This document shows positions 1 through 64,000 of a stretch of DNA of 64,000 nt, piece after piece; position 1 is the first letter of the stretch, and each line of letters begins with the position of its first letter. The stretch spans positions 1 to 64,000 of the forward strand of contig ONOE01000001.1 of assembly GCA_900319365.1 (NCBI GenBank), in the 5' to 3' direction. The translations under genes were made by a program, and so were the position numbers. This DNA is from an uncultured bacterium (GTDB lineage: Bacteria; Cyanobacteriota; Vampirovibrionia; Gastranaerophilales; Gastranaerophilaceae). The notes beneath the pieces were generated by a model. The model did no database searches. It saw only the letters and a program-made list of their open reading frames with translations, and was not told where the DNA came from.

Positions 1-177
1 TAAATCACTTATTATTGTTTCTGTTGTATAAAATGCTCTCTTTGCCATAACAACATTTTGATCAGGCAATAAATTGTGAATAATAGGCATGGATATTGCC
101 GTCAGTATCGCTATTACGCCTAAAGCTATAAGCAATTCTGACAGAGTGAATGCGCCGATTTTATTATCAGTTTTAAT
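1..177 (-). CDS. Prepilin-like N-terminal fragment, runs off left edge
   Basis: Reading leftward, the frame gives a class III-type prepilin start: a short basic leader, then GAFTLSELLIALG and a hydrophobic helix ending near AISMP. This matches the type IV pilin/pseudopilin methylation motif, with Phe as the first mature residue. The rest of the protein lies outside the window. No ATG, GTG or TTG precedes the motif in frame. The nearest in-frame stop is a few codons upstream, and the only candidate initiators are ATT or ATA codons near 177-186. No Shine-Dalgarno sequence is visible. It is either a gene with a rare ATT start or a 5'-damaged copy. Confidence 0.55.
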   Translation of the reverse strand, partial: MKTDNKIGAFTLSELLIALGVIAILTAISMPIIHNLLPDQNVVMAKRAFYTTETIISDL

Positions 178-269
178 ATGTATAATACTATTTTAAATAT
201 TTATTATAGTAAATATTTTGGTTATAATAGTATCTTTTACGTAATCTGTCAATAATATAAAATTAACCT

Positions 270-488
270 ATGAAGAACGATTTCGGATATATTCTTGGCT
301 CTAACATAAAAGCAGAAAGATTACGCAGGCATTACACGCAGGAAAAATTAGCCGAATTGCTTGATATGAGTATTAACTATATCGGGAAAATTGAACGAGG
401 CACAGTTATTCCCAGCGCTTTTGTTATTTTTAGATTGTCAAAAGTCCTGCGAACAGATATCAATGACTTTTTCAAAGAAATTGAATAA
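270..488 (+). CDS. Small XRE-family HTH regulator
   Basis: This 72-residue protein is almost entirely one Cro/C1-type helix-turn-helix. It carries the pattern RLRRHYTQEKLAELLDMS followed by YIGKIERG, which are the usual scaffold and recognition helices. It should bind DNA as a dimer and lacks any sensor or oligomerisation domain. It stands alone about 100 bp upstream of the flavodiiron gene on the same strand, so it could regulate that gene, but the sequence does not show this. Ribosome binding upstream is weak. Confidence 0.85.
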   Translation: MKNDFGYILGSNIKAERLRRHYTQEKLAELLDMSINYIGKIERGTVIPSAFVIFRLSKVLRTDINDFFKEIE

Positions 489-591
489 ATCCTCCGGCAT
501 CTTAAAAAATAAATCATTAAAATTTACACTCAGATTTTTCAGGCTGTTTTCATGGTATGATTATTTTAAAGAATAGCTAAGGAGAGATAAA

Positions 592-1797
592 ATGTATAAC
601 GTTAAAAGTATAAAAGAAGATTTATTTTGGATAGGTGCAAATGACAGACGTCTTGCGCTGTTTGAAAGTGCCTACCCTATACCATCAGGAGTTTCGTACA
701 ATTCTTACGTTTTGCTTGATGAAAAAACAGTTTTGTTAGACACGGTCGATAAATCCGTTTCTCATCAATTTTTTGAAAATTTAGAGCACGTTTTAAACGG
801 CAGGACTCTTGATTATATGATAATAAATCACATGGAACCCGATCATTGCGCAGAAATTCAAGATATAGTAAGTAAATATCCGAATGTTAAAATCGTTTGC
901 AATTCAAAAATCAAAACAATGATTGGTCAATTCTTTGATTTTGAACTTCCTGAAAATCAATGGCACATCGTAAAAGAAGGCGATGTTCTTGAAACAGGAA
1001 AGCATAAATTGACTTTTGTTTTTGCGCCGATGGTTCATTGGCCCGAAGTTATGGTAACTTATGATATTACGGATAAAATTTTATTCTCAGCCGATGCGTT
1101 CGGTTCATTCGGCGCCGTAGACGGAAATATTTTCGCAGATGAAGTTGATTTTGACCACAGATATACAGATGAAGCAAGAAGATACTATACAAACATCGTC
1201 GGCAAATACGGAGTAAAGGTTCAAGCGTTGCTTAAAAAAGCTTCAACCATTGATATTCAAATGATTTGTCCTTTGCATGGCTATGTATGGCGCAAAGACT
1301 TGGGCAAATTTATTGAAAAATACCAAAAATGGTCAACTTACGAACCCGAAGAAAAATCCGTTTTAATCGTATACACATCCATTTACGGCAACACTCAAAA
1401 TTGCGCCGAAGTCTTAGCATCAGACCTTGCAGAATTAGGAGTTAAAGATATCAAAATGTATGATGCATCCGTTACACATCCGTCATACATAATTGCAGAT
1501 GCATTCAAATACTCTCATATCGTATTTGCATCAACTACTTATAATATGGGCATATTTGTAAATATGGAAAATCTTTTAAGAGATTTATCCGCTCACCATA
1601 TGCAAAACCGCAAAGTTGCAATCATTGAAAACGGCACCTGGGCTCCCGTTGCAGGCAAGCAGATGACTGAAATCATTTCATCATGGAAGAATACGGAAAT
1701 TCTCGGTAGCAAAATTACCGTAAAATCTGCACTCAAAGCCGCACAAAGAGATGAATTAAAAGAACTTGCAAAACAAATCAAAGAAACCATTGCATAA
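592..1797 (+). CDS. Flavodiiron protein (A-type flavoprotein, O2/NO reductase)
   Basis: The N-terminal half is a metallo-beta-lactamase-like diiron domain with HxExDH at residues 80-85 and further metal ligands His149, Asp168 and His229. The C-terminal half is a flavodoxin-like FMN domain starting near residue 255, with the phosphate-binding loop TSIYGNTQN. The 401 residues match class A flavodiiron proteins (FprA/Rub:oxygen oxidoreductase type), which reduce O2 to water or NO to N2O in the cytoplasm of anaerobes. No rubredoxin or flavin reductase domain is fused, unlike the class C proteins of photosynthetic cyanobacteria. A good Shine-Dalgarno (aaggaga) precedes the ATG, and a strong terminator follows. 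Confidence 0.95.
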   Translation: MYNVKSIKEDLFWIGANDRRLALFESAYPIPSGVSYNSYVLLDEKTVLLDTVDKSVSHQFFENLEHVLNGRTLDYMIINHMEPDHCAEIQDIVSKYPNVKIVCNSKIKTMIGQFFDFELPENQWHIVKEGDVLETGKHKLTFVFAPMVHWPEVMVTYDITDKILFSADAFGSFGAVDGNIFADEVDFDHRYTDEARRYYTNIVGKYGVKVQALLKKASTIDIQMICPLHGYVWRKDLGKFIEKYQKWSTYEPEEKSVLIVYTSIYGNTQNCAEVLASDLAELGVKDIKMYDASVTHPSYIIADAFKYSHIVFASTTYNMGIFVNMENLLRDLSAHHMQNRKVAIIENGTWAPVAGKQMTEIISSWKNTEILGSKITVKSALKAAQRDELKELAKQIKETIA

Positions 1798-1810
1798 ATT
1801 TTAAAAATAA

Positions 1811-1846
1811 AAATGCGGTGTTGAGAGTGTTTCTCGACACCGCATT
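1811..1846 (+). terminator. Intrinsic terminator after flavodiiron gene
   Basis: The arms aaatgcggtg and caccgcattt close an inner TTGAGAG/TTCTCGA helix, followed by T-rich sequence. It lies 14 bp after the flavodiiron stop codon. Confidence 0.85.
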
Positions 1847-1879
1847 TCTTAACATTTCTTCATGAATACATGAAATAAT

Positions 1880-1908
1880 TTGCCTACTTCATGAAAATGT
1901 AATAATAT
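1880..1908 (+). promoter_or_regulatory. Sigma-70-like promoter for the MerR-like gene
   Basis: TTGCCT at 1880-1885 and TAATAT at 1903-1908 are separated by 17 bp. The pair lies 36 bp upstream of the start codon at 1944. Confidence 0.5.
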
Positions 1909-1943
1909 TGTAATTAGGGAATGTTTTATAGGGATAGGAAATA

Positions 1944-2456
1944 ATGATTAAAGAAAAAACCGTGCAAAAAACTTTGACACCGCAAGAAGTCAGAACAATA
2001 TTAAAAACAGATAATAAAGAGATTGTAGAACTTTGTAAAAAAGCTTCTATCAGACCGAGAAAGAACGAAAGAGGCTACACATATTTTTCTTATGATGAAG
2101 TAAAAAATTTGAGAAAAGTTCAGGCTCAATTAAAAGGAGTTTCTAATCCGATGAGCATAAAAGCTCCCGCTGTTTCAAGCGCAAGCACAAGCCCTGCCGT
2201 CAGAAGCATTTTGCTTTCATTGCAGGAATTAGAATCAAAATTGAGCGACAAAATTTCTAAAGTCATTGACGAAAAACTTGAAGGTATGGATGACGTTGTT
2301 GTTGAGCTCATCAGATGCAAAACAGATAACGAAACATTAAAACAAAAAATTGTAGACTTGAACAAAGAAATTTACCAGCTTAAAAACGAACTTAACAGCT
2401 ACAAATCCGTAGGCTTTGGTTTCTATAAGAAAAAAGAAGTTCTTATATGGGAATAA
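1944..2456 (+). CDS. MerR-like HTH protein with coiled-coil tail
   Basis: Residues 10-60 resemble a MerR-type winged helix (LTPQEVRTILK, then a GYTYFSYDEVKNLRKVQ wing). Residues 85-155 are charged heptad-like sequence (ESKLSDKISKVIDEKLE, then DNETLKQKIVDLNKEI) predicted to form a coiled coil. No effector-binding domain or metal-binding cysteines are seen. It is likely a DNA-binding dimer of unknown target. It has its own promoter and lies upstream of recA, separated from it by a repeat element. The family is not one I can name, so function is left open. Confidence 0.6.
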   Translation: MIKEKTVQKTLTPQEVRTILKTDNKEIVELCKKASIRPRKNERGYTYFSYDEVKNLRKVQAQLKGVSNPMSIKAPAVSSASTSPAVRSILLSLQELESKLSDKISKVIDEKLEGMDDVVVELIRCKTDNETLKQKIVDLNKEIYQLKNELNSYKSVGFGFYKKKEVLIWE

Positions 2457-2493
2457 TCAATGCTACAATTTGACAATTTATAAGCAAATAAAC

Positions 2494-2609
2494 AAGGATA
2501 CTAAGATACCGGGGCTCTAAGATACTAAGTTCTTATAAGTCCTACGGACAATCAGGATTTTAATACGTAAACTCTTAGTGCCATAGTGCCTTAGTATCCC
2601 AGTATCTTA
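2494..2609. repeat. Long imperfect hairpin repeat, copy A
   Basis: Two arms of about 40 nt are imperfect inverted repeats of each other. Each is built of short words such as gatactaag and ggcactatg. The arms enclose a small central palindrome around tcctacggac. The element fills the gap between the MerR-like gene and recA. Related elements occur at 12074-12205, 12299-12400 and 12738-12872. Confidence 0.75.
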
Positions 2610-2648
2610 TATAAAATTAAAATTATGTAAAAGTGAGGAAATAAAGAG

Positions 2649-3668
2649 ATGGCCGTAAAAGAAACACCGATACCAAACGTAAGTGAAGAAAGAAATAAAG
2701 CGCTGAAAATGGCGATTGATAAAATTGAAAAAGATTTCGGCAAAGGTTCAATCATGAAACTCGGCGATAAAGCCGTAGTAAGCGTTGATGCCATTCCGAC
2801 CGGCGCATTATCATTAGATGTTGCCTTGGGTATCGGCGGTATTCCGAGAGGTCGTATTATAGAAATTTACGGACCTGAATCATCAGGTAAAACAACACTT
2901 GCGCAGCATATAGTTGCAGAATGCCAGAAAAAAGGCGGCATTGCAGCTTATGTCGATGCAGAGCATGCACTTGACCCCGAATACGCAAGAAACTTGGGCG
3001 TTGATGTTGACAACCTGCTTATCTCACAACCCGATACAGGCGAACAGGCTCTTGATATTACAGAAGAACTTGTACGTTCGGGCGCTGTGGATATTGTCGT
3101 TGTTGACTCTGTTGCAGCTCTTGTACCCAAAGCCGAAATTGAAGGCTCTATGGAAGATCAACAAATGGGCTTGCAGGCTCGTTTGATGTCAAAAGCATTG
3201 AGAAAATTAACAGGTATTATCGGCAAAACAAATACAACCGTAATTTTCATTAACCAGTTAAGAATGAAAATCGGCGTTATGTACGGAAACCCTGAAACCA
3301 CAACGGGCGGCAACGCATTAAAATACTATGCATCTGTTCGTATGGAAATCAAAAGAACAGAAACCCTTAAAGGTGAAAACGGCGAATACGGTATTCACGT
3401 AAGGGTAAGAGTATTGAAAAATAAGGTCGCTCCTCCTTTCAGAACAGCCGAATTTGATATAATCTTCGGCAAAGGTATTTCAAAAGTCGGAAACATTCTT
3501 GATGTAGCCGTAAGTTTGAATATAGTAAACAAAGCCGGAGCATGGTTTAGTTTCAACGAAGAAAAATTAGGTCAGGGCAGAGAAAAAGCCAAAGAATTTT
3601 TGGAACAAAACCCTGAAATATTATCAAAAATTGAAACTCTTGTTCGTGAAAAATTGGCACAACAATAG
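2649..3668 (+). CDS. recA: Recombinase RecA
   Basis: RecA forms ATP-dependent filaments on single-stranded DNA for homologous recombination and triggers LexA self-cleavage in the SOS response. The 339 residues have the normal length. Walker A is GPESSGKTT near residue 75; the Walker B region [14 protein letters not shown] and the DNA-binding loop around [10 protein letters not shown] are present, as is [21 protein letters not shown] Shine-Dalgarno (gtgagg) precedes the ATG. No LexA box is obvious in the upstream repeat-filled gap. The gene appears monocistronic. Confidence 0.99.
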
Positions 3669-3834
3669 CAATATTAAGAATTGTTAACTTGAGTTTTTGT
3701 CTAATACGCTGAAATAGCTTGATTTTACGCTTTAATATTTGTTTTTTATTATTTCATGCTAGCAAGTAAAATTATTTACTGACTTAAAAGGAAAAAAGCA
3801 TATATAAATAGCAAAAGTAGGAGGCAAAATTAAA

Positions 3835-5094
3835 ATGCAAGTTAACTCAATCAGAAATTTAAGCTTTTCATCAAGTTTGATGGCACATAAAGCGGTAGAC
3901 AAACCCCAACCCGAAGCTCCGCAACCTGAAAAGAAACCCGAAGGAGATCAGGGTGTAACCGCATCACTTTATTTCACGGGTAAAAAAGACGGACATTCAA
4001 TGCGTAATGCTACAATGGCAGGTTTAGGTTCATTGGTAATTTTAGCAAGTGCACCTTCACTTCAATCCTGTAGCACAGATGAATCTTATGCTTATGCAGA
4101 ATCGGATTCTCATGCACACGCAACAGCAACAGCCTATGTAAGTACACACGGGAAAGGATGTACTTGCCCGGAATGCTGCAAACACAGAGATACGGTTTAT
4201 GTATATGTACCTGGAGAAAAAGAAACAATCTACGTTGAAAAACCCGTTCATGATACAACAGTAATCGAAAAACCGGGCAAAAACGATACAATCATTAAAA
4301 CAGACACGGTAAAAATCCCCGTTGTTGTACCTAAATATGACACGGTTTATGTAGATACGGGAAGTTATCACGTAAAACACGATACAATTGAAAAATGGAA
4401 ATATGATTTCCAGAAACCTATTCCGTTAGATACATTATCAAAAATCATGGATAGATTTGATATTCCTACTCAAGATCCGTCAAGAAAGAATATCGTAAAC
4501 TATCAGGGTATTCGTGAATGGGAATACGGCGATAAATTCGAAGCAAACATCAACTTGCTTGAATCTTCTAAAAACATACTTGTATACGACAGAGAAGATA
4601 AAGATTACAAAGACAACCACACAGGCTGGGGCAAAGATGTATACAGAATCCCGACATCAAGCTTCAAAATCGAAACTTATGACGGAAAAGTTTTGAACTC
4701 ACCGAAAGGTATGTTCTATGAAGTATACACTAACCCTTGGAACCAAAAAACATCAGTTTACGACAACAACTTAGTACAAAGATACTTCTTACAAACAATC
4801 GGCGACCACGTAAGAGTATTCTCTTATGACCCGTCAACAGGTTTGTACAGAGAAGACGGCAAGGTAAGTGAAGGATATCTTAACAGAAAAGAAAGCGGTA
4901 ACAACATTCTTTTGACAGATTTAATCGCATCTGATCCTTCTCTCAGATGGAACAACACAGATCCCGCTCATTCTACGGAAGATCACCTTGTAGGTGTTAA
5001 CCTTACGGGCGTAAACAATGAAGAATTAAAACTTATGTATGCAAGACAACGTGATGATGAATTTGCAGAACAGCATTACGGAATTGCAAAATAG
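3835..5094 (+). CDS. Large protein of unknown function with internal membrane segment and DTVYV repeats
   Basis: I do not recognise a named family. Residues 1-55 are polar and Pro/Lys-rich and begin MQVNSIRNLSFSSS. Residues 60-78 form a hydrophobic stretch ending LQSC (Cys79), which resembles a displaced lipobox. A Ser/His/Ala-rich stretch follows, then a cysteine cluster (GCTCPECCKH, near 107-116). Next comes a region of recurring DTVYV/DTTVIEKP/DTIIKTDTV units, about residues 118-185. The C-terminal 230 residues look globular, with many Tyr and Asp. The repeat section resembles low-complexity stalks of gut surface proteins. A clear Shine-Dalgarno (taggagg) and a terminator frame the gene. 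Surface or envelope location is inferred. Confidence 0.65.
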   Translation: MQVNSIRNLSFSSSLMAHKAVDKPQPEAPQPEKKPEGDQGVTASLYFTGKKDGHSMRNATMAGLGSLVILASAPSLQSCSTDESYAYAESDSHAHATATAYVSTHGKGCTCPECCKHRDTVYVYVPGEKETIYVEKPVHDTTVIEKPGKNDTIIKTDTVKIPVVVPKYDTVYVDTGSYHVKHDTIEKWKYDFQKPIPLDTLSKIMDRFDIPTQDPSRKNIVNYQGIREWEYGDKFEANINLLESSKNILVYDREDKDYKDNHTGWGKDVYRIPTSSFKIETYDGKVLNSPKGMFYEVYTNPWNQKTSVYDNNLVQRYFLQTIGDHVRVFSYDPSTGLYREDGKVSEGYLNRKESGNNILLTDLIASDPSLRWNNTDPAHSTEDHLVGVNLTGVNNEELKLMYARQRDDEFAEQHYGIAK

Positions 5095-5135
5095 TAAAAG
5101 CAGAAGAATAAGGCAAACAAAATAAACACAAATGG

Positions 5136-5172
5136 AAAAAGGCTCCTTTTTAAATCAAAAAGGGGTCTTTTT
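5136..5172 (+). terminator. Intrinsic terminator
   Basis: Arms aaaaaggctcc and ggggtcttttt pair with G-U wobbles and end in a T-run, about 40 bp after the 419-residue gene. Confidence 0.75.
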
Positions 5173-5289
5173 CTTAATCAAAAAATTTAAGAATTATATA
5201 CAAAGTTACAGTACAATAAGAATTACCGCCATAGCAAAATTCGACAATAATAATAAAATACTTATTTTGTTCGGCATTGACTTTAAAGA

Positions 5290-5334
5290 CCGGATTGCTT
5301 CGCCCGCAAATCTTTTTGCGTGCTCGCAAAGACA
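5290..5334. repeat. 45-bp intergenic hairpin repeat, copy 1
   Basis: Matches the reverse complement of 28446-28490 at 42 of 45 positions. The core is a hairpin with arms cccgcaaa and tttgcg. The gap 5095-5457 holds only this repeat and two terminators. Confidence 0.85.
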
Positions 5335-5395
5335 TAACTTGCAAAAATTTACTGTATTTTTGTATAGAGTTACTAAAAATTTTTTAAACATACGA

Positions 5396-5432
5396 AAAGG
5401 CGGTTGGAACGATTTTGTTCCAACCGCCTTTA
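5396..5432. terminator. Perfect hairpin terminator for hsp20
   Basis: Arms aaaggcggttggaac and gttccaaccgccttt pair perfectly over 15 bp. T-rich sequence follows on the minus strand, downstream of hsp20. Confidence 0.9.
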
Positions 5433-5457
5433 TACTATTTATTGCATGGTATCAGAA

Positions 5458-5907
5458 TTATTTAACGGTAATTTTCTTAACCGATTCATTGTCGCTTTTA
5501 ATTTTCGGTGCAACGATTTTCAATACACCATGTTCCAATTTAGCATCGATTTTATCAACATCAACATCTTGAGGTAAGTAAACCGATCTTGAAAATTCAC
5601 CATATCTGAATTCAGATTTCTTATATGATTTATCTCCTTCTTCTTTTTCTTCGGTTTTCTTAGCTCTGATTGTCAAATAATTGTCGTTCAAATCAATGTC
5701 TAAGTCCTCTTTTTTAACACCCGGCAACTCTGCACGGATATCATATTCGTTTTTCTTATCCGATACCTCGATAGGCATTGTCATTGCATCCGATGCACTT
5801 GTATAATCGGGGTACATATCATCAAAATGTCTGTTCAATATTGAACAAATCTCATCGTTAACTGATTTAATAAAATTGTCCGGTGTTTGTCTAACTAAAA
5901 ATCTCAT
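5458..5907 (-). CDS. Small heat-shock protein, Hsp20/alpha-crystallin family
   Basis: An ATP-independent holdase that binds unfolding proteins as oligomers. Of 149 residues, about 45-149 form the alpha-crystallin domain, including the family signature AELPGVKKEDLDIDLNDNYL and the C-terminal strand GVLKIVAPK. The typical oligomerisation I-x-I near the C terminus appears only as VKKITVK. Spacing to the Shine-Dalgarno (aaaggag) is good. No CIRCE operator is visible upstream, so control by HrcA is not supported here. The gene lies downstream of hpt on the same strand with a 134-bp gap. Confidence 0.95.
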   Translation of the reverse strand: MRFLVRQTPDNFIKSVNDEICSILNRHFDDMYPDYTSASDAMTMPIEVSDKKNEYDIRAELPGVKKEDLDIDLNDNYLTIRAKKTEEKEEGDKSYKKSEFRYGEFSRSVYLPQDVDVDKIDAKLEHGVLKIVAPKIKSDNESVKKITVK

Positions 5908-6041
5908 AATTTACACTCCTTTCAATTTCCTATTTCTAGAGTTCTTATCAACTACATTTATATTATGTATCCGTTTTGATAAAAACAGGGTTTTGTTAAC
6001 AAAAAAATAACATTTTGAGTTGTTCCGGAATGTATTTAATT

Positions 6042-6569
6042 CTAAATATGCCCGATATAAGGCAAGTTGCGATAGCATTCGTCATAATCAAGTCCGTAAC
6101 CTACAACAAACTTATCATCAACTTCAAATCCGTAATAATCAGCATCAACATTCACTTTTCTGGTTACTTTTTTATCTAAAAACGAGCAGAATTTTAAAGA
6201 TTTTACATGGAAATTCATGTTCATAAAATCGATTAAGAATTTTGCCGTAAGCCCCGTATCAATGATATCTTCAACAATCAGAACGTTCTTATTGTTTAAA
6301 TCGGGGAGCTTTATATCAACGGCATTGACTTTACCCGAACTTATTGTTGATGAGCCGTAGCTTGATAATCTGATAAATTCAATTTTTATCGGCATATCAA
6401 GATATCTGACCAAATCAGATGCAAACATAAATGCACCTTTTAATGCGCAAACAGCAATTACTTCTTCGCCTTTGTAAAAATTATTTAATTCCTGCGCAAG
6501 CTCTTTTACTCTCTTTTGAATTTGTTCGCTGCTGTATAAAACTTTCAAATCTTCTTTTTTAATATCCAT
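6042..6569 (-). CDS. hpt: Hypoxanthine phosphoribosyltransferase
   Basis: Salvages hypoxanthine and guanine to IMP and GMP using PRPP. The 175 residues carry the PRPP-binding motif VEDIIDTG at about 99-106, the early LKGAFMFASDL loop, and the C-terminal VVGYGLDYDECYRNLPYIG that contacts the purine. It starts 3 bp after the tilS stop codon, so it is probably translationally coupled. A tilS-hpt pair is a widely conserved arrangement, for example upstream of ftsH in Bacillus. It is the last gene of the long minus-strand operon. Confidence 0.97.
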   Translation of the reverse strand: MDIKKEDLKVLYSSEQIQKRVKELAQELNNFYKGEEVIAVCALKGAFMFASDLVRYLDMPIKIEFIRLSSYGSSTISSGKVNAVDIKLPDLNNKNVLIVEDIIDTGLTAKFLIDFMNMNFHVKSLKFCSFLDKKVTRKVNVDADYYGFEVDDKFVVGYGLDYDECYRNLPYIGHI

Positions 6570-6572
6570 AGT

Positions 6573-7898
6573 TCATTCCTTATATATTTCAATTTTATGT
6601 GTCGGTTTTGTTTTAACTTTTATTTTATCACTTAAACCAACCCCTGCAATCCACAAAACTTCTTTCCCTTGAGTGAGCATAATAAGTCTGTCTTTTTCGT
6701 GGTTGGGAATTTTTTTTGAGTTTAAATATTTTTTCAATTTTTGATGCCCCGACATCCCCAGAGGTTGTATAATATCCCCGTCATGCCTTGTTCTTACGAT
6801 GAAATCAAAATCCACTCCGCTTAAATCCGCATACAGAATTTCTGATGAAGTGTTTTCGGGCTTTTTGTCGCATTCTGTTATTTTTACCTTTATACTGTTT
6901 TGAAAATATTCACCTGTTTTATTTATATAAATGGATATATTGAGAGCAGGTTCATTTTTTACAAGTTCAAAATATTTATCGCTTACAAAAAGATTGCAAT
7001 TTGTAGTAACAGAACATACTTTGCCAGATTTTGAACAGTTGTTATTTTTTATAAAATCAAGCAAAACCGAAATCCTTTTTTTATCATAATCCTGCGGGAA
7101 CAAAGGAACGACAAGTTCGTATAAAATCCGCATTTGCACAGGTTCAGACAGATTTAAAAAGCTTTTTAGATTATATTTATTATCTTCAAATATTTTATTT
7201 TTTATAAGATTGAGATATTCATTTATGATTTCCGTATCATCCCTTGCACAAAGGCTTAAAGAATTGATATTATCAAGCGCATGACTATTGATTTTTGACA
7301 GCTCGGGCAAAATTTTATGCCTTATAAAATTTCTATTATAATTGGTATCTGAATTTGAACTGTCGTTATTGGGTGATAAATTGTGATTTGCGCAATACGC
7401 TTCAATATTTTTTCTCTCAACACTCAATAAAGGTCTGTAGAAAAAATCTCTTTTGGGTGCAATGCCTTGCAAACCTTTTATTCCCGTCCCGTGAGCGATT
7501 CTATAAATTAAAGTTTCAGCATTATCATTTTTATTGTGCGCCGTAAAAATTATATCGGATTTAAATTTTTGGGAGCATTTGTTGAAAAATTCATACCGTG
7601 CATTTCTTGCGGCGGTTTCTGTATGAGGAACAGAGGCATCAAGTTTTTCCGAATAAAAATCAACACCGATTTTAGAACAGAAATTTGCACAATTTTGTTC
7701 TTCCCTGTCGCTTTCTTCGCCCCGCCAGTTATGATTTAAGTGAAGTGCGACAATTTTATTATCACAAATTCTGCGCAGCGCATGCAAAAGACACATTGAA
7801 TCAAACCCGCCCGAAAAAGCCACAAGATAAGTTTTTTCAGGATTATCAAGAGCATATTTTGCTAAAAATAATTTTACGGTTTGTTCAATTTGTTCCAT
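6573..7898 (-). CDS. tilS: tRNA(Ile)-lysidine synthase
   Basis: Converts C34 of the CAU-anticodon tRNA-Ile to lysidine, so that the tRNA reads AUA. The N-terminal ATP-pyrophosphatase domain has the PP-loop SGGFDS at residues 29-34 and the HNKNDNAETLIYRIAHGTG motif typical of TilS. The remaining 441-residue length covers the central and C-terminal TilS domains (LGMSGHQKLKKYLNSKKIP near 380). The gene is essential in most bacteria. It lies 54 bp downstream of the Clp N-domain gene and directly before hpt. Confidence 0.96.
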   Translation of the reverse strand: MEQIEQTVKLFLAKYALDNPEKTYLVAFSGGFDSMCLLHALRRICDNKIVALHLNHNWRGEESDREEQNCANFCSKIGVDFYSEKLDASVPHTETAARNARYEFFNKCSQKFKSDIIFTAHNKNDNAETLIYRIAHGTGIKGLQGIAPKRDFFYRPLLSVERKNIEAYCANHNLSPNNDSSNSDTNYNRNFIRHKILPELSKINSHALDNINSLSLCARDDTEIINEYLNLIKNKIFEDNKYNLKSFLNLSEPVQMRILYELVVPLFPQDYDKKRISVLLDFIKNNNCSKSGKVCSVTTNCNLFVSDKYFELVKNEPALNISIYINKTGEYFQNSIKVKITECDKKPENTSSEILYADLSGVDFDFIVRTRHDGDIIQPLGMSGHQKLKKYLNSKKIPNHEKDRLIMLTQGKEVLWIAGVGLSDKIKVKTKPTHKIEIYKE

Positions 7899-7952
7899 TG
7901 GTTTACTTTTTTATCACAAGGCGAAAAAATCAAGCTATCAGATACTTTAGAT

Positions 7953-9308
7953 TTATCTTGAATGTTTTTTGATACCTTCACGAATTTCTAAAACATCAGT
8001 TCCGAGCTGTTCAAGCGCCTGCATAGCGGTAGATGTGGGTTCTGTCGTAATAGCCCATAACAAATCGGAAGATTCGATTTTTGTTTTATTCGCTTTTTTG
8101 GCAATTTCCCACGCCGTTTCAAGAACCCTTTTTGCTCTTTTTGTAAATACTATTTCGTTGTCAAAATAATCGTTTCCGACACCGACAAGCTGCTCGACAA
8201 CTTTTCTTGCATCTTTAATATTTATTTGAAGTTCATTCAATACAACCGCACCGACACCGGTTGCTTCGCCGATAATACCCAGCAAAAACATTTCCGTTCC
8301 GACAACATTCTTGCCTAAAGCTCTTGCCTCCTGTTTTGCAAGACGAAGTATCGTCAAAGTTTCTGGCATTTCTTTTTCTATCGGTTTTATAATTGAATGC
8401 GCCAAATCATCATCATTTATGCCAAATTGTTCAAAGATATTATATGCAACCCCTTTTTTGGATTTTAAAAGTCCTAAAATTATGTGCTCGGGCAATACTT
8501 CCGACGAACCCAGTTCTTTTGCCGTTTGTTGCGCCAAACTCATTGCAATAAAAGCATTCGGAGTGAATACAATCTGCCTGCCTTCATATTCGGCACTTCT
8601 TGAGCTGACTTTTGACAATTTGTCTTCAAATGCCTCGTCTGTTATCCCGAAATGCGCAAGAATTTTTGATAAATTCGACTCCTTATCTTCAAGAACGGAT
8701 GAAATAATCTGTTCCGTTCCCAAGATTTCATAGCCTGATGTCGATAATTTCGCAACAGCTCTTTCAAAAACCTTAGAAGATTCTTTATTATCAAACAGAG
8801 TGTCTGTTTCTTTGGTCAAATCAATTTCGACATCTTTATTTTCTTCCACCTCGGGATGAAAATCTTTTTTAACTTTTCTTTGAACAAGTTTTTCAATCAA
8901 CGGTCTTGATTTTTCAATATCAAATCCCAAATTTGTCAAATATTGGGAAATTTTTGAGTGCGTATCATTGATTAGCGCAAGTACAAGATGTTCATAGTGA
9001 ACGGTAGAATTACCCGAATCGTTAACAAGATTCATCGTGCTTTGCAAAATTCGTTTGAAATCGTCGCTGAAAGGGATTGATGAATTCATATCAGACTCGT
9101 TTATTTTCAAGGTTTTATATATTTCTTCAGATAATCTTTCATATGTAATATTGTAAGAATTAAAAATTCTTGCACAAAATCCTTTTGCCTTTTTTACGGT
9201 AGCAAGCAAAAGGTGCTCCGATAAAACCTTATCCGAGTGATCATAAATCGCAATATTTTGCGCCTCAACAATAACATTCAGCGCTTTTTCGGTGAATTTT
9301 TCAAACAT
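7953..9308 (-). CDS. Triple Clp N-domain protein without ATPase
   Basis: The 451-residue protein is made entirely of six Clp_N-type helical repeats, that is three ClpC/ClpA N domains, at about residues 4-66, 79-144, 178-236, 248-307, 316-376 and 387-447. Each has the FTEKA...EHLLLA...GF pattern. A charged linker (150-178) separates the first pair from the rest. No Walker A, Walker B or AAA+ module is present. In ClpC and ClpA this domain docks adaptors and substrates, so a scaffold, adaptor or decoy role for a Clp protease is inferred. It starts 2 bp after the DUF1292 stop codon. Confidence 0.85.
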   Translation of the reverse strand: MFEKFTEKALNVIVEAQNIAIYDHSDKVLSEHLLLATVKKAKGFCARIFNSYNITYERLSEEIYKTLKINESDMNSSIPFSDDFKRILQSTMNLVNDSGNSTVHYEHLVLALINDTHSKISQYLTNLGFDIEKSRPLIEKLVQRKVKKDFHPEVEENKDVEIDLTKETDTLFDNKESSKVFERAVAKLSTSGYEILGTEQIISSVLEDKESNLSKILAHFGITDEAFEDKLSKVSSRSAEYEGRQIVFTPNAFIAMSLAQQTAKELGSSEVLPEHIILGLLKSKKGVAYNIFEQFGINDDDLAHSIIKPIEKEMPETLTILRLAKQEARALGKNVVGTEMFLLGIIGEATGVGAVVLNELQINIKDARKVVEQLVGVGNDYFDNEIVFTKRAKRVLETAWEIAKKANKTKIESSDLLWAITTEPTSTAMQALEQLGTDVLEIREGIKKHSR

Positions 9309-9310
9309 TT

Positions 9311-9604
9311 TTATTCTTCTTCTTCGTCAAAACTTTCTTCTTCTTCCAACATGTTGTCTATATATTCAGAAACTCTGTCAAATTCGTCATCATCATCAAT
9401 CGTTTCAAAATAGCTTGTTACATCATCTTCCGTATATTTTACAACAATTGTTTCGGGATCATCGGTATCAATTCCGTTTGTTGCATCAATCAAAATTGCA
9501 TACTGTTTTCCCTCAAATTCGATTATATCATACAACGCACATTTTAAAATGTTGCCGTCCTCATCTTCGAGTTCAATTAAATTATCTTCAATTTCTTCTG
9601 CCAT
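9311..9604 (-). CDS. DUF1292 acidic protein (YrzB-like)
   Basis: A 97-residue very acidic protein with the DUF1292 pattern: ELEDEDGNILKCALYDIIEF, then GKQYAIL, and a tail of Glu/Asp runs. The function of this family is not established. In Firmicutes it sits beside the ruvX homologue (yrrK-yrzB), and here it likewise follows ruvX. The 137-bp gap to ruvX carries a mobile-type hairpin repeat. The poly-acidic C terminus suggests a protein-binding rather than an enzymatic role. Confidence 0.9.
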   Translation of the reverse strand: MAEEIEDNLIELEDEDGNILKCALYDIIEFEGKQYAILIDATNGIDTDDPETIVVKYTEDDVTSYFETIDDDDEFDRVSEYIDNMLEEEESFDEEEE

Positions 9605-9693
9605 TTTATTTTTCTCCTTTAGTTTCAGTTTTTATATCGTTGTAAAAAGCCGCAGAACCGGCGATTAAACAATCCTGCAAACGGTCAGATAAA

Positions 9694-9738
9694 CCCTCAC
9701 CCGTCCTTTCAGGACACCCTCTCCCAAAGGTAGAGGGA
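9694..9738. repeat. Solitary copy of the hairpin repeat that brackets the DUF559 element
   Basis: The order is ccctcaccc, a GTCCT-TTC-AGGAC stem-loop, then a CCCTCTCCC-AAA-GGTAGAGGG stem-loop. This is the layout of the repeats at 34745-34796 and 35183-35234. It sits between ruvX and the DUF1292 gene with no nuclease gene nearby. Confidence 0.8.
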
Positions 9739-9741
9739 TAT

Positions 9742-10149
9742 TTAATTTTCATTGCGTGCAAGGTACTGTTCCAATATTATACACGCACTTTCTACATCTA
9801 CAAGTCCTTTATCTTTTTTGAAATTAACCTTTCTTTCTCTGAGGTTTTCTTCCGCTTGCTCCGAAGTTAATCTTTCATCTTCAAAAATTACTTCGTAATC
9901 TTTTATTTTAGATGCGAATTTTTCGCAATCCTGCGCCTGAAAACCTTTTGTCCCGTCCATGTTTATCGGAAGCCCCGCAACAATTTTGCCGACATTGTTA
10001 TCTTTTGCAATTTTCAAAATTTGCTCTAAGGCTTTATTTTCAGGGTTTCTCTGTATATAACCAAAGCCGTGGGAAGTTATGTGCAAGTAATCGCTTAATG
10101 CAACTCCTATTCTTTTTGTTCCTATATCAAGAGCCATGAGTTTATACAT
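9742..10149 (-). CDS. ruvX: RuvX/YqgF-family putative Holliday junction resolvase
   Basis: An RNase H-fold protein implicated in pre-16S rRNA 5' processing in E. coli and possibly in Holliday junction resolution. The 135 residues have the normal length. The first acidic residue is in ALDIGTKRIGVALSD (Asp8), the second region is VIFEDERLTSEQAE (Glu near 91), and the third is near VDVESACIILEQYL. It starts immediately after the stop of the upstream HEAT-like gene and heads a conserved ruvX-DUF1292 pair. Confidence 0.95.
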   Translation of the reverse strand: MYKLMALDIGTKRIGVALSDYLHITSHGFGYIQRNPENKALEQILKIAKDNNVGKIVAGLPINMDGTKGFQAQDCEKFASKIKDYEVIFEDERLTSEQAEENLRERKVNFKKDKGLVDVESACIILEQYLARNEN

Positions 10150-11733
10150 TTATTTTACCCAGTTCGTTTCTATATATGCTAATTTATCAGAAATATTTGA
10201 GGATGTAAACATTTCACTATTCAAATCTTTATTATATTTAATCAAAACAAGATATTCATAAATGCTTCGTTTTAATATTTCTTTCAAAAATTTCTTAAAT
10301 AAATCTTTATTGCAATATAAACCGTAAATGCAAGATGCCTCATCAGGCTTGCCGATAATGTATTTTATATAAGTACTCATTATCAATTTATCCTGCCATG
10401 ATTTGATTTCTTCAGGGTTGAGAATGTTGTCAAAATGTTTATTTACGAGCTTATTCAAATCATTTTCAGTCTTTAATTCTTTAATCAATTCTTCAAATCC
10501 ATCGCTATAATGAGCGTCCATAAACCAACGGGAAGAAATTTTCATATTCTCGAGTTCCGAAAAAATACTTTCATCGACTTTTGCGGGTTTAACATTATTT
10601 TTTACGATATCTTCAATATTTTCTTCTTCGCAGTCAATATCAATAAGCAAATTGCGCCAGCAAATATATTCATACGGCAAAACCCAATCGCTATCGACAC
10701 TTATGGTTTTTAATTCCGCATTGAAAAGGATATTTTTAAAATCAGCGCCTTTGACAGATACCGCTTTTTCGTCTTTTAAAAATCTTTCAATAATTTTACT
10801 GCTTTCGAACTTTGAAATATCGTAAAACCCGAAACAATCCTTTATGCCCGATTCAAGATTTATCACAACGGATACAAATCTTACCCTGTCCTCATCGGTT
10901 ATTCTTGTAAAAATCATTGCCATATTGCCCTGTCCGTCGGGATAGGTAAGATAAAATTTGCCCAATTTCGTATTTGAAAGGATTTTTTTATAAAAATTTT
11001 TTGTATTATCAGTCCTGACACCTGACATTTTTAAAGTCGCAAGCGATTTTCTGACCTCTCTATTTAATTCGCCATGAGTATAGCGGCTCATTCTGTTTAA
11101 AAGATTAAGCGCCAATTGAGATTTTGTATTCCCTAATATTTTTATAGCCGTTTTGCCTTCAGGAGAATTAGGATTAGATTCTGCCACGGGAATTAAAATA
11201 TTTGCAAGCGCATCACTATCAAAATCGTTTTCAAAAGAACTTATTAATGCAATTTTATCTTCCGTTTTGATTGATGCAAGAAAATCCATAAAATCAATCT
11301 GTACTTCAGGATTTATAATGGCAGAATTTAAGAGTTGCTTTGTATTTTGATCCAAAATTTCATCCGCATCATCAAGAAATTCTTCGCATTGCTCATAAGA
11401 CCAATCGGCATCCAAATCTCTCAACATATTCAAAACCATAATGCGGTTATCGGTGTTCATGGTTTTATTTTGCATAAGTTCCCACAAACCTGCGATTAGC
11501 TTATCTTTAGGAGTAAATTGTTCCAGTAAAAAACACACAAGCGGAATTTTTTCTTTCGGAGAAGAAACTAATTCTTTAAATAAAATCTTTGATAAAAAAT
11601 CTTTATTTTCCTGCGCATTGAGAATATCAATATCATCAAGATAGTTTTTCAAATCATTGGTTGAATTAATTTCATTTAACAATTTATTCAACTTGGTTTT
11701 TAATTCAAAAGGATTTAACTGTTTTACATTCAT
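10150..11733 (-). CDS. HEAT-like helical repeat protein of unknown function
   Basis: Residues 1-260 are mostly amphipathic helices in alternating pairs. The section ending GKTAIKILGNTKSQLALNLLNRMS, followed by REVRKSLATLKMSG, resembles HEAT or PBS-lyase repeats. The C-terminal half is a mixed domain with no recognised motif. No signal peptide or membrane segment is present, so it is likely cytoplasmic and protein-binding. I place the start at the Met at 11733. A longer frame from 11769 would overlap the upstream zinc-finger gene, while 11733 leaves a 10-bp gap. It lies in the operon with the two Clp-type modules. Confidence 0.65.
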   Translation of the reverse strand: MNVKQLNPFELKTKLNKLLNEINSTNDLKNYLDDIDILNAQENKDFLSKILFKELVSSPKEKIPLVCFLLEQFTPKDKLIAGLWELMQNKTMNTDNRIMVLNMLRDLDADWSYEQCEEFLDDADEILDQNTKQLLNSAIINPEVQIDFMDFLASIKTEDKIALISSFENDFDSDALANILIPVAESNPNSPEGKTAIKILGNTKSQLALNLLNRMSRYTHGELNREVRKSLATLKMSGVRTDNTKNFYKKILSNTKLGKFYLTYPDGQGNMAMIFTRITDEDRVRFVSVVINLESGIKDCFGFYDISKFESSKIIERFLKDEKAVSVKGADFKNILFNAELKTISVDSDWVLPYEYICWRNLLIDIDCEEENIEDIVKNNVKPAKVDESIFSELENMKISSRWFMDAHYSDGFEELIKELKTENDLNKLVNKHFDNILNPEEIKSWQDKLIMSTYIKYIIGKPDEASCIYGLYCNKDLFKKFLKEILKRSIYEYLVLIKYNKDLNSEMFTSSNISDKLAYIETNWVK

Positions 11734-11743
11734 ACTCAAAATA

Positions 11744-12022
11744 TTATCTTGCCTTTCCCCAGAATGCATTCAGAATTTGCTGAGCTTCAGCAGACGGAAC
11801 TCTGTCTTGCAGGATTAAATATTGCAGAGCAATCATAACACATTCGGAGCAGATATTTACCCCCGGACCCTGAATCATTTTTATAACCTGAGTATTGGGT
11901 CTTTTACAAAAACTGCAATATACAAGTTCATCATGATTTTCATGTTCGTGGTTGTGTTCATGCTCTTTTTGTTCTCTTTCTTTCTTCTTAGAACCGAGGC
12001 TTACCACTTTATCATCTGACAT
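11744..12022 (-). CDS. Orphan ClpX-type C4 zinc-finger protein with His-rich linker
   Basis: The 92-residue protein carries the ClpX zinc-binding-domain signature: Cys36 and Cys39 (YCSFCKRP), then Cys58 and Cys61 (GVNICSECVMIA). In ClpX this domain dimerises and binds substrates and adaptors. Here the AAA+ part is absent. Before the finger is a Lys/Glu then His-rich segment (EHEHNHEHENHDE, residues 20-32) that could bind metal. It is the first gene of the seven-gene minus-strand operon that also contains the ATPase-less Clp N-domain protein. Confidence 0.88.
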   Translation of the reverse strand: MSDDKVVSLGSKKKEREQKEHEHNHEHENHDELVYCSFCKRPNTQVIKMIQGPGVNICSECVMIALQYLILQDRVPSAEAQQILNAFWGKAR

Positions 12023-12073
12023 ATAAATTCTCCTTTTTTTGCGTATTTTTATTGATTTTAGATTTGAAGATAT

Positions 12074-12205
12074 AAAGGATACTAAGATACAAGAGCACTG
12101 GGGCTCTAAGACTTTTCGGCGCTATAGCGCATTTTGCAATAATCTTTTGCCCGAATGGCGAATAAGAACTTAGTGCCTTAGCGCCTTAGTAACCTGGTAT
12201 CCTTT
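12074..12205. repeat. Long imperfect hairpin repeat, copy B
   Basis: Arms beginning aaaggatac on both strands pair imperfectly over about 40 nt. The interior contains ggcgctatagcgc and is closely similar to the interior of copy C. It lies just upstream of the Clp-module operon. Confidence 0.75.
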
Positions 12206-12244
12206 GAAGTATTTTTTATTATCAATTTTCGATTTGCCCCCTCA

Positions 12245-12298
12245 TTGTAACTTAAATTGATAAATTTTGCTATATATTAATTATTATTTTATAATTAA
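12245..12298 (+). promoter_or_regulatory. Duplicated promoter, copy 1
   Basis: TTGCTA (12267-12272), a 17-bp spacer, and TATAAT (12290-12295). The surrounding 54 bp are identical to 12667-12720 at 50 positions, including an upstream ttgtaacttaaatt block. The first transcribed bases run into hairpin repeat C. Confidence 0.7.
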
Positions 12299-12400
12299 GT
12301 TCATAGGTTCATAAGCTCATAAGTCTTTTACGGCGCTAAAGTGCATTTTGTAAAAATCAATTTGCCCGCAGGGCTGAAATGGACTCATAAACTTATAAAC
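12299..12400. repeat. Long imperfect hairpin repeat, copy C
   Basis: The left arm is made of tandem gttcatag/gttcataa/gctcataa words. The right arm is the imperfect reverse complement (ggactcataaacttataaac). The interior matches copy B although the arm words differ completely. Confidence 0.75.
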
Positions 12401-12409
12401 ATTTAAAAG

Positions 12410-12612
12410 GGTAAGCTCCTGTCTATCCTCCCCCGACACAGACTTGTTAAGAGAAATTGGCGGCGAAAGGAGGTGAGGAAAGAGAAATTCTGTATAACAG
12501 AAAAAGCGCTATGGCTTATCTTGTTGATAATCATAACGCTTCAATTCATTTTCAAATAGGGAGTTAAGAAAGGCTTGAAGAGTTCACGGCTCTTTGAGCT
12601 TTTTCCCTATTT
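12410..12612 (+). ncRNA. Structured RNA candidate upstream of the TPR lipoprotein gene
   Basis: No open frame is present, but several nested helices are visible: cctcc with ggagg, TTCTGT with ACAGAA, and a three-part stem AGCG/TATG/TTATC with GATAA/CATA/CGCT. A long hairpin at 12554-12612 is closed by aaataggga and tccctattt. It lies downstream of duplicated promoter copy 1. It does not match the tmRNA, RNase P, SRP or 6S hallmarks I looked for. The whole gap 12023-12910 holds no protein gene. Confidence 0.45.
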
Positions 12613-12666
12613 ATACATTATTTACTGTGTTTTATTTTTTGTCAAGTGTTTGTTGTTGTAAATTTC

Positions 12667-12720
12667 TTGTAACTTAAATTAATGAAATTTGCCATATATT
12701 AATTATTATTTTATAATTAA
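12667..12720 (+). promoter_or_regulatory. Duplicated promoter, copy 2
   Basis: TTGCCA (12689-12694), a 17-bp spacer, and TATAAT (12712-12717). It has 50 of 54 identities with 12245-12298. It would drive repeat D and then the TPR lipoprotein-lgt pair. Confidence 0.7.
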
Positions 12721-12737
12721 AGCCTGTAAGTCTATAT

Positions 12738-12872
12738 AAAAAAGATACTAAGGCACTATGACACTATGATACTAAGAGATTTCAGCCTAACGGCAATTAA
12801 TAGTATCTAAAAGGTGTAAAAATACCAAAATGCCTTATTGCCTAAAGACTTAGTATTCTTAGTATCTTTTTT
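12738..12872. repeat. Long imperfect hairpin repeat, copy D
   Basis: Arms aaaaaagatactaag and its exact complement cttagtatctttttt close the element. Inside them are tandem gcactatga/cactatgat words. It ends about 40 bp before the TPR gene, so it lies in that gene's 5' leader. Confidence 0.75.
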
Positions 12873-12910
12873 AAAGGTATTTAGGTATCCGCTAAAAAAT
12901 CGGGGGAAGT

Positions 12911-13492
12911 ATGAAAAAAGCATTGGTTATAGCAAGTATATTGCTGGTGGCAGTTGTTTCAACGGCATGTATAAATAACATTGCGGTACGTGATTTAAAT
13001 AACAAAGCACAGGAATATATGGCAAAAGGAGAATACGGCGAAGCAATCGAACGTTTGAAATCAAGTATCGACTTAGATTCAACCGTTTTTGAATCTCATT
13101 ACAATTTAGGAATTGCGTATACCCAAAACGAAGACTATATCAATGCGGAAAAAGAATTTCAAAAATCTCTCGAAATAAAACCGAACACGGCAGATGTTTT
13201 TTATTCTCTTGCAACAGCGCAAAACAACCTCGCAGCAGATATTGAACAAGGTACGGTAAGGCTGAATACAGACGGAACTTTGTATAAGCCGAAAGCTGAT
13301 GAAGTTGATTTCTCTCAAAAATATAAAATGAATGAGCAGGAACAAAAATATGCACAAGATTACACTCAAGCCGCAATCGCCAATTATCAAAAGTATTTGG
13401 AACTTAAACCGAATGCCAAAGATAAAGACAAAGTTCAAAAACAAATAGAAGATCTTACCAATCCTCCCAAAGCCGAAGCAATGGAGGAATAG
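12911..13492 (+). CDS. TPR-repeat lipoprotein
   Basis: Residues 1-20 are a lipoprotein signal ending VVSTAC, with Cys20 as the likely lipidated residue. Residues 26-100 hold two clear tetratricopeptide repeats (AQEYMAKGEYGEAIERLKSS, then YNLGIAYTQNEDYINAEKEF) with part of a third, and another helix pair lies near 150-180. Its role would be a protein-interaction scaffold in the envelope. The downstream lgt gene starts 3 bp later and uses a Shine-Dalgarno located inside the last codons of this gene, so the two are coupled. The neighbour lgt would itself act on this lipoprotein. Confidence 0.88.
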   Translation: MKKALVIASILLVAVVSTACINNIAVRDLNNKAQEYMAKGEYGEAIERLKSSIDLDSTVFESHYNLGIAYTQNEDYINAEKEFQKSLEIKPNTADVFYSLATAQNNLAADIEQGTVRLNTDGTLYKPKADEVDFSQKYKMNEQEQKYAQDYTQAAIANYQKYLELKPNAKDKDKVQKQIEDLTNPPKAEAMEE

Positions 13493-13495
13493 TCA

Positions 13496-14299
13496 GTGAT
13501 TATACCGGCTCCGAATGACATTGCTTTCAATATCGGCGCAATATCAATTTATTATTACGGCATAATTATGGCAGGAGCAATATTTGTGGCGCTTATCGCC
13601 GCAAACTTTTTGTTTAATAAAACTTACCCGCAATACAAAAAAGACATTGTACTTGAAAGCGCACCGATTATAATTATTCTGGGCATTCTAGGCGCAAGAT
13701 TATATTTTTGCTGCCTTAATCCGCATTATTATTTTACCCGTCCTCTTGAAATTCTCGATATAAGAGAAGGCGGATTATCAATTCACGGCGGAATTATCGG
13801 CGGAATATTAAGCATTTTATGGATTATGAAAAAATACAAAATCGGATTTTTCAAACTGATTGACCCCGTTGCTTGCGCAACAGCGCTCGGGCAGGCAATA
13901 GGAAGATGGGGAAATTATTTTAATTCCGAAGCCTACGGACTTCCCACAGCCTCTCAAAAATGGGGATTATATATCCCGATAAAAGACAGAGTTTCACAAT
14001 ACTCCAACTATTCCTTCTTTCATCCGACATTTTTGTATGAAAGCATTCTGGATTTAATCGCATTTTTTGTTTTGCTTTACATATTTAAAAAATTCGGCAA
14101 AAAATATGCCGGGCTGACGTTTTTCGCATATTTAACAATTTACGGCGTAATAAGATTTTTTATAGAAAATTTAAGAATAGACAGCGAATTAAATATCGGC
14201 GGAGTTATACCCATTGCGGGATTGGTATCCGTTTTTTTTATAATTATCGGAATTACGGGAATTTTTTATACCCTGAAACATAATAAAACCGTTCGTTAA
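13496..14299 (+). CDS. lgt: Prolipoprotein diacylglyceryl transferase
   Basis: Transfers diacylglycerol from phosphatidylglycerol to the lipobox cysteine of prolipoproteins in the inner membrane. The 267 residues contain about seven membrane segments. Family signatures are IREGGLSIHGGIIGG and the GRWGNYFNSEAYG motif with the invariant Arg, plus HPTFLYES. The start is GTG at 13496, supported by ggagg at 13483-13487 inside the upstream gene. Codons before it belong to the TPR lipoprotein. Confidence 0.97.
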   Translation: MIIPAPNDIAFNIGAISIYYYGIIMAGAIFVALIAANFLFNKTYPQYKKDIVLESAPIIIILGILGARLYFCCLNPHYYFTRPLEILDIREGGLSIHGGIIGGILSILWIMKKYKIGFFKLIDPVACATALGQAIGRWGNYFNSEAYGLPTASQKWGLYIPIKDRVSQYSNYSFFHPTFLYESILDLIAFFVLLYIFKKFGKKYAGLTFFAYLTIYGVIRFFIENLRIDSELNIGGVIPIAGLVSVFFIIIGITGIFYTLKHNKTVR

Positions 14300-14328
14300 G
14301 AAATGTAAAATCGCAAAAAAGTTTTTTA

Positions 14329-14369
14329 GCAATTTTTTGTGCCTTGTTTTTTTATATATGAGTAAGGGA
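14329..14369 (+). promoter_or_regulatory. GCAA-N-TATATA-GTAAGGGA promoter-like motif, site 1
   Basis: gcaatttttt at 14329, TATATA at 14353 (24-nt offset), then gtaaggga at 14362-14369. It lies upstream of the 458-residue gene. See the matching sites at 20464, 36208 (minus), 38803, 39659 and 44359. Confidence 0.6.
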
Positions 14370-14415
14370 AAATCTTTTCAGGGGATATTATAAATATTAC
14401 GAAAGGGAATAAATA

Positions 14416-15792
14416 ATGAATATCGGAAAAATTATAGGCTTTGCGGGAAGAAAAATATTCGGATCAAAAGGTGGTCAAAAAGCAGTTGAACAAGCTGCTA
14501 AAACGGTTACAAAACCGCTTCATCAAACAAAAACCTTAACCGATGCAATTACGGGGAAAGTTGTCGGCTTGGAACGTGAATTTACCAGCGACGGCAAAGA
14601 CCTTATTGCACGTGTAGATTATATGGCTGACGGTTCAAGAAAATTAACCGTAAAAGGGAAAGAAAACGTACCGTTTAATCCCATTTGGCGTACAACAAAT
14701 ATCACAAGAGAAAAAGGAGCAAGCGTATTCGGCGGCGATAAAATTACAGTAGACAAGCACACAACCAAATATTGGCAATACGGCGAATCATCAAAATTAA
14801 CAAAAGAATACAGCCCTAACGGCGTATTACAACACAAAGAACTCCAATTCGGACACAGTTCGGGCAACGGATTAAATGATTATACCAGAACCGCAACTCA
14901 AGATTTGGTATATGACGAACACAGATTAACAAACTCTGCAGCAGATATGTTAAAAAGCCCGCACGAAACCGAAGGTGTTATGCATTCATTGAATAACCAA
15001 AATAATTATTACAAATTTGCGGATAAGAAAACTAATTATCAAAAAGCTGTAGAAGCTAAAAAACAAGCCGCAATTGATGCAGCTAAAAAAGCCGAAGCAG
15101 AAAAAATTGCAGCTCAAGAAGCAGCAGAAAAAGCAGCAGCAGAATTAAAAGCCAAAAGACCCAGAATTAACACAGGCAAAGTTCTTGGCAGAAATATTGA
15201 AGAATTAACCGTAAAAGAAACAAAACTTGCAGACGGCACAATTGAAAGAACATTTTCCGATCCTGCAACCGGTAAAAAGCTAATTACAACAAGAGATAAC
15301 GGATTACTTCACCAAGAATGGATTACAGGCAGCGACAAAGCAGAAGTTATCTATATGAAGAAAGTCGGCAAAGACGAACCCTATATTTACGCTAAAAAAG
15401 GTGATTACACCCAAATAGTTCAACCCAAAGAAGTTGATTATTACGGACGTAAATATACCGAACTTTTCCATACTCAGTATTATACAGATCACAACGGAAC
15501 ATACTTAAAACGTGGTGTAGGTAAAAGACCGGGTTATGCAGACGGCAAAATAAAAGTTCACGATCCCAATGCCGCAGAAGATAGAAAAAGATTTCCGTCT
15601 TTAGCAAAAGCAGGTGAATTACCTGATGATCCTCAAATATGGATTTGGCATGGCGAAGCAGCTCACGGAGCTTATGACAGAGGTTTAAGCGCCAATCAGG
15701 AAAGAGCAAATTATGCTCTGAGAGAATTGAATAAAGATGCCGACAAATCTTATATCGATTTAGAAGATTTATATTCTGATTACAAAGCATAA
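14416..15792 (+). CDS. Protein of unknown function with Ala/Lys coiled-coil middle
   Basis: I do not recognise a family. It is a 458-residue hydrophilic protein. The N-terminal part (about 45-180) has repeated Tyr/Gly/Asp beta-like units such as DYMADGSRKLTVKGKE, loosely like YD/MORN-type strands. Residues 205-250 are an Ala/Lys/Glu-rich helix (AAKKAEAEKIAAQEAAEKAA). Residues 255-350 return to strand-like sequence resembling the first part. The C terminus is acidic. There is no signal peptide or membrane segment. A good Shine-Dalgarno (aaaggga) and the recurrent promoter motif precede it, and a strong terminator follows. Confidence 0.6.
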   Translation: MNIGKIIGFAGRKIFGSKGGQKAVEQAAKTVTKPLHQTKTLTDAITGKVVGLEREFTSDGKDLIARVDYMADGSRKLTVKGKENVPFNPIWRTTNITREKGASVFGGDKITVDKHTTKYWQYGESSKLTKEYSPNGVLQHKELQFGHSSGNGLNDYTRTATQDLVYDEHRLTNSAADMLKSPHETEGVMHSLNNQNNYYKFADKKTNYQKAVEAKKQAAIDAAKKAEAEKIAAQEAAEKAAAELKAKRPRINTGKVLGRNIEELTVKETKLADGTIERTFSDPATGKKLITTRDNGLLHQEWITGSDKAEVIYMKKVGKDEPYIYAKKGDYTQIVQPKEVDYYGRKYTELFHTQYYTDHNGTYLKRGVGKRPGYADGKIKVHDPNAAEDRKRFPSLAKAGELPDDPQIWIWHGEAAHGAYDRGLSANQERANYALRELNKDADKSYIDLEDLYSDYKA

Positions 15793-15813
15793 AGTGTGAT
15801 TAATTATATACAC

Positions 15814-15849
15814 AAAAAAGACCTTTAGAAAAATTCTAAAGGTCTTTTT
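15814..15849. terminator. Bidirectional terminator
   Basis: Arms aaaaagacctttagaa and ttctaaaggtcttttt pair perfectly. It sits between the convergent 458-residue gene and the Skp-like gene. Confidence 0.92.
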
Positions 15850-15876
15850 ATTACGTTTTATTAAATAACAATACCG

Positions 15877-16329
15877 TTATTTGATTGTTTTAGCAACTTC
15901 GGAAGTGATATCTGTTCCGCCGTATAATACGATGCCTTTGCTCAAAACAACATTATATCCTTTTTCTTGAGCTTTTGCAGCGATTTGAGATGAGATTGAT
16001 TCATCTATAGCTTTAAGTTTAGCTGCATATTCGCTATCCATTTTTTCTTTCTTAGCCTGTAATTCTTTATTGTATTTTTCCTCAGTTGCTTGTTTTTTCT
16101 TTGTATCAGAAATTGAAGCTACATCTTTTCTTGCTTTTTCAATAAACTTAACAATTTCTTCAGCCTTAGCCTGTTGTTCTTTTTTAAGAGCTTGAACCTG
16201 AGCCGAAGCATTTACAACAACGGGAACGTCAACAACAGCAACCGTGAAATCCTGTGCCATAGCCGCATTACTAAAAGATAAACCGCCAATCATTGCTGCA
16301 GCAACCAAAAAACTTAACATTTTTTTCAT
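15877..16329 (-). CDS. OmpH/Skp-like periplasmic chaperone
   Basis: The 150-residue protein has a cleavable signal peptide (residues 1-25, ending NAAMA before QD). It then shows the OmpH pattern: an N-terminal strand VAVVDVPVVVNAS, a long charged helical hairpin (about 50-120), and the C-terminal YNVVLSKGIVLYGGTDIT strand. Skp escorts unfolded outer-membrane proteins across the periplasm. Its presence implies an outer membrane. It is divergently transcribed from the TpsB-like barrel gene, a plausible client. Confidence 0.92.
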   Translation of the reverse strand: MKKMLSFLVAAAMIGGLSFSNAAMAQDFTVAVVDVPVVVNASAQVQALKKEQQAKAEEIVKFIEKARKDVASISDTKKKQATEEKYNKELQAKKEKMDSEYAAKLKAIDESISSQIAAKAQEKGYNVVLSKGIVLYGGTDITSEVAKTIK

Positions 16330-16588
16330 AATAATTTTCTCCTTATTTTCTACAGTTTATACTATCACAAATGTATATTTTGTACCAGATATCAACCGAA
16401 CGGATGATATTTTTGTAACATTCTTTACACGCATAATTAAATTCTATATAATTTCATTAGTGGTAATTAATGTTTAATTCCGTTTGTAAAAATATTGTAA
16501 CATTAAATTCATATTAATCTTTTATGTGAGAATATACATAAGGATATACAACTAGATATATAAATAAATATGGAAAGTGAATAAGTAA

Positions 16589-18616
16589 ATGAAAAAGAGT
16601 AAAAATTTGAAAAAAATTTTTGGCTTAGCCATAGCGGCAACATTCTGCTGCGCTTTCGCCCATACCCCGGCATTTGCTGATGCAGTATCAGCCGCAGGAC
16701 AGATGCCCGCAGGTTTCGGCTACACACACGGAAGTATTCCCGTAATGCAGGAAGCAGGCGGAGCTACCATTCACGATGCGGATATGATGCGTTATGACAG
16801 AAACAGCCGTATTAGGGATATGGATTATACCAAATATGAAAAAGCAAAATACGGAACAGAAGGTTCTCCTGTTACCAATTATGCTCAGCCGAATGATAAT
16901 TACATGAAAGCAACCATTGATGAAATGGGTTCTAAAGGCGTTTATGTAAATTCTATTGAAGTTTCTCCGTCAGAAATCTTAACCAAAGATGAAATCAATG
17001 GTGTTATCGGTCAATACGTCGGCAAAAACGTATTTATGAAAGATATTCAAGATGCAATTGACGGTTTGAATAAATTATATGCGGAAAAAGGTTACGTAAC
17101 GGCTCGTGCTTATTTACCCGAACAAACGGTTTCAAACGGAAATATTAAAATTGAATTGATTGAAAGTAAAATCGGCAAAGTTTCTGTTGTAAATAACAAA
17201 TACACAACAAGCAACTATATTTTAAAACGTATGCCCGAAAAATCAGGTCAATTGTTTGATATCGTAAACTTGGAACAAGATGTACTTGATTTCAACAGAT
17301 ATCACGACGGCGTAAACTTAAATGCGAATTTAAAAGCAGGCGAACAGCCCGGAACAACCGATATTGAATTGACGGCACAGGAAACATTCCCGTTCCACTT
17401 GATTGGTATGATGGACAACGCAGGTCGTAGAAGTACGGGTCAATTGAGAGGCGGTCCTGCAATCGTAGCGGATTCATTATTCCACCACAGAGATCAAATG
17501 TCATTAGGTTCATACTTCTCTAAAGGTGCAATAAGCCCGTTCTTTGATTACAGCTACCCGATTAACAAAAAAGACGGCAGAATCGGATTTTCGTTCTCCT
17601 CAACTTTTGCTCAGGTTAAAAACGGCGATGCTGCTTTGAAAGCTTTAGGATTAAAGAGTAATTCATACATTTACAGCTTGTACTATGATCAACCTTTGGT
17701 AAGAAAAAGAGGATTTGAATTTAAGACTTACACGGCATTGAACTACAAACGTTCAAGAACATGGTCAAGATATGATGATGTATTTGAATCACTCGGAATG
17801 GGTTCTCCGTTTAAAGACACAGATGAAGTTACAAGTTTGGATGTCGGTTTCAATTTAAGAAAAGATACCAAATACGGTATTTGGTATTTGAACCAGATGG
17901 CAAGTATGGCGTTCCCTATATTTGATAGTGAATCAAGTTACTTCAAGTATTCGGGCGGATTGTTAAGATTGCATGACTTCTCTCACGGCTTTATCGGTCA
18001 ATTGAGAAGCAGCTATCAAATTATCCCGAACTCAAAACACATTCCTTATATGGATTTGTTCCAAACAGGTGGTTTGGCAACCGTAAGAGGATATTCAGAA
18101 GGTGTCTTGATGGGCAAAAACGGTTACTATGTCAGCGGTGAATTAATGTTCCCTCTGTTACCCAGAACCATCACTTCAAAAAAAACGGGTAAAACTCATC
18201 CGTTCATCGGTAATTACATCAAAGGTGCGGTATTTGCGGATACTGCAGGTGTATTCCCTTGGAGAGGTGAAGATTGGTACCATGAACATGACGGAAGTTA
18301 CTTCTTAGCTTCAATAGGTATGGGTATCAGAGTTCAGTTGCCCGGTGATTTGAGCGCAAGATTATATTGGGGCTACCCGTTAATCAATAACATTTACGAA
18401 CAACACAGACACATGGGCAGATTTCACTTTGAATTAACCCTTGAACCTGACTTTGATGCATTACTTGCAAAACGTCAGAAACCCGAAGTTGTCGCTCCGC
18501 CGCCTGAACCTACGGCAGCGCCCGAACCGGAGCCTCAACCTGTCGAAATGCCAAACAACTATGATGATGTCAGACATTATGACTACCTGTTAGACGGTTC
18601 TGCAACAGCATTATAA
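16589..18616 (+). CDS. TpsB/ShlB-like outer-membrane beta-barrel with POTRA domain
   Basis: Omp85-superfamily transporter. Residues 1-31 are a signal peptide. About 115-200 contain a POTRA domain resembling the ShlB type (GVYVNSIEVSPSEILTKDEI, then GYVTARAYLPEQ). The remainder to about 620 is a 16-strand-like barrel with aromatic strand ends and a GLATVRGYSEGVLMGKNGYY segment that corresponds to the family's L6 VRGY motif. Residues 625-650 are an unusual Pro/Glu-rich tail followed by an acidic end. No TpsA substrate gene is adjacent, so the exported partner is unknown. A BamA-like role is less likely with one POTRA-like unit. Confidence 0.85.
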   Translation: MKKSKNLKKIFGLAIAATFCCAFAHTPAFADAVSAAGQMPAGFGYTHGSIPVMQEAGGATIHDADMMRYDRNSRIRDMDYTKYEKAKYGTEGSPVTNYAQPNDNYMKATIDEMGSKGVYVNSIEVSPSEILTKDEINGVIGQYVGKNVFMKDIQDAIDGLNKLYAEKGYVTARAYLPEQTVSNGNIKIELIESKIGKVSVVNNKYTTSNYILKRMPEKSGQLFDIVNLEQDVLDFNRYHDGVNLNANLKAGEQPGTTDIELTAQETFPFHLIGMMDNAGRRSTGQLRGGPAIVADSLFHHRDQMSLGSYFSKGAISPFFDYSYPINKKDGRIGFSFSSTFAQVKNGDAALKALGLKSNSYIYSLYYDQPLVRKRGFEFKTYTALNYKRSRTWSRYDDVFESLGMGSPFKDTDEVTSLDVGFNLRKDTKYGIWYLNQMASMAFPIFDSESSYFKYSGGLLRLHDFSHGFIGQLRSSYQIIPNSKHIPYMDLFQTGGLATVRGYSEGVLMGKNGYYVSGELMFPLLPRTITSKKTGKTHPFIGNYIKGAVFADTAGVFPWRGEDWYHEHDGSYFLASIGMGIRVQLPGDLSARLYWGYPLINNIYEQHRHMGRFHFELTLEPDFDALLAKRQKPEVVAPPPEPTAAPEPEPQPVEMPNNYDDVRHYDYLLDGSATAL

Positions 18617-18642
18617 TAAATGTAATGTAATATAAAATGAAT

Positions 18643-18676
18643 ACAAACTGCGACCAATAATCGCAGTTTGTGTTTT
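18643..18676 (+). terminator. Intrinsic terminator
   Basis: acaaactgcga and tcgcagtttgtg form an 11-bp stem followed by tttt, just after the barrel gene. Confidence 0.88.
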
Positions 18677-18743
18677 AAACAGATTTTTTTTGGATTTTGA
18701 ATATAAAATATTTATTGTATAATAACCCTGCGAGGTAAGTAGT

Positions 18744-19991
18744 ATGAAAATGGAAAATTTATTTAATGAAGATGTAATGGCGATTGACACCTATATTATG
18801 GTTAAGCTTAAAGAAAAAGCCGCCAAATTAAGAGATAAATTGGTTCAAAAGAACAGAGCACCGATTATGTTATCAATGGGTGCACCGACTTCTGCTCCTC
18901 CCGCAACGCTTATCGATAAGTTAAAAGAATTTTTGACAGAAGATAATATTCATACTTATTCCGTAACAAAAGGGGAAACATATTTTAGAGAAGCATGCGC
19001 TATCAGAATGAAAAACCGTTTCGGCGTTGATATTGACCCCGTAACGGAAGTTTGCTCCGTATTAGGCTCAAAAGACGGACTCGCAAATTTAATCAGATTT
19101 ATAATAAATCCTAAACATGAAGATTTTGATAAAGAAATTATTTTAATTCCCGATCCGGGGTATGCATCATATTCTCAAATGATATCATGCTCAGGCGGGA
19201 AAGCTTATTCTGTACCTTTAACGGCAGAAAATAATTATCAGCCGAATATGGACATGGTATGGGAACAGTTAAAAGCCGACGGATATGATGAAAAGAAAGT
19301 CAAAGCGCTAATCATCAATTATCCGAACAATCCGTTGGGAGTCGGTGCAACAAGAGAATATATTCAAAGCGTTATCGATTTTTGCAAAAAACATGATATT
19401 TTGCTGATTTCTGATGCCGCATATTGTGATATGTACTATTATGAAGATGATAAACCGTTCAGTATATTTGAATTTAAAGGCGCAAAAGATATTGCTGTTG
19501 AAATGTATACCCTTTCAAAATCATATTCAATTACAGGCTGGCGTTTAGGCTGGTTGTGCGGAAATTCGGAAATTATTTCAAGATTTGCAAAGGGCAAATC
19601 TACAATTGATAACGGCATATTTAAAGCCCTCCAAAAAGCATGCGCATATATAATGGTGGCAGCAGAAGGCGACGATTATATAAAAGAATGCAATATCGCA
19701 TATAAGAAAAAACAAAATATTATGATAAAAGGTTTAAGAGAATTGGGCTGGGATATTCCCGATGAAAAAGTTCCCCGTACAACATTCTATTTGTGGCTGC
19801 CCATTCCAAAGAAATATAATTCAAGCGTAAAATTCTGCGAAGATTTGCTTGAAAAATCAGGTGTTGTAATCGTTCCGGGCAGCGCATTCGGCAAATACGG
19901 CGAAAGATTTTTCAGAATATCTTACGTTGCATCTGACGAAAAATTGCAAGAAGCAATCGACCGTATGAAAGCCGACGGCTTCAGATTTTAG
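18744..19991 (+). CDS. Class I/II PLP aminotransferase (aspartate or LL-diaminopimelate type)
   Basis: Fold type I PLP enzyme of 415 residues. The PLP-binding lysine is Lys259 in YTLSKSYSITGWRLGW. NYPNNPLGVGA and DAAYCDMYYY supply the cofactor-contacting Asn and Asp-Tyr, and the C-terminal RISY Arg would bind the substrate carboxylate. The pattern fits LL-diaminopimelate aminotransferase or an aspartate aminotransferase of the same subgroup. Cyanobacterial lineages use DapL for lysine and peptidoglycan precursors, which is suggestive but not proof. It is single-gene, with a good terminator downstream. Confidence 0.9.
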   Translation: MKMENLFNEDVMAIDTYIMVKLKEKAAKLRDKLVQKNRAPIMLSMGAPTSAPPATLIDKLKEFLTEDNIHTYSVTKGETYFREACAIRMKNRFGVDIDPVTEVCSVLGSKDGLANLIRFIINPKHEDFDKEIILIPDPGYASYSQMISCSGGKAYSVPLTAENNYQPNMDMVWEQLKADGYDEKKVKALIINYPNNPLGVGATREYIQSVIDFCKKHDILLISDAAYCDMYYYEDDKPFSIFEFKGAKDIAVEMYTLSKSYSITGWRLGWLCGNSEIISRFAKGKSTIDNGIFKALQKACAYIMVAAEGDDYIKECNIAYKKKQNIMIKGLRELGWDIPDEKVPRTTFYLWLPIPKKYNSSVKFCEDLLEKSGVVIVPGSAFGKYGERFFRISYVASDEKLQEAIDRMKADGFRF

Positions 19992-20008
19992 GAAATTTTA
20001 AAAACTTT

Positions 20009-20050
20009 AAAAATCAGGCACGCTTAAAAAACTAAGCTTGCCTGATTTTT
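20009..20050 (+). terminator. Intrinsic terminator
   Basis: aaaaatcaggca and tgcctgattttt pair with a partly complementary loop (gctta/taagc), after the aminotransferase gene. Confidence 0.9.
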
Positions 20051-20163
20051 TATATACATTTTAGCAAATCCCATATACAATTTGCTCTTAAATTTTACCC
20101 AATAAAAAAGGAACCTTGGACGGGTTCCATATTTAGTAGTAGGGGAAAAGGAGGAAATTTATT

Positions 20164-20196
20164 ATGTTTTTGATTACATATTATTTATCGGCATAA
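20164..20196 (+). CDS. Possible 10-codon leader peptide with strong ribosome site
   Basis: The frame MFLITYYLSA starts 8 nt after a near-perfect Shine-Dalgarno (aaaaggagg, 20147-20155). It follows a small ggaacc/gggttcc hairpin at 20110-20127. No larger gene follows; a terminator lies 190 bp downstream at 20387-20416. It may be a micro-peptide, a leader peptide of a transcript without an obvious target, or a ribosome-binding RNA. Translation is unproven. Confidence 0.3.
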   Translation: MFLITYYLSA

Positions 20197-20386
20197 TTTT
20201 TGAGAACTTTAATTTTTTGACCGATTTATTAAGTTTTGTAACAACATGTTTTCATGCCTGCAATTTTGATAACCGATTTTACTTTATAGATATATAAGAA
20301 GTATATAATTTCTACATTATATAAAAACTACCTTCTACTTTCTACCTACTAACCTTTTACACGAGGAATTGTAACAGATTCCAAGG

Positions 20387-20416
20387 AAGCTTCTTTTTAC
20401 AAGAGGCTTTTTTTTT
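20387..20416 (+). terminator. Intrinsic terminator in gene-poor region
   Basis: aagcttc and gaggctt pair with one wobble and are followed by about seven Ts. It would end a transcript that begins near 20140. Between 19992 and 20911 the only candidate coding frames are the 10-codon frame and the 59-residue gene. Confidence 0.65.
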
Positions 20417-20463
20417 GCCTGAAAATATTTTGTAACGATATGTAACAAGTATATAAGATTTAT

Positions 20464-20506
20464 GCAATTTTATATTTCACAATTTGTTTATATATAAGTA
20501 ACGAGG
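20464..20506 (+). promoter_or_regulatory. GCAA-N-TATATA promoter-like motif, site 2
   Basis: gcaatttt at 20464, TATATA at 20489 (25-nt offset), then aagtaacgagg. It lies just upstream of the 59-residue gene at 20520. Confidence 0.55.
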
Positions 20507-20519
20507 TATAATCAAATCT

Positions 20520-20699
20520 ATGGATGAGAAACGCAGACAAAACTTTGGAGTAACAGATGTTTCAAGAGATAGAGTAAAAGAAGTTTCTGACAAATCTGTA
20601 ATTTCTCGTCAAACAAATCCTATCGTGCGAAAGTTGCTGGACTTTAGCGTTGCTAACAAAACCCGCAAATTTTCTGTGCGTGATTTGTTCAATAGATAG
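20520..20699 (+). CDS. Small basic protein of unknown function (59 residues)
   Basis: The frame begins MDEKRRQNFGVTDVSRDR and ends SVRDLFNR. It is rich in Arg, Lys and Val, with no membrane segment or cysteine. Codon usage resembles neighbouring genes and the frame fills the space between a promoter-like motif and a hairpin terminator, which supports expression. The Shine-Dalgarno is weak (gagg, 13 nt upstream). I do not recognise a family; nucleic-acid binding is only a guess from charge. Confidence 0.55.
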   Translation: MDEKRRQNFGVTDVSRDRVKEVSDKSVISRQTNPIVRKLLDFSVANKTRKFSVRDLFNR

Positions 20700-20730
20700 A
20701 CTTAGTAACACGGTTTTATGAGGATCGAGA

Positions 20731-20800
20731 CGCACATAAATTTGTGCGGTTTGAGAAAAGTCGAAACGAGAATATCTCGTTACTTCTTTTTGTTTTTTAT
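20731..20800 (+). terminator. Paired hairpins ending the 59-residue gene
   Basis: The first stem is cgcaca/tgtgcg (20731-20748). The second is aacgag/ctcgtt (20765-20781), followed by a T-rich tract (tctttttgttttttattttt). Confidence 0.7.
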
Positions 20801-20911
20801 TTTTAATTCTGCTAAGGTGTGTACTTGAATATCTTTACATTATAGACTTTGTACGCATTTGAGCCTATAATAGGTTTAAGAAAAGAGCTTCAGGATTATT
20901 AAAAAATAAAC

Positions 20912-21301
20912 ATGGCAGAACCGAATATTTACATAAAACTGATTAAATGCATTTCCCTGATTTTGTGGGATTTGCCGACAATTTTACTTCCCGTAACAAT
21001 AGGAGGAATACTTTGTTTGTCGGTTTATACATTTATAAAGCGTGATTTTAAAAGATTTGTGCCTTTGTATACGGTTTTGTTTATTTTGGAAGTATTAGGT
21101 ATTATTTTTTACAGAATAGAAGCCGTAAACTTTGTCATAGTAAAAGATTTTAAAGATTTATGGTTTTACTATTTTTATATTTTACTGTTCACGATAATCG
21201 GGATAGTCGGTTTTATCAAGAAAGATTCCCGTTATCACATAATCCCGACTTTATTATTTATTTTATTCGGAATAGGAAGTTTGTATTACTTCAGCGGTTA
21301 A
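20912..21301 (+). CDS. Small four-helix membrane protein of unknown function
   Basis: The 129 residues are almost all hydrophobic, with about four membrane segments (near 15-38, 45-65, 80-98, 105-125) separated by short Lys/Arg loops. No enzyme motif is seen. It starts a three-gene run with the MFS transporter (4-bp gap) and the GT8 protein, so it likely belongs to the same envelope process. Ribosome binding is weak; a TATAAT-like box lies about 50 bp upstream. Confidence 0.6.
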   Translation: MAEPNIYIKLIKCISLILWDLPTILLPVTIGGILCLSVYTFIKRDFKRFVPLYTVLFILEVLGIIFYRIEAVNFVIVKDFKDLWFYYFYILLFTIIGIVGFIKKDSRYHIIPTLLFILFGIGSLYYFSG

Positions 21302-21305
21302 AAGT

Positions 21306-22514
21306 ATGAATAAAAAATTCGACATACATATATGGGAATACAATTTGGCATTGTTTTTGAGAGCAGCAATCCTGCTTTCGCCCGTTATGCTGCTTTTTTA
21401 TCAGGAAAACGGTTTGTCGGTACAGGATTTGTTTTTCTTTCAGGGAATTTTTTATTTAACCTCCATAATTATGGAATTTCCCGCAGGATATTTGTCTGAT
21501 TTAATTTCAAGAAAACAGGTCATGCTGATTTCTTTTGTAATTTTTCTGGGGATAAATTTCATGTGGCTATTTGGGCACGGATATTTTGTAATCTTGCTTG
21601 GCGAAATCCTGTTCGGGGTTTCGAAAGTTTTAATGGATAATGCGGTATCAGGATATTTGTATGATTATTTGATTACAAAAAACAATAATGCGGGAATGGC
21701 AAAATACTACGGGTATTTGAACTTTTATCTTGCAATGGGTACGGCATGCGCCGCATTATTCGGTACATGGCTGTATGTAAAATTCGGTTCGCCCGTTGTA
21801 TTAAAAACAGAAATTTCAATAATGTTTATAAGTATCGCTCTGATATGCTCGATGCCGACAATCAAAAATTCAAAAGACAAATCAAATACATTGCGTGAAA
21901 AAATTCTTGAATTTAAACAAACTACCGTAAATATTTACCAAAAAGACGAAATAAAATATTTTATATTTTATTCGGGACTGCTTACGGCTGTATCAATACT
22001 ATTTGCACTAAGCTTTCAGCCGTTAATGCAAAATGCTATGGTTCCTGTTGCGTTGTTCGGACTTGCGGCATTTTTCAACCACGGCATAAGAGCTTTGTCG
22101 GGTGCTATCGTAGGAAACAGGCAGGGAAATTTTAATATTCACAAAATGATAATTCCATTGTATGCGCTATATATTGCAGCATTCGGATTGATTTTTGAAA
22201 TACTGTTTTGCAAAAACACGGCTGTTGTAATTTCGCTGATATTTGCAATTTGTCTTGTTATAGGCGCTCAATTGATTTTTACTATTTTGCATATAAGCAG
22301 GCTGCATAAATTTGTAACAACAAACGAAAGGGGAAGTTTAATTGCCGTAAACAATTTTGTTTCAAGAAGTTTGGCAGCCCTTGCACTTGTTTGTTCAAAA
22401 TTTTTCCTTTACAAAACGGGAATGGTATCATTCTACATTTTCGCATTTGTAATATTTGTAATTTCGGGCGGATATATCGTTTCAAAAATTCTTAAAAACG
22501 GAGAAAGAGTATGA
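21306..22514 (+). CDS. MFS transporter
   Basis: The 402-residue protein has about 12 membrane helices. The MFS motif A-like loop lies between helices 2 and 3 (GYLSDLISRKQVMLIS, near 57-72), and a charged central loop lies near residue 195. Sugar, drug or peptide cargo cannot be told from sequence. Its stop overlaps the start of the next gene (ATGA-type overlap at 22511), so it is co-translated with the GT8-like protein. Confidence 0.88.
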   Translation: MNKKFDIHIWEYNLALFLRAAILLSPVMLLFYQENGLSVQDLFFFQGIFYLTSIIMEFPAGYLSDLISRKQVMLISFVIFLGINFMWLFGHGYFVILLGEILFGVSKVLMDNAVSGYLYDYLITKNNNAGMAKYYGYLNFYLAMGTACAALFGTWLYVKFGSPVVLKTEISIMFISIALICSMPTIKNSKDKSNTLREKILEFKQTTVNIYQKDEIKYFIFYSGLLTAVSILFALSFQPLMQNAMVPVALFGLAAFFNHGIRALSGAIVGNRQGNFNIHKMIIPLYALYIAAFGLIFEILFCKNTAVVISLIFAICLVIGAQLIFTILHISRLHKFVTTNERGSLIAVNNFVSRSLAALALVCSKFFLYKTGMVSFYIFAFVIFVISGGYIVSKILKNGERV

Positions 22515-23494
22515 AAAAATTTCTGATATCGATTTTTTGTATATTTTTATTTTCTACGCAGGCTATAGCGCAAAAAATCAATGTTGCGTTCACTATTGAT
22601 AACAATTATCCTATCTATACTCTGCTTGTTATAAATTCTATTCTTAAAAATAACACCTCAAATTCAGACTATACTTTTTACATTGTTGAAAACAATCTGT
22701 CATTTTTAAATAAAATAAAAATGAAAAGATACGTTGAAAAACGCAAACAAAAAATTGAATTTATTAATATAAATACAGACAAAATAGATAAGGGCAAATG
22801 GTTCTACGGATTTTCAAAAAGAATAACATCAATTGCAATGGTGCGAATATTATTACCCGAAATCATGCCTGCAAATGTAGACAGAGTTTTATATTTAGAT
22901 GGTGATATTTTGGTTCTGAAAGATTTAAAAGAGCTTTATAACACCGATATGGAAGGCAAGGCTTTTGCGATGGCACCGAATATTTCCGATTATAAATCCG
23001 TTAAAATTTTCAGCATCGGCAAAACCTATTACAATTCGGGCGTTATACTTATGGATTTAAATACATGCCGAAAAGAAAAAGTAACGGCAAAAATGCTCAA
23101 ATTCGTAAATAACAATTTCAAATATTTTATTTATGACAAAAAAGGGCATAAATCGTTTTTGTACCCCGATCAAGATTTAATAAATATTGTAATGAAAGAT
23201 AATATCAAAACACTTTCAAAAAAATGGAATGCACAATATATTTACGGCTGTTGTATATGGAAATTTGATGACAGCGGAATTATTCACTACATCGGACCGC
23301 AAAAACCATGGGGCTTTTATAATTTCAGCGATGAATTTATAAAAGCATATTTCAAATACTGGGACGAAGCATCATTGAGAAGATATAAAATGCTCTACGG
23401 CATTGGCGGAATTAAGACTTATTACATAAGCAGCGTAAAATTTAAAATCAAAAGATTTAAAACAGAATTAAAGGATATGAAAATTATTCATTGA
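22511..23494 (+). CDS. GT8-family glycosyltransferase with an N-terminal signal peptide
   Basis: Residues 22-300 match family 8 glycosyltransferases (LPS glucosyl/galactosyltransferase group). NVAFTIDNNYPIYTLLVINS forms the nucleotide-sugar pocket, LDGDILV carries the metal-binding DxD (Asp130 and Asp132), YYNSGVILMDLNTC is the acceptor region, and IIHYIGPQKPW is the conserved end. Unusually, residues 1-20 look like a cleavable Sec signal (MKKFLISIFCIFLFSTQAIA) rather than starting directly with the catalytic strand. It may be membrane-tethered or exported. It is the third gene in the run with the MFS transporter. Confidence 0.87.
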   Translation: MKKFLISIFCIFLFSTQAIAQKINVAFTIDNNYPIYTLLVINSILKNNTSNSDYTFYIVENNLSFLNKIKMKRYVEKRKQKIEFININTDKIDKGKWFYGFSKRITSIAMVRILLPEIMPANVDRVLYLDGDILVLKDLKELYNTDMEGKAFAMAPNISDYKSVKIFSIGKTYYNSGVILMDLNTCRKEKVTAKMLKFVNNNFKYFIYDKKGHKSFLYPDQDLINIVMKDNIKTLSKKWNAQYIYGCCIWKFDDSGIIHYIGPQKPWGFYNFSDEFIKAYFKYWDEASLRRYKMLYGIGGIKTYYISSVKFKIKRFKTELKDMKIIH

Positions 23495-23539
23495 ATTTAA
23501 TATATAGACTTTAGAAGAATAAAAATTTATAATAAAACT

Positions 23540-24049
23540 ATGTACGAAATTAAAAAAAGTATTTATTTGGATTTTACCAAAAACCAAAAAGCGGGGCTGT
23601 GCAGCTATTTAAGAGCAATGGTTAAAAAATTCCCAAACCTGTCATGCGACAAGATTTACCAAAAATTCGTTGATGACGAAAAGTATTACCTTGAAATGAA
23701 TTGCTCAAGATTTGAATTTTTGCAGGACATTTTATACGAAGATTGGTTTGAAAAAGATACCAAAAAATATTTAAACGAATGCATAAAATATTATCAATAT
23801 AAAGAAAAACAACGCCCCATAATTGAAGCAAATAAAGCTTACGAAAAGCAAAAGCGGGAATTTTTGCGCCGTGTAAAAATGTCTAAAACCCCGCCGACTA
23901 AAAAGCAAATTTATTATTACGAAAAATTATGCAAAAAATATAACCTTGAAAAAACCGAACTCACATCAAAACTTGATGCGATGGAAAAAATTGATAGTAT
24001 TATTCAACAGCATTCTGCTGATTACAAAATCCCAAATAACGGAGAATAA
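23540..24049 (+). CDS. Conserved-looking hypothetical helical protein
   Basis: The 169 residues are highly charged and mostly helical, with many Lys and Tyr. Near 120-140 is TPPTKKQIYYYEKLCKKYNL, which resembles a short helical motif (TxKQ...LxKxxG/N) seen at the ends of helicase- and recombination-related proteins. It contains no signal peptide, membrane helix or metal site. It sits 4 bp before prmC and is probably co-transcribed with it. The function is unknown. Confidence 0.6.
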   Translation: MYEIKKSIYLDFTKNQKAGLCSYLRAMVKKFPNLSCDKIYQKFVDDEKYYLEMNCSRFEFLQDILYEDWFEKDTKKYLNECIKYYQYKEKQRPIIEANKAYEKQKREFLRRVKMSKTPPTKKQIYYYEKLCKKYNLEKTELTSKLDAMEKIDSIIQQHSADYKIPNNGE

Positions 24050-24052
24050 AAT

Positions 24053-24895
24053 ATGCTGATAACAGATATCGTGAAAATTTTAACAGATTCGGGCATTGCC
24101 GAAAATGAAGCAAATATTGAAGTCAGATTATTGATTGAAAAATTTGCAGGTTTTAACCTTATTGATATAATTACGGGCAAAAAACTTGACGAAGGTAAAT
24201 TAAAAATTGTGGAAGAAAAAGCGAAATTAAGAGCCCGCACCCGTGAACCTATTCAATATATAATCGGCGAAGCGGATTTTATGGGCGAAAAATTCTTTGT
24301 TAATCCGTCAGTTTTAATCCCGAGAGATGAAACCGAAATTCTTGTAACAAAAGCCGTAGAAATTATCAATAAAAACAATTTCAAATCCGTACTCGATATG
24401 TGTACGGGTTCAGGCTGCATAGCGTGTATGATTGCAAAAAATACGCATTCGACCGTTCTCGGAACAGATATTTCTTTTGATGCGCTTGAAACCGCTGTTA
24501 AAAATATGGAGCGCATGGAATTATTTAATAGAGCAATATTCAGAAAGTCTGATATTTTTTCTAAGATAAGCGATGAAGAAAAATTTGATGTTATAGTATC
24601 AAACCCTCCGTATATTCCGCCCTCTCAAAAGAAAACCATTCAGAAAGAAGTAACTTTTGAACCCGACATTGCCCTTTATACAAAAGACGAAAAAGGAATG
24701 GAGTTTTATGAACGTATTGCAAAAGATGCTCCGCATCATTTAAATAACGGCGGATATATTTTGTTTGAACTCGGTATCGGCGAGAGTAAAAACGTAGCAG
24801 AAATTTTGAAACAATACAGGTTTAGCGACATTCAAGTTGTGAAAGATTTGGCAAACATAGACAGAGTTATTCTTGCAAAATATGTTTTTCCGTAA
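24053..24895 (+). CDS. prmC: Release-factor glutamine methyltransferase
   Basis: Methylates the Gln of the GGQ motif in release factors RF1/RF2 using SAM. The 280 residues show the N-terminal helical substrate domain (1-75), the SAM-binding region VLDMCTGSGCIACMIA (near 115-130), and the signature NPPYIPPSQ (near 183-191) that holds the glutamine. PrmC often follows prfA, but here the upstream gene is a hypothetical protein. Confidence 0.96.
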   Translation: MLITDIVKILTDSGIAENEANIEVRLLIEKFAGFNLIDIITGKKLDEGKLKIVEEKAKLRARTREPIQYIIGEADFMGEKFFVNPSVLIPRDETEILVTKAVEIINKNNFKSVLDMCTGSGCIACMIAKNTHSTVLGTDISFDALETAVKNMERMELFNRAIFRKSDIFSKISDEEKFDVIVSNPPYIPPSQKKTIQKEVTFEPDIALYTKDEKGMEFYERIAKDAPHHLNNGGYILFELGIGESKNVAEILKQYRFSDIQVVKDLANIDRVILAKYVFP

Positions 24896-24925
24896 GATAA
24901 TATAAACTTGAAAGAGGGATATTTT

Positions 24926-25543
24926 ATGGCAAACGTATTGGTTTACGAACTTGACGGAAAAATTTATATAAATCTTACCAACAAATGCACAAATGATTGC
25001 ATTTTCTGTTTACGCAAAGACAAAGATGATGTATGCGGACAGCAGTTATGGCTTGATGACGAGAAATCAACGGCGCATGACGTGATTATGCAGCTTAAAA
25101 ATTTCAAGATTTCTCCTGAAATTATATTTTGCGGCTACGGCGAACCGTTATTAAAATTGGAAGAATTAAAACAGGTTGCAAAATATATCAAAAAGAATTA
25201 TCCCGATACCAAAACCAGAATTAACACAAACGGTCATGCAAATTATGTTTATAAAAGAGATATCGTGCCCGAATTGAAAGGACTAATCGATACAATATCG
25301 GTCAGCTTGAACGCATCAAATTCGGAAGAATATGATAAACTTTCTCAGCCGTCATTTAAAGGCGCTTATGAAGAAGTTAAAAAATTTATCAAATCATGCT
25401 CTGATAACGGTTTTGAAACAATAGCAAGCGTCGTAGAAGGCTACAAAGGCTATCATCTGGATTTAGAAAAATGCGAACGTATTGCAAAAGATTTAGGTGC
25501 AAAATTCAGAGTCAGAGAATGGATACCTAACGGATATTCATAA
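24926..25543 (+). CDS. Radical SAM protein, TatD-associated type
   Basis: The cluster motif CTNDCIFC (Cys-x3-Cys-x2-Cys) is near residue 24, followed by GYGEPLL (the SAM-contacting GGE-like region) and NTNGHANY. The 205-residue length and the opening YELDGKIYINLTNKC fit the small TatD-linked radical SAM family, whose substrate is not established. I use the ATG at 24926 with gaggga 7 nt upstream rather than the TTG at 24908. A hairpin terminator follows. Confidence 0.85.
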   Translation: MANVLVYELDGKIYINLTNKCTNDCIFCLRKDKDDVCGQQLWLDDEKSTAHDVIMQLKNFKISPEIIFCGYGEPLLKLEELKQVAKYIKKNYPDTKTRINTNGHANYVYKRDIVPELKGLIDTISVSLNASNSEEYDKLSQPSFKGAYEEVKKFIKSCSDNGFETIASVVEGYKGYHLDLEKCERIAKDLGAKFRVREWIPNGYS

Positions 25544-25685
25544 GGATTATTTTAGAAAGCAAGTTAAAAGTTTTACCTAAAATTATATATATTAACTAAA
25601 ACTTTGCCTGACTGATAATTTTTATTGTTGGGTTTCACCCGACATACAAACTTTTATTATCCATGTACGAAATCTCAAATTAATT

Positions 25686-25729
25686 ATGATGTGGCATTTT
25701 AATAGCAATAAAGTGCCGCATCATTTTTA
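25686..25729 (+). terminator. Intrinsic terminator
   Basis: atgatgtggca and tgccgcatcat pair with one wobble and are followed by Ts. A smaller gttgggt/acccgac hairpin lies 50 bp earlier. Confidence 0.75.
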
Positions 25730-25825
25730 TTTGAAATCTTAATATTTTATTAAGAGGGGTTTATAAAATATTTTTATTATATAATTAATTCAGATAAGTT
25801 GTTATAAACGAGAAAGGATAAAAAT

Positions 25826-28009
25826 ATGACAGCAAATTTAGACAAAATTATGAAACCGAAATCGATTGCTGTAATCGGTGCATCTACTAAAGATCACACA
25901 ATCGGTTCCGACATTATGAAAAGACTTGAAGAATACAAGTTCAAAGGCAAAATATACCCTGTAAACCCGAAAGGCGGAATTATCCAAGGGTTACAGGCAT
26001 ATCCCACGGTTCTTGACGTACCCGGAGATGTTGATTTGGCTATCATCGTTGTAAACGCTAAATTCGTTTTAAATACAATCGATCAATGCCACGAAAAAGG
26101 TATTACAGGCTTGTGCATCATTACAGCAGGTTTCAAAGAAACAGGTAAAGAAGGTGCCGAACTTGAAAAACAATTGTTAGACAAAGTTCATGAATACGGC
26201 ATGAGATGTGTAGGTCCTAACTGCTTGGGTGTTGTAAATACAAACCCTGAAGTAAGCATGGACGGATGTTTCGCTGAAAGTTTACCCGAAAGAGGACACA
26301 TCGGTTTCGTTTCTCAATCAGGCGCATTGGGCGGCGGCATTTTGAACATCTTGAAAGACTTAAACTTAGGTTTTGCTCAGTTCATTTCAATCGGTAATCA
26401 GGCTGATGTTAACGCTGAAACTGCTTTGGAATATTGGGAAAATGAAGATGATGTTGAACAAATTCTTTTATATATGGAATCAATTCAAGATCCTCAAAAC
26501 TTCAGAAAATTAGCTACAAGAATTTCTAAGAAAAAACCTATTTTAGCATTGAAAGCAGGCAGATCCGCAGCAGGTGCTTCAGCTGCATCTTCTCACACGG
26601 GTTCACTTGCAGGTGCCGATAAAGCAGCTAACGCATTGCTTCACCAATCAGGTATCATCAGAGAATATTCATTAAAGAACTTATTCTCAACAGCTAAAGT
26701 ATTTGCTAACTGCCCTATTCCGAAAGGCGACAGAGTAGCGGTCATCACAAACTCAGGCGGTCCCGGAATCATGGCAACCGATGCAATTTGCGAATATGGC
26801 ATGCAAATGGCTAAAATCTCAGATGCTACAAAAGAAAAATTGAGAAGTTTCTTACCTTCGGCAGCATCGGTTAAGAACCCTATCGATATGATTGCATCAG
26901 CTCCTATCGAACACTACAAGCAAACACTTGAAACAGTTATCGCAGATGATAATGTTGATATGATTATTTGTATTTACTTACCGTTCTTAGGTTTGAAAGA
27001 TATTGATGTTGCTCAAGCTTTGATGGAAATTAAAGCCGAACATCCCGAAAAACCTGTAGTCGGTGTATTTATGACTAAATCAGAATTTTTCAACAAATTA
27101 TCTGATATGAAAGTTAATATTCCGTTCTTTATGTATGCTGAAGAAGCTGCAGAAGGTTTGGCAAGATTAAATCAACAGAGATTGTGGATTGAAAGACCTG
27201 AAGGCAAAATCCCTCAATACAAAGTTGATAAATCAAAAGCAGCTAAAATCATTGCATCGGCTTTGAAAGATAACAGAGAACAGTTAACAACAAGAGAATC
27301 AATTGATGTACTTGATGCTTACGGAATCAGAGTTTGCAAATCAGGTTTTGCAACAACCGAAGATCAAGCGGTTTCAATTGCGGATTCAATCGGATACCCT
27401 GTTGTTATGAAAATGACTTCAAAGACAACTTCTCACAAAACAGATGTCGGCGGTGTCAGAGTAAACATTCAATCAGCTGATCAATTAAGAGCAGAATACA
27501 AAGACCTTATTTCTAAATTAAAAGAAAAAGGATTGTTAGACGGTCTTGAAGGCGTAATCATTCAAGAAATGGTTAAAGGCAACCGTGAAATGGTTTGCGG
27601 TGTGGCTGCAGATCCTCAATACGGACATATGATGATGTTCGGTTTAGGCGGTGTATTTATTGAAGTTATGAAAGACGTAACATTCAGAATTGCACCTTTG
27701 ACAGATGTTGATGCTGACGAAATGATTAAATCCGTAAAAGCATACAAATTGTTACAAGGCGCAAGAGGTACAACTCCTGCTCAAATCGATCAAATCAAAG
27801 AAACTATGTTGAGATTATCTCAATTGGTTGCTGATTTTGACTTCATCTCTGAACTTGATATTAACCCGTTGTTGATATCTGAAAAAACAGGTGAAGGCAT
27901 TGCAGTTGACGGCAGAATCAAAGTTAAAGCAGATGTTGCTAAAAAATTCTTTGAAAAAAACTGCGCAGACGATTGCAATTGTGCAACAGCTTGCAGCTGC
28001 AATATCTAG
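25826..28009 (+). CDS. ADP-forming acyl-CoA (acetyl-CoA) synthetase, fused alpha-beta
   Basis: Interconverts acyl-CoA + ADP + phosphate with acid + CoA + ATP, giving ATP during fermentation. Domain order in 727 residues: CoA-binding Rossmann domain (KSIAVIGAST, residues 1-130), succinyl-CoA ligase-like domains (GFVSQSGALGG, about 155-290; catalytic His in SSHTGSLAG), a third CoA-ligase domain, and a C-terminal ATP-grasp domain (about 490-710). Codon usage is distinctly rich in preferred codons, suggesting high expression. The last 16 residues are an unexpected cysteine-rich tail with five Cys (NCADDCNCATACSCNI). It is single-gene with a terminator. Confidence 0.94.
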   Translation: MTANLDKIMKPKSIAVIGASTKDHTIGSDIMKRLEEYKFKGKIYPVNPKGGIIQGLQAYPTVLDVPGDVDLAIIVVNAKFVLNTIDQCHEKGITGLCIITAGFKETGKEGAELEKQLLDKVHEYGMRCVGPNCLGVVNTNPEVSMDGCFAESLPERGHIGFVSQSGALGGGILNILKDLNLGFAQFISIGNQADVNAETALEYWENEDDVEQILLYMESIQDPQNFRKLATRISKKKPILALKAGRSAAGASAASSHTGSLAGADKAANALLHQSGIIREYSLKNLFSTAKVFANCPIPKGDRVAVITNSGGPGIMATDAICEYGMQMAKISDATKEKLRSFLPSAASVKNPIDMIASAPIEHYKQTLETVIADDNVDMIICIYLPFLGLKDIDVAQALMEIKAEHPEKPVVGVFMTKSEFFNKLSDMKVNIPFFMYAEEAAEGLARLNQQRLWIERPEGKIPQYKVDKSKAAKIIASALKDNREQLTTRESIDVLDAYGIRVCKSGFATTEDQAVSIADSIGYPVVMKMTSKTTSHKTDVGGVRVNIQSADQLRAEYKDLISKLKEKGLLDGLEGVIIQEMVKGNREMVCGVAADPQYGHMMMFGLGGVFIEVMKDVTFRIAPLTDVDADEMIKSVKAYKLLQGARGTTPAQIDQIKETMLRLSQLVADFDFISELDINPLLISEKTGEGIAVDGRIKVKADVAKKFFEKNCADDCNCATACSCNI

Positions 28010-28032
28010 TTGATATGTGTAATTTATAATAA

Positions 28033-28071
28033 AAAGACAAAGGTTGTTGACTTCAACGACCTTTTGTTTTT
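28033..28071 (+). terminator. Intrinsic terminator
   Basis: aaaggttgttga and tcaacgaccttt pair with one wobble over a 2-nt loop and are followed by tgttttt, after the acyl-CoA synthetase gene. Confidence 0.85.
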
Positions 28072-28131
28072 ATAATATTTTTGAAAATATTTCAGATATT
28101 TTTTACCCCCCAAAGGAGAGATTAAAAACAA

Positions 28132-28401
28132 ATGATTAAAATATACCCCAGAATAAGCTCCATTGTCGGAGCAACACTTGACAGATTTGATGTAAGATTT
28201 CCGGGTCGAGTTGATAAAGACCCTGTTCAAAGGGAATTTATCCGACACCTGATAGAAAAATCGGGCAAATCCACAAACAACCCTATCAAAATGATTAAAA
28301 ACTGGAAACGTGCTTACGATGCAAATTTAAAAAAGAATATGATGATAAGCAATCTCAAAGATACAATGGCTAAATCTTCAAAACTTGATAAAATCGTATA
28401 A
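28132..28401 (+). CDS. Small basic hypothetical protein
   Basis: The 89-residue Lys-rich protein (MIKIYPRISSIVGATLDRFD...) has a good Shine-Dalgarno (aaaggagag) and typical codon usage. It is helical from about residue 30. There is no membrane segment, cysteine or recognised domain. It stands alone between the acyl-CoA synthetase terminator and a repeat. The function is unknown. Confidence 0.6.
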   Translation: MIKIYPRISSIVGATLDRFDVRFPGRVDKDPVQREFIRHLIEKSGKSTNNPIKMIKNWKRAYDANLKKNMMISNLKDTMAKSSKLDKIV

Positions 28402-28445
28402 TTTTTATTTAAATGATTTACAATAATTTATCATTAAATAAGTTT

Positions 28446-28490
28446 TGTCTTTGCGAGCCCGCAAAAAGATTTGCGGGCGTGGCAATCCGG
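28446..28490. repeat. 45-bp intergenic hairpin repeat, copy 2
   Basis: Reverse-complement partner of 5290-5334, with 42 of 45 identical. The stem cccgcaaa/tttgcggg is complete in this copy. It lies in the 159-bp gap before the convergent gene at 28561. Confidence 0.85.
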
Positions 28491-28560
28491 CTTTTGAAAT
28501 TAAAATATAACAAATTGAACAATTTTATTTATAATATTAGGAATTTAACTGCCGTATTAA

Positions 28561-29028
28561 TTATTGCACAGGTGTATCACTTGATTTTGTACTGTCATCT
28601 TCAAGGTAATTTTTTACCTTGCAAACCGTTGAATCTTCAATCATTTTGGTTAAATTTTCCTGCAAAGTTTTACGGGATTCTTTTGTTCCGAGATTGTTTA
28701 CATCATCCATTTGTTGAGCAATTTTTGCAAGCTGTGCTCTTGAAACTTCGCATTTAATTTTCAGGATAGTTTTTTCTAAATCATAGCTGTAAACGGTGCT
28801 GATTGTCCTGCATTTGCCATTTAACCAACCGTTAATTTCTTCGGTTGATTTCAATTTTAAATACGGAGAATTTACATCTCCTGTTGAAAGCGTTGTATCG
28901 TATTCGTCGACATATTTTGAACAAACTTTCAAATGCTGTACATATTTAGGCGAATACGTATATTCTTTTTGCGCAAATGCGCACAAACCTGCCAATATTA
29001 ACCCTGCTAAAATTAAACCCTTTTTCAT
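28561..29028 (-). CDS. Secreted hypothetical protein
   Basis: Residues 1-19 are a signal peptide (MKKGLILAGLILAGLCAFA). The mature part has about 135 residues with three or four cysteines (near 37, 72, 92, 135) that could pair in the periplasm, and a polar Asp/Ser-rich end. It has no recognised domain. It resembles in size and style the secreted 138-residue protein at 53504-53920. It is transcribed just after the gshA-like gene on the minus strand with a 36-bp gap. Confidence 0.65.
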   Translation of the reverse strand: MKKGLILAGLILAGLCAFAQKEYTYSPKYVQHLKVCSKYVDEYDTTLSTGDVNSPYLKLKSTEEINGWLNGKCRTISTVYSYDLEKTILKIKCEVSRAQLAKIAQQMDDVNNLGTKESRKTLQENLTKMIEDSTVCKVKNYLEDDSTKSSDTPVQ

Positions 29029-29064
29029 AACTTCTGCCCTCTTTTGTAACTTTATTTATATATT

Positions 29065-30402
29065 TTACACGTTATTTTCAAGTTCTGTCAAATATTTTAT
29101 CATTTTGCCCAAATCTTTATTCCAAACACCGTTCCACTTTTTCAAAATTACATCGGCAGGGCACAAACCTTTCATAGTGTATTCCTTGATGGAATTTAAG
29201 AAAAGATTTTCGCCTGTTTGAGCATTTTTCAAAGACTTTTCGGCAATTTTTAGGATTTCTTTTGCATAATCGGCAATTTTATAATTTTTTACGGCTGTTT
29301 GCATTGCACATTTCGGGACATTGTAGCGCATTTCAGAGAAATCTCTGTATTGAAGTCCTTTTAACAAATCTTCCGTTTCAGACATTGCGTTGTTGTCATA
29401 GAAAATGCCTTTATAAATTGCCAAAATGGCATATTTCAAATCTCCGCCGACACAATCATGATTTCTGATTTCTATAAAATTTCTGAGTCTTACTTCAGGG
29501 AAACACAGATTTGCATGCAGTTCGTAATCATCAATATTTGCGCTGATATTATCATACCCGTGATTTAGAAATTCTTCAAAAGTAACGTTCCCGTTAATCA
29601 CAATCGGCTGTTTTTCTCTTTGAATAAATATCATAGGAGTTTTCATAACGGTATCAATGTAATCTTCAAACGAAAATTCTTCGCTGATTTTTCCCGCAAA
29701 ACCGCACCTGTCATTATCCGTATTTAGCCAGCTCAAAGCCCTGAACGATTTATATCCCGTATCAACCCCGCCTCTTATAGGGGAATTTGCAAACATTGCG
29801 GTCATAAAGGGGGATAATTTGTTTGCAAGTTTGAATTTGCGCATTGCATCTTCTTCAGATTTAAAATCAATGCAGCATTGAATCCCTGCCGTTTCTCTCA
29901 TCATCACGTCAGACAAAATTCCCCATAAATATTTTGCCATAATATGATATCTGCGCTTTGGGATTAATTTTATATTTTTACAAACAGATAAAGGCGAAAC
30001 ACCGTAATTCAAAAGCGTAACTTTGTTTTTTTCAAGAACGGGTTTGAGCATGGAATTAATTTTGTCGATTTTATTTTTAAGCGCAAAGATTGTTCTTTCG
30101 GGCTTTGTGCTTATTTCAAGCTGACTTCCCGGTTCAAGAGTAATCGTATCATGCTCTTTTGCAAGCCCGATGATATTATGTTGATCGACAATAAAATTCC
30201 AATTATTAATTTGGGCAAAATTTTCTAAAATATGCGACATACCGTTTGAGCCGTCATAACTTGCTGCTCTGTAATCAGATAAATTTATCGGCAGCCTTTC
30301 ATATTCAATACCTGCCATAAAATCTTGCGGATTTTTGCAGCCTTTAGTATACAGTTTTAATATATCGCTTTTTTGCAGAACATTTGACTCTAGCTTAAAC
30401 AT
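29065..30402 (-). CDS. gshA: Glutamate-cysteine ligase, plant/EgtA-type (GCS2)
   Basis: Forms gamma-glutamylcysteine from Glu, Cys and ATP, the first step to glutathione. The 445 residues fit the GCS2 family (plant, proteobacterial and cyanobacterial type). Signatures include FMAGIEYERLP near 28-38 (the Mg/Glu site), LEPGSQLEISTKP near 92-104, YHIMAKYL, and MRETAGIQCCIDF near 168-180. No gshB is in the window, so the product may be gamma-Glu-Cys or glutathione. EgtA-like or carboxylate-amine ligase activity is an alternative. Confidence 0.85.
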   Translation of the reverse strand: MFKLESNVLQKSDILKLYTKGCKNPQDFMAGIEYERLPINLSDYRAASYDGSNGMSHILENFAQINNWNFIVDQHNIIGLAKEHDTITLEPGSQLEISTKPERTIFALKNKIDKINSMLKPVLEKNKVTLLNYGVSPLSVCKNIKLIPKRRYHIMAKYLWGILSDVMMRETAGIQCCIDFKSEEDAMRKFKLANKLSPFMTAMFANSPIRGGVDTGYKSFRALSWLNTDNDRCGFAGKISEEFSFEDYIDTVMKTPMIFIQREKQPIVINGNVTFEEFLNHGYDNISANIDDYELHANLCFPEVRLRNFIEIRNHDCVGGDLKYAILAIYKGIFYDNNAMSETEDLLKGLQYRDFSEMRYNVPKCAMQTAVKNYKIADYAKEILKIAEKSLKNAQTGENLFLNSIKEYTMKGLCPADVILKKWNGVWNKDLGKMIKYLTELENNV

Positions 30403-30498
30403 AATTTTCCTTCAGGTTTTAATAATATCATAACTGCACTTAAAATAACAAATACAATAAATATTAACAATAGTCATTTATATGGTATAGTAGGTAAT

Positions 30499-31344
30499 AT
30501 GAATTACTTTGAACGAGCAAAATATTTCAGAACCAAAAAACGTCTTGGTCAAAACTTCCTCATTGACGGAGAAGTTATATCAGACATTATTGAATATGCA
30601 AATATTTCGCCTGATGATACCGTTCTTGAAATCGGTCCGGGGGTAGGATTTGTAACAGAGCAGCTTGTAAAACACGCAAAAAAAGTTATTGCTGTCGAAC
30701 TTGATGAAGAAGCAATCAAAGAACTTGAAAAACTGAATGCCCCAAATCTTGAAATCATTCACAAAGATATTTTGAAAACCGATTTATCCGAATTATCGCA
30801 GGATAAAATTAAAGTTGTTGCAAATATTCCATACTACATTACAAGCCCCATTATTGCACATCTGCTCGGGGAAATCGATGATTTGCACAACAAAAATCGT
30901 GAAAAAATCAAAGATGTAATTTTAATGGTGCAAGAAGAAGTTGCGCAAAGAATGTGTGCAACCCCTCAAAGTCAGGGCAAAGCTTACGGACTTTTGACGA
31001 TTCTTTCGCAATTTTGGGCACAGGTTGAATATTTAAGAACCGTAGGCAGAAAATGCTTTTACCCTGCTCCGAAAGTAACCTCGGCGCTTGTAAAATTAAC
31101 AGTCAGAGAAAAACCGCTGCTTGAATTATCCGACTATTATCATTTTAGAAAAACCATAAGAGCAGGTTTTGCACACAGAAGAAAAAACATCAAAAATTGC
31201 TTGATTAGCGCAGGTTTTAAAAAAGAAAACGTTTCAAAAACCTTATCCGAACTCGGAATTGATGAAAACACAAGAGGCGAAAAACTTTCGATTTCTGATT
31301 TTGGCAAAATTTCGGAATTGTTACTGACAAACGCCGATAAATAA
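30499..31344 (+). CDS. rsmA: 16S rRNA dimethyladenosine transferase
   Basis: Dimethylates two adjacent adenosines in the helix 45 loop of 16S rRNA during 30S maturation. The 281 residues contain KKRLGQNFLIDGEV (the KsgA N-terminal motif), SAM motif VLEIGPGVGFVTEQL, and catalytic NIPYYITSPI (near 114-123). The C-terminal helical domain is present. A weak Shine-Dalgarno and a TATAGTAGG-like stretch lie immediately upstream, so the leader may be very short. Confidence 0.97.
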   Translation: MNYFERAKYFRTKKRLGQNFLIDGEVISDIIEYANISPDDTVLEIGPGVGFVTEQLVKHAKKVIAVELDEEAIKELEKLNAPNLEIIHKDILKTDLSELSQDKIKVVANIPYYITSPIIAHLLGEIDDLHNKNREKIKDVILMVQEEVAQRMCATPQSQGKAYGLLTILSQFWAQVEYLRTVGRKCFYPAPKVTSALVKLTVREKPLLELSDYYHFRKTIRAGFAHRRKNIKNCLISAGFKKENVSKTLSELGIDENTRGEKLSISDFGKISELLLTNADK

Positions 31345-31403
31345 TAGCTTTCCGCCCTATCTATACAAATAAAAATCAGCGGATATAATAAAGAAAAATG
31401 CAA

Positions 31404-31493
31404 GGAGAGATGTCCGAGCGGCTTAAGGTGCAAACCTCGAAAGTTTGTGTGGGGGTAACTCTACCGTGGGTTCAAATCCCACTCTCTCCGCCA
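31404..31493 (+). tRNA. tRNA-Ser (anticodon CGA)
   Basis: The acceptor stem ggagaga/tctctcc closes the gene. The anticodon loop CT-CGA-AA lies in a caaac/gtttg stem, the long variable arm is typical of serine tRNA, and the T arm is gtggg-ttcaaat-cccac. CCA is encoded at 31491-31493. Confidence 0.96.
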
Positions 31494-31565
31494 TTTTATT
31501 TACTGCATACCTTATGTGTTATACAGTTTTTTAATTTTTTACGAATGATATAAAGAGAGGTAACA

Positions 31566-32366
31566 ATGAAGATAAAGAAAAAAGGTTTCACTTTGGCGGA
31601 AGTTTTAATTACTCTTGGCATAATCGGAGTAGTTGTAGCCATGACAATACCTACATTAATCCAAAATGCGAATAGTGCAAAGTTTTCCGCACAGTTTAAA
31701 AAATCGATTTCTACCCTTTCGCAGGCAGCGTTGATGGGAGAAGCTCAATATGATGTAGATTTTGGTACACTTACAAATGAATGCAGCGCAAATTATCCCG
31801 AAAGAGCTGCGCAAGAAAATTTATCGGGAGTAGACGGTAACACTAACATTGAAAAAGATGCTGAGGACAGATTACACAGATTGACATTCTGCGCATTGTT
31901 CAATTCCACCCTGTCAGGCAAAACATTCCTCGGTTGGGGCGATAAAATAACAGACCCGAAATCTGGCGGAAAATATAAATGGCAATATTCAAAAACATTA
32001 ACCGAAAGTTACGGACTTAATAAAATGTATGTTTATTCTTTAGCTGACGGCTCATTATTCGGGTTTAAACCTGAAGCTAAAAGATGCGGTATTGACCCCG
32101 GTGAAATTGTAGATAAAGCAATGCTTACTTCTGACGGGAAATTAAGGAAACAAAAATGTATCGGATTTATCGATGTAAACGGAACAGCAACTCCGAATAT
32201 CGAAGTAACATGCGAGAACAAAAAAGAAACCGCTCTGGATCCGACTAATCCTTGTAAAGTTCCTACAGGTTCAAAATTAGGCGATATTTATCCTATCGTA
32301 TTCCATGACGGAGTGGTTGAACCCGCTTCGAACGCTGCAAAAGCAGTATTTACAAGAGGTAAATAA
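31566..32366 (+). CDS. Type IV pilin-like protein (prepilin)
   Basis: The class III prepilin leader MKIKKKG is followed by FTLAEVLITLGIIGVVVAM, the methylated-Phe helix with Glu5. This is the usual processing site for PilD-type peptidase. The mature domain has about 255 residues with several cysteines (about 77, 118, 177, 199, 218, 229) likely to form disulphides. The sequence style is common among the many orphan prepilins of Gastranaerophilales. No pilus assembly gene is adjacent, so its role (major pilin, minor pilin or pseudopilin) is open. Confidence 0.9.
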   Translation: MKIKKKGFTLAEVLITLGIIGVVVAMTIPTLIQNANSAKFSAQFKKSISTLSQAALMGEAQYDVDFGTLTNECSANYPERAAQENLSGVDGNTNIEKDAEDRLHRLTFCALFNSTLSGKTFLGWGDKITDPKSGGKYKWQYSKTLTESYGLNKMYVYSLADGSLFGFKPEAKRCGIDPGEIVDKAMLTSDGKLRKQKCIGFIDVNGTATPNIEVTCENKKETALDPTNPCKVPTGSKLGDIYPIVFHDGVVEPASNAAKAVFTRGK

Positions 32367-32389
32367 TTAAAAAGGAGCAAGCTTATAAA

Positions 32390-32824
32390 ATGGATTATAA
32401 AAAATTCGGTGACAAAATTTATGCCAGATTTGATAAAGGCGAAGAAATTATTTCCAAAATAATGGAAATTTGTAAAAAAGAAAACATTCTGTCTGCAACA
32501 TTTTCAGGTATCGGCGGATGCGGAGATGTTACGGTTTCAACTTTTATCCCCGAGAAAAACGATTTTATCGAACATAATAAAGCTGGGCTTTTGGAAATGG
32601 TTTCGTGCCACGGTAATATTATTGCCGATGAAAATGACAATATTTATGAACATACGCACGCAATGTTTTCATATATGGATAACGGAGAAGTAAAATCGCT
32701 CGGCGGACATTTGAAAAAAGCCGTAATTTTGTATACGGGCGAATTTAAAATAACACCCGTTAAAAATGGCGTTATCAGACGAATGAAAGACCCCCAAACA
32801 GGCATAATGGTTTGGAAGTTTTAA
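32390..32824 (+). CDS. PPC/DUF296 domain protein
   Basis: The 144 residues form a single PPC (plant and prokaryote conserved) domain. KFGDKIYARFDKGEEIISKI starts the fold, ATFSGIGGCGDVTVSTF carries the Gly-rich loop, and YEHTHAMFS and GGHLKKAVI carry the paired His residues (HxH and GGH) that can bind metal. In plants the domain is attached to AT-hook proteins. In bacteria it stands alone with no assigned substrate, forming trimers. It follows the prepilin by 23 bp with its own Shine-Dalgarno (aaggagc). Confidence 0.9.
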   Translation: MDYKKFGDKIYARFDKGEEIISKIMEICKKENILSATFSGIGGCGDVTVSTFIPEKNDFIEHNKAGLLEMVSCHGNIIADENDNIYEHTHAMFSYMDNGEVKSLGGHLKKAVILYTGEFKITPVKNGVIRRMKDPQTGIMVWKF

Positions 32825-32884
32825 TTTTTTCATTCTCATAAAAGGTATATCATTTCATGCTAAAGCGTGTCCCGATTTTTAAAT

Positions 32885-33127
32885 TTATTTAAAGCTGTTT
32901 TTACATTCTTTGGCTTTTTGAGCAAGAGCAATGCCGTCAGGATTACTCAGCAAATATATTAAAAGCTGTATTCTGTTTTCACAATTTGTTTTTCGCATAA
33001 TTTCACTCATATAGAATTTGACCGTAGCAACAGAGACAAAAAGCGATTGTGCAATTTCGGGGTTGGTTCTGCCCTTGACAAATTCGCTTATAATCGTCAT
33101 CTCTCTTTGCGTAAAGTGTGTTTCCAT
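32885..33127 (-). CDS. Small LuxR/GerE-type HTH protein
   Basis: The 80 residues are just the LuxR-type DNA-binding domain: FTQREMTIISEFVKGRTNPE, then IAQSLFVSVATVKFYMSEIM, the GerE recognition helix. There is no receiver or autoinducer domain, so it is a stand-alone regulator whose activity may be set by its amount. It is a single gene with a possible Shine-Dalgarno (ggaggt) upstream on the minus strand. Confidence 0.88.
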   Translation of the reverse strand: METHFTQREMTIISEFVKGRTNPEIAQSLFVSVATVKFYMSEIMRKTNCENRIQLLIYLLSNPDGIALAQKAKECKNSFK

Positions 33128-33289
33128 AATTACCTCCGTTATTCCAAGGAATAATTATAACTCACATTTTAGCAAAAAAGTTAATAATATTTCCACCTCA
33201 AAAAATTTTTACTTTTTTTATAATATTTTGTTTTCAAATTTCACGACCCCGCCATTAAAAAATATTATTCAATATAGAAAGTAATTTTT

Positions 33290-33465
33290 CAAAATGGCGG
33301 CAGTAAGGGGAATATTTCGCTGCGCTCGCATGGGACGGCTTCCGTGTCGGCTCATTAGTCCTGCGGACAGCACGACATTTTCGCCGACAACTCCAGCCTT
33401 AGCTCGCTTGCTTTGAACCCTGCACAAGGCTAACGCCTTGTAGGGGTTCTCAAATTTCAACGAGT
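33290..33465. repeat. GC-richer repeat-like insert next to tRNA-Glu
   Basis: The segment begins with ggcggcagtaaggggaat, a near copy of the 3' end of tRNA-Glu (ggcgg-taaggggaat at 33506-33520) with three extra bases. It includes a long hairpin at 33416-33448 (aaccctgcacaaggc/gccttgtaggggtt). Base composition is higher in GC than its surroundings. No protein is supported. Confidence 0.45.
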
Positions 33466-33467
33466 AT

Positions 33468-33504
33468 AAAAAGAGAGGATGTATAAATACATCCTCTCTT
33501 TTTT
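33468..33504. terminator. Perfect terminator for tRNA-Glu
   Basis: A 16-bp perfect stem (aaaaagagaggatgta/tacatcctctcttttt) with loop taaa. T-runs are available on both strands. It directly abuts the 3' end of tRNA-Glu. Confidence 0.92.
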
Positions 33505-33576
33505 CGGCGGTAAGGGGAATTGAACCCCTGTTTAGAGAATGAGAATCTCTCGTCCTAACCACTAGACGATACCGCT
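33505..33576 (-). tRNA. tRNA-Glu (anticodon CUC)
   Basis: On the minus strand: D arm gtctagtggttaggac, anticodon stem agaga/tctct with loop TT-CTC-AT, T arm aggggttcaattcccct. The acceptor pairs gcggta with taccgc. By alignment to other tRNA-Glu genes the first pair would be an A1-C72 mismatch. CCA is not encoded. Position of the 5' end is inferred. Confidence 0.9.
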
Positions 33577-33639
33577 ACAGGTAAAAATATTCTAGCATAA
33601 AAATTTTGTATAACAAATAATTTATGTTAATATTTTTGT

Positions 33640-34557
33640 ATGTTCGGATTTTTTAAAGAAAAAATAAACAATTTTAAACAAACGATTTCAAACACTACAA
33701 AAAACCTTGTAGATAACGTAATTAATAGCGTTGACACAAACGAGGAAGAATATTCCGAATTTGCACTTGATGACATTGAAGATGCACTTATCAGCGCAGA
33801 TTTAGGGGTTGCGTATGCATCAGAGCTTGTCGATAAGCTTCGTGCAAAGAAAAATGCCAAGCCATTCGAACTGAAAAACTATCTGAAAGAAGAATTTAAA
33901 CAAACCCTTAAAAAGGCAGGATCAAACACTCTTAACTATAAAGACAACGAATTAAATATTTATTTTATAACAGGTGTAAACGGCGCAGGAAAAACGACCT
34001 TGATTGCAAAACTTGCGTATAAATTTAAACAGGACGGCAAAAAAGTTCTGATTGCCGCAGCAGACACATTTCGTGCGGCAGCAGAAGAACAATTGAACAT
34101 CTGGTCAGATAGAGCAGGTGCAGACATCGTAAGACGGGACAAGGCTGACCCCGCATCTGTTGTATATGAGGCTATCCAAAAAGCAAAAACCGAAAATTAT
34201 GATGTCATACTTGTTGATACGGCAGGCAGACTGCAAAACAAATACAACCTTATGGAAGAATTGAAAAAAATTAAAACCGTTATAGATAAACAAGCACCCG
34301 AAGCATTAAGAGAAAGTATGCTTGTAATTGATGCAAATACGGGGCAAAACGGTTTGCAGCAAGCTAAAGTCTTTGGCGAATGCGTAAATCTGACATCAGT
34401 TGCTTTAACAAAATTAGACGGCAGCGCAAAAGGCGCAATAATTTTAGCCATTGCAAAAGAAATGAACCTGCCCGTAAAATTGATAGGTGTCGGAGAAAAA
34501 ATGGAAGATTTGAAACCGTTCAACGCCGATGATTTTATCAATGCTTTGTTTGAATAG
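33640..34557 (+). CDS. ftsY: Signal recognition particle receptor
   Basis: The SRP receptor GTPase that delivers ribosome-nascent chains to SecYEG. The 305 residues comprise an N domain (about 10-90) and a G domain with GVNGAGKTTLIAKLAYK (P loop, near 112), DTFRAAAEEQL, DTAGRLQNKYNLMEEL, TKLDGSAKG and the C-terminal GVGEKMEDLKPF closing motif. The acidic A domain is absent except for a short amphipathic start, which is enough for membrane contact in many bacteria. Confidence 0.97.
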   Translation: MFGFFKEKINNFKQTISNTTKNLVDNVINSVDTNEEEYSEFALDDIEDALISADLGVAYASELVDKLRAKKNAKPFELKNYLKEEFKQTLKKAGSNTLNYKDNELNIYFITGVNGAGKTTLIAKLAYKFKQDGKKVLIAAADTFRAAAEEQLNIWSDRAGADIVRRDKADPASVVYEAIQKAKTENYDVILVDTAGRLQNKYNLMEELKKIKTVIDKQAPEALRESMLVIDANTGQNGLQQAKVFGECVNLTSVALTKLDGSAKGAIILAIAKEMNLPVKLIGVGEKMEDLKPFNADDFINALFE

Positions 34558-34600
34558 AAGTTTAAAAAAAATTTTTGCCAAAGGGGTTCAGAAAATTATA

Positions 34601-35725
34601 ATGGAAATTTTGCAATCCGCAACGACTAAACTTAATAATAAAATAGAATTATACGGGGAGGACAAGCAGGATAACAATGTACTTGTTATCGGGGTTTTCC
34701 ACGGCGACGAACCGCAAGGAAAATATTTAATTGAAAAGTATATTTATAGCCCCTCTCCTGCCTTTCAGGCATCCTCTCCCCAAAGGGGCGAGGGAAAGCG
34801 CTTTTTGCATACTCACAACTACACAAATTTTGCAAATTCCGTAGCCAAAGAATTAAGAAAAAATTCAACTGATGCCGAACGTATATTGTGGAGCATTTTA
34901 AAAAATGGACAATTCTTTGGTCTGCATTTTAAAAGACAACAGCCTATCGGTAATTATATTGCGGATTTTGCATGTATGAAAAAAAAGATAATAATTGAAC
35001 TTGACGGCAGTCAACATGATGAAACAAAAAGTATTGAATATGACAGGAAAAGAACTCAATGCCTTAATTCATTAGGGTTTCAGGTTATCAGAATATGGAA
35101 TAATGACATTTTTAATAATTTAAACGGAGTTTATGAACACCTGTTTAATATTTTAAAAAAAGACAAGAATATTAAACAAAAATTCCTTCGCCCCCTTGGG
35201 GAGAGGATGTCCGTAGGACAGGAGAGGGGCTATATACAACACAACAAGCTCCTTTTCCTACCCTGTTTAAATCCTGACGGTATGCAAAACAATACAAGGA
35301 CAAATTCCAACGGTGTTGATTTAAACCGTAACTATCCGACAAAAAACTGGGGGCAAGACACAAGCGCAGCAGGCAACAACCCCGCAGATTATTTCGGCGG
35401 AAAATCGGCAGGAAGTGAAATTGAAACTAAATTTGTACTTGATATTATCGAAAAATACAAGCCGAAATTAATTTTGGCATTGCACGCACCATATAAGGTC
35501 GTCAATTATGACGGTCCCGCAGAAAAATTTGCTAAAAGTATTTCAAAAATCATCGGCTACCCCGTCGAAGCAAGTATCGGCTATCCGACCCCTGGGAGCT
35601 TTGGCACATACTGCGGAGTAGAGCGAAATATTCCTACCATAACTCTTGAATTGGACGAAGAAATACCGATTGCCCAATTAGAACAACCGGTATTTGAAAT
35701 ATTTGATTATCTTTCTGATTGTTAA
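34601..35725 (+). CDS. MpaA-like M14 carboxypeptidase interrupted in frame by a DUF559 nuclease domain
   Basis: Residues 1-48 and about 212-374 together form an MpaA-like zinc carboxypeptidase (gamma-D-glutamyl-mesoDAP peptide amidase group). Zinc ligands His34 and Glu37 are in FHGDE. LNPDG, DLNRNYPTKNW, the third zinc ligand in LALHAPY, and catalytic Glu in TLELDEE are all kept. Between them, codons 49-211 encode repeat-derived sequence and a DUF559 PD-(D/E)xK-like domain (ELRKNSTDAERILWSIL, then PIGNYIADFAC, then IIIELDGSQHDE). The insert keeps the frame. I start at ATG 34601, after ftsY's stop. A TTG at 34805 with gaggga upstream could start the nuclease alone. Confidence 0.9.
   Translation: MEILQSATTKLNNKIELYGEDKQDNNVLVIGVFHGDEPQGKYLIEKYIYSPSPAFQASSPQRGEGKRFLHTHNYTNFANSVAKELRKNSTDAERILWSILKNGQFFGLHFKRQQPIGNYIADFACMKKKIIIELDGSQHDETKSIEYDRKRTQCLNSLGFQVIRIWNNDIFNNLNGVYEHLFNILKKDKNIKQKFLRPLGERMSVGQERGYIQHNKLLFLPCLNPDGMQNNTRTNSNGVDLNRNYPTKNWGQDTSAAGNNPADYFGGKSAGSEIETKFVLDIIEKYKPKLILALHAPYKVVNYDGPAEKFAKSISKIIGYPVEASIGYPTPGSFGTYCGVERNIPTITLELDEEIPIAQLEQPVFEIFDYLSDC
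34745..34796 (+). repeat. Left inverted hairpin repeat of the DUF559 element
   Basis: Begins tatagcccctctcctg, then a TGCCT-TTC-AGGCA stem-loop, then cctctcccc-aaa-ggggcgagg. It matches the reverse complement of 35183-35234 at 45 of 52 positions. Its last bases supply a Shine-Dalgarno-like gaggga. Confidence 0.93.
34747..35234 (+). mobile_element. DUF559 nuclease element inserted in a peptidase gene
   Basis: Boundaries are set by the inverted repeats at 34745-34796 and 35183-35234. The cargo is one nuclease domain. If the segment between tatttat and atacaacac is removed, the peptidase reads through in frame in a surface-loop position between HGDE and LNPDG. No target-site duplication longer than a few A/T bases can be seen. 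Confidence 0.75.
35183..35234 (-). repeat. Right inverted hairpin repeat of the DUF559 element
   Basis: On the minus strand it reads tatagcccctctcctg, then a TGTCC-TAC-GGACA stem-loop, then cctctcccc-aa-gggggcga. Four of its seven differences from the left copy are two compensated base pairs in the first stem. Confidence 0.93.
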
Positions 35726-35728
35726 AAA

Positions 35729-36151
35729 CTAATCAAAATCGAATGACAAAACAGAACCGCTCGTGCTGCGAACAGTATAAATGCCAGCTTTTTCATTTAC
35801 TTCGACTTTTTGAATGCCTAATTTCTTTTGGAGTGTTTTATCCTTTCTGATAGCTTCCAAGTCAGAACGTGATAACTGTTTGCCTGCCTTATCGGTTTTG
35901 TCGGCTTTTCTTATTCCGTCAAAAATAAGATAATTTTTCGAATTTAAGGTAATTGCATCTTCTTTAACAGGTTTTGCCTGATTACTGCGTTTATAATAGG
36001 TGCTTACCTGACCGTTTTTTACGGTTGTATTAAATTCGTTATCTTTCGGTGCTCTGTTTGTATCATAGTTTTTAATTTTAACATTGCCTTTAACATTGAC
36101 ATGAAAAGGCTTTTGGTAATCTGTCTTGCTTGCGACTTTTAAATCTCCCAT
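35729..36151 (-). CDS. Small hypothetical protein
   Basis: A 140-residue basic, hydrophilic protein rich in Lys, Asp and Asn. The first half looks strand-rich (FHVNVKGNVKIKNYD) and 85-115 looks helical (QLSRSDLEAIRKDKTLQKKL), before a final strand pair (YTVRSTSGSVLSFDFD). No recognised domain or signal is seen. It has a good Shine-Dalgarno (cggaggt) and the recurrent promoter motif on the minus strand. It ends 3 bp from the convergent peptidase gene. Confidence 0.6.
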   Translation of the reverse strand: MGDLKVASKTDYQKPFHVNVKGNVKIKNYDTNRAPKDNEFNTTVKNGQVSTYYKRSNQAKPVKEDAITLNSKNYLIFDGIRKADKTDKAGKQLSRSDLEAIRKDKTLQKKLGIQKVEVNEKAGIYTVRSTSGSVLSFDFD

Positions 36152-36169
36152 AAAATACCTCCGTTAGCA

Positions 36170-36208
36170 TATACGTATATATAAAGTATTTTATATTTCA
36201 ATAATTGT
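36170..36208 (-). promoter_or_regulatory. CAA-N-TATATA promoter-like motif, site 6
   Basis: On the minus strand, acaattatt begins at 36208 and TATATA lies 25 nt later (36183-36178), followed by cgtat. The stretch aaaatacttTATATA is nearly identical to sites 3 and 5. It lies upstream of the gene ending at 35729. Confidence 0.5.
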
Positions 36209-36290
36209 CATGAAAAATTACATGTATTAACATTTATTAACATATTTTGTTTGTGCTAATATATTTTTGAAATAAAAGAGGGTTGATACT

Positions 36291-37664
36291 ATGCAATTAT
36301 TTAACACATATTCTGGGCGTTTAGAAGAATTTAAACCTATTGAGGGCAACAAAGTAAAAATGTATGTTTGCGGCCCGACGGTTTATGATAATGCACATTT
36401 AGGACATGCCAGATGTTACATCACATGGGATGTTTTATATCGTTATTTGAAATTCAGAGGATATGATGTTACTTATTGCAGAAACGTAACGGATGTTGAT
36501 GATAAAATCCTTAAAAAAGCCGAAAAAGAGCATAAAACTCCTCAAGAGGTTTCACAATACTGGTATAAACAATTTACAAAATCTATGGATAAATTGAACA
36601 ATCTTCATCCTGACATTGAACCTTTTGCAACAAAAACAATCGGCGAAATGATTTCAATGATTAAAACCCTGATAGAAAAAGGTTATGCTTACGAATCAAA
36701 CGGCGATGTTTATTTCAGAGTAAAGAAATTCGGCAAATACGGTTCATTGTCGGGACAGCCGATTGATAAACTTGAAGCAGGCGCAAGAATTGCCGTAGGC
36801 GAGCAGAAAGAAGATCCGCTTGATTTTGCACTCTGGAAAAAAGACGAAAAATTCGGTTACAATTCACCGTGGGGAGTCGGTCGTCCGGGGTGGCATATTG
36901 AATGCTCAGCAATGAACAGAAAATATTTGGGCAAAACCATTGATATTCACGCAGGCGGAGCGGATTTGATTTTCCCTCACCATGAAAACGAAATTGCACA
37001 ATCCGAATGCGCAACCGGCTGTAAATTTGTAAATTACTGGCTGCACAACGGTTTTGTAACTATTGATCATGAAAAAATGTCAAAATCTTTAGGTAACTTT
37101 TTGACAATTGATGATATTTTGAAAAAATACGATGCAAATACCATAAGATTATTTATTCTAACAAACCATTACAGAATGCCTGTCGAATTTTCGCCCGAAG
37201 CTTTAAATTCCGCTCAAGCAGGAGCTAAAAGACTTACAAACGCAAAGCAAACTCCGATTGATGAAAGTCTTGATATTACAAAAACTCCCGAATATAAAGC
37301 TTTTTGCGAGGCAATGGACGAAGATTTAAACACATCAAAAGCGCTTGCCGTATTGTTTGATTTGACTACCCGAGCAAACAAAGGCGAAAAAGATGCTTAT
37401 ACAATTTTGTATAAACTCGGCACGGTTCTGGGGTTTAAGTTTGAAAAAGCTAAATTGTCCGGTGATGAATTAAAAAAAGCAGTTGAAACAGTTTCGCAAG
37501 CTCTGGGACAAGAATTTAGCACAATGGATGAAATCCTTGAATATCGTAAAAAAGCAAGAGCCGAAAAGAATTGGGAAGTCGCAGACAAAATCCGAGTTGC
37601 ATTAGACAGTATCGGGATTGTTTTAAAAGACACCCCCGACGGCACAAAAATCGAACATAAATAA
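36291..37664 (+). CDS. cysS: Cysteinyl-tRNA synthetase
   Basis: Class I synthetase charging tRNA-Cys. In 457 residues: GPTVYDNAHLGHARCY (the HIGH-type signature, near 27-42), the zinc site Cys plus WHIECSAM and HAGGADLIFPHHENE, and KMSKSLGN (near 263-270). The C-terminal anticodon-binding region is present and the length is normal. It has its own promoter region. A matching tRNA-Cys gene is at 58994. Confidence 0.98.
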   Translation: MQLFNTYSGRLEEFKPIEGNKVKMYVCGPTVYDNAHLGHARCYITWDVLYRYLKFRGYDVTYCRNVTDVDDKILKKAEKEHKTPQEVSQYWYKQFTKSMDKLNNLHPDIEPFATKTIGEMISMIKTLIEKGYAYESNGDVYFRVKKFGKYGSLSGQPIDKLEAGARIAVGEQKEDPLDFALWKKDEKFGYNSPWGVGRPGWHIECSAMNRKYLGKTIDIHAGGADLIFPHHENEIAQSECATGCKFVNYWLHNGFVTIDHEKMSKSLGNFLTIDDILKKYDANTIRLFILTNHYRMPVEFSPEALNSAQAGAKRLTNAKQTPIDESLDITKTPEYKAFCEAMDEDLNTSKALAVLFDLTTRANKGEKDAYTILYKLGTVLGFKFEKAKLSGDELKKAVETVSQALGQEFSTMDEILEYRKKARAEKNWEVADKIRVALDSIGIVLKDTPDGTKIEHK

Positions 37665-37719
37665 GTAAATTCGGTACGAAATTACGAACGCACCATACTT
37701 TTCTTGTATTCTTGCAAAG

Positions 37720-37810
37720 ACAGAGAATTATGTCGTTTTGAGCAAAGCGAAAAACCGCCTGATTGCACATAAAGTGAGATTTCTCGGGCTAAAGTCATCA
37801 CAATGACTGT
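37720..37810. repeat. Imperfect inverted repeat between cysS and panE
   Basis: A left arm around gtcgttttgagcaaagcgaa and a right arm ending gtcatcacaatgac are imperfect complements (gtc-tt-tga...gagaaa pattern). This resembles the common intergenic GTCATTCTGAG-type palindromes of many bacterial genomes. The 158-bp gap contains no gene. Confidence 0.45.
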
Positions 37811-37822
37811 TCCTGCGGAGAT

Positions 37823-38737
37823 TTACCCGTCAATAATTCCGATAAGTTCATGCAAAACTTTATTGTAAGGAGTCGGAATATTGTAATGCTTGCCAAGCTC
37901 AATGACCGTTCCCGCAAAGATTTCGACCTCGGTTTTTCTGCCTGCTTCAACATCTTGTAGCATGGAAGTTTTGCCCTCGCTTATCATTGAATCAAAAGAC
38001 GCGAAAGCCTCATCAATCATTGAATCCGTATTTTTAACCCCATGAGCTTTTGCAAGATTAACAACCTCTTGCATAACATCAGTTAAAAATTTGCGGCATT
38101 TTACGCTTTTTTGCATTTGTCCGAAATTCATTCGCAAAACGGCAGAAGTTTGGTTTGAACTTACATTGAGCATAAATTTCAGCCACATTGCTCTTTGAAT
38201 ATCATCAGGCGTTTTATATTTTATACCGACTTTGTCAAAAAACTTTTCTACAAGCACTTTGTCGTTTATATCGGTAACTTCGGGATTTAAGACTCCGAAA
38301 ACAATAAATCCGGTACCGTCATGGGTAATAATATTACCTTTTCTCATTGCGCTGTGCCCGATAAAATATGAGTGCAGAATATGAGTTTGACCATATTTTT
38401 GGGCCATCATTTTTTCGCTTATAATCCCGTTTAAAAGCGAAATTATAATCGTATCATCTTTTACAAAATTCTCAATATTTTTAATAACATCATTTAAACC
38501 GTTAAATTTTGTGGCAATGATTATTAAATCCGCCTTAAAACTTTTATCATCAGGCAAGATATAATTTAAATCCAATCTTTTTCCGTTAAAAATTTTCGGA
38601 TTTTTGATATATTTTTCATACCTGTTCTTATCAACCAAAACCCTCAAATTTTCGGGGCTGTATTCATTTATCTTATTTGCATAAATTGAGCCGACCGCCC
38701 CAATTCCGCATATCAATACATTATTTATTTCATTCAT
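37823..38737 (-). CDS. panE: 2-dehydropantoate 2-reductase (PanE/ApbA family)
   Basis: NADPH-dependent reduction of ketopantoate to pantoate for coenzyme A synthesis. In 304 residues, the Rossmann motif is ICGIGAVGSIYANKI (near 9-23), the family segment VISLLNGI is present, and the C-terminal domain has the catalytic Lys/Glu region WLKFMLNVSSNQTSAVLR and EVEIFAGTVIELGKHYNIPTP. No panB or panC gene is nearby. Other ketoacid reductase specificity in this family cannot be excluded. Confidence 0.9.
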   Translation of the reverse strand: MNEINNVLICGIGAVGSIYANKINEYSPENLRVLVDKNRYEKYIKNPKIFNGKRLDLNYILPDDKSFKADLIIIATKFNGLNDVIKNIENFVKDDTIIISLLNGIISEKMMAQKYGQTHILHSYFIGHSAMRKGNIITHDGTGFIVFGVLNPEVTDINDKVLVEKFFDKVGIKYKTPDDIQRAMWLKFMLNVSSNQTSAVLRMNFGQMQKSVKCRKFLTDVMQEVVNLAKAHGVKNTDSMIDEAFASFDSMISEGKTSMLQDVEAGRKTEVEIFAGTVIELGKHYNIPTPYNKVLHELIGIIDG

Positions 38738-38802
38738 AACATTTTTTATATTAGCACTTATCTTTTTTATATTACGTTTTCTTTACATTTCCTTAATTTC
38801 AG

Positions 38803-38846
38803 GCAAATTTACCCTAAAAAAATACTTTATATATGCATAAGTGTGT
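38803..38846 (+). promoter_or_regulatory. GCAA-N-TATATA promoter-like motif, site 3
   Basis: gcaaattt at 38803, TATATA at 38828 (25-nt offset), then taagtgtg. It precedes the HD-domain gene by about 20 nt. Confidence 0.5.
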
Positions 38847-38861
38847 AGTTAAAAATTTAGT

Positions 38862-39641
38862 GTGATTTTTTTAGTGGGAATAGCAGTTAATCCATGGCGG
38901 ATTTTTGCAGATCCGTTAAGCAAAGTACAATTTAACAACAGAACAAATGTGGTCTTTAAAGGTGTCGGCGGTGATACTTTTCAGAGCACATCTGTTGGTC
39001 GTTTCTTTAACGAAAACTACATCAAAGCTGCCATAACTCAAAATCCCGAACTTAAACAACTTTTAAAAGATAACAGAATTTCCGTCAAACTGAATATGAC
39101 AGAATTAGCCGACTTGAAACAAAATCATTGCAGCGATACCGCAGAAATTTCCGCACAAATATATAAAAATCTTCCCCGGGCATTAAAATCTCACGTAAAC
39201 CTCAAAGACTTAAAAGACGGCGCAATGCTACATGACATCGGCAAAGTTCTGATTCCGGCAGAAATTTTGAATAAACATGGCAAATTGACCGAAGATGAAT
39301 TTAAAATCATGCACCAACATTCCGAAATCGGTTATCAGATATTAAAAAATTCTGGTGTAAATGATGAAGTTTTAAGCCTTGTAAGATATCATCACGACAA
39401 TATGCAAAAAGGCAATAACTTTGTCCCTGACGTAAATTTGCAAATCTTAAACCTTGCAGACAAATACTCTGCTTTGACAGAACAAAGAGTTTATAAAGAC
39501 AAGCTCAGTCCTCAACAGGCTTTGACAATAATTTTTGGCGACGTAAAAAAAGGAAACGTTCACCCCATGCTTTATAATGCGCTTGTAAAATCCGTAAGCC
39601 CAGCATACACGGCAAAACAACCGCAGCTTAAAGTTTCTTAA
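38862..39641 (+). CDS. HD-domain phosphohydrolase (HD-GYP-like)
   Basis: Residues 95-235 form an HD hydrolase domain. His near 88 (QNHCSDT) is followed by the HD pair His124-Asp125 in MLHDIGKVLIP, and HQHSEIGYQIL and RYHHDN complete the metal site. This resembles HD-GYP cyclic-di-GMP phosphodiesterases, but the GYP signature is not clear. Residues 1-80 are unrelated and polar (VQFNNRTNVVFKG). The start is uncertain: GTG at 38862 or 38874, neither with a good Shine-Dalgarno. No ATG occurs before the domain. Confidence 0.8.
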   Translation: MIFLVGIAVNPWRIFADPLSKVQFNNRTNVVFKGVGGDTFQSTSVGRFFNENYIKAAITQNPELKQLLKDNRISVKLNMTELADLKQNHCSDTAEISAQIYKNLPRALKSHVNLKDLKDGAMLHDIGKVLIPAEILNKHGKLTEDEFKIMHQHSEIGYQILKNSGVNDEVLSLVRYHHDNMQKGNNFVPDVNLQILNLADKYSALTEQRVYKDKLSPQQALTIIFGDVKKGNVHPMLYNALVKSVSPAYTAKQPQLKVS

Positions 39642-39658
39642 CATATATAAAAAATATG

Positions 39659-39700
39659 GCAATTTTTAACAACAAAAATTGTTTATATAAATGTAAGGGA
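39659..39700 (+). promoter_or_regulatory. GCAA-N-TATATA-GTAAGGGA promoter-like motif, site 4
   Basis: gcaattttt at 39659, TATATA at 39684 (25-nt offset), and gtaaggga at 39693-39700. No protein frame follows within 400 bp. Confidence 0.6.
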
Positions 39701-39853
39701 TATTAAAACAAAGTTACTTGGGAAAATCAAAAACAATAAGTTTGTAAAATATAAACAAACAGGGAAAAATTTATAGGGGAATAAAATTTAAATCAAATCA
39801 TCCATCATAATCAATCTTCTTGGGTGCTGAATATTTTTCAGTACCTTTTTTAT
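39693..39853 (+). ncRNA. Non-coding transcript candidate 1
   Basis: It runs from promoter-like site 4 to a terminator (ggtgctga/tcagtacc stem, then tttttt, 39821-39853). There is no ATG anywhere in the segment. The leader shows repeated aggga/gggg blocks and an aaatcaaat stretch shared with candidate 2. Between 39854 and 40194 I see no gene, only a 13-bp perfect hairpin at 40086-40117. Confidence 0.5.
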
Positions 39854-40085
39854 TGCCTGAAAAATAAAAACCGACATTTAATGCTTTCAAATTCTTTAAT
39901 CAGGCGGTCATTTTATGTAGATTGTGGAAGTAAATTCAAAGTACCTGCCTGTTTTTTAATAATGAATATCAGCAAAAATATCGGTAAAAAAAAATAATAG
40001 AATAAAATATGTCTTTTTCATACTAAAGATACACTTTTTATAGAGATTATCTCCTTTCAGACTTCCCTTTCACTCACATATAAAA

Positions 40086-40117
40086 GGTAATAGAATTTAT
40101 AAACAAATTCTATTACC
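40086..40117. promoter_or_regulatory. Perfect 13-bp inverted repeat upstream of kdsD
   Basis: ggtaatagaattt and aaattctattacc flank a 6-nt loop. It lacks a following T-run on the plus strand, so it may be an operator or an RNA hairpin rather than a terminator. It lies about 50 bp upstream of a TATTAT box and 80 bp before kdsD. Confidence 0.4.
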
Positions 40118-40194
40118 CGCATGTACATATTTACCTTAACTATAATTTTCGTGCTATTATATAGGTAAGAGGGACAGCAACAAAAGGAGCCATT

Positions 40195-41190
40195 ATGAAT
40201 ACCGTAACGGAAAAAAATAATGATTTTTCAATTCAGGAAAAAGCGGATATTAAAAGTGCTGCAAATACTATTAATTCGGAAATAGAAACTATTTGCCAGT
40301 TAAGGGACGGATTAGACCAAACTTTAACACAGGCTCTTAACCTGATGCAGCAGGCAAAAGGAAGAATTATTGTAACCGGTATGGGCAAATCAGGTCATAT
40401 TGCAAGAAAGATAGCGGCATCTTTAGCCTCTACGGGAACTCCGTCATTTTTTGTTCACCCGGCAGAAGCAAGCCACGGCGACCTTGGCATGATAACCGAA
40501 GATGATGTTGTTATTGCAATATCAAACAGCGGAGAATCAAAAGAACTCGTAGACATTTTGAATTACTGCAAAAGATTCGGTATTCCTTTGATTGCGATTA
40601 CCAAAAACCCTCAAAGTTCGCTCGGCAAAGCAGGCGACATCGTTTTGAAACTGCCTGATAACGGCGAAGCTTGCCCGCTTGGGCTTGCACCGACAAATTC
40701 CACAACCGCAACTTTGGTTCTGGGAGATGTTTTAACAACCTGTATGATTGAGAGAAAAGGGTTTACAAAAGCGGATTTCAACGACAGACACCCCGGAGGA
40801 AAACTCGGTTCTATTTTGCAAAGAGTTTCAGACCTTATGCATACAGGCGAAGAAATGCCGCTGCTTGAAGAACACGCAGGTATGCAATCCGTTCTTTTAG
40901 AAATGACATCAAAACGCCTCGGATGTGTCGGGTTTGTAAATTCAAACGGCGATTTGACTGGAATTTTAACAGACGGCGACTTGCGCAGATGCTTGACCCC
41001 CGATGTTCTTGAAAAAACAGCCATAGAACTTATGACAAAAAATCCTAAGACTGTAACCAAAGACACCATCGCATCAGAAGCCATGAAAATTATGCACGAT
41101 AAGAAAATTACCAATCTGTTTGTTATTGAGGATAAAAAACCAATCGGAGTAATTCACATCCACGATTTGTTAAATCATGGTGTTGTTTAA
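40195..41190 (+). CDS. kdsD: Arabinose-5-phosphate isomerase (KdsD/KpsF)
   Basis: Interconverts ribulose-5-P and arabinose-5-P, the first step toward Kdo for lipopolysaccharide. The 331 residues contain an SIS domain (GRIIVTGMGKSGHIARKIAAS, near 58-78; SNSGESKE near 107; the PTNSTTATLVLGD segment) and two CBS domains (about 205-325). DRHPGGKLG is the family signature. It supports an outer membrane with Kdo-containing LPS. A good Shine-Dalgarno (aaaggagc) precedes it, and the small DUF4186 gene follows. Confidence 0.96.
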   Translation: MNTVTEKNNDFSIQEKADIKSAANTINSEIETICQLRDGLDQTLTQALNLMQQAKGRIIVTGMGKSGHIARKIAASLASTGTPSFFVHPAEASHGDLGMITEDDVVIAISNSGESKELVDILNYCKRFGIPLIAITKNPQSSLGKAGDIVLKLPDNGEACPLGLAPTNSTTATLVLGDVLTTCMIERKGFTKADFNDRHPGGKLGSILQRVSDLMHTGEEMPLLEEHAGMQSVLLEMTSKRLGCVGFVNSNGDLTGILTDGDLRRCLTPDVLEKTAIELMTKNPKTVTKDTIASEAMKIMHDKKITNLFVIEDKKPIGVIHIHDLLNHGVV

Positions 41191-41222
41191 TTATTTTTTT
41201 AATAAAAAGAAACAGGCAAAAT

Positions 41223-41582
41223 ATGGATATTTTTGACAGGCTCGCAAAATCAAAATTCAGATCAAGATTTAAACTCAGAGCAAAAGAATTTGCATATATT
41301 GAAGAAAAGGGATTAGATAAAATTCAATCTCACGCCCGTGATTTCATAAGGGACAGGGTAGCCCCCGCAGAGCCTAAAAATGACGGCAAACAAACGCCAA
41401 TGAGAGGACATCCCGTTTTTATAGCCCAACACGCAACAGCAACCTGCTGCAGAGGGTGCATTGAAAAATGGCACAGATTTCCCAAAGGAGTTGAACTGAC
41501 ACAACAACAGCAGGATTACCTTGTTTCAATCATTATGGAATGGATAAGACGACAAATATCACAAAACAGCAAGGTTTCTTAA
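41223..41582 (+). CDS. DUF4186 protein
   Basis: A 119-residue protein matching DUF4186: LAKSKFRSRFKLRAKEFAYI, then the conserved THM/HPVFIAQHATATCCRGCIEK with adjacent cysteines, and the WHRFPKGVELT segment. The Cys/His group could bind metal. The function is unknown in any organism I know of. It is 32 bp downstream of kdsD and probably co-transcribed. Confidence 0.88.
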   Translation: MDIFDRLAKSKFRSRFKLRAKEFAYIEEKGLDKIQSHARDFIRDRVAPAEPKNDGKQTPMRGHPVFIAQHATATCCRGCIEKWHRFPKGVELTQQQQDYLVSIIMEWIRRQISQNSKVS

Positions 41583-41662
41583 CCGTTTGTAAAGAATTTC
41601 GCCCCAAAAAGCGTGTTTGTGTTATACTTTAATCAAGAGAACTGACTTTGGAGGATATGTAG

Positions 41663-44227
41663 TTGGCTAATCAACAGAATATGTTTGGGGACGGAAAAAT
41701 AATCCCTGTTAATATAAAAGAAGAAATGAAACGTTCGTACATCGATTATGCAATGAGTGTAATCGTCGGTCGTGCGCTACCTGACGTTAGAGATGGTTTA
41801 AAACCCGTTCACAGAAGAATTTTATATGCTATGAACGAACTCGGAATGACTCCTGACAAACCGTTTAGAAAATGCGCCAGAATCGTCGGTGAAGTTTTAG
41901 GTAAATATCACCCGCACGGCGACAGTTCCGTATATGAAGCACTTGTACGTATGGCTCAAGACTTTTCAACCAGATACCTTATGGTTGACGGACACGGGAA
42001 CTTCGGTTCTGTTGACGGCGACGGTGCAGCCGCAATGAGGTACACCGAAGCCAGAATGCACAAGATTACCCAATCAATGCTTGCTGATATTGATTGCGAA
42101 ACTGTAGAATTTCAACCGAACTTCGACGGTTCATTACAAGAACCTACCGTTCTTCCCGTCAGACTTCCGATGTTGTTATTAAACGGCGTATCAGGTATTG
42201 CTGTAGGTATGGCAACAAATATTCCGCCTCACAACCTTTGCGAAGTAGTAGACGGAACTATTGCCTTGATTGACAACCCTAATATCACTATTCCAGAACT
42301 TATGGAATACATAAAAGGACCTGACTTCCCGACAGCAGCAACAATTGTCGGAATAGACAGTATCAAACAGGCTTACGAAACAGGCAGAGGCTCAATTACA
42401 ATGTCTGCCGTTTCCGGATTTGAAGAAATTTCGGGCGGTGCAGGACGTCAAACAAGAACCGCAATCGTTGTAACAGAAATTCCTTATCAGGTAAATAAAG
42501 CACAGCTTATTGAAAAAATTGCCGATTTGGTAAAAGAACAAAGAATTACGGGAATCTCCGATATTCGTGATGAATCAGACCGAGACGGTATGAGAATTGT
42601 TATCGAGCTTAAACGAGATGCAAAACCCGATGTAGTCAGAAATAATTTGTATAAATACACCCAGTTGGAAACGACTTTCGGGGTTAATATGGTTGCTTTA
42701 TGCGGTCAACAACCCAGATTGATGAATTTATACGAAGTATTAAACGAATTTGTCGAACACAGAATTGAAATCGTAACAAGAAGAACTATCTTCTTCCTGA
42801 AAAAAGCAAAAGTCAGAGCGCACATCTTGGCAGGTTTGATTATTGCACTCGGTTCAATTGATGAAGTTATCGATCTTATCAAAAAATCCAAAACAACAGA
42901 TATTGCACGTGAAGGATTGATGAACAAATTCGGCCTTGATGTTGATCAGGCAAATGCAATTCTTGAAATGCAATTGAGAAGATTGACAGGATTGGAACAA
43001 GACAAGGTTAAAGCCGAATACGACGAACTGTTAAAGAAAATTGAAGAATACGAATCAATTCTTGCAAGCAGACAAAAGATTTTAGACATTATCAAAAAAG
43101 AATTACTTGAAGATAAAGCTAAATACGGCGACGACAGAAAAACTCAAATTATCCCCGAACGTGGAGAAATGACGATTGAAGATTTGACTCCGAATACTCC
43201 GATGGCTGTATTTATTACGCATCAGGGATATTTGAAACGTATTCCGCTGGATACATTCGAAAGACAAAACAGAGCCACCAGAGGCAAATCAGGCATCAAA
43301 ACAAAAGAAGATGATGATATTCAGCATTTCTTCACCGCAATGATGCATGACAAAGTATTGTTCTTCTCATCAAAAGGAACCGTATACAGCTTGAATGTAT
43401 ATGACTTCCCTGAAGGCGGACGTCAATCAAAAGGATTACCTATAATTAACGTCCTTCCTATTGATCAGGATGAAAGAATAACGGCAGTTGTACCTGTGAG
43501 CGAATTTTCACATGATTCAAATCTCATAATGTTAACTAAAAAAGGCAACATTAAGAGAATTGAACTTGATAACTTCGCAAATATCAGAAGAAACGGTATC
43601 ATTGCAATAGGACTTGATGAATGCGACAGCTTGAACTGGGTTAAACTTGCTAATTCTCATGACGAAATCATTATCGGTACTTCATGCGGCATGGCAATCA
43701 GATTTTCTATTGATGATTTAAGACCGTTAGGCAGAAGCGCAAAAGGCGTTATTTCAATGAAGTTAAGAACAGGCGATGAAATTGTCGGCTGCGACATTGT
43801 ACCGCAAGATTACGATGCGGATTTGCTCGTAGTAACATCTGACGGTTACGGCAAACGTACAAAATTGTCTGAGTTTAGAACTCAAAACAGAGGCGGAATA
43901 GGATTAATTGCAACGAAATTCAAAACTTCATCATCAAAACTTGTAGCTCTTACTATTGTAAAAGAAGATGAAGATATCATGCTTGTAACCGCAAACGGCG
44001 TTGTAACAAGAATAAACGCAGGTTCAATTTCACAGCAGGGCAGACCCGCAACGGGTGTTAAGGCTCAAAACCTTAATGATGGAGATTACGTAGTATCGGT
44101 AAATAAAATTATCACTCCCGATACGAGCGATTCTGCACTAAAGACTGCGGCAAAAGAAGATGCCGGGGATAATCAAACCCAGCAAACGAGCCTTTTAGAT
44201 ACTCCCGAATCAAAAGACGAAAACTAA
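41663..44227 (+). CDS. gyrA: DNA gyrase subunit A
   Basis: The breakage-reunion subunit of gyrase introduces negative supercoils together with GyrB. The 854 residues show the winged-helix domain with [17 protein letters not shown] (quinolone pocket, with the sensitive-type Ser at the position equivalent to E. coli 83). The active-site Tyr127 is in [10 protein letters not shown], and six beta-pinwheel repeats with a GyrA-box-like [12 protein letters not shown] region follow. The start is TTG at 41663, 8 nt after ggagg. An ATG-TAG pair directly precedes it in the same frame. Subunit GyrA rather than ParC is inferred from the GyrA box. Confidence 0.96.
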
Positions 44228-44267
44228 AATTTAACAAATCATAATTGAATTGTTAAGCAAATTCCAT

Positions 44268-44306
44268 AAAAAGATATAGTTAGTATATATTAACTATATC
44301 TTTTTT
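44268..44306 (+). terminator. Intrinsic terminator after gyrA
   Basis: aaaaagatatagtta and taactatatcttttt form a 15-bp stem with an 8-nt loop and a T-run. Confidence 0.92.
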
Positions 44307-44358
44307 ATTGAGGATACACACAGATTTAAGAATTGTTAACAACATTTAAACAATAAAG

Positions 44359-44400
44359 GCAATTTTTGAAAACAAAAATACTTTATATAAGAGTAAGGGA
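44359..44400 (+). promoter_or_regulatory. GCAA-N-TATATA-GTAAGGGA promoter-like motif, site 5
   Basis: gcaattttt at 44359, TATATA at 44384 (25-nt offset), and gtaaggga at 44393-44400. Most of the 42 bp are identical to site 4. Confidence 0.6.
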
Positions 44401-44557
44401 AATGAAAAATTTCTAAAGGGAAAATAAAGATAATAAATTAAATTAAATCAAAAATATGTGAACAGGATTTAAGTTAAAACAAGTTTTTTATACTCTCTCT
44501 CTTAATATCCTCGTGTTTATTTAATGTTGCCACTTCTTTAAATGGCAACTTTTTTTT
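44393..44557 (+). ncRNA. Non-coding transcript candidate 2
   Basis: About 165 nt from promoter-like site 5 to a strong terminator (gttgcca/tggcaac stem and eight Ts, 44526-44557). It contains only four- or five-codon frames without ribosome sites. The leader shares gtaaggga, agggaaa and aaatcaaa blocks with candidate 1. From 44558 to 44760 I see only AT-rich sequence. Confidence 0.5.
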
Positions 44558-44760
44558 GCTATATGAGGGTATATGAGCCGCTTTATCACTGTTTTATCTT
44601 TCACTTTTCAAAGATTTCGTGTAAATTTCGTGCAGCAAATCATCACACTTTTACCACACTTGCTTAGGGTATTATATAATTTTGAAATTTCAACTTGCAT
44701 TTTTGCGGGATATCTATTGCAATAATTGCGGATAATTAATTTATATTTTTGCGAGGTTCT

Positions 44761-45984
44761 ATGTATAAAAGATGGCAGGAAAATGGTATTAAATCAGCTT
44801 TAAACACCAGAAGAGTTGTCATTTTATCAGGTTCAAGACAATGCGGCAAAACTACAACTTCAAAAGCCATGACTGATAGGCAATCTGTTTACAGAACATT
44901 AGATGATTACATGCTGTTACAGGCAGCACAAAACGATCCTCAAGGATTTATAAAATTATCAAAAGGAACTATGATTATAGATGAAGTTCAACGTGTACCT
45001 GAGCTCATTACCGCAATCAAAAAGGCGGTTGATGAAAACACAAGATATGGGCAATATTTGATTACAGGTTCCGTCAATATTCAAACATTGCCGACAGTCA
45101 GAGAATCCCTTGCAGGCAGAGTAAAAAAAATCAGGTTAAGACCTTTAACTCAAGGAGAGATATTAAAGAAATCTCCTAAATTTCTACAAAGATTAAAAAA
45201 ACAAAATTTTATAAATAACAACAGCTATGACAAAGAAAAAATATCTGAAATGATATTTAAAGGCGGATTTCCTGAACCAATGCAAATGAAATCTGCACAA
45301 ATGAGAAAATCATGGTACAAAGATTATATTGAAACTATTATTGAATATGATTTGCATAACATATCAAACATCAGACGACAAGATAGTTTAAAAGAACTTA
45401 TCAAAATCATAGCATCTTTTTCTTCTAAGTTTATAGATAAGTCAAAGATTACAGCATCACTCGGAATTGCAAATCAGACTTTAGACAGCTATTTGGGAGT
45501 TTTAGAAAATACCTATCTGGTAGACAAATTATCTCCGTGGTTAAAAACCGATTGCGAAAGAGTAAATAAGCAAAGCAAGTATTTTATGACTGATACAGGG
45601 TTTATGGCATCTTTATTAAATTGGAAAGCAGATGATATGCTATTGAATGCCGATAAATCAGGTAAAATTTTTAAAACTTTCGTATATAACGAACTCATCG
45701 CTCAAATTGAATTAAAAGATGATGAATATGAATTATATCATTATCGGGATAGAGAAAGGCGAGAAATAGATTTTATTATTCAAGATGAGAATAACAACAT
45801 ATATGGAATTGAAGTAAAAGCAGGTTCTTCTGTTACCAAAGACCGGTTTAAACATTTAACGTGGTTTAAGAATAATCTTGCAAAAAATAAGAACTTTTCG
45901 GGCATTGTTTTATACACGGGAGAACAAGTTGTTCCGTTCGGGAATAATCTGCTTGCTGTTCCTATGAATAACTTGTGGGACTAA
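44761..45984 (+). CDS. AAA-type ATPase with DUF4143 nuclease-like tail
   Basis: The 407-residue protein has Walker A GSRQCGKTT (near 27-35), Walker B MIIDEVQRVPEL, sensor ITGSVNIQTLP, a helical middle, and a C-terminal DUF4143 region with EIDFIIQDENNNIYGIEVKA, a PD-(D/E)xK-like core. This family (AAA_14/DUF4143) is widespread in gut anaerobes, often horizontally mobile, with unproven function. I choose ATG 44761 with gagg 7 nt upstream over the upstream TTG. Confidence 0.9.
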   Translation: MYKRWQENGIKSALNTRRVVILSGSRQCGKTTTSKAMTDRQSVYRTLDDYMLLQAAQNDPQGFIKLSKGTMIIDEVQRVPELITAIKKAVDENTRYGQYLITGSVNIQTLPTVRESLAGRVKKIRLRPLTQGEILKKSPKFLQRLKKQNFINNNSYDKEKISEMIFKGGFPEPMQMKSAQMRKSWYKDYIETIIEYDLHNISNIRRQDSLKELIKIIASFSSKFIDKSKITASLGIANQTLDSYLGVLENTYLVDKLSPWLKTDCERVNKQSKYFMTDTGFMASLLNWKADDMLLNADKSGKIFKTFVYNELIAQIELKDDEYELYHYRDRERREIDFIIQDENNNIYGIEVKAGSSVTKDRFKHLTWFKNNLAKNKNFSGIVLYTGEQVVPFGNNLLAVPMNNLWD

Positions 45985-46019
45985 GACAACACACATGTAA
46001 AATAGAAAAGGTCTTAAGT

Positions 46020-46373
46020 TTAGTTACATGTGTCTATAAAATTTTTCAGGACAATAGCATGGTTGATGGTCGGGGATTTTGCGGCATACAAAAGAGTTAC
46101 GTTTTTGTCTTTTAAAAAGTCTTTTATTCTGTCAACACCCTCTTTTTTATCCTGCAATTCTTCTTTATATTTTTCGCTGAACACTTTAAACTTTTCGGGC
46201 TCATGGTTAAACCATTTACGCAATTCGGGACTTGGGGAGATTTCTTTAAACCAGTAGTCAAGATGAGCTCTTTCTTTTGTCATGCCTCTTGCCCACAATC
46301 TGTCCACAAAAATTCTTACACCGTCATCTTCACACGGCTGCTCATAAATTCGTTTAATTTTTAAAATACCCAT
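46020..46373 (-). CDS. DUF488 protein
   Basis: The 117-residue protein starts MGILKIKRIYEQP and contains the DUF488 signatures GVRIFVDRLWARGMTKERA and WFKEISPSPELRKWF, and ends VTLLYAAKSPTINHAIVL. The family is common in bacteria and thought to be a small enzyme-like fold; its role is not established. The ATG at 46373 has an agggaaa Shine-Dalgarno, so I prefer it to a Met seven codons upstream. Confidence 0.9.
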   Translation of the reverse strand: MGILKIKRIYEQPCEDDGVRIFVDRLWARGMTKERAHLDYWFKEISPSPELRKWFNHEPEKFKVFSEKYKEELQDKKEGVDRIKDFLKDKNVTLLYAAKSPTINHAIVLKNFIDTCN

Positions 46374-46482
46374 ATTTTCCCTGCCTTGTCTCACATATTA
46401 TAGCACAAGTTTAAAAGCGTTACTTTTTAGAGAAAATCATTATATTTTATGATATAATTTTCAGTATCAGAAAGGCAATAAT

Positions 46483-47547
46483 ATGGGTGATGAGGACAAG
46501 CAATTTGATGCCACTCCCCGAAAGCTTGAGCAGGCAAGAAAAGAAGGGCAGGTTGTGAAGTCTAAGGACTTTTCAACGGCTGTTTCTTTGCTTGTTTTGT
46601 TTTCCGTAATTTTTGGTCTTGCCCCGTTTATATGGAAAGAAATCGTTCAGGTTTTTACGCTTTTATACGAACAAATTCCGAATGCACACCTTGAAAAGAT
46701 AGGATACATGTATATTGCGCTTGTTGCAACTAAAGGCATGGTTTTGATTATAGGTCCTATTCTTGCAATAGCATGGCTTGTTGCGGTGCTTGCGGATTTT
46801 ATTCAGGTCGGACCGTTGGTTGCGGTTGCGCCGTTGATGCCCAAACTTGATAAACTTAACCCGACCAAATATTTTAAAAATATTATGTCAATTAAAACCC
46901 TTTTTGAACTGTTTAAAAACATAGTAAAAGTTGCCGTCTTGGGCTATATCGGCTGGATGGTTTATAAAGAACACATTGAATCAATCTTAATGCTTGCCGC
47001 AGTAGATAACAATTTTGCCGTAATGATTGAGTTCGGAAAAATTATGACAGAATTTATTTTCAAAGCATGTATTGCCTTTTTAATTATTTCCGCAGCTGAT
47101 TACGGGGTTACAAAATGGAAATTTTTAAAAGACCAGAAAATGTCATTTAAAGAAATAAAAGATGAATACAAAAACTCTGAAGGCGATCCCAACGTAAAAG
47201 CCGCACTCAGACAGCGCCGTATGCAAATGCTTCAGCAGGGCGCAATGGATGCCGTTCCGACAGCGGATTTTGTTGTTACAAACCCAACGCATGTTGCATG
47301 CGCTCTTAAATATGTAGCCGAAGAAATGGATTCGCCCATGCTTATTGCAAAAGGAACAGAGCTTATCGCCAAAAAGATTATAAAGATTGCGGAAGAAAAC
47401 AGCGTTCCCGTAATAGAAAACCCGCCTGTTGCAAGGGCGTTATTCAGAATGGTCGATATCAACCATCCGATTCCGCCCGAACTTTATAAAGCCGTCGCTG
47501 AAATTCTGATGTTTGTTTATAAAATGAAAAGAAACAGACAAAGATAA
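46483..47547 (+). CDS. flhB: FlhB/YscU-family export apparatus switch protein
   Basis: The inner-membrane component of the flagellar or type III secretion export gate that switches substrate class. The 354 residues have four membrane helices (about 30-50, 85-110, 145-165, 185-205) and a cytoplasmic domain with the self-cleavage motif Asn267-Pro-Thr-His270 in VVTNPTHVACALKY. The N terminus DEDKQFDATPRKLEQARKEGQ is typical FlhB. No other flagellar or secretion gene is within the window. It lies beside adk, so it stands apart from any export cluster here. Confidence 0.93.
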   Translation: MGDEDKQFDATPRKLEQARKEGQVVKSKDFSTAVSLLVLFSVIFGLAPFIWKEIVQVFTLLYEQIPNAHLEKIGYMYIALVATKGMVLIIGPILAIAWLVAVLADFIQVGPLVAVAPLMPKLDKLNPTKYFKNIMSIKTLFELFKNIVKVAVLGYIGWMVYKEHIESILMLAAVDNNFAVMIEFGKIMTEFIFKACIAFLIISAADYGVTKWKFLKDQKMSFKEIKDEYKNSEGDPNVKAALRQRRMQMLQQGAMDAVPTADFVVTNPTHVACALKYVAEEMDSPMLIAKGTELIAKKIIKIAEENSVPVIENPPVARALFRMVDINHPIPPELYKAVAEILMFVYKMKRNRQR

Positions 47548-47639
47548 AAATTTTTATAATTAATCGGTATTATTGAAAATTTTATAAATTATTGTAAAAT
47601 AAAGATATAGGAAAAACCGACAAAAGAAAGAAGAGCAAA

Positions 47640-48299
47640 ATGAAAAAAGAATTAATATTTTTAGGACCGCCCGCATGCGGAAAAGGTACTCAAACAACAA
47701 GACTTGCAAAACACTTCGGATTACCGCATATTGATACAGGTTCGCTTTTGAGAGCCGAGATTGCCAACGGTACCGAAAAAGGTAAAATTGCAAAATCATA
47801 TATAGACAAAGGAAATCTTGTACCCGTCGAACTTGTCGGTTCTATTATCAAAGACAGATTGAGCCGAGACGATTGCAAAAACGGTTATATCCTGGACGGT
47901 TATCCAAGAAGTCTTGAGCAGGCGGAAATGCTTATCAATATTAACAAAGAAATCGACAAAGATAATGATGCGGATTTCAGAGCAATATATTTTGATATAG
48001 ATCCTGATATTTTAATTTCAAGAATAGTAAATCGCCGTTCATGCTCAAATTGCGGTGAAATTTACAACCTCAAATATAAACCGCCCAAAGTTGAGGGCAA
48101 ATGCGACATTTGTTCAAGTCCTTTAACCCAAAGGAAAGATGACAACGAAGAAACCGCAAAAGCAAGATTTGAAACATACTATAGAGAAACTCACCCGCTG
48201 TTTGATTATTACAACGATAAGAAAGTTTTAAAATCGATTGATGCAAGCGGTTCGATTGATGAAGTTTGGGAAAGATTGTTAAAAGCGGTTGAGGATTAA
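47640..48299 (+). CDS. adk: Adenylate kinase
   Basis: Catalyses ATP + AMP to 2 ADP. The 219 residues contain the P loop GPPACGKGTQ (near 7-16), DGYPRSLEQAE, and the long LID with a zinc-type Cys4 set (CSNCGEIYN, then CDICSSPL), as in Gram-positive and some other bacterial enzymes. The Shine-Dalgarno (gaaagaagag) is moderate. It is followed at 5 bp by a radical SAM gene. Confidence 0.97.
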   Translation: MKKELIFLGPPACGKGTQTTRLAKHFGLPHIDTGSLLRAEIANGTEKGKIAKSYIDKGNLVPVELVGSIIKDRLSRDDCKNGYILDGYPRSLEQAEMLININKEIDKDNDADFRAIYFDIDPDILISRIVNRRSCSNCGEIYNLKYKPPKVEGKCDICSSPLTQRKDDNEETAKARFETYYRETHPLFDYYNDKKVLKSIDASGSIDEVWERLLKAVED

Positions 48300-48304
48300 T
48301 AATA

Positions 48305-49102
48305 ATGACAGAAAAACCCGAAATGCTTGAAAAAATTGATGTTCACCTGACAGATCATTGCAACCTGAACTGTCAGGGCTGCACACATTTTTCGCCGTTG
48401 GCGCAAGAATTTTATCTGGATTTGCAAGATTTTAAAAATGACATAGGACGTCTTGCGGCTTTGACAGGGGCAAAACTCGGACAAATGTTTTTACTTGGCG
48501 GAGAACCTTTGCTGCACCCGCAGCTTATGCAGTTTTTCCAGATTGCGAGGGAATTTTTCCCAAATACACAAATAATTATAATCACAAACGGAATTTTGTT
48601 GCCCGAACAGCCTGATGAATTTTGGCTTGCATGCAAAAAATCAAACATAAGAATTTGGGTTTCATTGTACAGATTAAAAATCGATTATGAAACAATTGAT
48701 GCAAGAGCAAAGCAATTCGGCGTATTTTGCGGCTATACGGGAACAAGAACAAACGAAGAACATAAAAAAGACTGGGGATCTTGGAAACTTGATAAAGACG
48801 GTCAGCAATACTGGGCGGATGCTTTTACATATTGTAAGGTAAAAAATTGCGTTACCTTGAAAAAAGGTAAATTATATACATGCCCGACGATTGCCCATAT
48901 TGAACATTTGAACAAATATTTCGGATTGAATTTTGAAGTAACGCCTTATGATTATATTGATATTTACAAAATTCGAAATCATCAGGCAATACTTGATACA
49001 ATGGTTAAACCCGTACCGTTCTGCCGTTATTGTAAAACAAGAAGTTTTGAAAAATGCGTTTGGGCACCGACCAAAAGAGATGTATCCGAATGGGTTTCAT
49101 AA
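48305..49102 (+). CDS. Radical SAM protein
   Basis: In 265 residues, the 4Fe-4S/SAM motif CNLNCQGC lies near residues 17-24 (TDHCNLNCQGCTHFSPLA), LLGGEPLLHP supplies the GGE region, and ITNGILLP continues the barrel. Near the C terminus, FCRYCKTRSFEKCVW gives a further cysteine cluster that could bind a second iron-sulphur centre or zinc, as in SPASM-like proteins. It resembles radical SAM proteins encoded with glycosyltransferases or oligosaccharide clusters, but the substrate is unknown. It is coupled to adk by a 5-bp gap. Confidence 0.88.
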   Translation: MTEKPEMLEKIDVHLTDHCNLNCQGCTHFSPLAQEFYLDLQDFKNDIGRLAALTGAKLGQMFLLGGEPLLHPQLMQFFQIAREFFPNTQIIIITNGILLPEQPDEFWLACKKSNIRIWVSLYRLKIDYETIDARAKQFGVFCGYTGTRTNEEHKKDWGSWKLDKDGQQYWADAFTYCKVKNCVTLKKGKLYTCPTIAHIEHLNKYFGLNFEVTPYDYIDIYKIRNHQAILDTMVKPVPFCRYCKTRSFEKCVWAPTKRDVSEWVS

Positions 49103-49108
49103 TTTTTT

Positions 49109-49396
49109 TTATAAATTGTGCTTGATATAATTGTGCGCATCAATTACATCATCTGCACTTATCGGATCAGGCCCGTCAATTGCGACCATCGGGGAATGTT
49201 TTTTGTGATGCTTGTTATAGCGTAAAACTATATCGCCAAAATCTTTGCCGCATTTTTTGCACGACAGATTACAGATATAAATATTTTTAATCTTTTGTTT
49301 CACGATTAGAGAGTCTGCCGAAAAATCATTCCTGCACCTTGAACAACATAGGTTTGAGAACATTTTTTCTATATCACGTGCATTAAAATCATTCAT
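49109..49396 (-). CDS. Zinc-ribbon-like small protein
   Basis: The 95-residue protein has two cysteine pairs: CCSRC near 17-21 and CNLSCKKC near 42-49, consistent with one zinc ribbon. Its end includes DGPDPISADDVIDAHNYI. It is a convergent neighbour of the radical SAM gene with a 6-bp gap. No specific family is recognised; nucleic-acid binding is possible. Confidence 0.7.
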   Translation of the reverse strand: MNDFNARDIEKMFSNLCCSRCRNDFSADSLIVKQKIKNIYICNLSCKKCGKDFGDIVLRYNKHHKKHSPMVAIDGPDPISADDVIDAHNYIKHNL

Positions 49397-49543
49397 ACTT
49401 ATATTTTATATGAATTTTTGTAAATTCATCAATATTTTATTAAATTAATTGTTATTTTTCTTAAAATTTGGGATTAATATTAATGGAAGATGTGAAAGCA
49501 TATTCCAACGGATGGCACAGAAGATGACAAAGGAGGTTATCGT

Positions 49544-49636
49544 ATGGCTATCAACTTAATCCTATTTGGTTTCATCGTTTATACTGCATTAGTTGTTGTC
49601 CCGAGCATTTGGGAAGAATTAACGGCAGAACATTAA
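49544..49636 (+). CDS. 30-residue single-pass membrane protein
   Basis: Frame MAINLILFGFIVYTALVVVP followed by SIWEELTAEH. One hydrophobic helix (about 3-20) ends in a short acidic tail. The Shine-Dalgarno is near perfect (aaaggagg, 8 nt before ATG), which is the main evidence that it is translated. The gap between the neighbouring genes is otherwise empty. Its size and form recall small membrane subunits and stress peptides of other bacteria, but I do not recognise a family. The following 375 bp hold no other gene, only hairpins at 49792-49824 and 49827-49844. Confidence 0.6.
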   Translation: MAINLILFGFIVYTALVVVPSIWEELTAEH

Positions 49637-50011
49637 ACCAAAGAAAAAATTTAAAACTGCATTAAGAGTTTTGAGTGGTGTGAGAAAAATTTAGTGTGAT
49701 GAGTACATTTAAAAAATAATGTACAGGATTTTTACGTGCAAAAATCACATGGCAATTTTGTCAACATACACAACTTATTTTTTGCGGAAGTCGAAATTTT
49801 TCAAGAAAGAATTTTTCAATTTCGCTAAAAAGTAAGGTACTTTTGTTTGCAATTTTTAACTATGCCGCATTTACGATTGGAAAAATCTCCACAAATGAAC
49901 GCCTCAGAGGAGTAAACTGTTATTTTTTACTTTTAATATGAGATTATGTGTCTTATTATGGACTTGCCGCAGGATATGTGCTATAATTCTGACAAACAGG
50001 AGGGTTATAAA

Positions 50012-50179
50012 ATGGCAAGACTAATCAGACCTACATGGGCAATCAGATGCGTTCAATCAGGATGTAAATGTTTATTTGAAGTTGCACAGGTTGAAGACGG
50101 AAAACAGCAGGAAGTTGTATGCCCTAAATGCGGTGAACACTACGTTTATCCGATTAAAGACGACGAAGATCATCAATAG
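50012..50179 (+). CDS. Small zinc-ribbon protein
   Basis: The 55-residue protein has Cys-x4-Cys-x-Cys (RCVQSGCKCLF) and CPKCGEHY, fitting a single zinc ribbon. I use the ATG at 50012 with aggaggg upstream. A TGTGCTATAAT extended -10 lies 25-30 bp before the start. Two terminator hairpins follow. Such mini-ribbons often bind RNA, DNA or ribosomes, but the role is unknown. Confidence 0.8.
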   Translation: MARLIRPTWAIRCVQSGCKCLFEVAQVEDGKQQEVVCPKCGEHYVYPIKDDEDHQ

Positions 50180-50197
50180 AAAAATGTATTTAAGTAA

Positions 50198-50226
50198 GTC
50201 GGGCTTTTTAGCCCGACAAATTTTTT
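50198..50226 (+). terminator. Intrinsic terminator
   Basis: gtcgggct and agcccgac form an 8-bp stem followed by aaatttttt, 18 bp after the zinc-ribbon gene. Confidence 0.9.
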
Positions 50227-50265
50227 GCGTTGGATTTTTCCGACCTGCAATACTAAAAACTTTGT

Positions 50266-50301
50266 ATCCCTCACGCACATGGTGCGAGGGATATATTTTT
50301 T
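50266..50301 (+). terminator. Second hairpin with T-run
   Basis: atccct/agggat and cgcac/gtgcg stems, followed by a tatatttttttatt tail. It is a backup terminator or the end of a short RNA. Confidence 0.65.
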
Positions 50302-50477
50302 TATTATCTTTTCTCCTTTAAAAATCAGATGATTACGAATTATTAAGAAGATTTTGCAAGCTATGATTGCCTAAAAGGCAAGTATATTCATATTTTGTAT
50401 ATTTTTTTTAAATAAATATATCCTAAAAAATAATTTATTATATAATACTTTCATAAGGAATATGGAAATTTATCGCA

Positions 50478-51566
50478 ATGGCGAAGATTAATATACTACA
50501 ATGGTTATATAAGCATTCACCTGTCAATTTTTACAGCATTACGGATGACGGGGAAACGATAATTAAATCTATCAACAACACATTCGGCGGATACAAGTTA
50601 AACAAGGTTTTAGAAGCCGATGAAATCAATCATTTGCGCCGTATCATTAAGCATTTTAAGAGATTTTCGGCAATTGCGCTGCTTTTATTTTATATTTTTG
50701 TAATTTACGGTTTCGTATTTCCTTATTATCAGTTATTTAGAAAATGTTCGGTAAAAATTATTGCCATTGTTATCGTTATATTATTCACCTGGGCTATACT
50801 TTCGGTTATTTCCAAGATTTTTGAATGCTATTTGAAAAAAAATTACGGGGACTTTAAAAAAACTCATTTCCCGTCATCAAATTTTATTGAAAATCAATCT
50901 TATAACGATTTCAAAAAAGAATTGGTTAAAATATTTATACTGTTGGTTGTTGTTGCGGGAATTTGTATCGGAATAGGCTCCCCGAGCGAAAAAGCGTACA
51001 AGCTTATCGGCAATGAGCAGTATGATAAAGTCGTTAAATTCACAACGATATGGGCAAAAGTTCTGCCTATTGATTCGCAATGCTACTCTCTGAGAGCTTA
51101 TGCAGAATTCTATACGGGCGACTATAAAGGCGCAATAAGAGATTATGACAGGGCTTATAAATTAAAAACCGATGAATACAAATCGATGAGCTTTGATAAT
51201 AAAATTTATATTAAATACTATTTGAAAGAATACAAAAGCGCCATAAAAGATTTTGATAACGAAATTAAAAATACGCAAAATGACGATGAAAAAGATTCTT
51301 TATTGTGGGATAAAGCGCAATTCTTGTACAATGTGGGATATTATAAAGATGCGCTGAAACTTTATAACGAACTTATTGAAAAATCTTCGCAAGACAGAAT
51401 TTATTTAATGGAAAACCGTCTGTATTTTGAAAGAGCACAGCTTTATAAAAAACTCGGAAAAGAAAAAGAAGCACAGGAAGATTTAAACAAAGCTCAAGAC
51501 TTAAATCTTGATGTTGAATTTCAAAACCCAATCCCCGAACCTACATTGTTGCTTGATGAAATGTAG
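50478..51566 (+). CDS. Membrane-anchored TPR protein
   Basis: In 362 residues, membrane helices lie near 60-85, 90-115 and 150-170, followed by a C-terminal domain with about four tetratricopeptide-like repeats (190-350; SLRAYAEFYTGDYKGAIRDY and RAQLYKKLGKEKEAQEDLNK). It is likely an inner-membrane scaffold with repeats on one face. The function is unknown. It has a weak Shine-Dalgarno and no clear partner; two envelope-type genes follow on the same strand. Confidence 0.8.
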   Translation: MAKINILQWLYKHSPVNFYSITDDGETIIKSINNTFGGYKLNKVLEADEINHLRRIIKHFKRFSAIALLLFYIFVIYGFVFPYYQLFRKCSVKIIAIVIVILFTWAILSVISKIFECYLKKNYGDFKKTHFPSSNFIENQSYNDFKKELVKIFILLVVVAGICIGIGSPSEKAYKLIGNEQYDKVVKFTTIWAKVLPIDSQCYSLRAYAEFYTGDYKGAIRDYDRAYKLKTDEYKSMSFDNKIYIKYYLKEYKSAIKDFDNEIKNTQNDDEKDSLLWDKAQFLYNVGYYKDALKLYNELIEKSSQDRIYLMENRLYFERAQLYKKLGKEKEAQEDLNKAQDLNLDVEFQNPIPEPTLLLDEM

Positions 51567-51647
51567 ACACAGTTCTATAGGCAGATAAGTGATTATCATT
51601 TTTTTAATGTAAACAAATGATGATTTCTTAAAATAAATAATTATAAT

Positions 51648-52301
51648 ATGGGTATGAAAAAGTGCGGTTTAATATTTGCAATATTTTTTGTACTGTTGTG
51701 CTCTAATATCACCTGTTACGGGAAAGATAAACTCCCCGTTGACGGCAAGGGATATGTCGGGTCATTGCCCGAATTGACAAGAGATTATGCGTCTAACCCC
51801 GAGGCAACCGAAAAAACTTCATCTGAAGTAAAACCTATTCCGTCAAAGGATTTTAATTCAGAAGGCGAAATTAAACCTGCGCCGATTGAAGATCCGTCAT
51901 TTATAAATATTATTTTAAAAACCGACAAAACAAGCAAATATGTAAACGATTTGAACGAATTTATTCCGACACTTGAAGAAATTTACGATATAATTGATGA
52001 CAATCAAAATGTCCAAATTTTTAATGCAAAAGTATATTATTTCAATAAAAGCGTTGAATATTTCAGAGATAAATATGCAAACAGACCCGAGGCAGAATTT
52101 GTGTCTTACAAAAGGCTTATGGAATTGAGTGCTCATACAAAAACCGTTGCCACCCTAAGATCCGAAGCCGAAAAATATAACCCGTATCTTTCGTATAGCG
52201 GGGAAGGGTATATATACAATCCGAATAATATCAGAGAACAGCTCGGGTACTTGAAAACAGAGATTAGACAGACCATTTTGCTTTTAAGAGAATCTAATTA
52301 A
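51648..52301 (+). CDS. Secreted hypothetical protein
   Basis: Residues 1-25 are a signal peptide (KKCGLIFAIFFVLLCSNITC then YG). Residues 30-90 are Pro/Glu/Lys-rich and likely disordered, and 90-217 are helical with many Tyr and Asn. The Cys near the end of the signal could suggest lipid attachment, but the lipobox is poor (NITC). It lies 55 bp before the LptF/G-type permease, so an envelope role is inferred only from context. Confidence 0.6.
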   Translation: MGMKKCGLIFAIFFVLLCSNITCYGKDKLPVDGKGYVGSLPELTRDYASNPEATEKTSSEVKPIPSKDFNSEGEIKPAPIEDPSFINIILKTDKTSKYVNDLNEFIPTLEEIYDIIDDNQNVQIFNAKVYYFNKSVEYFRDKYANRPEAEFVSYKRLMELSAHTKTVATLRSEAEKYNPYLSYSGEGYIYNPNNIREQLGYLKTEIRQTILLLRESN

Positions 52302-52355
52302 AAATTTCTGCAAATATAATTTGCCTAAAATATTTGTTTAGATTAAAATTCATTT

Positions 52356-53492
52356 ATGTGGTCAGGAACAGTTCAATTTTTAAAAAAGCAATATAACAGA
52401 ATAAAGATATTAGACAGATACCTTTTAAAACAAATCATAGTAATGTTTTTAATGGGTGTATTTGTCTTTTCTACAATCATATTCGCATCAGACACATTCA
52501 TCACTTTAATTAAGCAGATGTCGCAATTCGGCGTGCCGTTTAAAATCGCATTAATCATGATACTTTTGAACTTCCCGACAGCAATTGTCTTATCCATCCC
52601 GATGGGTGTACTTTTAGCAACGGTAATGGTTTTGAACAGATTGAGTTTATCTTCCGAAATTACCGTAATGAGATCATGCGGAATCGGGATTAACAGAATA
52701 GCAAAACCGATATTTATTTTTGCCGTAATCATGGCGATTTCAACATTTGTCATTAATGAAAGTGTTGCACCTATTATGACAAAAACTTCAAAAGATTTGG
52801 CTCTGTGGTCTTTGGGACAGAAAAATATTCCTGACGGAAAAGAAAATTTCGTATTCAAAGAACTCGGCGACGGTGCATATTTAAAACGTTTATTCTATGT
52901 AGGTTACAGCAAACATAAAACACTTTATAACGTAACGGTTCTTGATAATTCAAAAGTCGGGACTATACAGGTTTTGCAGGCAAGAGAGGGTAAGACCACC
53001 CCGGGAGGTTGGATTTTTGATAAAGGCGCAATCTATACGATAGACAGCGACGGACAGATTTTGAATACAACATTGTTTGATACTTCAAACGTTAAATTCG
53101 GTATTGATTTGTCGGCAGAACTTGACAAAAATCTGGCAAGAGAGATGAATTTTGTCAATTTGGCTAAATTTATTAAAAGCCCCGATGTACCTGAAGATCA
53201 AAAAAACGGTTACATAGTACAGCTGTTTGATAAACTTGCACTACCCGTAGCAACTATCGTATTTGTTTTGTTAGGTGTTCCGCTGGCGATTACTCCGCCG
53301 AGAATAAGATATAACCGGGGATTTTTATTTACGATTTTGATAATCTTTGCATTTTACGTGTTAAGAGCACTTGCGGTGTCATTCGGCAACGCAGGAACAA
53401 TTAATCCGTATCTTGCTGCATGGCTGCCCGATATTATCCTTGCATTGCTCGGGGCATGGTTGTATTACAAAAAAGTCTACACAATAGAATAA
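52356..53492 (+). CDS. LptF/LptG-family permease (YjgP/YjgQ)
   Basis: In 378 residues, the N-terminal helices (LDRYLLKQIIVMFLMGVFVF, then MGVLLATVMVLNRLSLSSEI near 85-105), a periplasmic beta-jellyroll domain (about 140-280), and three C-terminal helices fit the LptF/G half-transporter that extracts LPS from the inner membrane with LptB. Many cyanobacterial-lineage genomes have one such protein; LptF and LptG cannot be told apart here. Together with kdsD it implies LPS transport. Confidence 0.92.
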   Translation: MWSGTVQFLKKQYNRIKILDRYLLKQIIVMFLMGVFVFSTIIFASDTFITLIKQMSQFGVPFKIALIMILLNFPTAIVLSIPMGVLLATVMVLNRLSLSSEITVMRSCGIGINRIAKPIFIFAVIMAISTFVINESVAPIMTKTSKDLALWSLGQKNIPDGKENFVFKELGDGAYLKRLFYVGYSKHKTLYNVTVLDNSKVGTIQVLQAREGKTTPGGWIFDKGAIYTIDSDGQILNTTLFDTSNVKFGIDLSAELDKNLAREMNFVNLAKFIKSPDVPEDQKNGYIVQLFDKLALPVATIVFVLLGVPLAITPPRIRYNRGFLFTILIIFAFYVLRALAVSFGNAGTINPYLAAWLPDIILALLGAWLYYKKVYTIE

Positions 53493-53503
53493 TTAAGGAC
53501 TTT

Positions 53504-53920
53504 TTAAATATATTTGCATTCACCGATTCCGACGGATTTTTGTTCGCCGAAATTTGAATCGTCATATTCAATATATGATGAAGAAGTGTATTTCATCTGC
53601 TTTCTGTCGATTTGCGCCTGAATTCTGATAATTGAATTATCTGTCAGGGTTTCATCGTTGAAAGTTATTTTTTCATCATCATAGGCGGTTAAATTATTTA
53701 TAAAATTCTTTTGCAGATAGAGAAGTTTATTTTCATCGTCAAGCCTGAAAATTCTGAAATATCCGGTTACGGCAATTTCTTTATCATTTGCGTCAAAAGT
53801 TGTTTCAACGATATCGCATCGCATGGTTTTCATCTTGTCAAACTCGGGGTAATACTGATTTGCCGCCGCATATGGTGCTAAATTGCAAATAATAATAAGT
53901 GCGGATAATAATTTTTTCAT
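53504..53920 (-). CDS. Secreted hypothetical protein
   Basis: Residues 1-20 are a signal peptide (LLSALIIICNLAPYAAA). The mature 118 residues appear as beta strands (ETTFDANDKEIAVTGYFRIF, then YDDEKITFNDETLTDNS) with Cys in MRCDIVE and GECKYI that could pair. It resembles a lipocalin- or LolA-like small beta sheet, but no firm match. It converges on the LptF/G gene with an 11-bp gap. Confidence 0.6.
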   Translation of the reverse strand: MKKLLSALIIICNLAPYAAANQYYPEFDKMKTMRCDIVETTFDANDKEIAVTGYFRIFRLDDENKLLYLQKNFINNLTAYDDEKITFNDETLTDNSIIRIQAQIDRKQMKYTSSSYIEYDDSNFGEQKSVGIGECKYI

Positions 53921-54052
53921 ACGTTTATATTAACATAAAACAAACGAGATTTTACAAAATTTAACACTTTAACAAAGATACATCTTGCAAAAAACTATTT
54001 TTAAGTTAATATAGTAAATGTTAACGATTTAAACTGGAAAAGGAATATAATT

Positions 54053-54241
54053 ATGGCAAAATGTTGTGAAATATGCGGAAAAGCTCCCAGAAAATCTGCC
54101 GGCAGATCTTTCTCAATGAAACAAAATATTCGTACGCAAGAACCTAACTTGCAGTCTGTAAAAGCTGTTGTAAACGGTTCAACTAAAAGAATAAGAGTTT
54201 GTACATCTTGCATCAAAGCAGGTAAAGTACAAAAAGCTTAA
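54053..54241 (+). CDS. rpmB: 50S ribosomal protein L28
   Basis: A 62-residue ribosomal protein beginning AKCCEICGKAPRKSAGRSF, with the L28 zinc-type CxxC (CEICG) and a second pair (CTSCIKAGK) near the end. The length and the NLQSVKAVVNGSTKRIRVCT core are typical of the bacterial zinc-binding form. TTGCAA at 53986 and a TAATAT-type -10 upstream fit a vegetative promoter. A terminator follows. Confidence 0.97.
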   Translation: MAKCCEICGKAPRKSAGRSFSMKQNIRTQEPNLQSVKAVVNGSTKRIRVCTSCIKAGKVQKA

Positions 54242-54271
54242 TTAAGCTTTTCAACATAAAAAAAGAACACT

Positions 54272-54308
54272 AAAAAAGAAACTTTTAATAGAAAGTTTCT
54301 TTTTTTTT
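54272..54308 (+). terminator. Intrinsic terminator after rpmB
   Basis: aaaaaagaaacttt and aaagtttctttttt pair over a 6-nt loop with a T-run. Confidence 0.92.
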
Positions 54309-54395
54309 GCGTATAATACTCATTTTATTAAAAAAGTTATATATATTGCCTGATTGACGGACTATGATATTATTAGACTAAAGGGAGTGTTTGAG

Positions 54396-56756
54396 ATGAA
54401 AAAAGAGTGGATTTTGAAACAAACTACCGAACATTGCGGCAAATCACTTGTCGAAACTTTACTAAATTCCAGAGGAATAACAAAAGAGGAAGATGTCAAA
54501 GATTTTTTAAATCCGCTTGAGATGAAATTGACTTCCCCGCAGGCTTTTACCGATATGCCGAAAGTTGTCGAAAGATTGTCAAAAGCGATTGATAATAATG
54601 AACAAATTGTCATTTACGGCGATTTTGATGCTGACGGTGTAACCTCAACTTCTGTTTTATATAAAACTTTCAAATATCTCGGCGCAAAGGTTGATTACCG
54701 TATCCCCAACAGAGAAACTCAAGGACACGGACTAAATACGACATTATTAATAAATATCATGACAACCTTAAAACCAAAAGTTCTTATAACGGTTGATTGC
54801 GGGATATCTGACGTTGAACAGGTTAAATTTGTCAACAGCTTTAAACAAATGGATATAATTATAACAGATCACCACGAGGCGCCCGAAATTTTGCCTAAAG
54901 CTTATGCAATAATAAATCCCAAAGCTCCGAATGCTTTATCAGATACCTTAACCACAAAACAAATAGAATATTTGACATATCTTGCAGGCTGCGGGGTTGC
55001 ATTCAAAGTTGCCCAAGGTTTGCTTAATCATTATCAAAAAACGGCTTTTATAAACGAAATTCTTCCGTTTGTTGCCGTCGGAACGATTGCCGATATTGTT
55101 CCGCTGCTCGGAGAGAACAGAAAACTTATTACAAAAGGGCTTGATTTAATCTCGCAGGGGAAACATGAGGGGTTAAAATTACTTCTTGAAAGTGCTCATT
55201 ATGATATAACAAAAGGGGTAACTTCCGAAAATATTGCTTTCGGTATTGCGCCGAGAATCAATGCATCAGGCAGACTTGATACGGTTGAATCCGCAATCAA
55301 AATTCTTGTATCCGATAATGTTTCTGAAATAAAAGTTGCCATAGAAAATCTCAACGAATTAAACAGCGTAAGGCAAAAGCTTTGTGATGAAACCTTTAAA
55401 CAAGCCGATGAAATGTATAAAAAAGAAGGCGGTAAAAATCCCGCAATTATTTTATATGATGAAAACTGGAATGTCGGAATTATCGGGATTGTAGCGTCAA
55501 AATTCGTTGAAAAATATTATAAACCCGCATTTTTGATGACTAAAAAAGACGGGATTTTTAAGTGCTCGGCAAGAAGTATCAAAGGGGTACACTTGTATGA
55601 TATTATGAGCGAAAATTCTGAACTTTTTGAGGGCTTTGGCGGGCATGAATTGGCAGGCGGATTTAGTTTTGACAGTTCGAAATATTCGTTTGAAACCGTG
55701 AAAAAAGCTTTGAATGAAAGTGTTAGCGCTTATGTTTCGGGGCAGGATTTAAAACCGTTTATTGATATTGATTTAAAACTCAATGCACAGGATATAACAC
55801 TTGATTTGGTTGAACACCTATCCGAACTTGAACCTTTCGGACAGGGAAATCCGAGCCCTATATTTGAAACGGATAATTTTACCGTACTTGATAAAAAATT
55901 GATGGGCAGCGGGAATAAGCACTTGAAGTTGACCGTTGCAAAAGACGGATATTCGTTCCCCGCAATATGGTGGAGCAAAGGTGATGTAAGTTTAAACAAA
56001 GGCGACAAGCTCGATTTGGCATTTCACCCGCAGAAAAACGAATTTAACGGCAGCGTAAGTGTTCAGCTTATAGCAGATGACATTCATTCGGATAAATTAA
56101 AAGATGAAGATGCCGTCGGTACAGCAAGGTATAAAATCTACGATTACAGGCAAAAAACGGGATTTTTGAATAACGTAAACGATTATTTAAAAAATACGAA
56201 ATTGAAAATAAAAGTTTTTGCCGAATGTAAGTCGGTTGTAGATTCTTTGTTGCCTTATAATGCGATAAGTTCAAGAATTTTCACAAGAAATAATGTTGAA
56301 AAATGCGACTACGTAATGTTTTTTGACTATCCCGCAGACAGAAAAACATTTGATATGATATTGAATACGGCAGAACCCGTCGGGTTGCATTTTATGAATT
56401 TTGAACCCAAAATCTATGATGAAACCTCGCTTTTAAAAACTTTTGCAGGAATGATAAAATTTGCACAGCATAATAATAACGGCAAAATTGAATTTATCAG
56501 ATGTGCAAGCTTTTTGGGCAAATCTGTTGAAGTCGTAAAAAATCTGCTTGAATTGTTTAATAAATACGGTTTGCTTGACATTACGGACAGACGGGATAAT
56601 TTTTATATAATTAAGAACTTTGAAAATACGGATATTTCGTCCTTGCTTCATTCGCAAGAGTACGAAGATGTTTATGCCATGGCATCAGATTGCGACATGT
56701 TCCGCAAGAGTCTGCTTGAAGATGATTTGGAACAGGTTGTGTACGGAAATGTATAA
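54396..56756 (+). CDS. recJ: Single-stranded-DNA exonuclease RecJ, long form
   Basis: A 5'-3' ssDNA exonuclease for recombination and mismatch repair. In 786 residues, the DHH domain includes YGDFDADGVTSTSVLYKT (near 72), the DHH motif Asp158-His-His160, and AGCGVAFK; the DHHA1 domain has FGGHELAGGFSF (near 412); an OB-fold domain follows (about 460-560). A C-terminal extension of about 220 residues, as in Bacillus-type RecJ, is present. I choose ATG 54396 with ggag upstream over the TTG-initiated longer frame. Confidence 0.95.
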   Translation: MKKEWILKQTTEHCGKSLVETLLNSRGITKEEDVKDFLNPLEMKLTSPQAFTDMPKVVERLSKAIDNNEQIVIYGDFDADGVTSTSVLYKTFKYLGAKVDYRIPNRETQGHGLNTTLLINIMTTLKPKVLITVDCGISDVEQVKFVNSFKQMDIIITDHHEAPEILPKAYAIINPKAPNALSDTLTTKQIEYLTYLAGCGVAFKVAQGLLNHYQKTAFINEILPFVAVGTIADIVPLLGENRKLITKGLDLISQGKHEGLKLLLESAHYDITKGVTSENIAFGIAPRINASGRLDTVESAIKILVSDNVSEIKVAIENLNELNSVRQKLCDETFKQADEMYKKEGGKNPAIILYDENWNVGIIGIVASKFVEKYYKPAFLMTKKDGIFKCSARSIKGVHLYDIMSENSELFEGFGGHELAGGFSFDSSKYSFETVKKALNESVSAYVSGQDLKPFIDIDLKLNAQDITLDLVEHLSELEPFGQGNPSPIFETDNFTVLDKKLMGSGNKHLKLTVAKDGYSFPAIWWSKGDVSLNKGDKLDLAFHPQKNEFNGSVSVQLIADDIHSDKLKDEDAVGTARYKIYDYRQKTGFLNNVNDYLKNTKLKIKVFAECKSVVDSLLPYNAISSRIFTRNNVEKCDYVMFFDYPADRKTFDMILNTAEPVGLHFMNFEPKIYDETSLLKTFAGMIKFAQHNNNGKIEFIRCASFLGKSVEVVKNLLELFNKYGLLDITDRRDNFYIIKNFENTDISSLLHSQEYEDVYAMASDCDMFRKSLLEDDLEQVVYGNV

Positions 56757-56902
56757 GATAGTAAGGTGCGTTCACACCAATGAAAAATACCTTGTCTGAC
56801 AACGGATTTTTCATATTTCTTAATATTTGCTTAAAAATTTGTCTTTTGGTAAAACATAAATATAATACATGTTATCTGAGATTTATGGAGATGTGGATAA
56901 GT

Positions 56903-57619
56903 ATGAATAAGAAGAAAATAATTGTTAATTTACTGTTATTACCCGCTTTGTTTTTAAATTTTGCCGTATGCGCCCCCGTATTTGCAGCAGACGAGGAACA
57001 GGCACAGTCTAAAGACATTACAAGCGAGATTGTTCCCAAGCAGTATCCTGACAAATACACTCCGCTTTATATCAAGCAAATTGCGCCGAGTTATAAAAAA
57101 GTAGGAAGTGATGAAATTTTTTATGTGGCATTGGATATGCTCAAAGATACAACAGGCATGTTCTCAAGAAACGCTATTTTAGGAAACAACTTATCTCAAA
57201 AACCTGTCAGAATTGAATTTAAAAACCTCGGAGAAATCAACCCCGAATATGCAACCTTTGATGCTTTAGGTTGGAAGAAAGGCAAAAAACTCTATATCTA
57301 TATAAGCAACCGCCACAAAGATGCTCCCGCAGGTTCGATTGCGGCATTGTTATCGCATGAAGCGCTGCATCAGGACGAGTTTAATTCTCTTGCCGAAGAA
57401 ACTTATGCATGGACTATGGAAGCTGTTGTATGGGATGAAATTTTGAAACTTTATCCAAAAAGTAATGACACAAGTTCGGCTCTTGTGCGCAGAGAAAATA
57501 CTTTAAAAAAATTGCTTGAAAAAGGCAACTACACAAATAAATATATTAAAAAATCCGTTATGCAAAACCCCGGATATAAAGGTTTGCCTTCATATTCTCC
57601 CGGATTTGAAGATTTGTAA
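56903..57619 (+). CDS. Secreted putative zinc metallopeptidase
   Basis: Residues 1-30 are a signal peptide (KKKIIVNLLLLPALFLNFAV then CAPVFA). The mature 200 residues contain an HExxH site, His152-Glu153-Ala-Leu-His156 in LLSHEALHQDEFN, followed by a downstream Glu (EET) that could be the third ligand. It has no named family. The start is chosen at 56903, where the signal peptide begins; an upstream Met at 56885 is possible. A small-protein-targeting or cell-wall role cannot be told apart. Confidence 0.65.
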   Translation: MNKKKIIVNLLLLPALFLNFAVCAPVFAADEEQAQSKDITSEIVPKQYPDKYTPLYIKQIAPSYKKVGSDEIFYVALDMLKDTTGMFSRNAILGNNLSQKPVRIEFKNLGEINPEYATFDALGWKKGKKLYIYISNRHKDAPAGSIAALLSHEALHQDEFNSLAEETYAWTMEAVVWDEILKLYPKSNDTSSALVRRENTLKKLLEKGNYTNKYIKKSVMQNPGYKGLPSYSPGFEDL

Positions 57620-57694
57620 TAAAAAAAATAAACACATATTTTACGCAAAAAGTATATTGATTATACAAATTTATTGTTGTTAAATTATTGTATA

Positions 57695-58930
57695 ATGAAG
57701 CGAAGAATTACCGTTTTAATTACATTAGTGATAGTTTGTGCGGGCATATACGGTTTGCGGCAAATTTATGTCGAAAACAGCAACCCCGTTTTTAATGACA
57801 ATGCCCAAACGGTCAATACTCATAACGTATCGCCGCAAAAACTTTTTGATAAAAATTGGCATGTAATAAAAAACGAATACTATGATTCAAGCTTCAACGA
57901 TCAGCATTGGAACAGGTGGAAAGAGCATTATCAGAACAAAATCAAAACGGCAGATGATGCTAAGGTCGCAACAGATACCATGCTTGCAAGCTTGAACGAT
58001 CCGTATTCAAGATTTATGTCTAAAGAAGAATTTGCAAAACAAAACAATTCGATTTCGTCTAAAATTTCGGGTATCGGCGTGAGCATAATAAATGATTCGG
58101 GCAAAATCAGAATAATTAATGTTATAGACCAAGCACCCGCTCAATTCGCAGGACTAAAAAGCGGGGATATAATAACTGCCGTTGACGGGAAAAAAGTCAG
58201 CGGATTATCGCTTGCAGAAGTTTCTAATCTGGTAAAAGGGTTGCCAAATACCATCGTTACAATTGAAATTCAGCGCAGGACTGAAAAAATCGAAAAAAAG
58301 ATTATAAGAAAAGAAATAACGATTAAAACCGTAAAAAGTACGAACTATAAAGATATCGGCTATATTCAGATATCGAGTTTTATAAGTTCTTCTACCCCGA
58401 ACGAATTTTTGGAGGCTTTAGAAAATACGATTAATACAAAAGGTCTGATAATTGATTTGAGAGGCAATTCGGGCGGGCTGTTATCAAATGCGGTGTTTAT
58501 TGCGAACCTGTTTATAAATAAAGGCAGGCTTGTAAGTATTGTCGGACGTAACGGCTACAGGCATGATATTGATGCACAGAGAACAGATGTAAATATAAAC
58601 AAACCCATAGTAATTCTTGTCGATGAAACAAGCGCAAGTGCAAGCGAGATACTGTCAGGTGCATTGAAAGATTACCACAAAGCAAAACTTGTTGGCACAA
58701 GAACATTCGGCAAAGGTATGGTGCAAAAAATAATTCCGATGCCGAACGAAACAGGCTTGAATTTAACCATAGCCAAATATTTAACTCCCGCAGGACATGA
58801 CATCAATAAAAAAGGAATTTCTCCTGATGTTGAAATAACGCTTACAAAAAATGATTTGGACACAAAAACCGATTCTCAGCTTGAATTTGCAAAGAATATG
58901 CTGCATACGATTCTTGCTAAAGGTAAGTAA
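57695..58930 (+). CDS. ctpA: C-terminal processing protease (S41 family)
   Basis: Periplasmic or membrane-tethered Ser/Lys protease. In 411 residues, an N-terminal hydrophobic anchor (about 5-25) is followed by a PDZ domain (GIGVSIINDSGKIRIIN, then GDIITAVDGKKVSG) and the protease core with catalytic Ser315 in SASASEIL and Lys340 in TFGKGMVQ (25 residues apart, as in Prc). An in-frame TTG lies upstream, but ATG 57695 fits the anchor. In photosynthetic cyanobacteria CtpA matures D1; here the target is unknown. Confidence 0.94.
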   Translation: MKRRITVLITLVIVCAGIYGLRQIYVENSNPVFNDNAQTVNTHNVSPQKLFDKNWHVIKNEYYDSSFNDQHWNRWKEHYQNKIKTADDAKVATDTMLASLNDPYSRFMSKEEFAKQNNSISSKISGIGVSIINDSGKIRIINVIDQAPAQFAGLKSGDIITAVDGKKVSGLSLAEVSNLVKGLPNTIVTIEIQRRTEKIEKKIIRKEITIKTVKSTNYKDIGYIQISSFISSSTPNEFLEALENTINTKGLIIDLRGNSGGLLSNAVFIANLFINKGRLVSIVGRNGYRHDIDAQRTDVNINKPIVILVDETSASASEILSGALKDYHKAKLVGTRTFGKGMVQKIIPMPNETGLNLTIAKYLTPAGHDINKKGISPDVEITLTKNDLDTKTDSQLEFAKNMLHTILAKGK

Positions 58931-58993
58931 GATTTTAACCATAATATATTTGACATCGTTGTATGTGTCTTGTATATTATAGATACATATTAA

Positions 58994-59064
58994 GGAGACA
59001 TGGCCAAGTGGTAAGGCAGAAGCCTGCAAAGCTTTTATCCCCGGTTCAAATCCGGGTGTCTCCT
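58994..59064 (+). tRNA. tRNA-Cys (anticodon GCA)
   Basis: Acceptor ggagaca/tgtctcc, D arm gccaagtggtaaggc, anticodon loop CT-GCA-AA, T arm cccggttcaaatccggg. The discriminator is U73, as expected for cysteine. CCA is not encoded. Confidence 0.95.
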
Positions 59065-59073
59065 TTTTTAATT

Positions 59074-59149
59074 GGGCGATTAGCGCAGATGGTAGCGCAC
59101 CACATTGACGTTGTGGGGGTCATGTGTTCAAGTCACATATCGCCTACCA
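59074..59149 (+). tRNA. tRNA-Val (anticodon GAC)
   Basis: Acceptor gggcgat/atcgcct with a G1-U72 wobble, D arm gcgcagatggtagcgc, anticodon stem ccaca/tgtgg with loop TT-GAC-GT, T arm atgtgttcaagtcacat. CCA is encoded at 59147-59149. It lies 9 bp after tRNA-Cys, probably one transcript. Confidence 0.95.
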
Positions 59150-59154
59150 GTTAA

Positions 59155-59189
59155 GAAAAAAGAACTCAAAATCATTTGAGTTCTTTTTT
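59155..59189 (+). terminator. Terminator for the tRNA pair
   Basis: aaaaaagaactcaaa and tttgagttctttttt form a perfect 15-bp stem. The opposite strand also ends in Ts, so it may serve hom as well. Confidence 0.92.
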
Positions 59190-59213
59190 CTTTTTTTATT
59201 TTATTTATATTTT

Positions 59214-60488
59214 TTATCTCTGAACCCTAATCAGGCTGTTTACGTTCAAAATACTGCTGTCATTTTTTAATATGTTGATAACATTTTGCATATTCTTTTC
59301 TTTGCAGCGTTCGGTAATAACGGTAATTTCTGCGCAATGATTTTTCCCGATTTCTTTTTGAACGATACTTGCAAGCGAAATATTATTTTCTTCGCAAGCC
59401 TTGCCCAAATGTCCGATTACACCGAGATTATTATTAGCGCTGATTGAAATATAATATCTGTTTTCTGTTTCTGATATATCAATCATTTTTGCATTTGTGC
59501 TGTGATTGCATCTCATCATAGGCAAAATGTAATCAGATTTACCGATTTCAGACATTATGGCAAGAATATCACCTACAACAGAACTTGCGGTAGGAAATTC
59601 ACCCGCCCCGGGACCCGAAAGAGTAATTTCCCCGACAGGCTCGCCGCATAAAGTTACGGCGTTTGTTACATAATCAATATGTGCAAGAGGCTGTGATTTT
59701 TGAATCAACATCGGATGAACCCTTACATCAGCTTCGCCGTTTTTATTAATTTCTGCCATTGCAATAAGTTTGATTTTATAACCCATTTCATTTGCCGAAA
59801 GCATATCCTGCGGGCGGATTTTTGTAATGCCTTCTCTATAAACATTTTCAAGTTTTATTTTTTTGTTAAACGCAATCGTTGCAAGCGTGGTAATTTTGTA
59901 AGCTGCATCATACCCTTCAACATCACCCGTAGGGTTGGTTTCGGCATACCCCAAATCCTGCGCTTCGGCAAGTACATCATTATACGATGAACCCAAGACG
60001 TCCATTTTTGTAAGGATATAATTTGTTGTTCCATTTAATATTGCCATAATTTTGTTGATTTTATTCCCCGCAAGGATTGTTTTAATGGGCATTATTAAAG
60101 GTATTCCGCCTGCAATTGCTGCTTCATATAAGATTACACGATTATATTTTTGCGCATAATCAAACAATTCTTCACCATGCTTTGCAAGAAGTTCTTTGTT
60201 TGCGGTAACTATATGTTTGCCGTTTTTTATTGCGGTTTTTATTAAGTCAAATGCAGGTTCAACTCCTCCTATAAGTTCGGCTACAATTTGGATTTCAGGG
60301 TCATTTACGACTTCATAAGCATTGTCCGTTATAATATTTTCATCCAAATTTTCGATATTTCTTTTTTTGTTCTTATTGTGAACTGCAATTTTTACAATTT
60401 CGGCATTATCAATATTTTGCAGAGTTTTATAAACCCCGCTCCCGACTGTTCCCAGTCCGATTAGTCCTATTTTTACTTTATTTTCCAT
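59214..60488 (-). CDS. hom: Homoserine dehydrogenase
   Basis: NAD(P)H-dependent reduction of aspartate semialdehyde to homoserine for Thr and Met. In 424 residues: GLGTVGSGVYKTL Rossmann loop (near 10-22), TANKELLAKHGEEL (the catalytic Lys region), ILNGTTNYILTKM and the family signature around GDVEGYDAAYK. A C-terminal ACT domain (about 350-420) should give feedback control by threonine. No thrB or thrC gene is adjacent, so the pathway is dispersed. Confidence 0.96.
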   Translation of the reverse strand: MENKVKIGLIGLGTVGSGVYKTLQNIDNAEIVKIAVHNKNKKRNIENLDENIITDNAYEVVNDPEIQIVAELIGGVEPAFDLIKTAIKNGKHIVTANKELLAKHGEELFDYAQKYNRVILYEAAIAGGIPLIMPIKTILAGNKINKIMAILNGTTNYILTKMDVLGSSYNDVLAEAQDLGYAETNPTGDVEGYDAAYKITTLATIAFNKKIKLENVYREGITKIRPQDMLSANEMGYKIKLIAMAEINKNGEADVRVHPMLIQKSQPLAHIDYVTNAVTLCGEPVGEITLSGPGAGEFPTASSVVGDILAIMSEIGKSDYILPMMRCNHSTNAKMIDISETENRYYISISANNNLGVIGHLGKACEENNISLASIVQKEIGKNHCAEITVITERCKEKNMQNVINILKNDSSILNVNSLIRVQR

Positions 60489-60553
60489 AAAATCAGTATA
60501 TCATTATATTTTTCATTTTGCAAAAGTTATTTGCGAAGCTAAAAAATTACACT

Positions 60554-61477
60554 TTAAGAAGAATATTTTATGCCTTGATAAGAATTTCGCCTTAAAAATT
60601 CTCTGTCAATTCTATTCAGAGTGTCAAGCTTTGCCCCGAGCCAACGTGGAGCAACCAGAGTTTTTCTGTAGCCGTTGCCTGCAAGACGGTGAATTGTCGT
60701 TTCGGGCGGAAGAATTTCAAGAAAATCGCAAACCAAATTTACATATTCATCTTCGCTCATAAAATCAATTTCGCCTTGCTCATACATTTGGGCAAGCTTT
60801 GTATTTTGCAGGGCGCAAAGCATGTGGATTTTTATTCCGTCAATTTTTAAATTTGCAAGCCTTTGTGCGGTTTCAAGCATTTCATCTCGAGATTCCCACA
60901 AGCCTAAAATTACGTGCACACAAACATTTATCCCTTTTTCTTTTGTTTTTTCATAAGCACGCAAAAAACAATCATAATCATGCCCTCTGTTAATTTTTTT
61001 CAAGGTTTTGTCATGACTTGATTGCAACCCGTATTCAATCCAAGTGTAATAATCTTTTGAAATATCTGATATTAAATTTAATTTATCCTCATCTACGCAA
61101 TCGGGACGTGTACCGATTGAAATTCCGACGATGTCGGGGTGATTGAGAGATTGGCGGTAAATTTTTTCAAGCTCATTGACGGGTTTATAAGTATTTGTGT
61201 AGGCTTGGAAGTAGGACATAAATTTTTGCGCTTTAAATCTTTTTGAAAGAGTTTCTGCACCTGATTTTATCTGCTCATCAATTGAAAATCTGTTTGAATG
61301 CGCCTGCGAGAAACTTCCCGTATCATCACAAAAAATACAGCCGCCTGAAGATATCGTGCCGTCCCTGTTCGGGCACGAAAATCCTGCATCGATTGTTATT
61401 TTATAAACTTTAGCACCGAATTTGTTTTTCAAATATGCGCTGAATTGGTTATATCGTTTGTCTGTATTGTTAAACAT
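60554..61477 (-). CDS. Radical SAM protein, TIGR01212/YhcC-like
   Basis: In 307 residues: KRYNQFSAYLKNKFGAKVYK at the start, the cluster motif CPNRDGTISSGGCIFC (Cys-x11-Cys-x2-Cys plus family-specific spacing), FQAYTNTYKPV, GTRPDCVDE, and GLQSSHDKTLKKINRGH. These match TIGR01212 proteins, whose substrate is unknown but which resemble tRNA-modifying radical SAM enzymes. I use ATG 61477 because a good promoter (TTGAAG-18-TATAAT) ends just before it; the longer frame would overlap that promoter. Confidence 0.9.
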   Translation of the reverse strand: MFNNTDKRYNQFSAYLKNKFGAKVYKITIDAGFSCPNRDGTISSGGCIFCDDTGSFSQAHSNRFSIDEQIKSGAETLSKRFKAQKFMSYFQAYTNTYKPVNELEKIYRQSLNHPDIVGISIGTRPDCVDEDKLNLISDISKDYYTWIEYGLQSSHDKTLKKINRGHDYDCFLRAYEKTKEKGINVCVHVILGLWESRDEMLETAQRLANLKIDGIKIHMLCALQNTKLAQMYEQGEIDFMSEDEYVNLVCDFLEILPPETTIHRLAGNGYRKTLVAPRWLGAKLDTLNRIDREFLRRNSYQGIKYSS

Positions 61478-61486
61478 TTCAAATGT

Positions 61487-61516
61487 ATTATAATATAACC
61501 CGATACAAAACTTCAA
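61487..61516 (-). promoter_or_regulatory. Promoter of a leaderless-type gene
   Basis: On the minus strand, TTGAAG (61516-61511), 18-bp spacer, TATAAT (61492-61487). The expected start of transcription is only 2-4 nt before ATG 61477, leaving no room for a Shine-Dalgarno. Confidence 0.55.
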
Positions 61517-61582
61517 TAATACGCCAAATCCAAAAGTATTTTAATGTAAAAATATGAACTTCATCAGCCTTTACCATAGGAT

Positions 61583-62848
61583 TTAAATCGTATGAATAAA
61601 ATCGACCACTTCTTTTAGCGAATAGATATTCTGTTGGACGAAGAAATCTTTTTTTGTTTGCGATTTTACATAATCCAAATTTTTACCGTCCAAAAAATCC
61701 TCGCTGTACGGACGTAGCATTACAGACGGAATTACAACCATATCACAGATTTCGTCTTTCAAAGTTCTTATAAGGTCATCTGTTGTAATCAACCCCGCTA
61801 CAGTAATATCTTCACCCCAATATGTTGATTTTACGGGACAAATTTTCACTTCAAGGTTTTTAATTTTATTCAATTTCGGTGCAATTTTACCAAGCATATC
61901 TTTTGCCGCATAAGAGCACGCAAAAATTATTTTATAAGGTTTAGACACTTGTTTGGGCAGTTTTAATTTTTTAAAATCATCATAAAACATTCTCAACGCT
62001 CCCACCCCGTCATCAAGTTGAGAAAAGTTGCCGTAATATTTGGCGGGCGGTATAGGTTCATCAGCCAAAAGGAAAAATTCATCAGAACATACTACCCGTT
62101 TGAATTTTGAAGCAATTTCTATGGTTTCTTTTGCGCACTTAACATCAACCCTTTTTAATTTTTCCTTGCGAAACTGCGTAATTCCGACAGGTACAATTGC
62201 CGTAGATAACACGGTCGTTTTTAATTGCGCCAAATCACTTAACGTCCTTTCAAGTTCCTTGCCGTCATTTATCCCCGGACAAAGTACAATTTGGGCATTG
62301 AACGGAATTTTATTTTTTCTGAACCATTTCAAATTTTCAAGTGCCTTACCTGCATTCGGGTTTCTGAGCATTTTTACACGAAGTTCGGGGTTTGTTGTAT
62401 GAACAGAAACATAAAAAGGCCCTAAGTGCATTCTTTTTATGCGCTCTTTATCTTTTTCAGTCAGGTTGGTTAACGTAATATATGTACCCTGCAAATATGA
62501 CAATCTGTAGTCATCATCTTTAATGTAAAGGGTATCTCTCAAGCCTTTGGGCTGTTGATCGACAAAACAAAATATGCAATGATTTAAACATGGTTTAATT
62601 CTGTCAAACACGGCACTTTGAAATACAATTCCCAAATCCTCATCATAATCTTTTTCAATCTCAATTTCTTCAAGTTCGCCGTTCGTACGCTTGATAACAA
62701 TCGTAACGCATTCTGATTTCATATAAAATTCATAATCAATCATATCGGACATTTTTTGCCCGTCTACCGTTAAGAGTTCATCGCCCCTTTGTATTCCCAA
62801 ATCTTGAGCGATAGAATTATCCAAAACGCTGTCAACAATAGCCCCCAT
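61583..62848 (-). CDS. PDZ-radical SAM protein (TIGR03279/DUF512 type)
   Basis: In 421 residues: an N-terminal PDZ-like domain (about 1-50; IVDSVLDNSIAQDLGIQRGD), the radical SAM cluster CLNHCIFCFVDQQPKGLR (Cys-x3-Cys-x2-Cys), NLTEKDKERIKRMHLGPFY, and a DUF512 C-terminal domain (about 200-400). This architecture is a marker of cyanobacteria and some clostridia. The reaction is not established. It is encoded directly after a PadR-type regulator with zero gap. Confidence 0.93.
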   Translation of the reverse strand: MGAIVDSVLDNSIAQDLGIQRGDELLTVDGQKMSDMIDYEFYMKSECVTIVIKRTNGELEEIEIEKDYDEDLGIVFQSAVFDRIKPCLNHCIFCFVDQQPKGLRDTLYIKDDDYRLSYLQGTYITLTNLTEKDKERIKRMHLGPFYVSVHTTNPELRVKMLRNPNAGKALENLKWFRKNKIPFNAQIVLCPGINDGKELERTLSDLAQLKTTVLSTAIVPVGITQFRKEKLKRVDVKCAKETIEIASKFKRVVCSDEFFLLADEPIPPAKYYGNFSQLDDGVGALRMFYDDFKKLKLPKQVSKPYKIIFACSYAAKDMLGKIAPKLNKIKNLEVKICPVKSTYWGEDITVAGLITTDDLIRTLKDEICDMVVIPSVMLRPYSEDFLDGKNLDYVKSQTKKDFFVQQNIYSLKEVVDFIHTI

Positions 62849-63355
62849 TTATTTTTCAAACCCTTCAAGCATTGAAATAAAGTTGTTATATTCGCAAATC
62901 GTATTATCAAGAACAATTCTCTGATAAAAATCAGGCTGATTATATTTATCCGAAATCAAGTTTTGTGCATTATTTTTATGTAAGTATGCGCCCGTTTTGA
63001 TTTCATTGAGCATTGTTTGAAAATCTTCTCTGCCTAAAAATGATGCACAAGAAAGTTTTATTCTCGCATCAGACAAAAATTGCTGCGGATTTTTTGAAAA
63101 AGGTTCTAGCAGCAATTTTTTTAATTCTTTCAAGCCGTCTTTTGTTATCGAATAAAAAACCGATAATTTTCCGCCGTCTGACATTACTTTGGATGAAGTT
63201 ATGAATTTTGATTTTTCAAGACGAACAAGGGCGGGTTTTATGGCGCCGAAACTCGGATTTGTATACGGTGCAAATTTAAAAGCAATATGCTTTTTGACCG
63301 AATACATCGTCAAATCTCTGTTCAAAAGTACAAATAATATTATTAAATCAAGCAT
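62849..63355 (-). CDS. PadR-family transcriptional regulator
   Basis: The 168-residue protein has a winged helix at residues 1-80 (LFVLLNRDLTMYSVKKHIAF, then FGAIKPALVRLEKSKFITSS) and a C-terminal helical dimer domain (90-168), the Vinculin-like PadR tail. It would repress its own transcript. It starts the two-gene unit with the PDZ-radical SAM protein, whose ATG follows its stop directly, making regulation of that gene likely but unproven. Confidence 0.85.
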   Translation of the reverse strand: MLDLIILFVLLNRDLTMYSVKKHIAFKFAPYTNPSFGAIKPALVRLEKSKFITSSKVMSDGGKLSVFYSITKDGLKELKKLLLEPFSKNPQQFLSDARIKLSCASFLGREDFQTMLNEIKTGAYLHKNNAQNLISDKYNQPDFYQRIVLDNTICEYNNFISMLEGFEK

Positions 63356-63432
63356 ACATTTAAAATATCATTAATTTAACATTTTAACAAATCAAAAAAG
63401 CAAAAAATATATTTACACGTTTTGAATAATTT

Positions 63433-64000
63433 ATGCTCGTTAATAAATTATTACCATCCATCCAACCGTCTTTAAGTGTAGTAAAAGGCAGCGCAAAACA
63501 CCGTAACAAAGCTGCCCGTCAGCTTACCGAGCAATTTTACAAGGAAATTATTAGAGATTTCAAAGACGATTACAGCATCGTTCCAAACGAGCAATTACAA
63601 AAGAGCATGGATTCCGTTTTACCCGACAAGAATTTTAAAATAAAACTAAAGAGCATAAAACCCGATAAAGATGCGACTTATGACGGAGTTTGCAAAGGGA
63701 TTTTTGATGCAAATGACAATGTTAAATCGCTTGAAATTGATGTTGAGTGCCCGCATCAGGCTTTGAGAGCATGCCATATTCCCGTACTTTCACACGAATT
63801 TTTGCATGCGGTTGATGATATGTACAACCCTAAATATATGACTCGTGTGCAAAAATTGGTAAAAAAAGGGTTGGATACTAACGAGTACATTTATTTTTAT
63901 AAAGATAATTTTTACTGCGAAGAATTTTTTAAAACGAGAAAGAAAAAGAAAGAGCTTTTAGAACTTATCAAGAATAAAACCAAAGAATTTTTGGAAAATT
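63433..64000 (+). CDS. Putative zinc metallopeptidase, truncated by window edge
   Basis: An open frame of at least 189 codons begins MLVNKLLPSIQPSLSVVKGS and runs off the right edge. It carries His121-Glu122-Phe-Leu-His125 (VLSHEFLHAVDDMYN), an HExxH zinc-site pattern like the protein at 56903, with Cys in ECPHQALRAC. No signal peptide is visible, so it differs in location. The Shine-Dalgarno is poor. It is not a named family to me. Confidence 0.6.
   Translation, partial: MLVNKLLPSIQPSLSVVKGSAKHRNKAARQLTEQFYKEIIRDFKDDYSIVPNEQLQKSMDSVLPDKNFKIKLKSIKPDKDATYDGVCKGIFDANDNVKSLEIDVECPHQALRACHIPVLSHEFLHAVDDMYNPKYMTRVQKLVKKGLDTNEYIYFYKDNFYCEEFFKTRKKKKELLELIKNKTKEFLEN

Follow-up and report, generated by a model that had tools for sequence, protein, structure and literature searches.

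The components that meet at the locus described here, namely DUF559 proteins, PIT/TM repeats, EDxHD nucleases and the in-frame palindromes of Rickettsia, are each known singly. PIT/TM intrastrand-triplex repeats were described by Holder and colleagues from Escherichia coli and over 260 bacterial genomes; in E. coli the copies were reported to be always intergenic and unconnected with mobile elements, and their loci are unusually variable (PMC4666352). The text of that paper does not mention an endonuclease. I-Bth0305I, which stems from a phage group I intron, represents the EDxHD family of homing endonucleases (PMC3943268). Rickettsia palindromic elements (RPEs; Ogata 2000, as summarized in the review PMC10969869) measure about 150 bp and encode a short peptide and, as far as described in that review, no known enzyme. 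VsrA of Caulobacter, which contains a DUF559 domain, is needed for a DNA-damage response in cells without a cytosine methyltransferase and was proposed to be a mismatch endonuclease; these data are evidence that DUF559-type proteins can damage DNA in vivo (PMC12907096).

Here, we analysed a window of 64,000 nucleotides from an uncultured gut bacterium of the Gastranaerophilaceae, in which a DUF559 nuclease gene is inserted into a peptidase gene. The insert is probably a single copy of a small and widespread mobile element, which consists of a DUF559 nuclease gene between inverted PIT/TM hairpins and would spread in a homing-like manner. With EDxHD homing genes (PMC3943268) it shares a related fold, a patchy occupation of fixed sites and an element less diverged than its flanks, but it has no intron or intein and no extra DNA-binding domains, is flanked by hairpin repeats and resides in bacterial chromosomes instead of phage. 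The usual housing of a homing endonuclease gene is a self-splicing intron or an intein, or it is free-standing; searches showed neither intron nor intein here, and the nuclease gene lies instead between hairpin repeats, in frame in the host gene. As in REP/BIME repeats with RAYT (PMC3733652), an enzyme gene is placed between inverted palindromic repeats, and solo and paired repeats are scattered in the same genomes; the enzyme, however, is a hydrolytic PD-(D/E)xK-type nuclease and not an HUH tyrosine transposase, and the repeat family is a different one. The simpler arms match the published PIT/TM consensus (PMC4666352), and one listed E. coli repeat adjoins a DUF559 gene, but here the repeats bound a nuclease gene, occur inside proteins and in many cases carry a second hairpin. 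RPEs, by their description in the review, are likewise palindromic DNA that is translated in frame in host proteins, as are the solo repeats in prmA and the peptidase gene; these solo repeats correspond to an RPE-like state, and it is the nuclease aboard that sets the present element apart. Vsr and VsrA (PMC12907096) share the fold, but a true vsr adjoining a cytosine methyltransferase is present separately in the window genome (L004), without such arms. Unlike an insertion sequence, the window element encodes no DDE or HUH transposase, DUF559 being the sole enzyme aboard in a Pfam search, and a comparison of empty and occupied prmA genes showed no target-site duplication. We found no paper in the open-licence PMC literature that joins DUF559, PIT/TM repeats, EDxHD nucleases and in-frame palindromes, although a description elsewhere is possible.

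The fused gene and its hairpin arms

The initial annotation had recognized an MpaA-like peptidase with all motifs intact, split by a DUF559 insert that keeps the frame and is translated through both repeats. Both statements were borne out by Pfam and by the single open frame (Table 1): the fused frame matches Peptidase_M14 (Pfam, E=3e-16), its two ends match MpaA (NCBIfam, E=6e-30) and its middle matches DUF559 (Pfam, E=7e-38; 132.8 bits vs a curated cut-off of 20.6). The insert is thus real, but the range that had been given for the element is that of the whole fused gene, the element itself measuring ~490 nt (34745-35234). Pfam and Rfam searches of the insert gave no intein (Hint splicing domain), no intron and no Rfam match. 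A defence-system search returned weak matches only, and a defence system was rejected as its identity.

Table 1 Features of the fused peptidase-nuclease gene in the window
Feature	Position	Strand	Basis
One continuous reading frame of 374 aa: M14 peptidase (MpaA-like) with DUF559 nuclease inserted in frame	34601..35725	+	
Peptidase N-terminal piece; HGDE motif; ends KYLIEKYI	34601..34744	+	orthologue alignment
Left arm of inverted repeat, PIT/TM-like; encodes YSPSPAFQASSPQRGEG	34745..34796	+	
Hairpin A, left arm (TGCCT-ttc-AGGCA); compensated vs right arm	34759..34771	+	
Hairpin B, left arm (CCTCTCCCC-aaa-GGGGCGAGG), G/C-rich	34773..34793	+	
DUF559 nuclease domain (PF04480; Vsr-like/EDxHD-like PD-(D/E)xK fold)	34835..35155	+	
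Putative active-site residues D122, E133, D135, H139 (374-aa numbering)	34964..35017	+	conservation
Right arm of inverted repeat, hairpins A' and B'	35183..35234	-	
Peptidase C-terminal piece; LNPDG, DLNRNY, ALHAP, LELDE	35235..35725	+	Pfam, orthologue alignment

The two arms are inverted copies of 52 nt that match at 45 positions (87%), as first noted. Positions 17/25 and 19/23 account for four of the seven differences and form two compensated pairs in one hairpin stem, in agreement with the earlier reading, and position 21 lies in the loop of this hairpin. Each arm can be divided into two hairpins, of which A is short and variable and B is rich in G and C. The core of hairpin B has two matches in the window, vs 0.08 expected by chance, and a search with this core found no arm-like sequence elsewhere in the window. 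The suggestion that the hairpin structure itself is under selection gains support from one sub-family of arms, in which 18 of 20 distinct arms have a full 7-bp A hairpin and nine different stems occur in all, so that structure is kept while sequence changes. Where two element copies are near-identical (97.7% over 484 bp), the match ends at the outer ends of the arms. Many arms, in the genus and in other phyla, directly match the PIT/TM consensus CCCTCNCCC N3-6 GGGNGAGGG N3 GGGNGAGGG; those of the window are a two-hairpin variant with a degenerate match to it.

A profile built from 37 sequences of the nuclease matched the Neisseria DUF559 structure 3hrl best (E=6e-41), followed by I-Bth0305I (3r3p, E=8e-6). 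Foldseek gave the same ranking, with I-Bth0305I at E=9e-5 and Vsr close behind. By these profile and fold comparisons, the nearest characterised relative of the DUF559 nuclease is the homing endonuclease I-Bth0305I. Across the 37 diverse sequences E133, D135 and H139 are invariant and D122 is nearly so. The profile search of the PDB also gave matches to the B chain of cholera/LT toxin (E about 0.01-0.1), which were set aside as chance similarity of short strands. Foldseek also showed a Vsr/DUF559-like fold in mitochondrial ribosome proteins of Toxoplasma and Tetrahymena (9i05, 9g6k, 6z1p). In the AlphaFold model of the whole window protein, which is of only moderate overall quality (mean 74, pTM 0.55), the nuclease domain is predicted with confidence (pLDDT mostly 86-96), and residues 53-71 and 193-212, encoded mostly by the arms and the adjoining linker, are unstructured. 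This is the picture expected of an insertion that is tolerated in a loop and held there by flexible Pro/Gly-rich linkers.

Besides the copy in the peptidase gene, the 1.95-Mb genome of the window has two more full DUF559 copies. One is inserted in frame in prmA, in an open frame of 471 aa (PrmA E=3e-66, DUF559 E=3e-35), and is also bounded by two-hairpin inverted arms; the other is free-standing beside pdxJ and its arms are degraded.

Occupied, repeat-only and empty sites in related genomes

We compared the peptidase site in 44 of the 46 genomes of the genus. Eleven are occupied in frame in the same loop, seven have a repeat or its remnant but no nuclease, and the remaining 26 are empty. The nuclease is also borne by two contig-end cases (L044, L045), one of which (G014) is among the 26 because only its C-terminal half, on a separate contig, was scored. 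Every measurable spacing is a multiple of three and no stop codon intervenes. The uninterrupted orthologues that had been anticipated do exist, and the nuclease is not a constant, repeat-free part of the peptidase; at this hypervariable loop, however, neither a base-exact empty site nor a target-site duplication could be read off. At the prmA site, 29 genes are empty with an identical spacing of 72 nt, four contain full elements and another four contain solo palindromes, which belong to at least two repeat families, and all of these keep the frame; prmA of L269 has a longer spacing with no recognisable repeat. The counts at these two sites show that a fixed point may be occupied by an insertion, hold a solo repeat or be empty. 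The type of repeat at one site differs between hosts, and the arms in G044 and G033 are reversed with respect to the nuclease. Separately, the same loop of the peptidase gene of G025 (L042, about 800-910) holds an insert of roughly 110 nt that is palindromic and in frame but lacks a nuclease; in this insert, inverted CCCCCTCTCCCTAACCC arms surround a different GC-rich core.

The three states are scattered over the peptidase tree, on which 'occupied' requires nine changes, at least six of them forced by well-supported branches. The nuclease tree conflicts with that of the hosts: it groups copies of non-sister hosts, and four prmA copies nest among those of the peptidase site. At the orthologous locus of G021 and G020, element and arms are 99.6% identical vs 80% for the flanks (p=2e-33). 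Similarly, identity in the peptidase gene of G023, G006 and G020 is 98-99.6% for the element and 91-95% for the flanks (p 3e-9 to 1e-6), with a dS of 0.02-0.06 for the nuclease vs 0.29-0.43 for the peptidase. The pattern in these alignments is that of an element spreading between species into the same places. An old domain fusion is ruled out by the empty sister species and the conflicting trees; on sequence grounds, the insert is shown to be a mobile element, being bounded, frame-keeping and polymorphic at fixed sites. The nuclease is under purifying selection, in-gene copies included, since its dN/dS is 0.07-0.35 in all informative pairs except one very close pair (0.44, from a handful of changes).

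Further in-frame copies were found in mfd, priA, hsdS, valS and ispE and in the genes of an MmeI-like enzyme, an HI0933-like flavoprotein and a UvrD-type helicase. Copies at gene ends occur in a radical-SAM gene and in cca, the N-terminal DUF559-cca fusions being weaker cases of in-frame insertion, as the nuclease may use its own start codon there. Searches of two genomes found no valS or ispE other than the interrupted ones, from which we infer that ValS and IspE must function with the nuclease inside. No ATG of its own is present within the 20 codons before the domain in 19 of 24 in-gene copies, compared with 5 of 54 intergenic ones (p=2e-9), so that most in-gene nucleases appear to be made only within the host protein.

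Some of these loci showed additional features. In the Rickettsiales genome AM-377-L16, the frames of valS and mfd (L158, L188) contain, besides the nuclease, additional peptides encoded by repeats. Translated palindromes may be abundant in this genome, and it could form a link between the repeats described here and RPEs. The nuclease in the UvrD-type helicase (L089, 4054-8508; also L088 and L090) stands amid several translated repeats (PPIACGDFPLKGGRN...) of another arm type, the copy number of which varies between species. In four genomes (L107, L112, L121, L095), nuclease elements have recurrently inserted at the 3' end of a gene whose product ends in AVNSIK/AVSSIK or AVKEIG.

DUF559 genes and PIT/TM repeats outside the order

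The initial annotation had proposed a search for the arms beside other DUF559 genes, and most of these turned out to be flanked. We sampled 80 DUF559 loci from one-per-species genomes, choosing those most similar to our alignment, and scored the inverted similarity of the two 250-nt flanks against placements of the same geometry elsewhere in the same loci; one locus with masked (N) flanks (L225) was excluded from the final statistics. Outside the order of the window, matching inverted arms were present at 43 of 56 DUF559 genes and at 16 of 945 controls (p=2e-50), a fraction that, given this choice of loci, is not an unbiased one; at a stricter threshold the counts were 35 of 56 and 3 of 945. 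The enzyme-plus-repeat unit thus occurs in many bacterial groups, and a repeat family long regarded as orphan DNA probably has a partner enzyme.

In E. coli, TM_ECO no. 9 (MG1655 1,351,204-1,351,239) lies 168 bp from ycjD, the DUF559 gene of this species; the 3' end of ycjD is overlapped by another PIT-like arm, in inverted orientation (L141:1205-1240 and 1397-1421, corresponding to MG1655 1,351,204-1,351,421). The published TM_ECO list contains one of these two repeats and leaves the neighbouring DUF559 gene unmentioned (PMC4666352). As both arms are on the 3' side of ycjD, the E. coli copy seems to be rearranged or partly degraded and is not cleanly flanked. Among 5,426 complete E. coli genomes, 3,362 (about 62%) have ycjD together with this region. 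A clean empty site was not obtained in this species, strains without ycjD having another island beside fabI. PIT polymorphisms of E. coli at adk-hemH and yjdP-phnP were likewise discarded as evidence of target duplication, being replacements or deletions.

Within the genus, the number of repeats per genome rises with the copy number of the nuclease (Spearman 0.61), also when two arms per copy are subtracted (Spearman 0.39, p=0.007). Repeats outnumber nucleases in many genomes, and solo repeats lie at scattered loci with unrelated flanks. In one species (G005) the repeats are strongly expanded, to 71 short PIT-type palindromes; these are ~30-nt solo repeats at scattered loci (L277-L296), whose tails resemble the arms of the resident nuclease element L103.

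Possible modes of movement and their implications

A homing endonuclease gene is the best functional analogy for the element, because of its relation to I-Bth0305I and its recurrent occupation of the same sites. The nuclease would cut the site where it is still unoccupied, or would cut DNA at hairpin repeats, and repair of this break would copy the element in, as with a homing endonuclease gene. The arms would form the structural ends and, translating without stops, serve as Pro/Gly-rich flexible linkers, so that an in-frame insertion into a surface loop may be tolerated and the host enzyme may then contain the nuclease as an internal domain. If the nuclease were lost, a solo repeat would be left, and solo repeats may thus be non-autonomous forms. 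The in-frame rule is partly a matter of survivorship. Different repeat families at one site and the reversed arms of G044 and G033 are more than simple homing predicts. It also counts against homing that a donor and an empty allele are normally required together in one cell, whereas the nuclease is rarely carried by phages and plasmids (5 of 50,697 phage records and 43 of 72,556 plasmid records).

The main rival to homing is a transposition of the REP/RAYT kind, which we hold to be rather unlikely: here the nuclease would be a single-strand nickase or transposase acting on hairpin ends, PIT repeats would be both these ends and MITEs mobilised in trans, and no homing would take place. Such a process would fit the matching hairpin arms that bound each nuclease, the conservation of hairpin structure under changing stem sequence, the solo repeats at unrelated loci and the rise of repeat number with nuclease copies, but it does not predict that the same sites are hit repeatedly and that identical elements lie in diverged orthologous sites, which is the pattern of homing. 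To our knowledge, moreover, nucleases of the PD-(D/E)xK/Vsr fold hydrolyse DNA and have no strand-transfer step, which also counts against it. Of the minimal nuclease-carrying repeat element that the initial annotation had envisaged, the mobility and the likeness to RPEs fit well, and in place of its comparison with RAYT-type transposases we prefer a homing gene with REP-like ends. That the repeats are passive recombination hot spots, between which the nuclease is carried along by homologous recombination, appears improbable to us; the unusual variability of PIT/TM loci in E. coli (PMC4666352) and the excess of repeats over nucleases in many genomes would agree with it, yet it would explain neither one nuclease family between inverted arms in so many phyla nor the purifying selection on this nuclease inside unrelated enzymes.

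Two further explanations concern the nuclease as part of its host protein. It is very improbable that a Vsr-like domain has here been domesticated for repair or defence and serves the host from a useful position in the peptidase, even if the DNA-damage function and proposed mismatch cleavage of Caulobacter VsrA (PMC12907096) would suit such a role. A clade-wide fusion without repeats would then be predicted, whereas in the genus occupation is patchy among sister species, flanking repeats are present and solo repeats occupy the same sites, and the hosts are as unrelated as valS, ispE, priA, mfd and prmA. Hardly any weight can be given to the idea that splicing or ribosome bypass (intein, intron or byp-like) removes the insert and leaves the peptidase uninterrupted: base-pairing of the 52-nt arms could bridge the insert in the mRNA, but no intein, intron or Rfam match was found, most of the nucleases inside genes lack a separate start codon, and every copy and solo repeat at both sites keeps the frame and is free of stops, which removal would not require.

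A homing-like element between hairpin ends therefore remains our preferred reading. More tentatively, PIT/TM triplex repeats and DUF559 nucleases may together make up an undescribed, phylum-crossing class of mobile elements with its own mode of movement, based on the action of a hydrolytic nuclease on hairpin or triplex ends; some lineages of this class would be specialised as translated domain insertions inside essential enzymes, without splicing. The nuclease is a candidate mobilising enzyme for a repeat family of hundreds of bacterial genomes that has so far had no partner, and mobilisation is a likely role for DUF559, a family of unknown function that includes E. coli YcjD. A mobile gene that persists as a translated domain in single-copy enzymes such as ValS and IspE, without splicing, would be an unusual way for selfish DNA to live in essential genes. 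As ycjD is carried by E. coli K-12 and many other strains of the species, the idea is directly testable in a laboratory strain.
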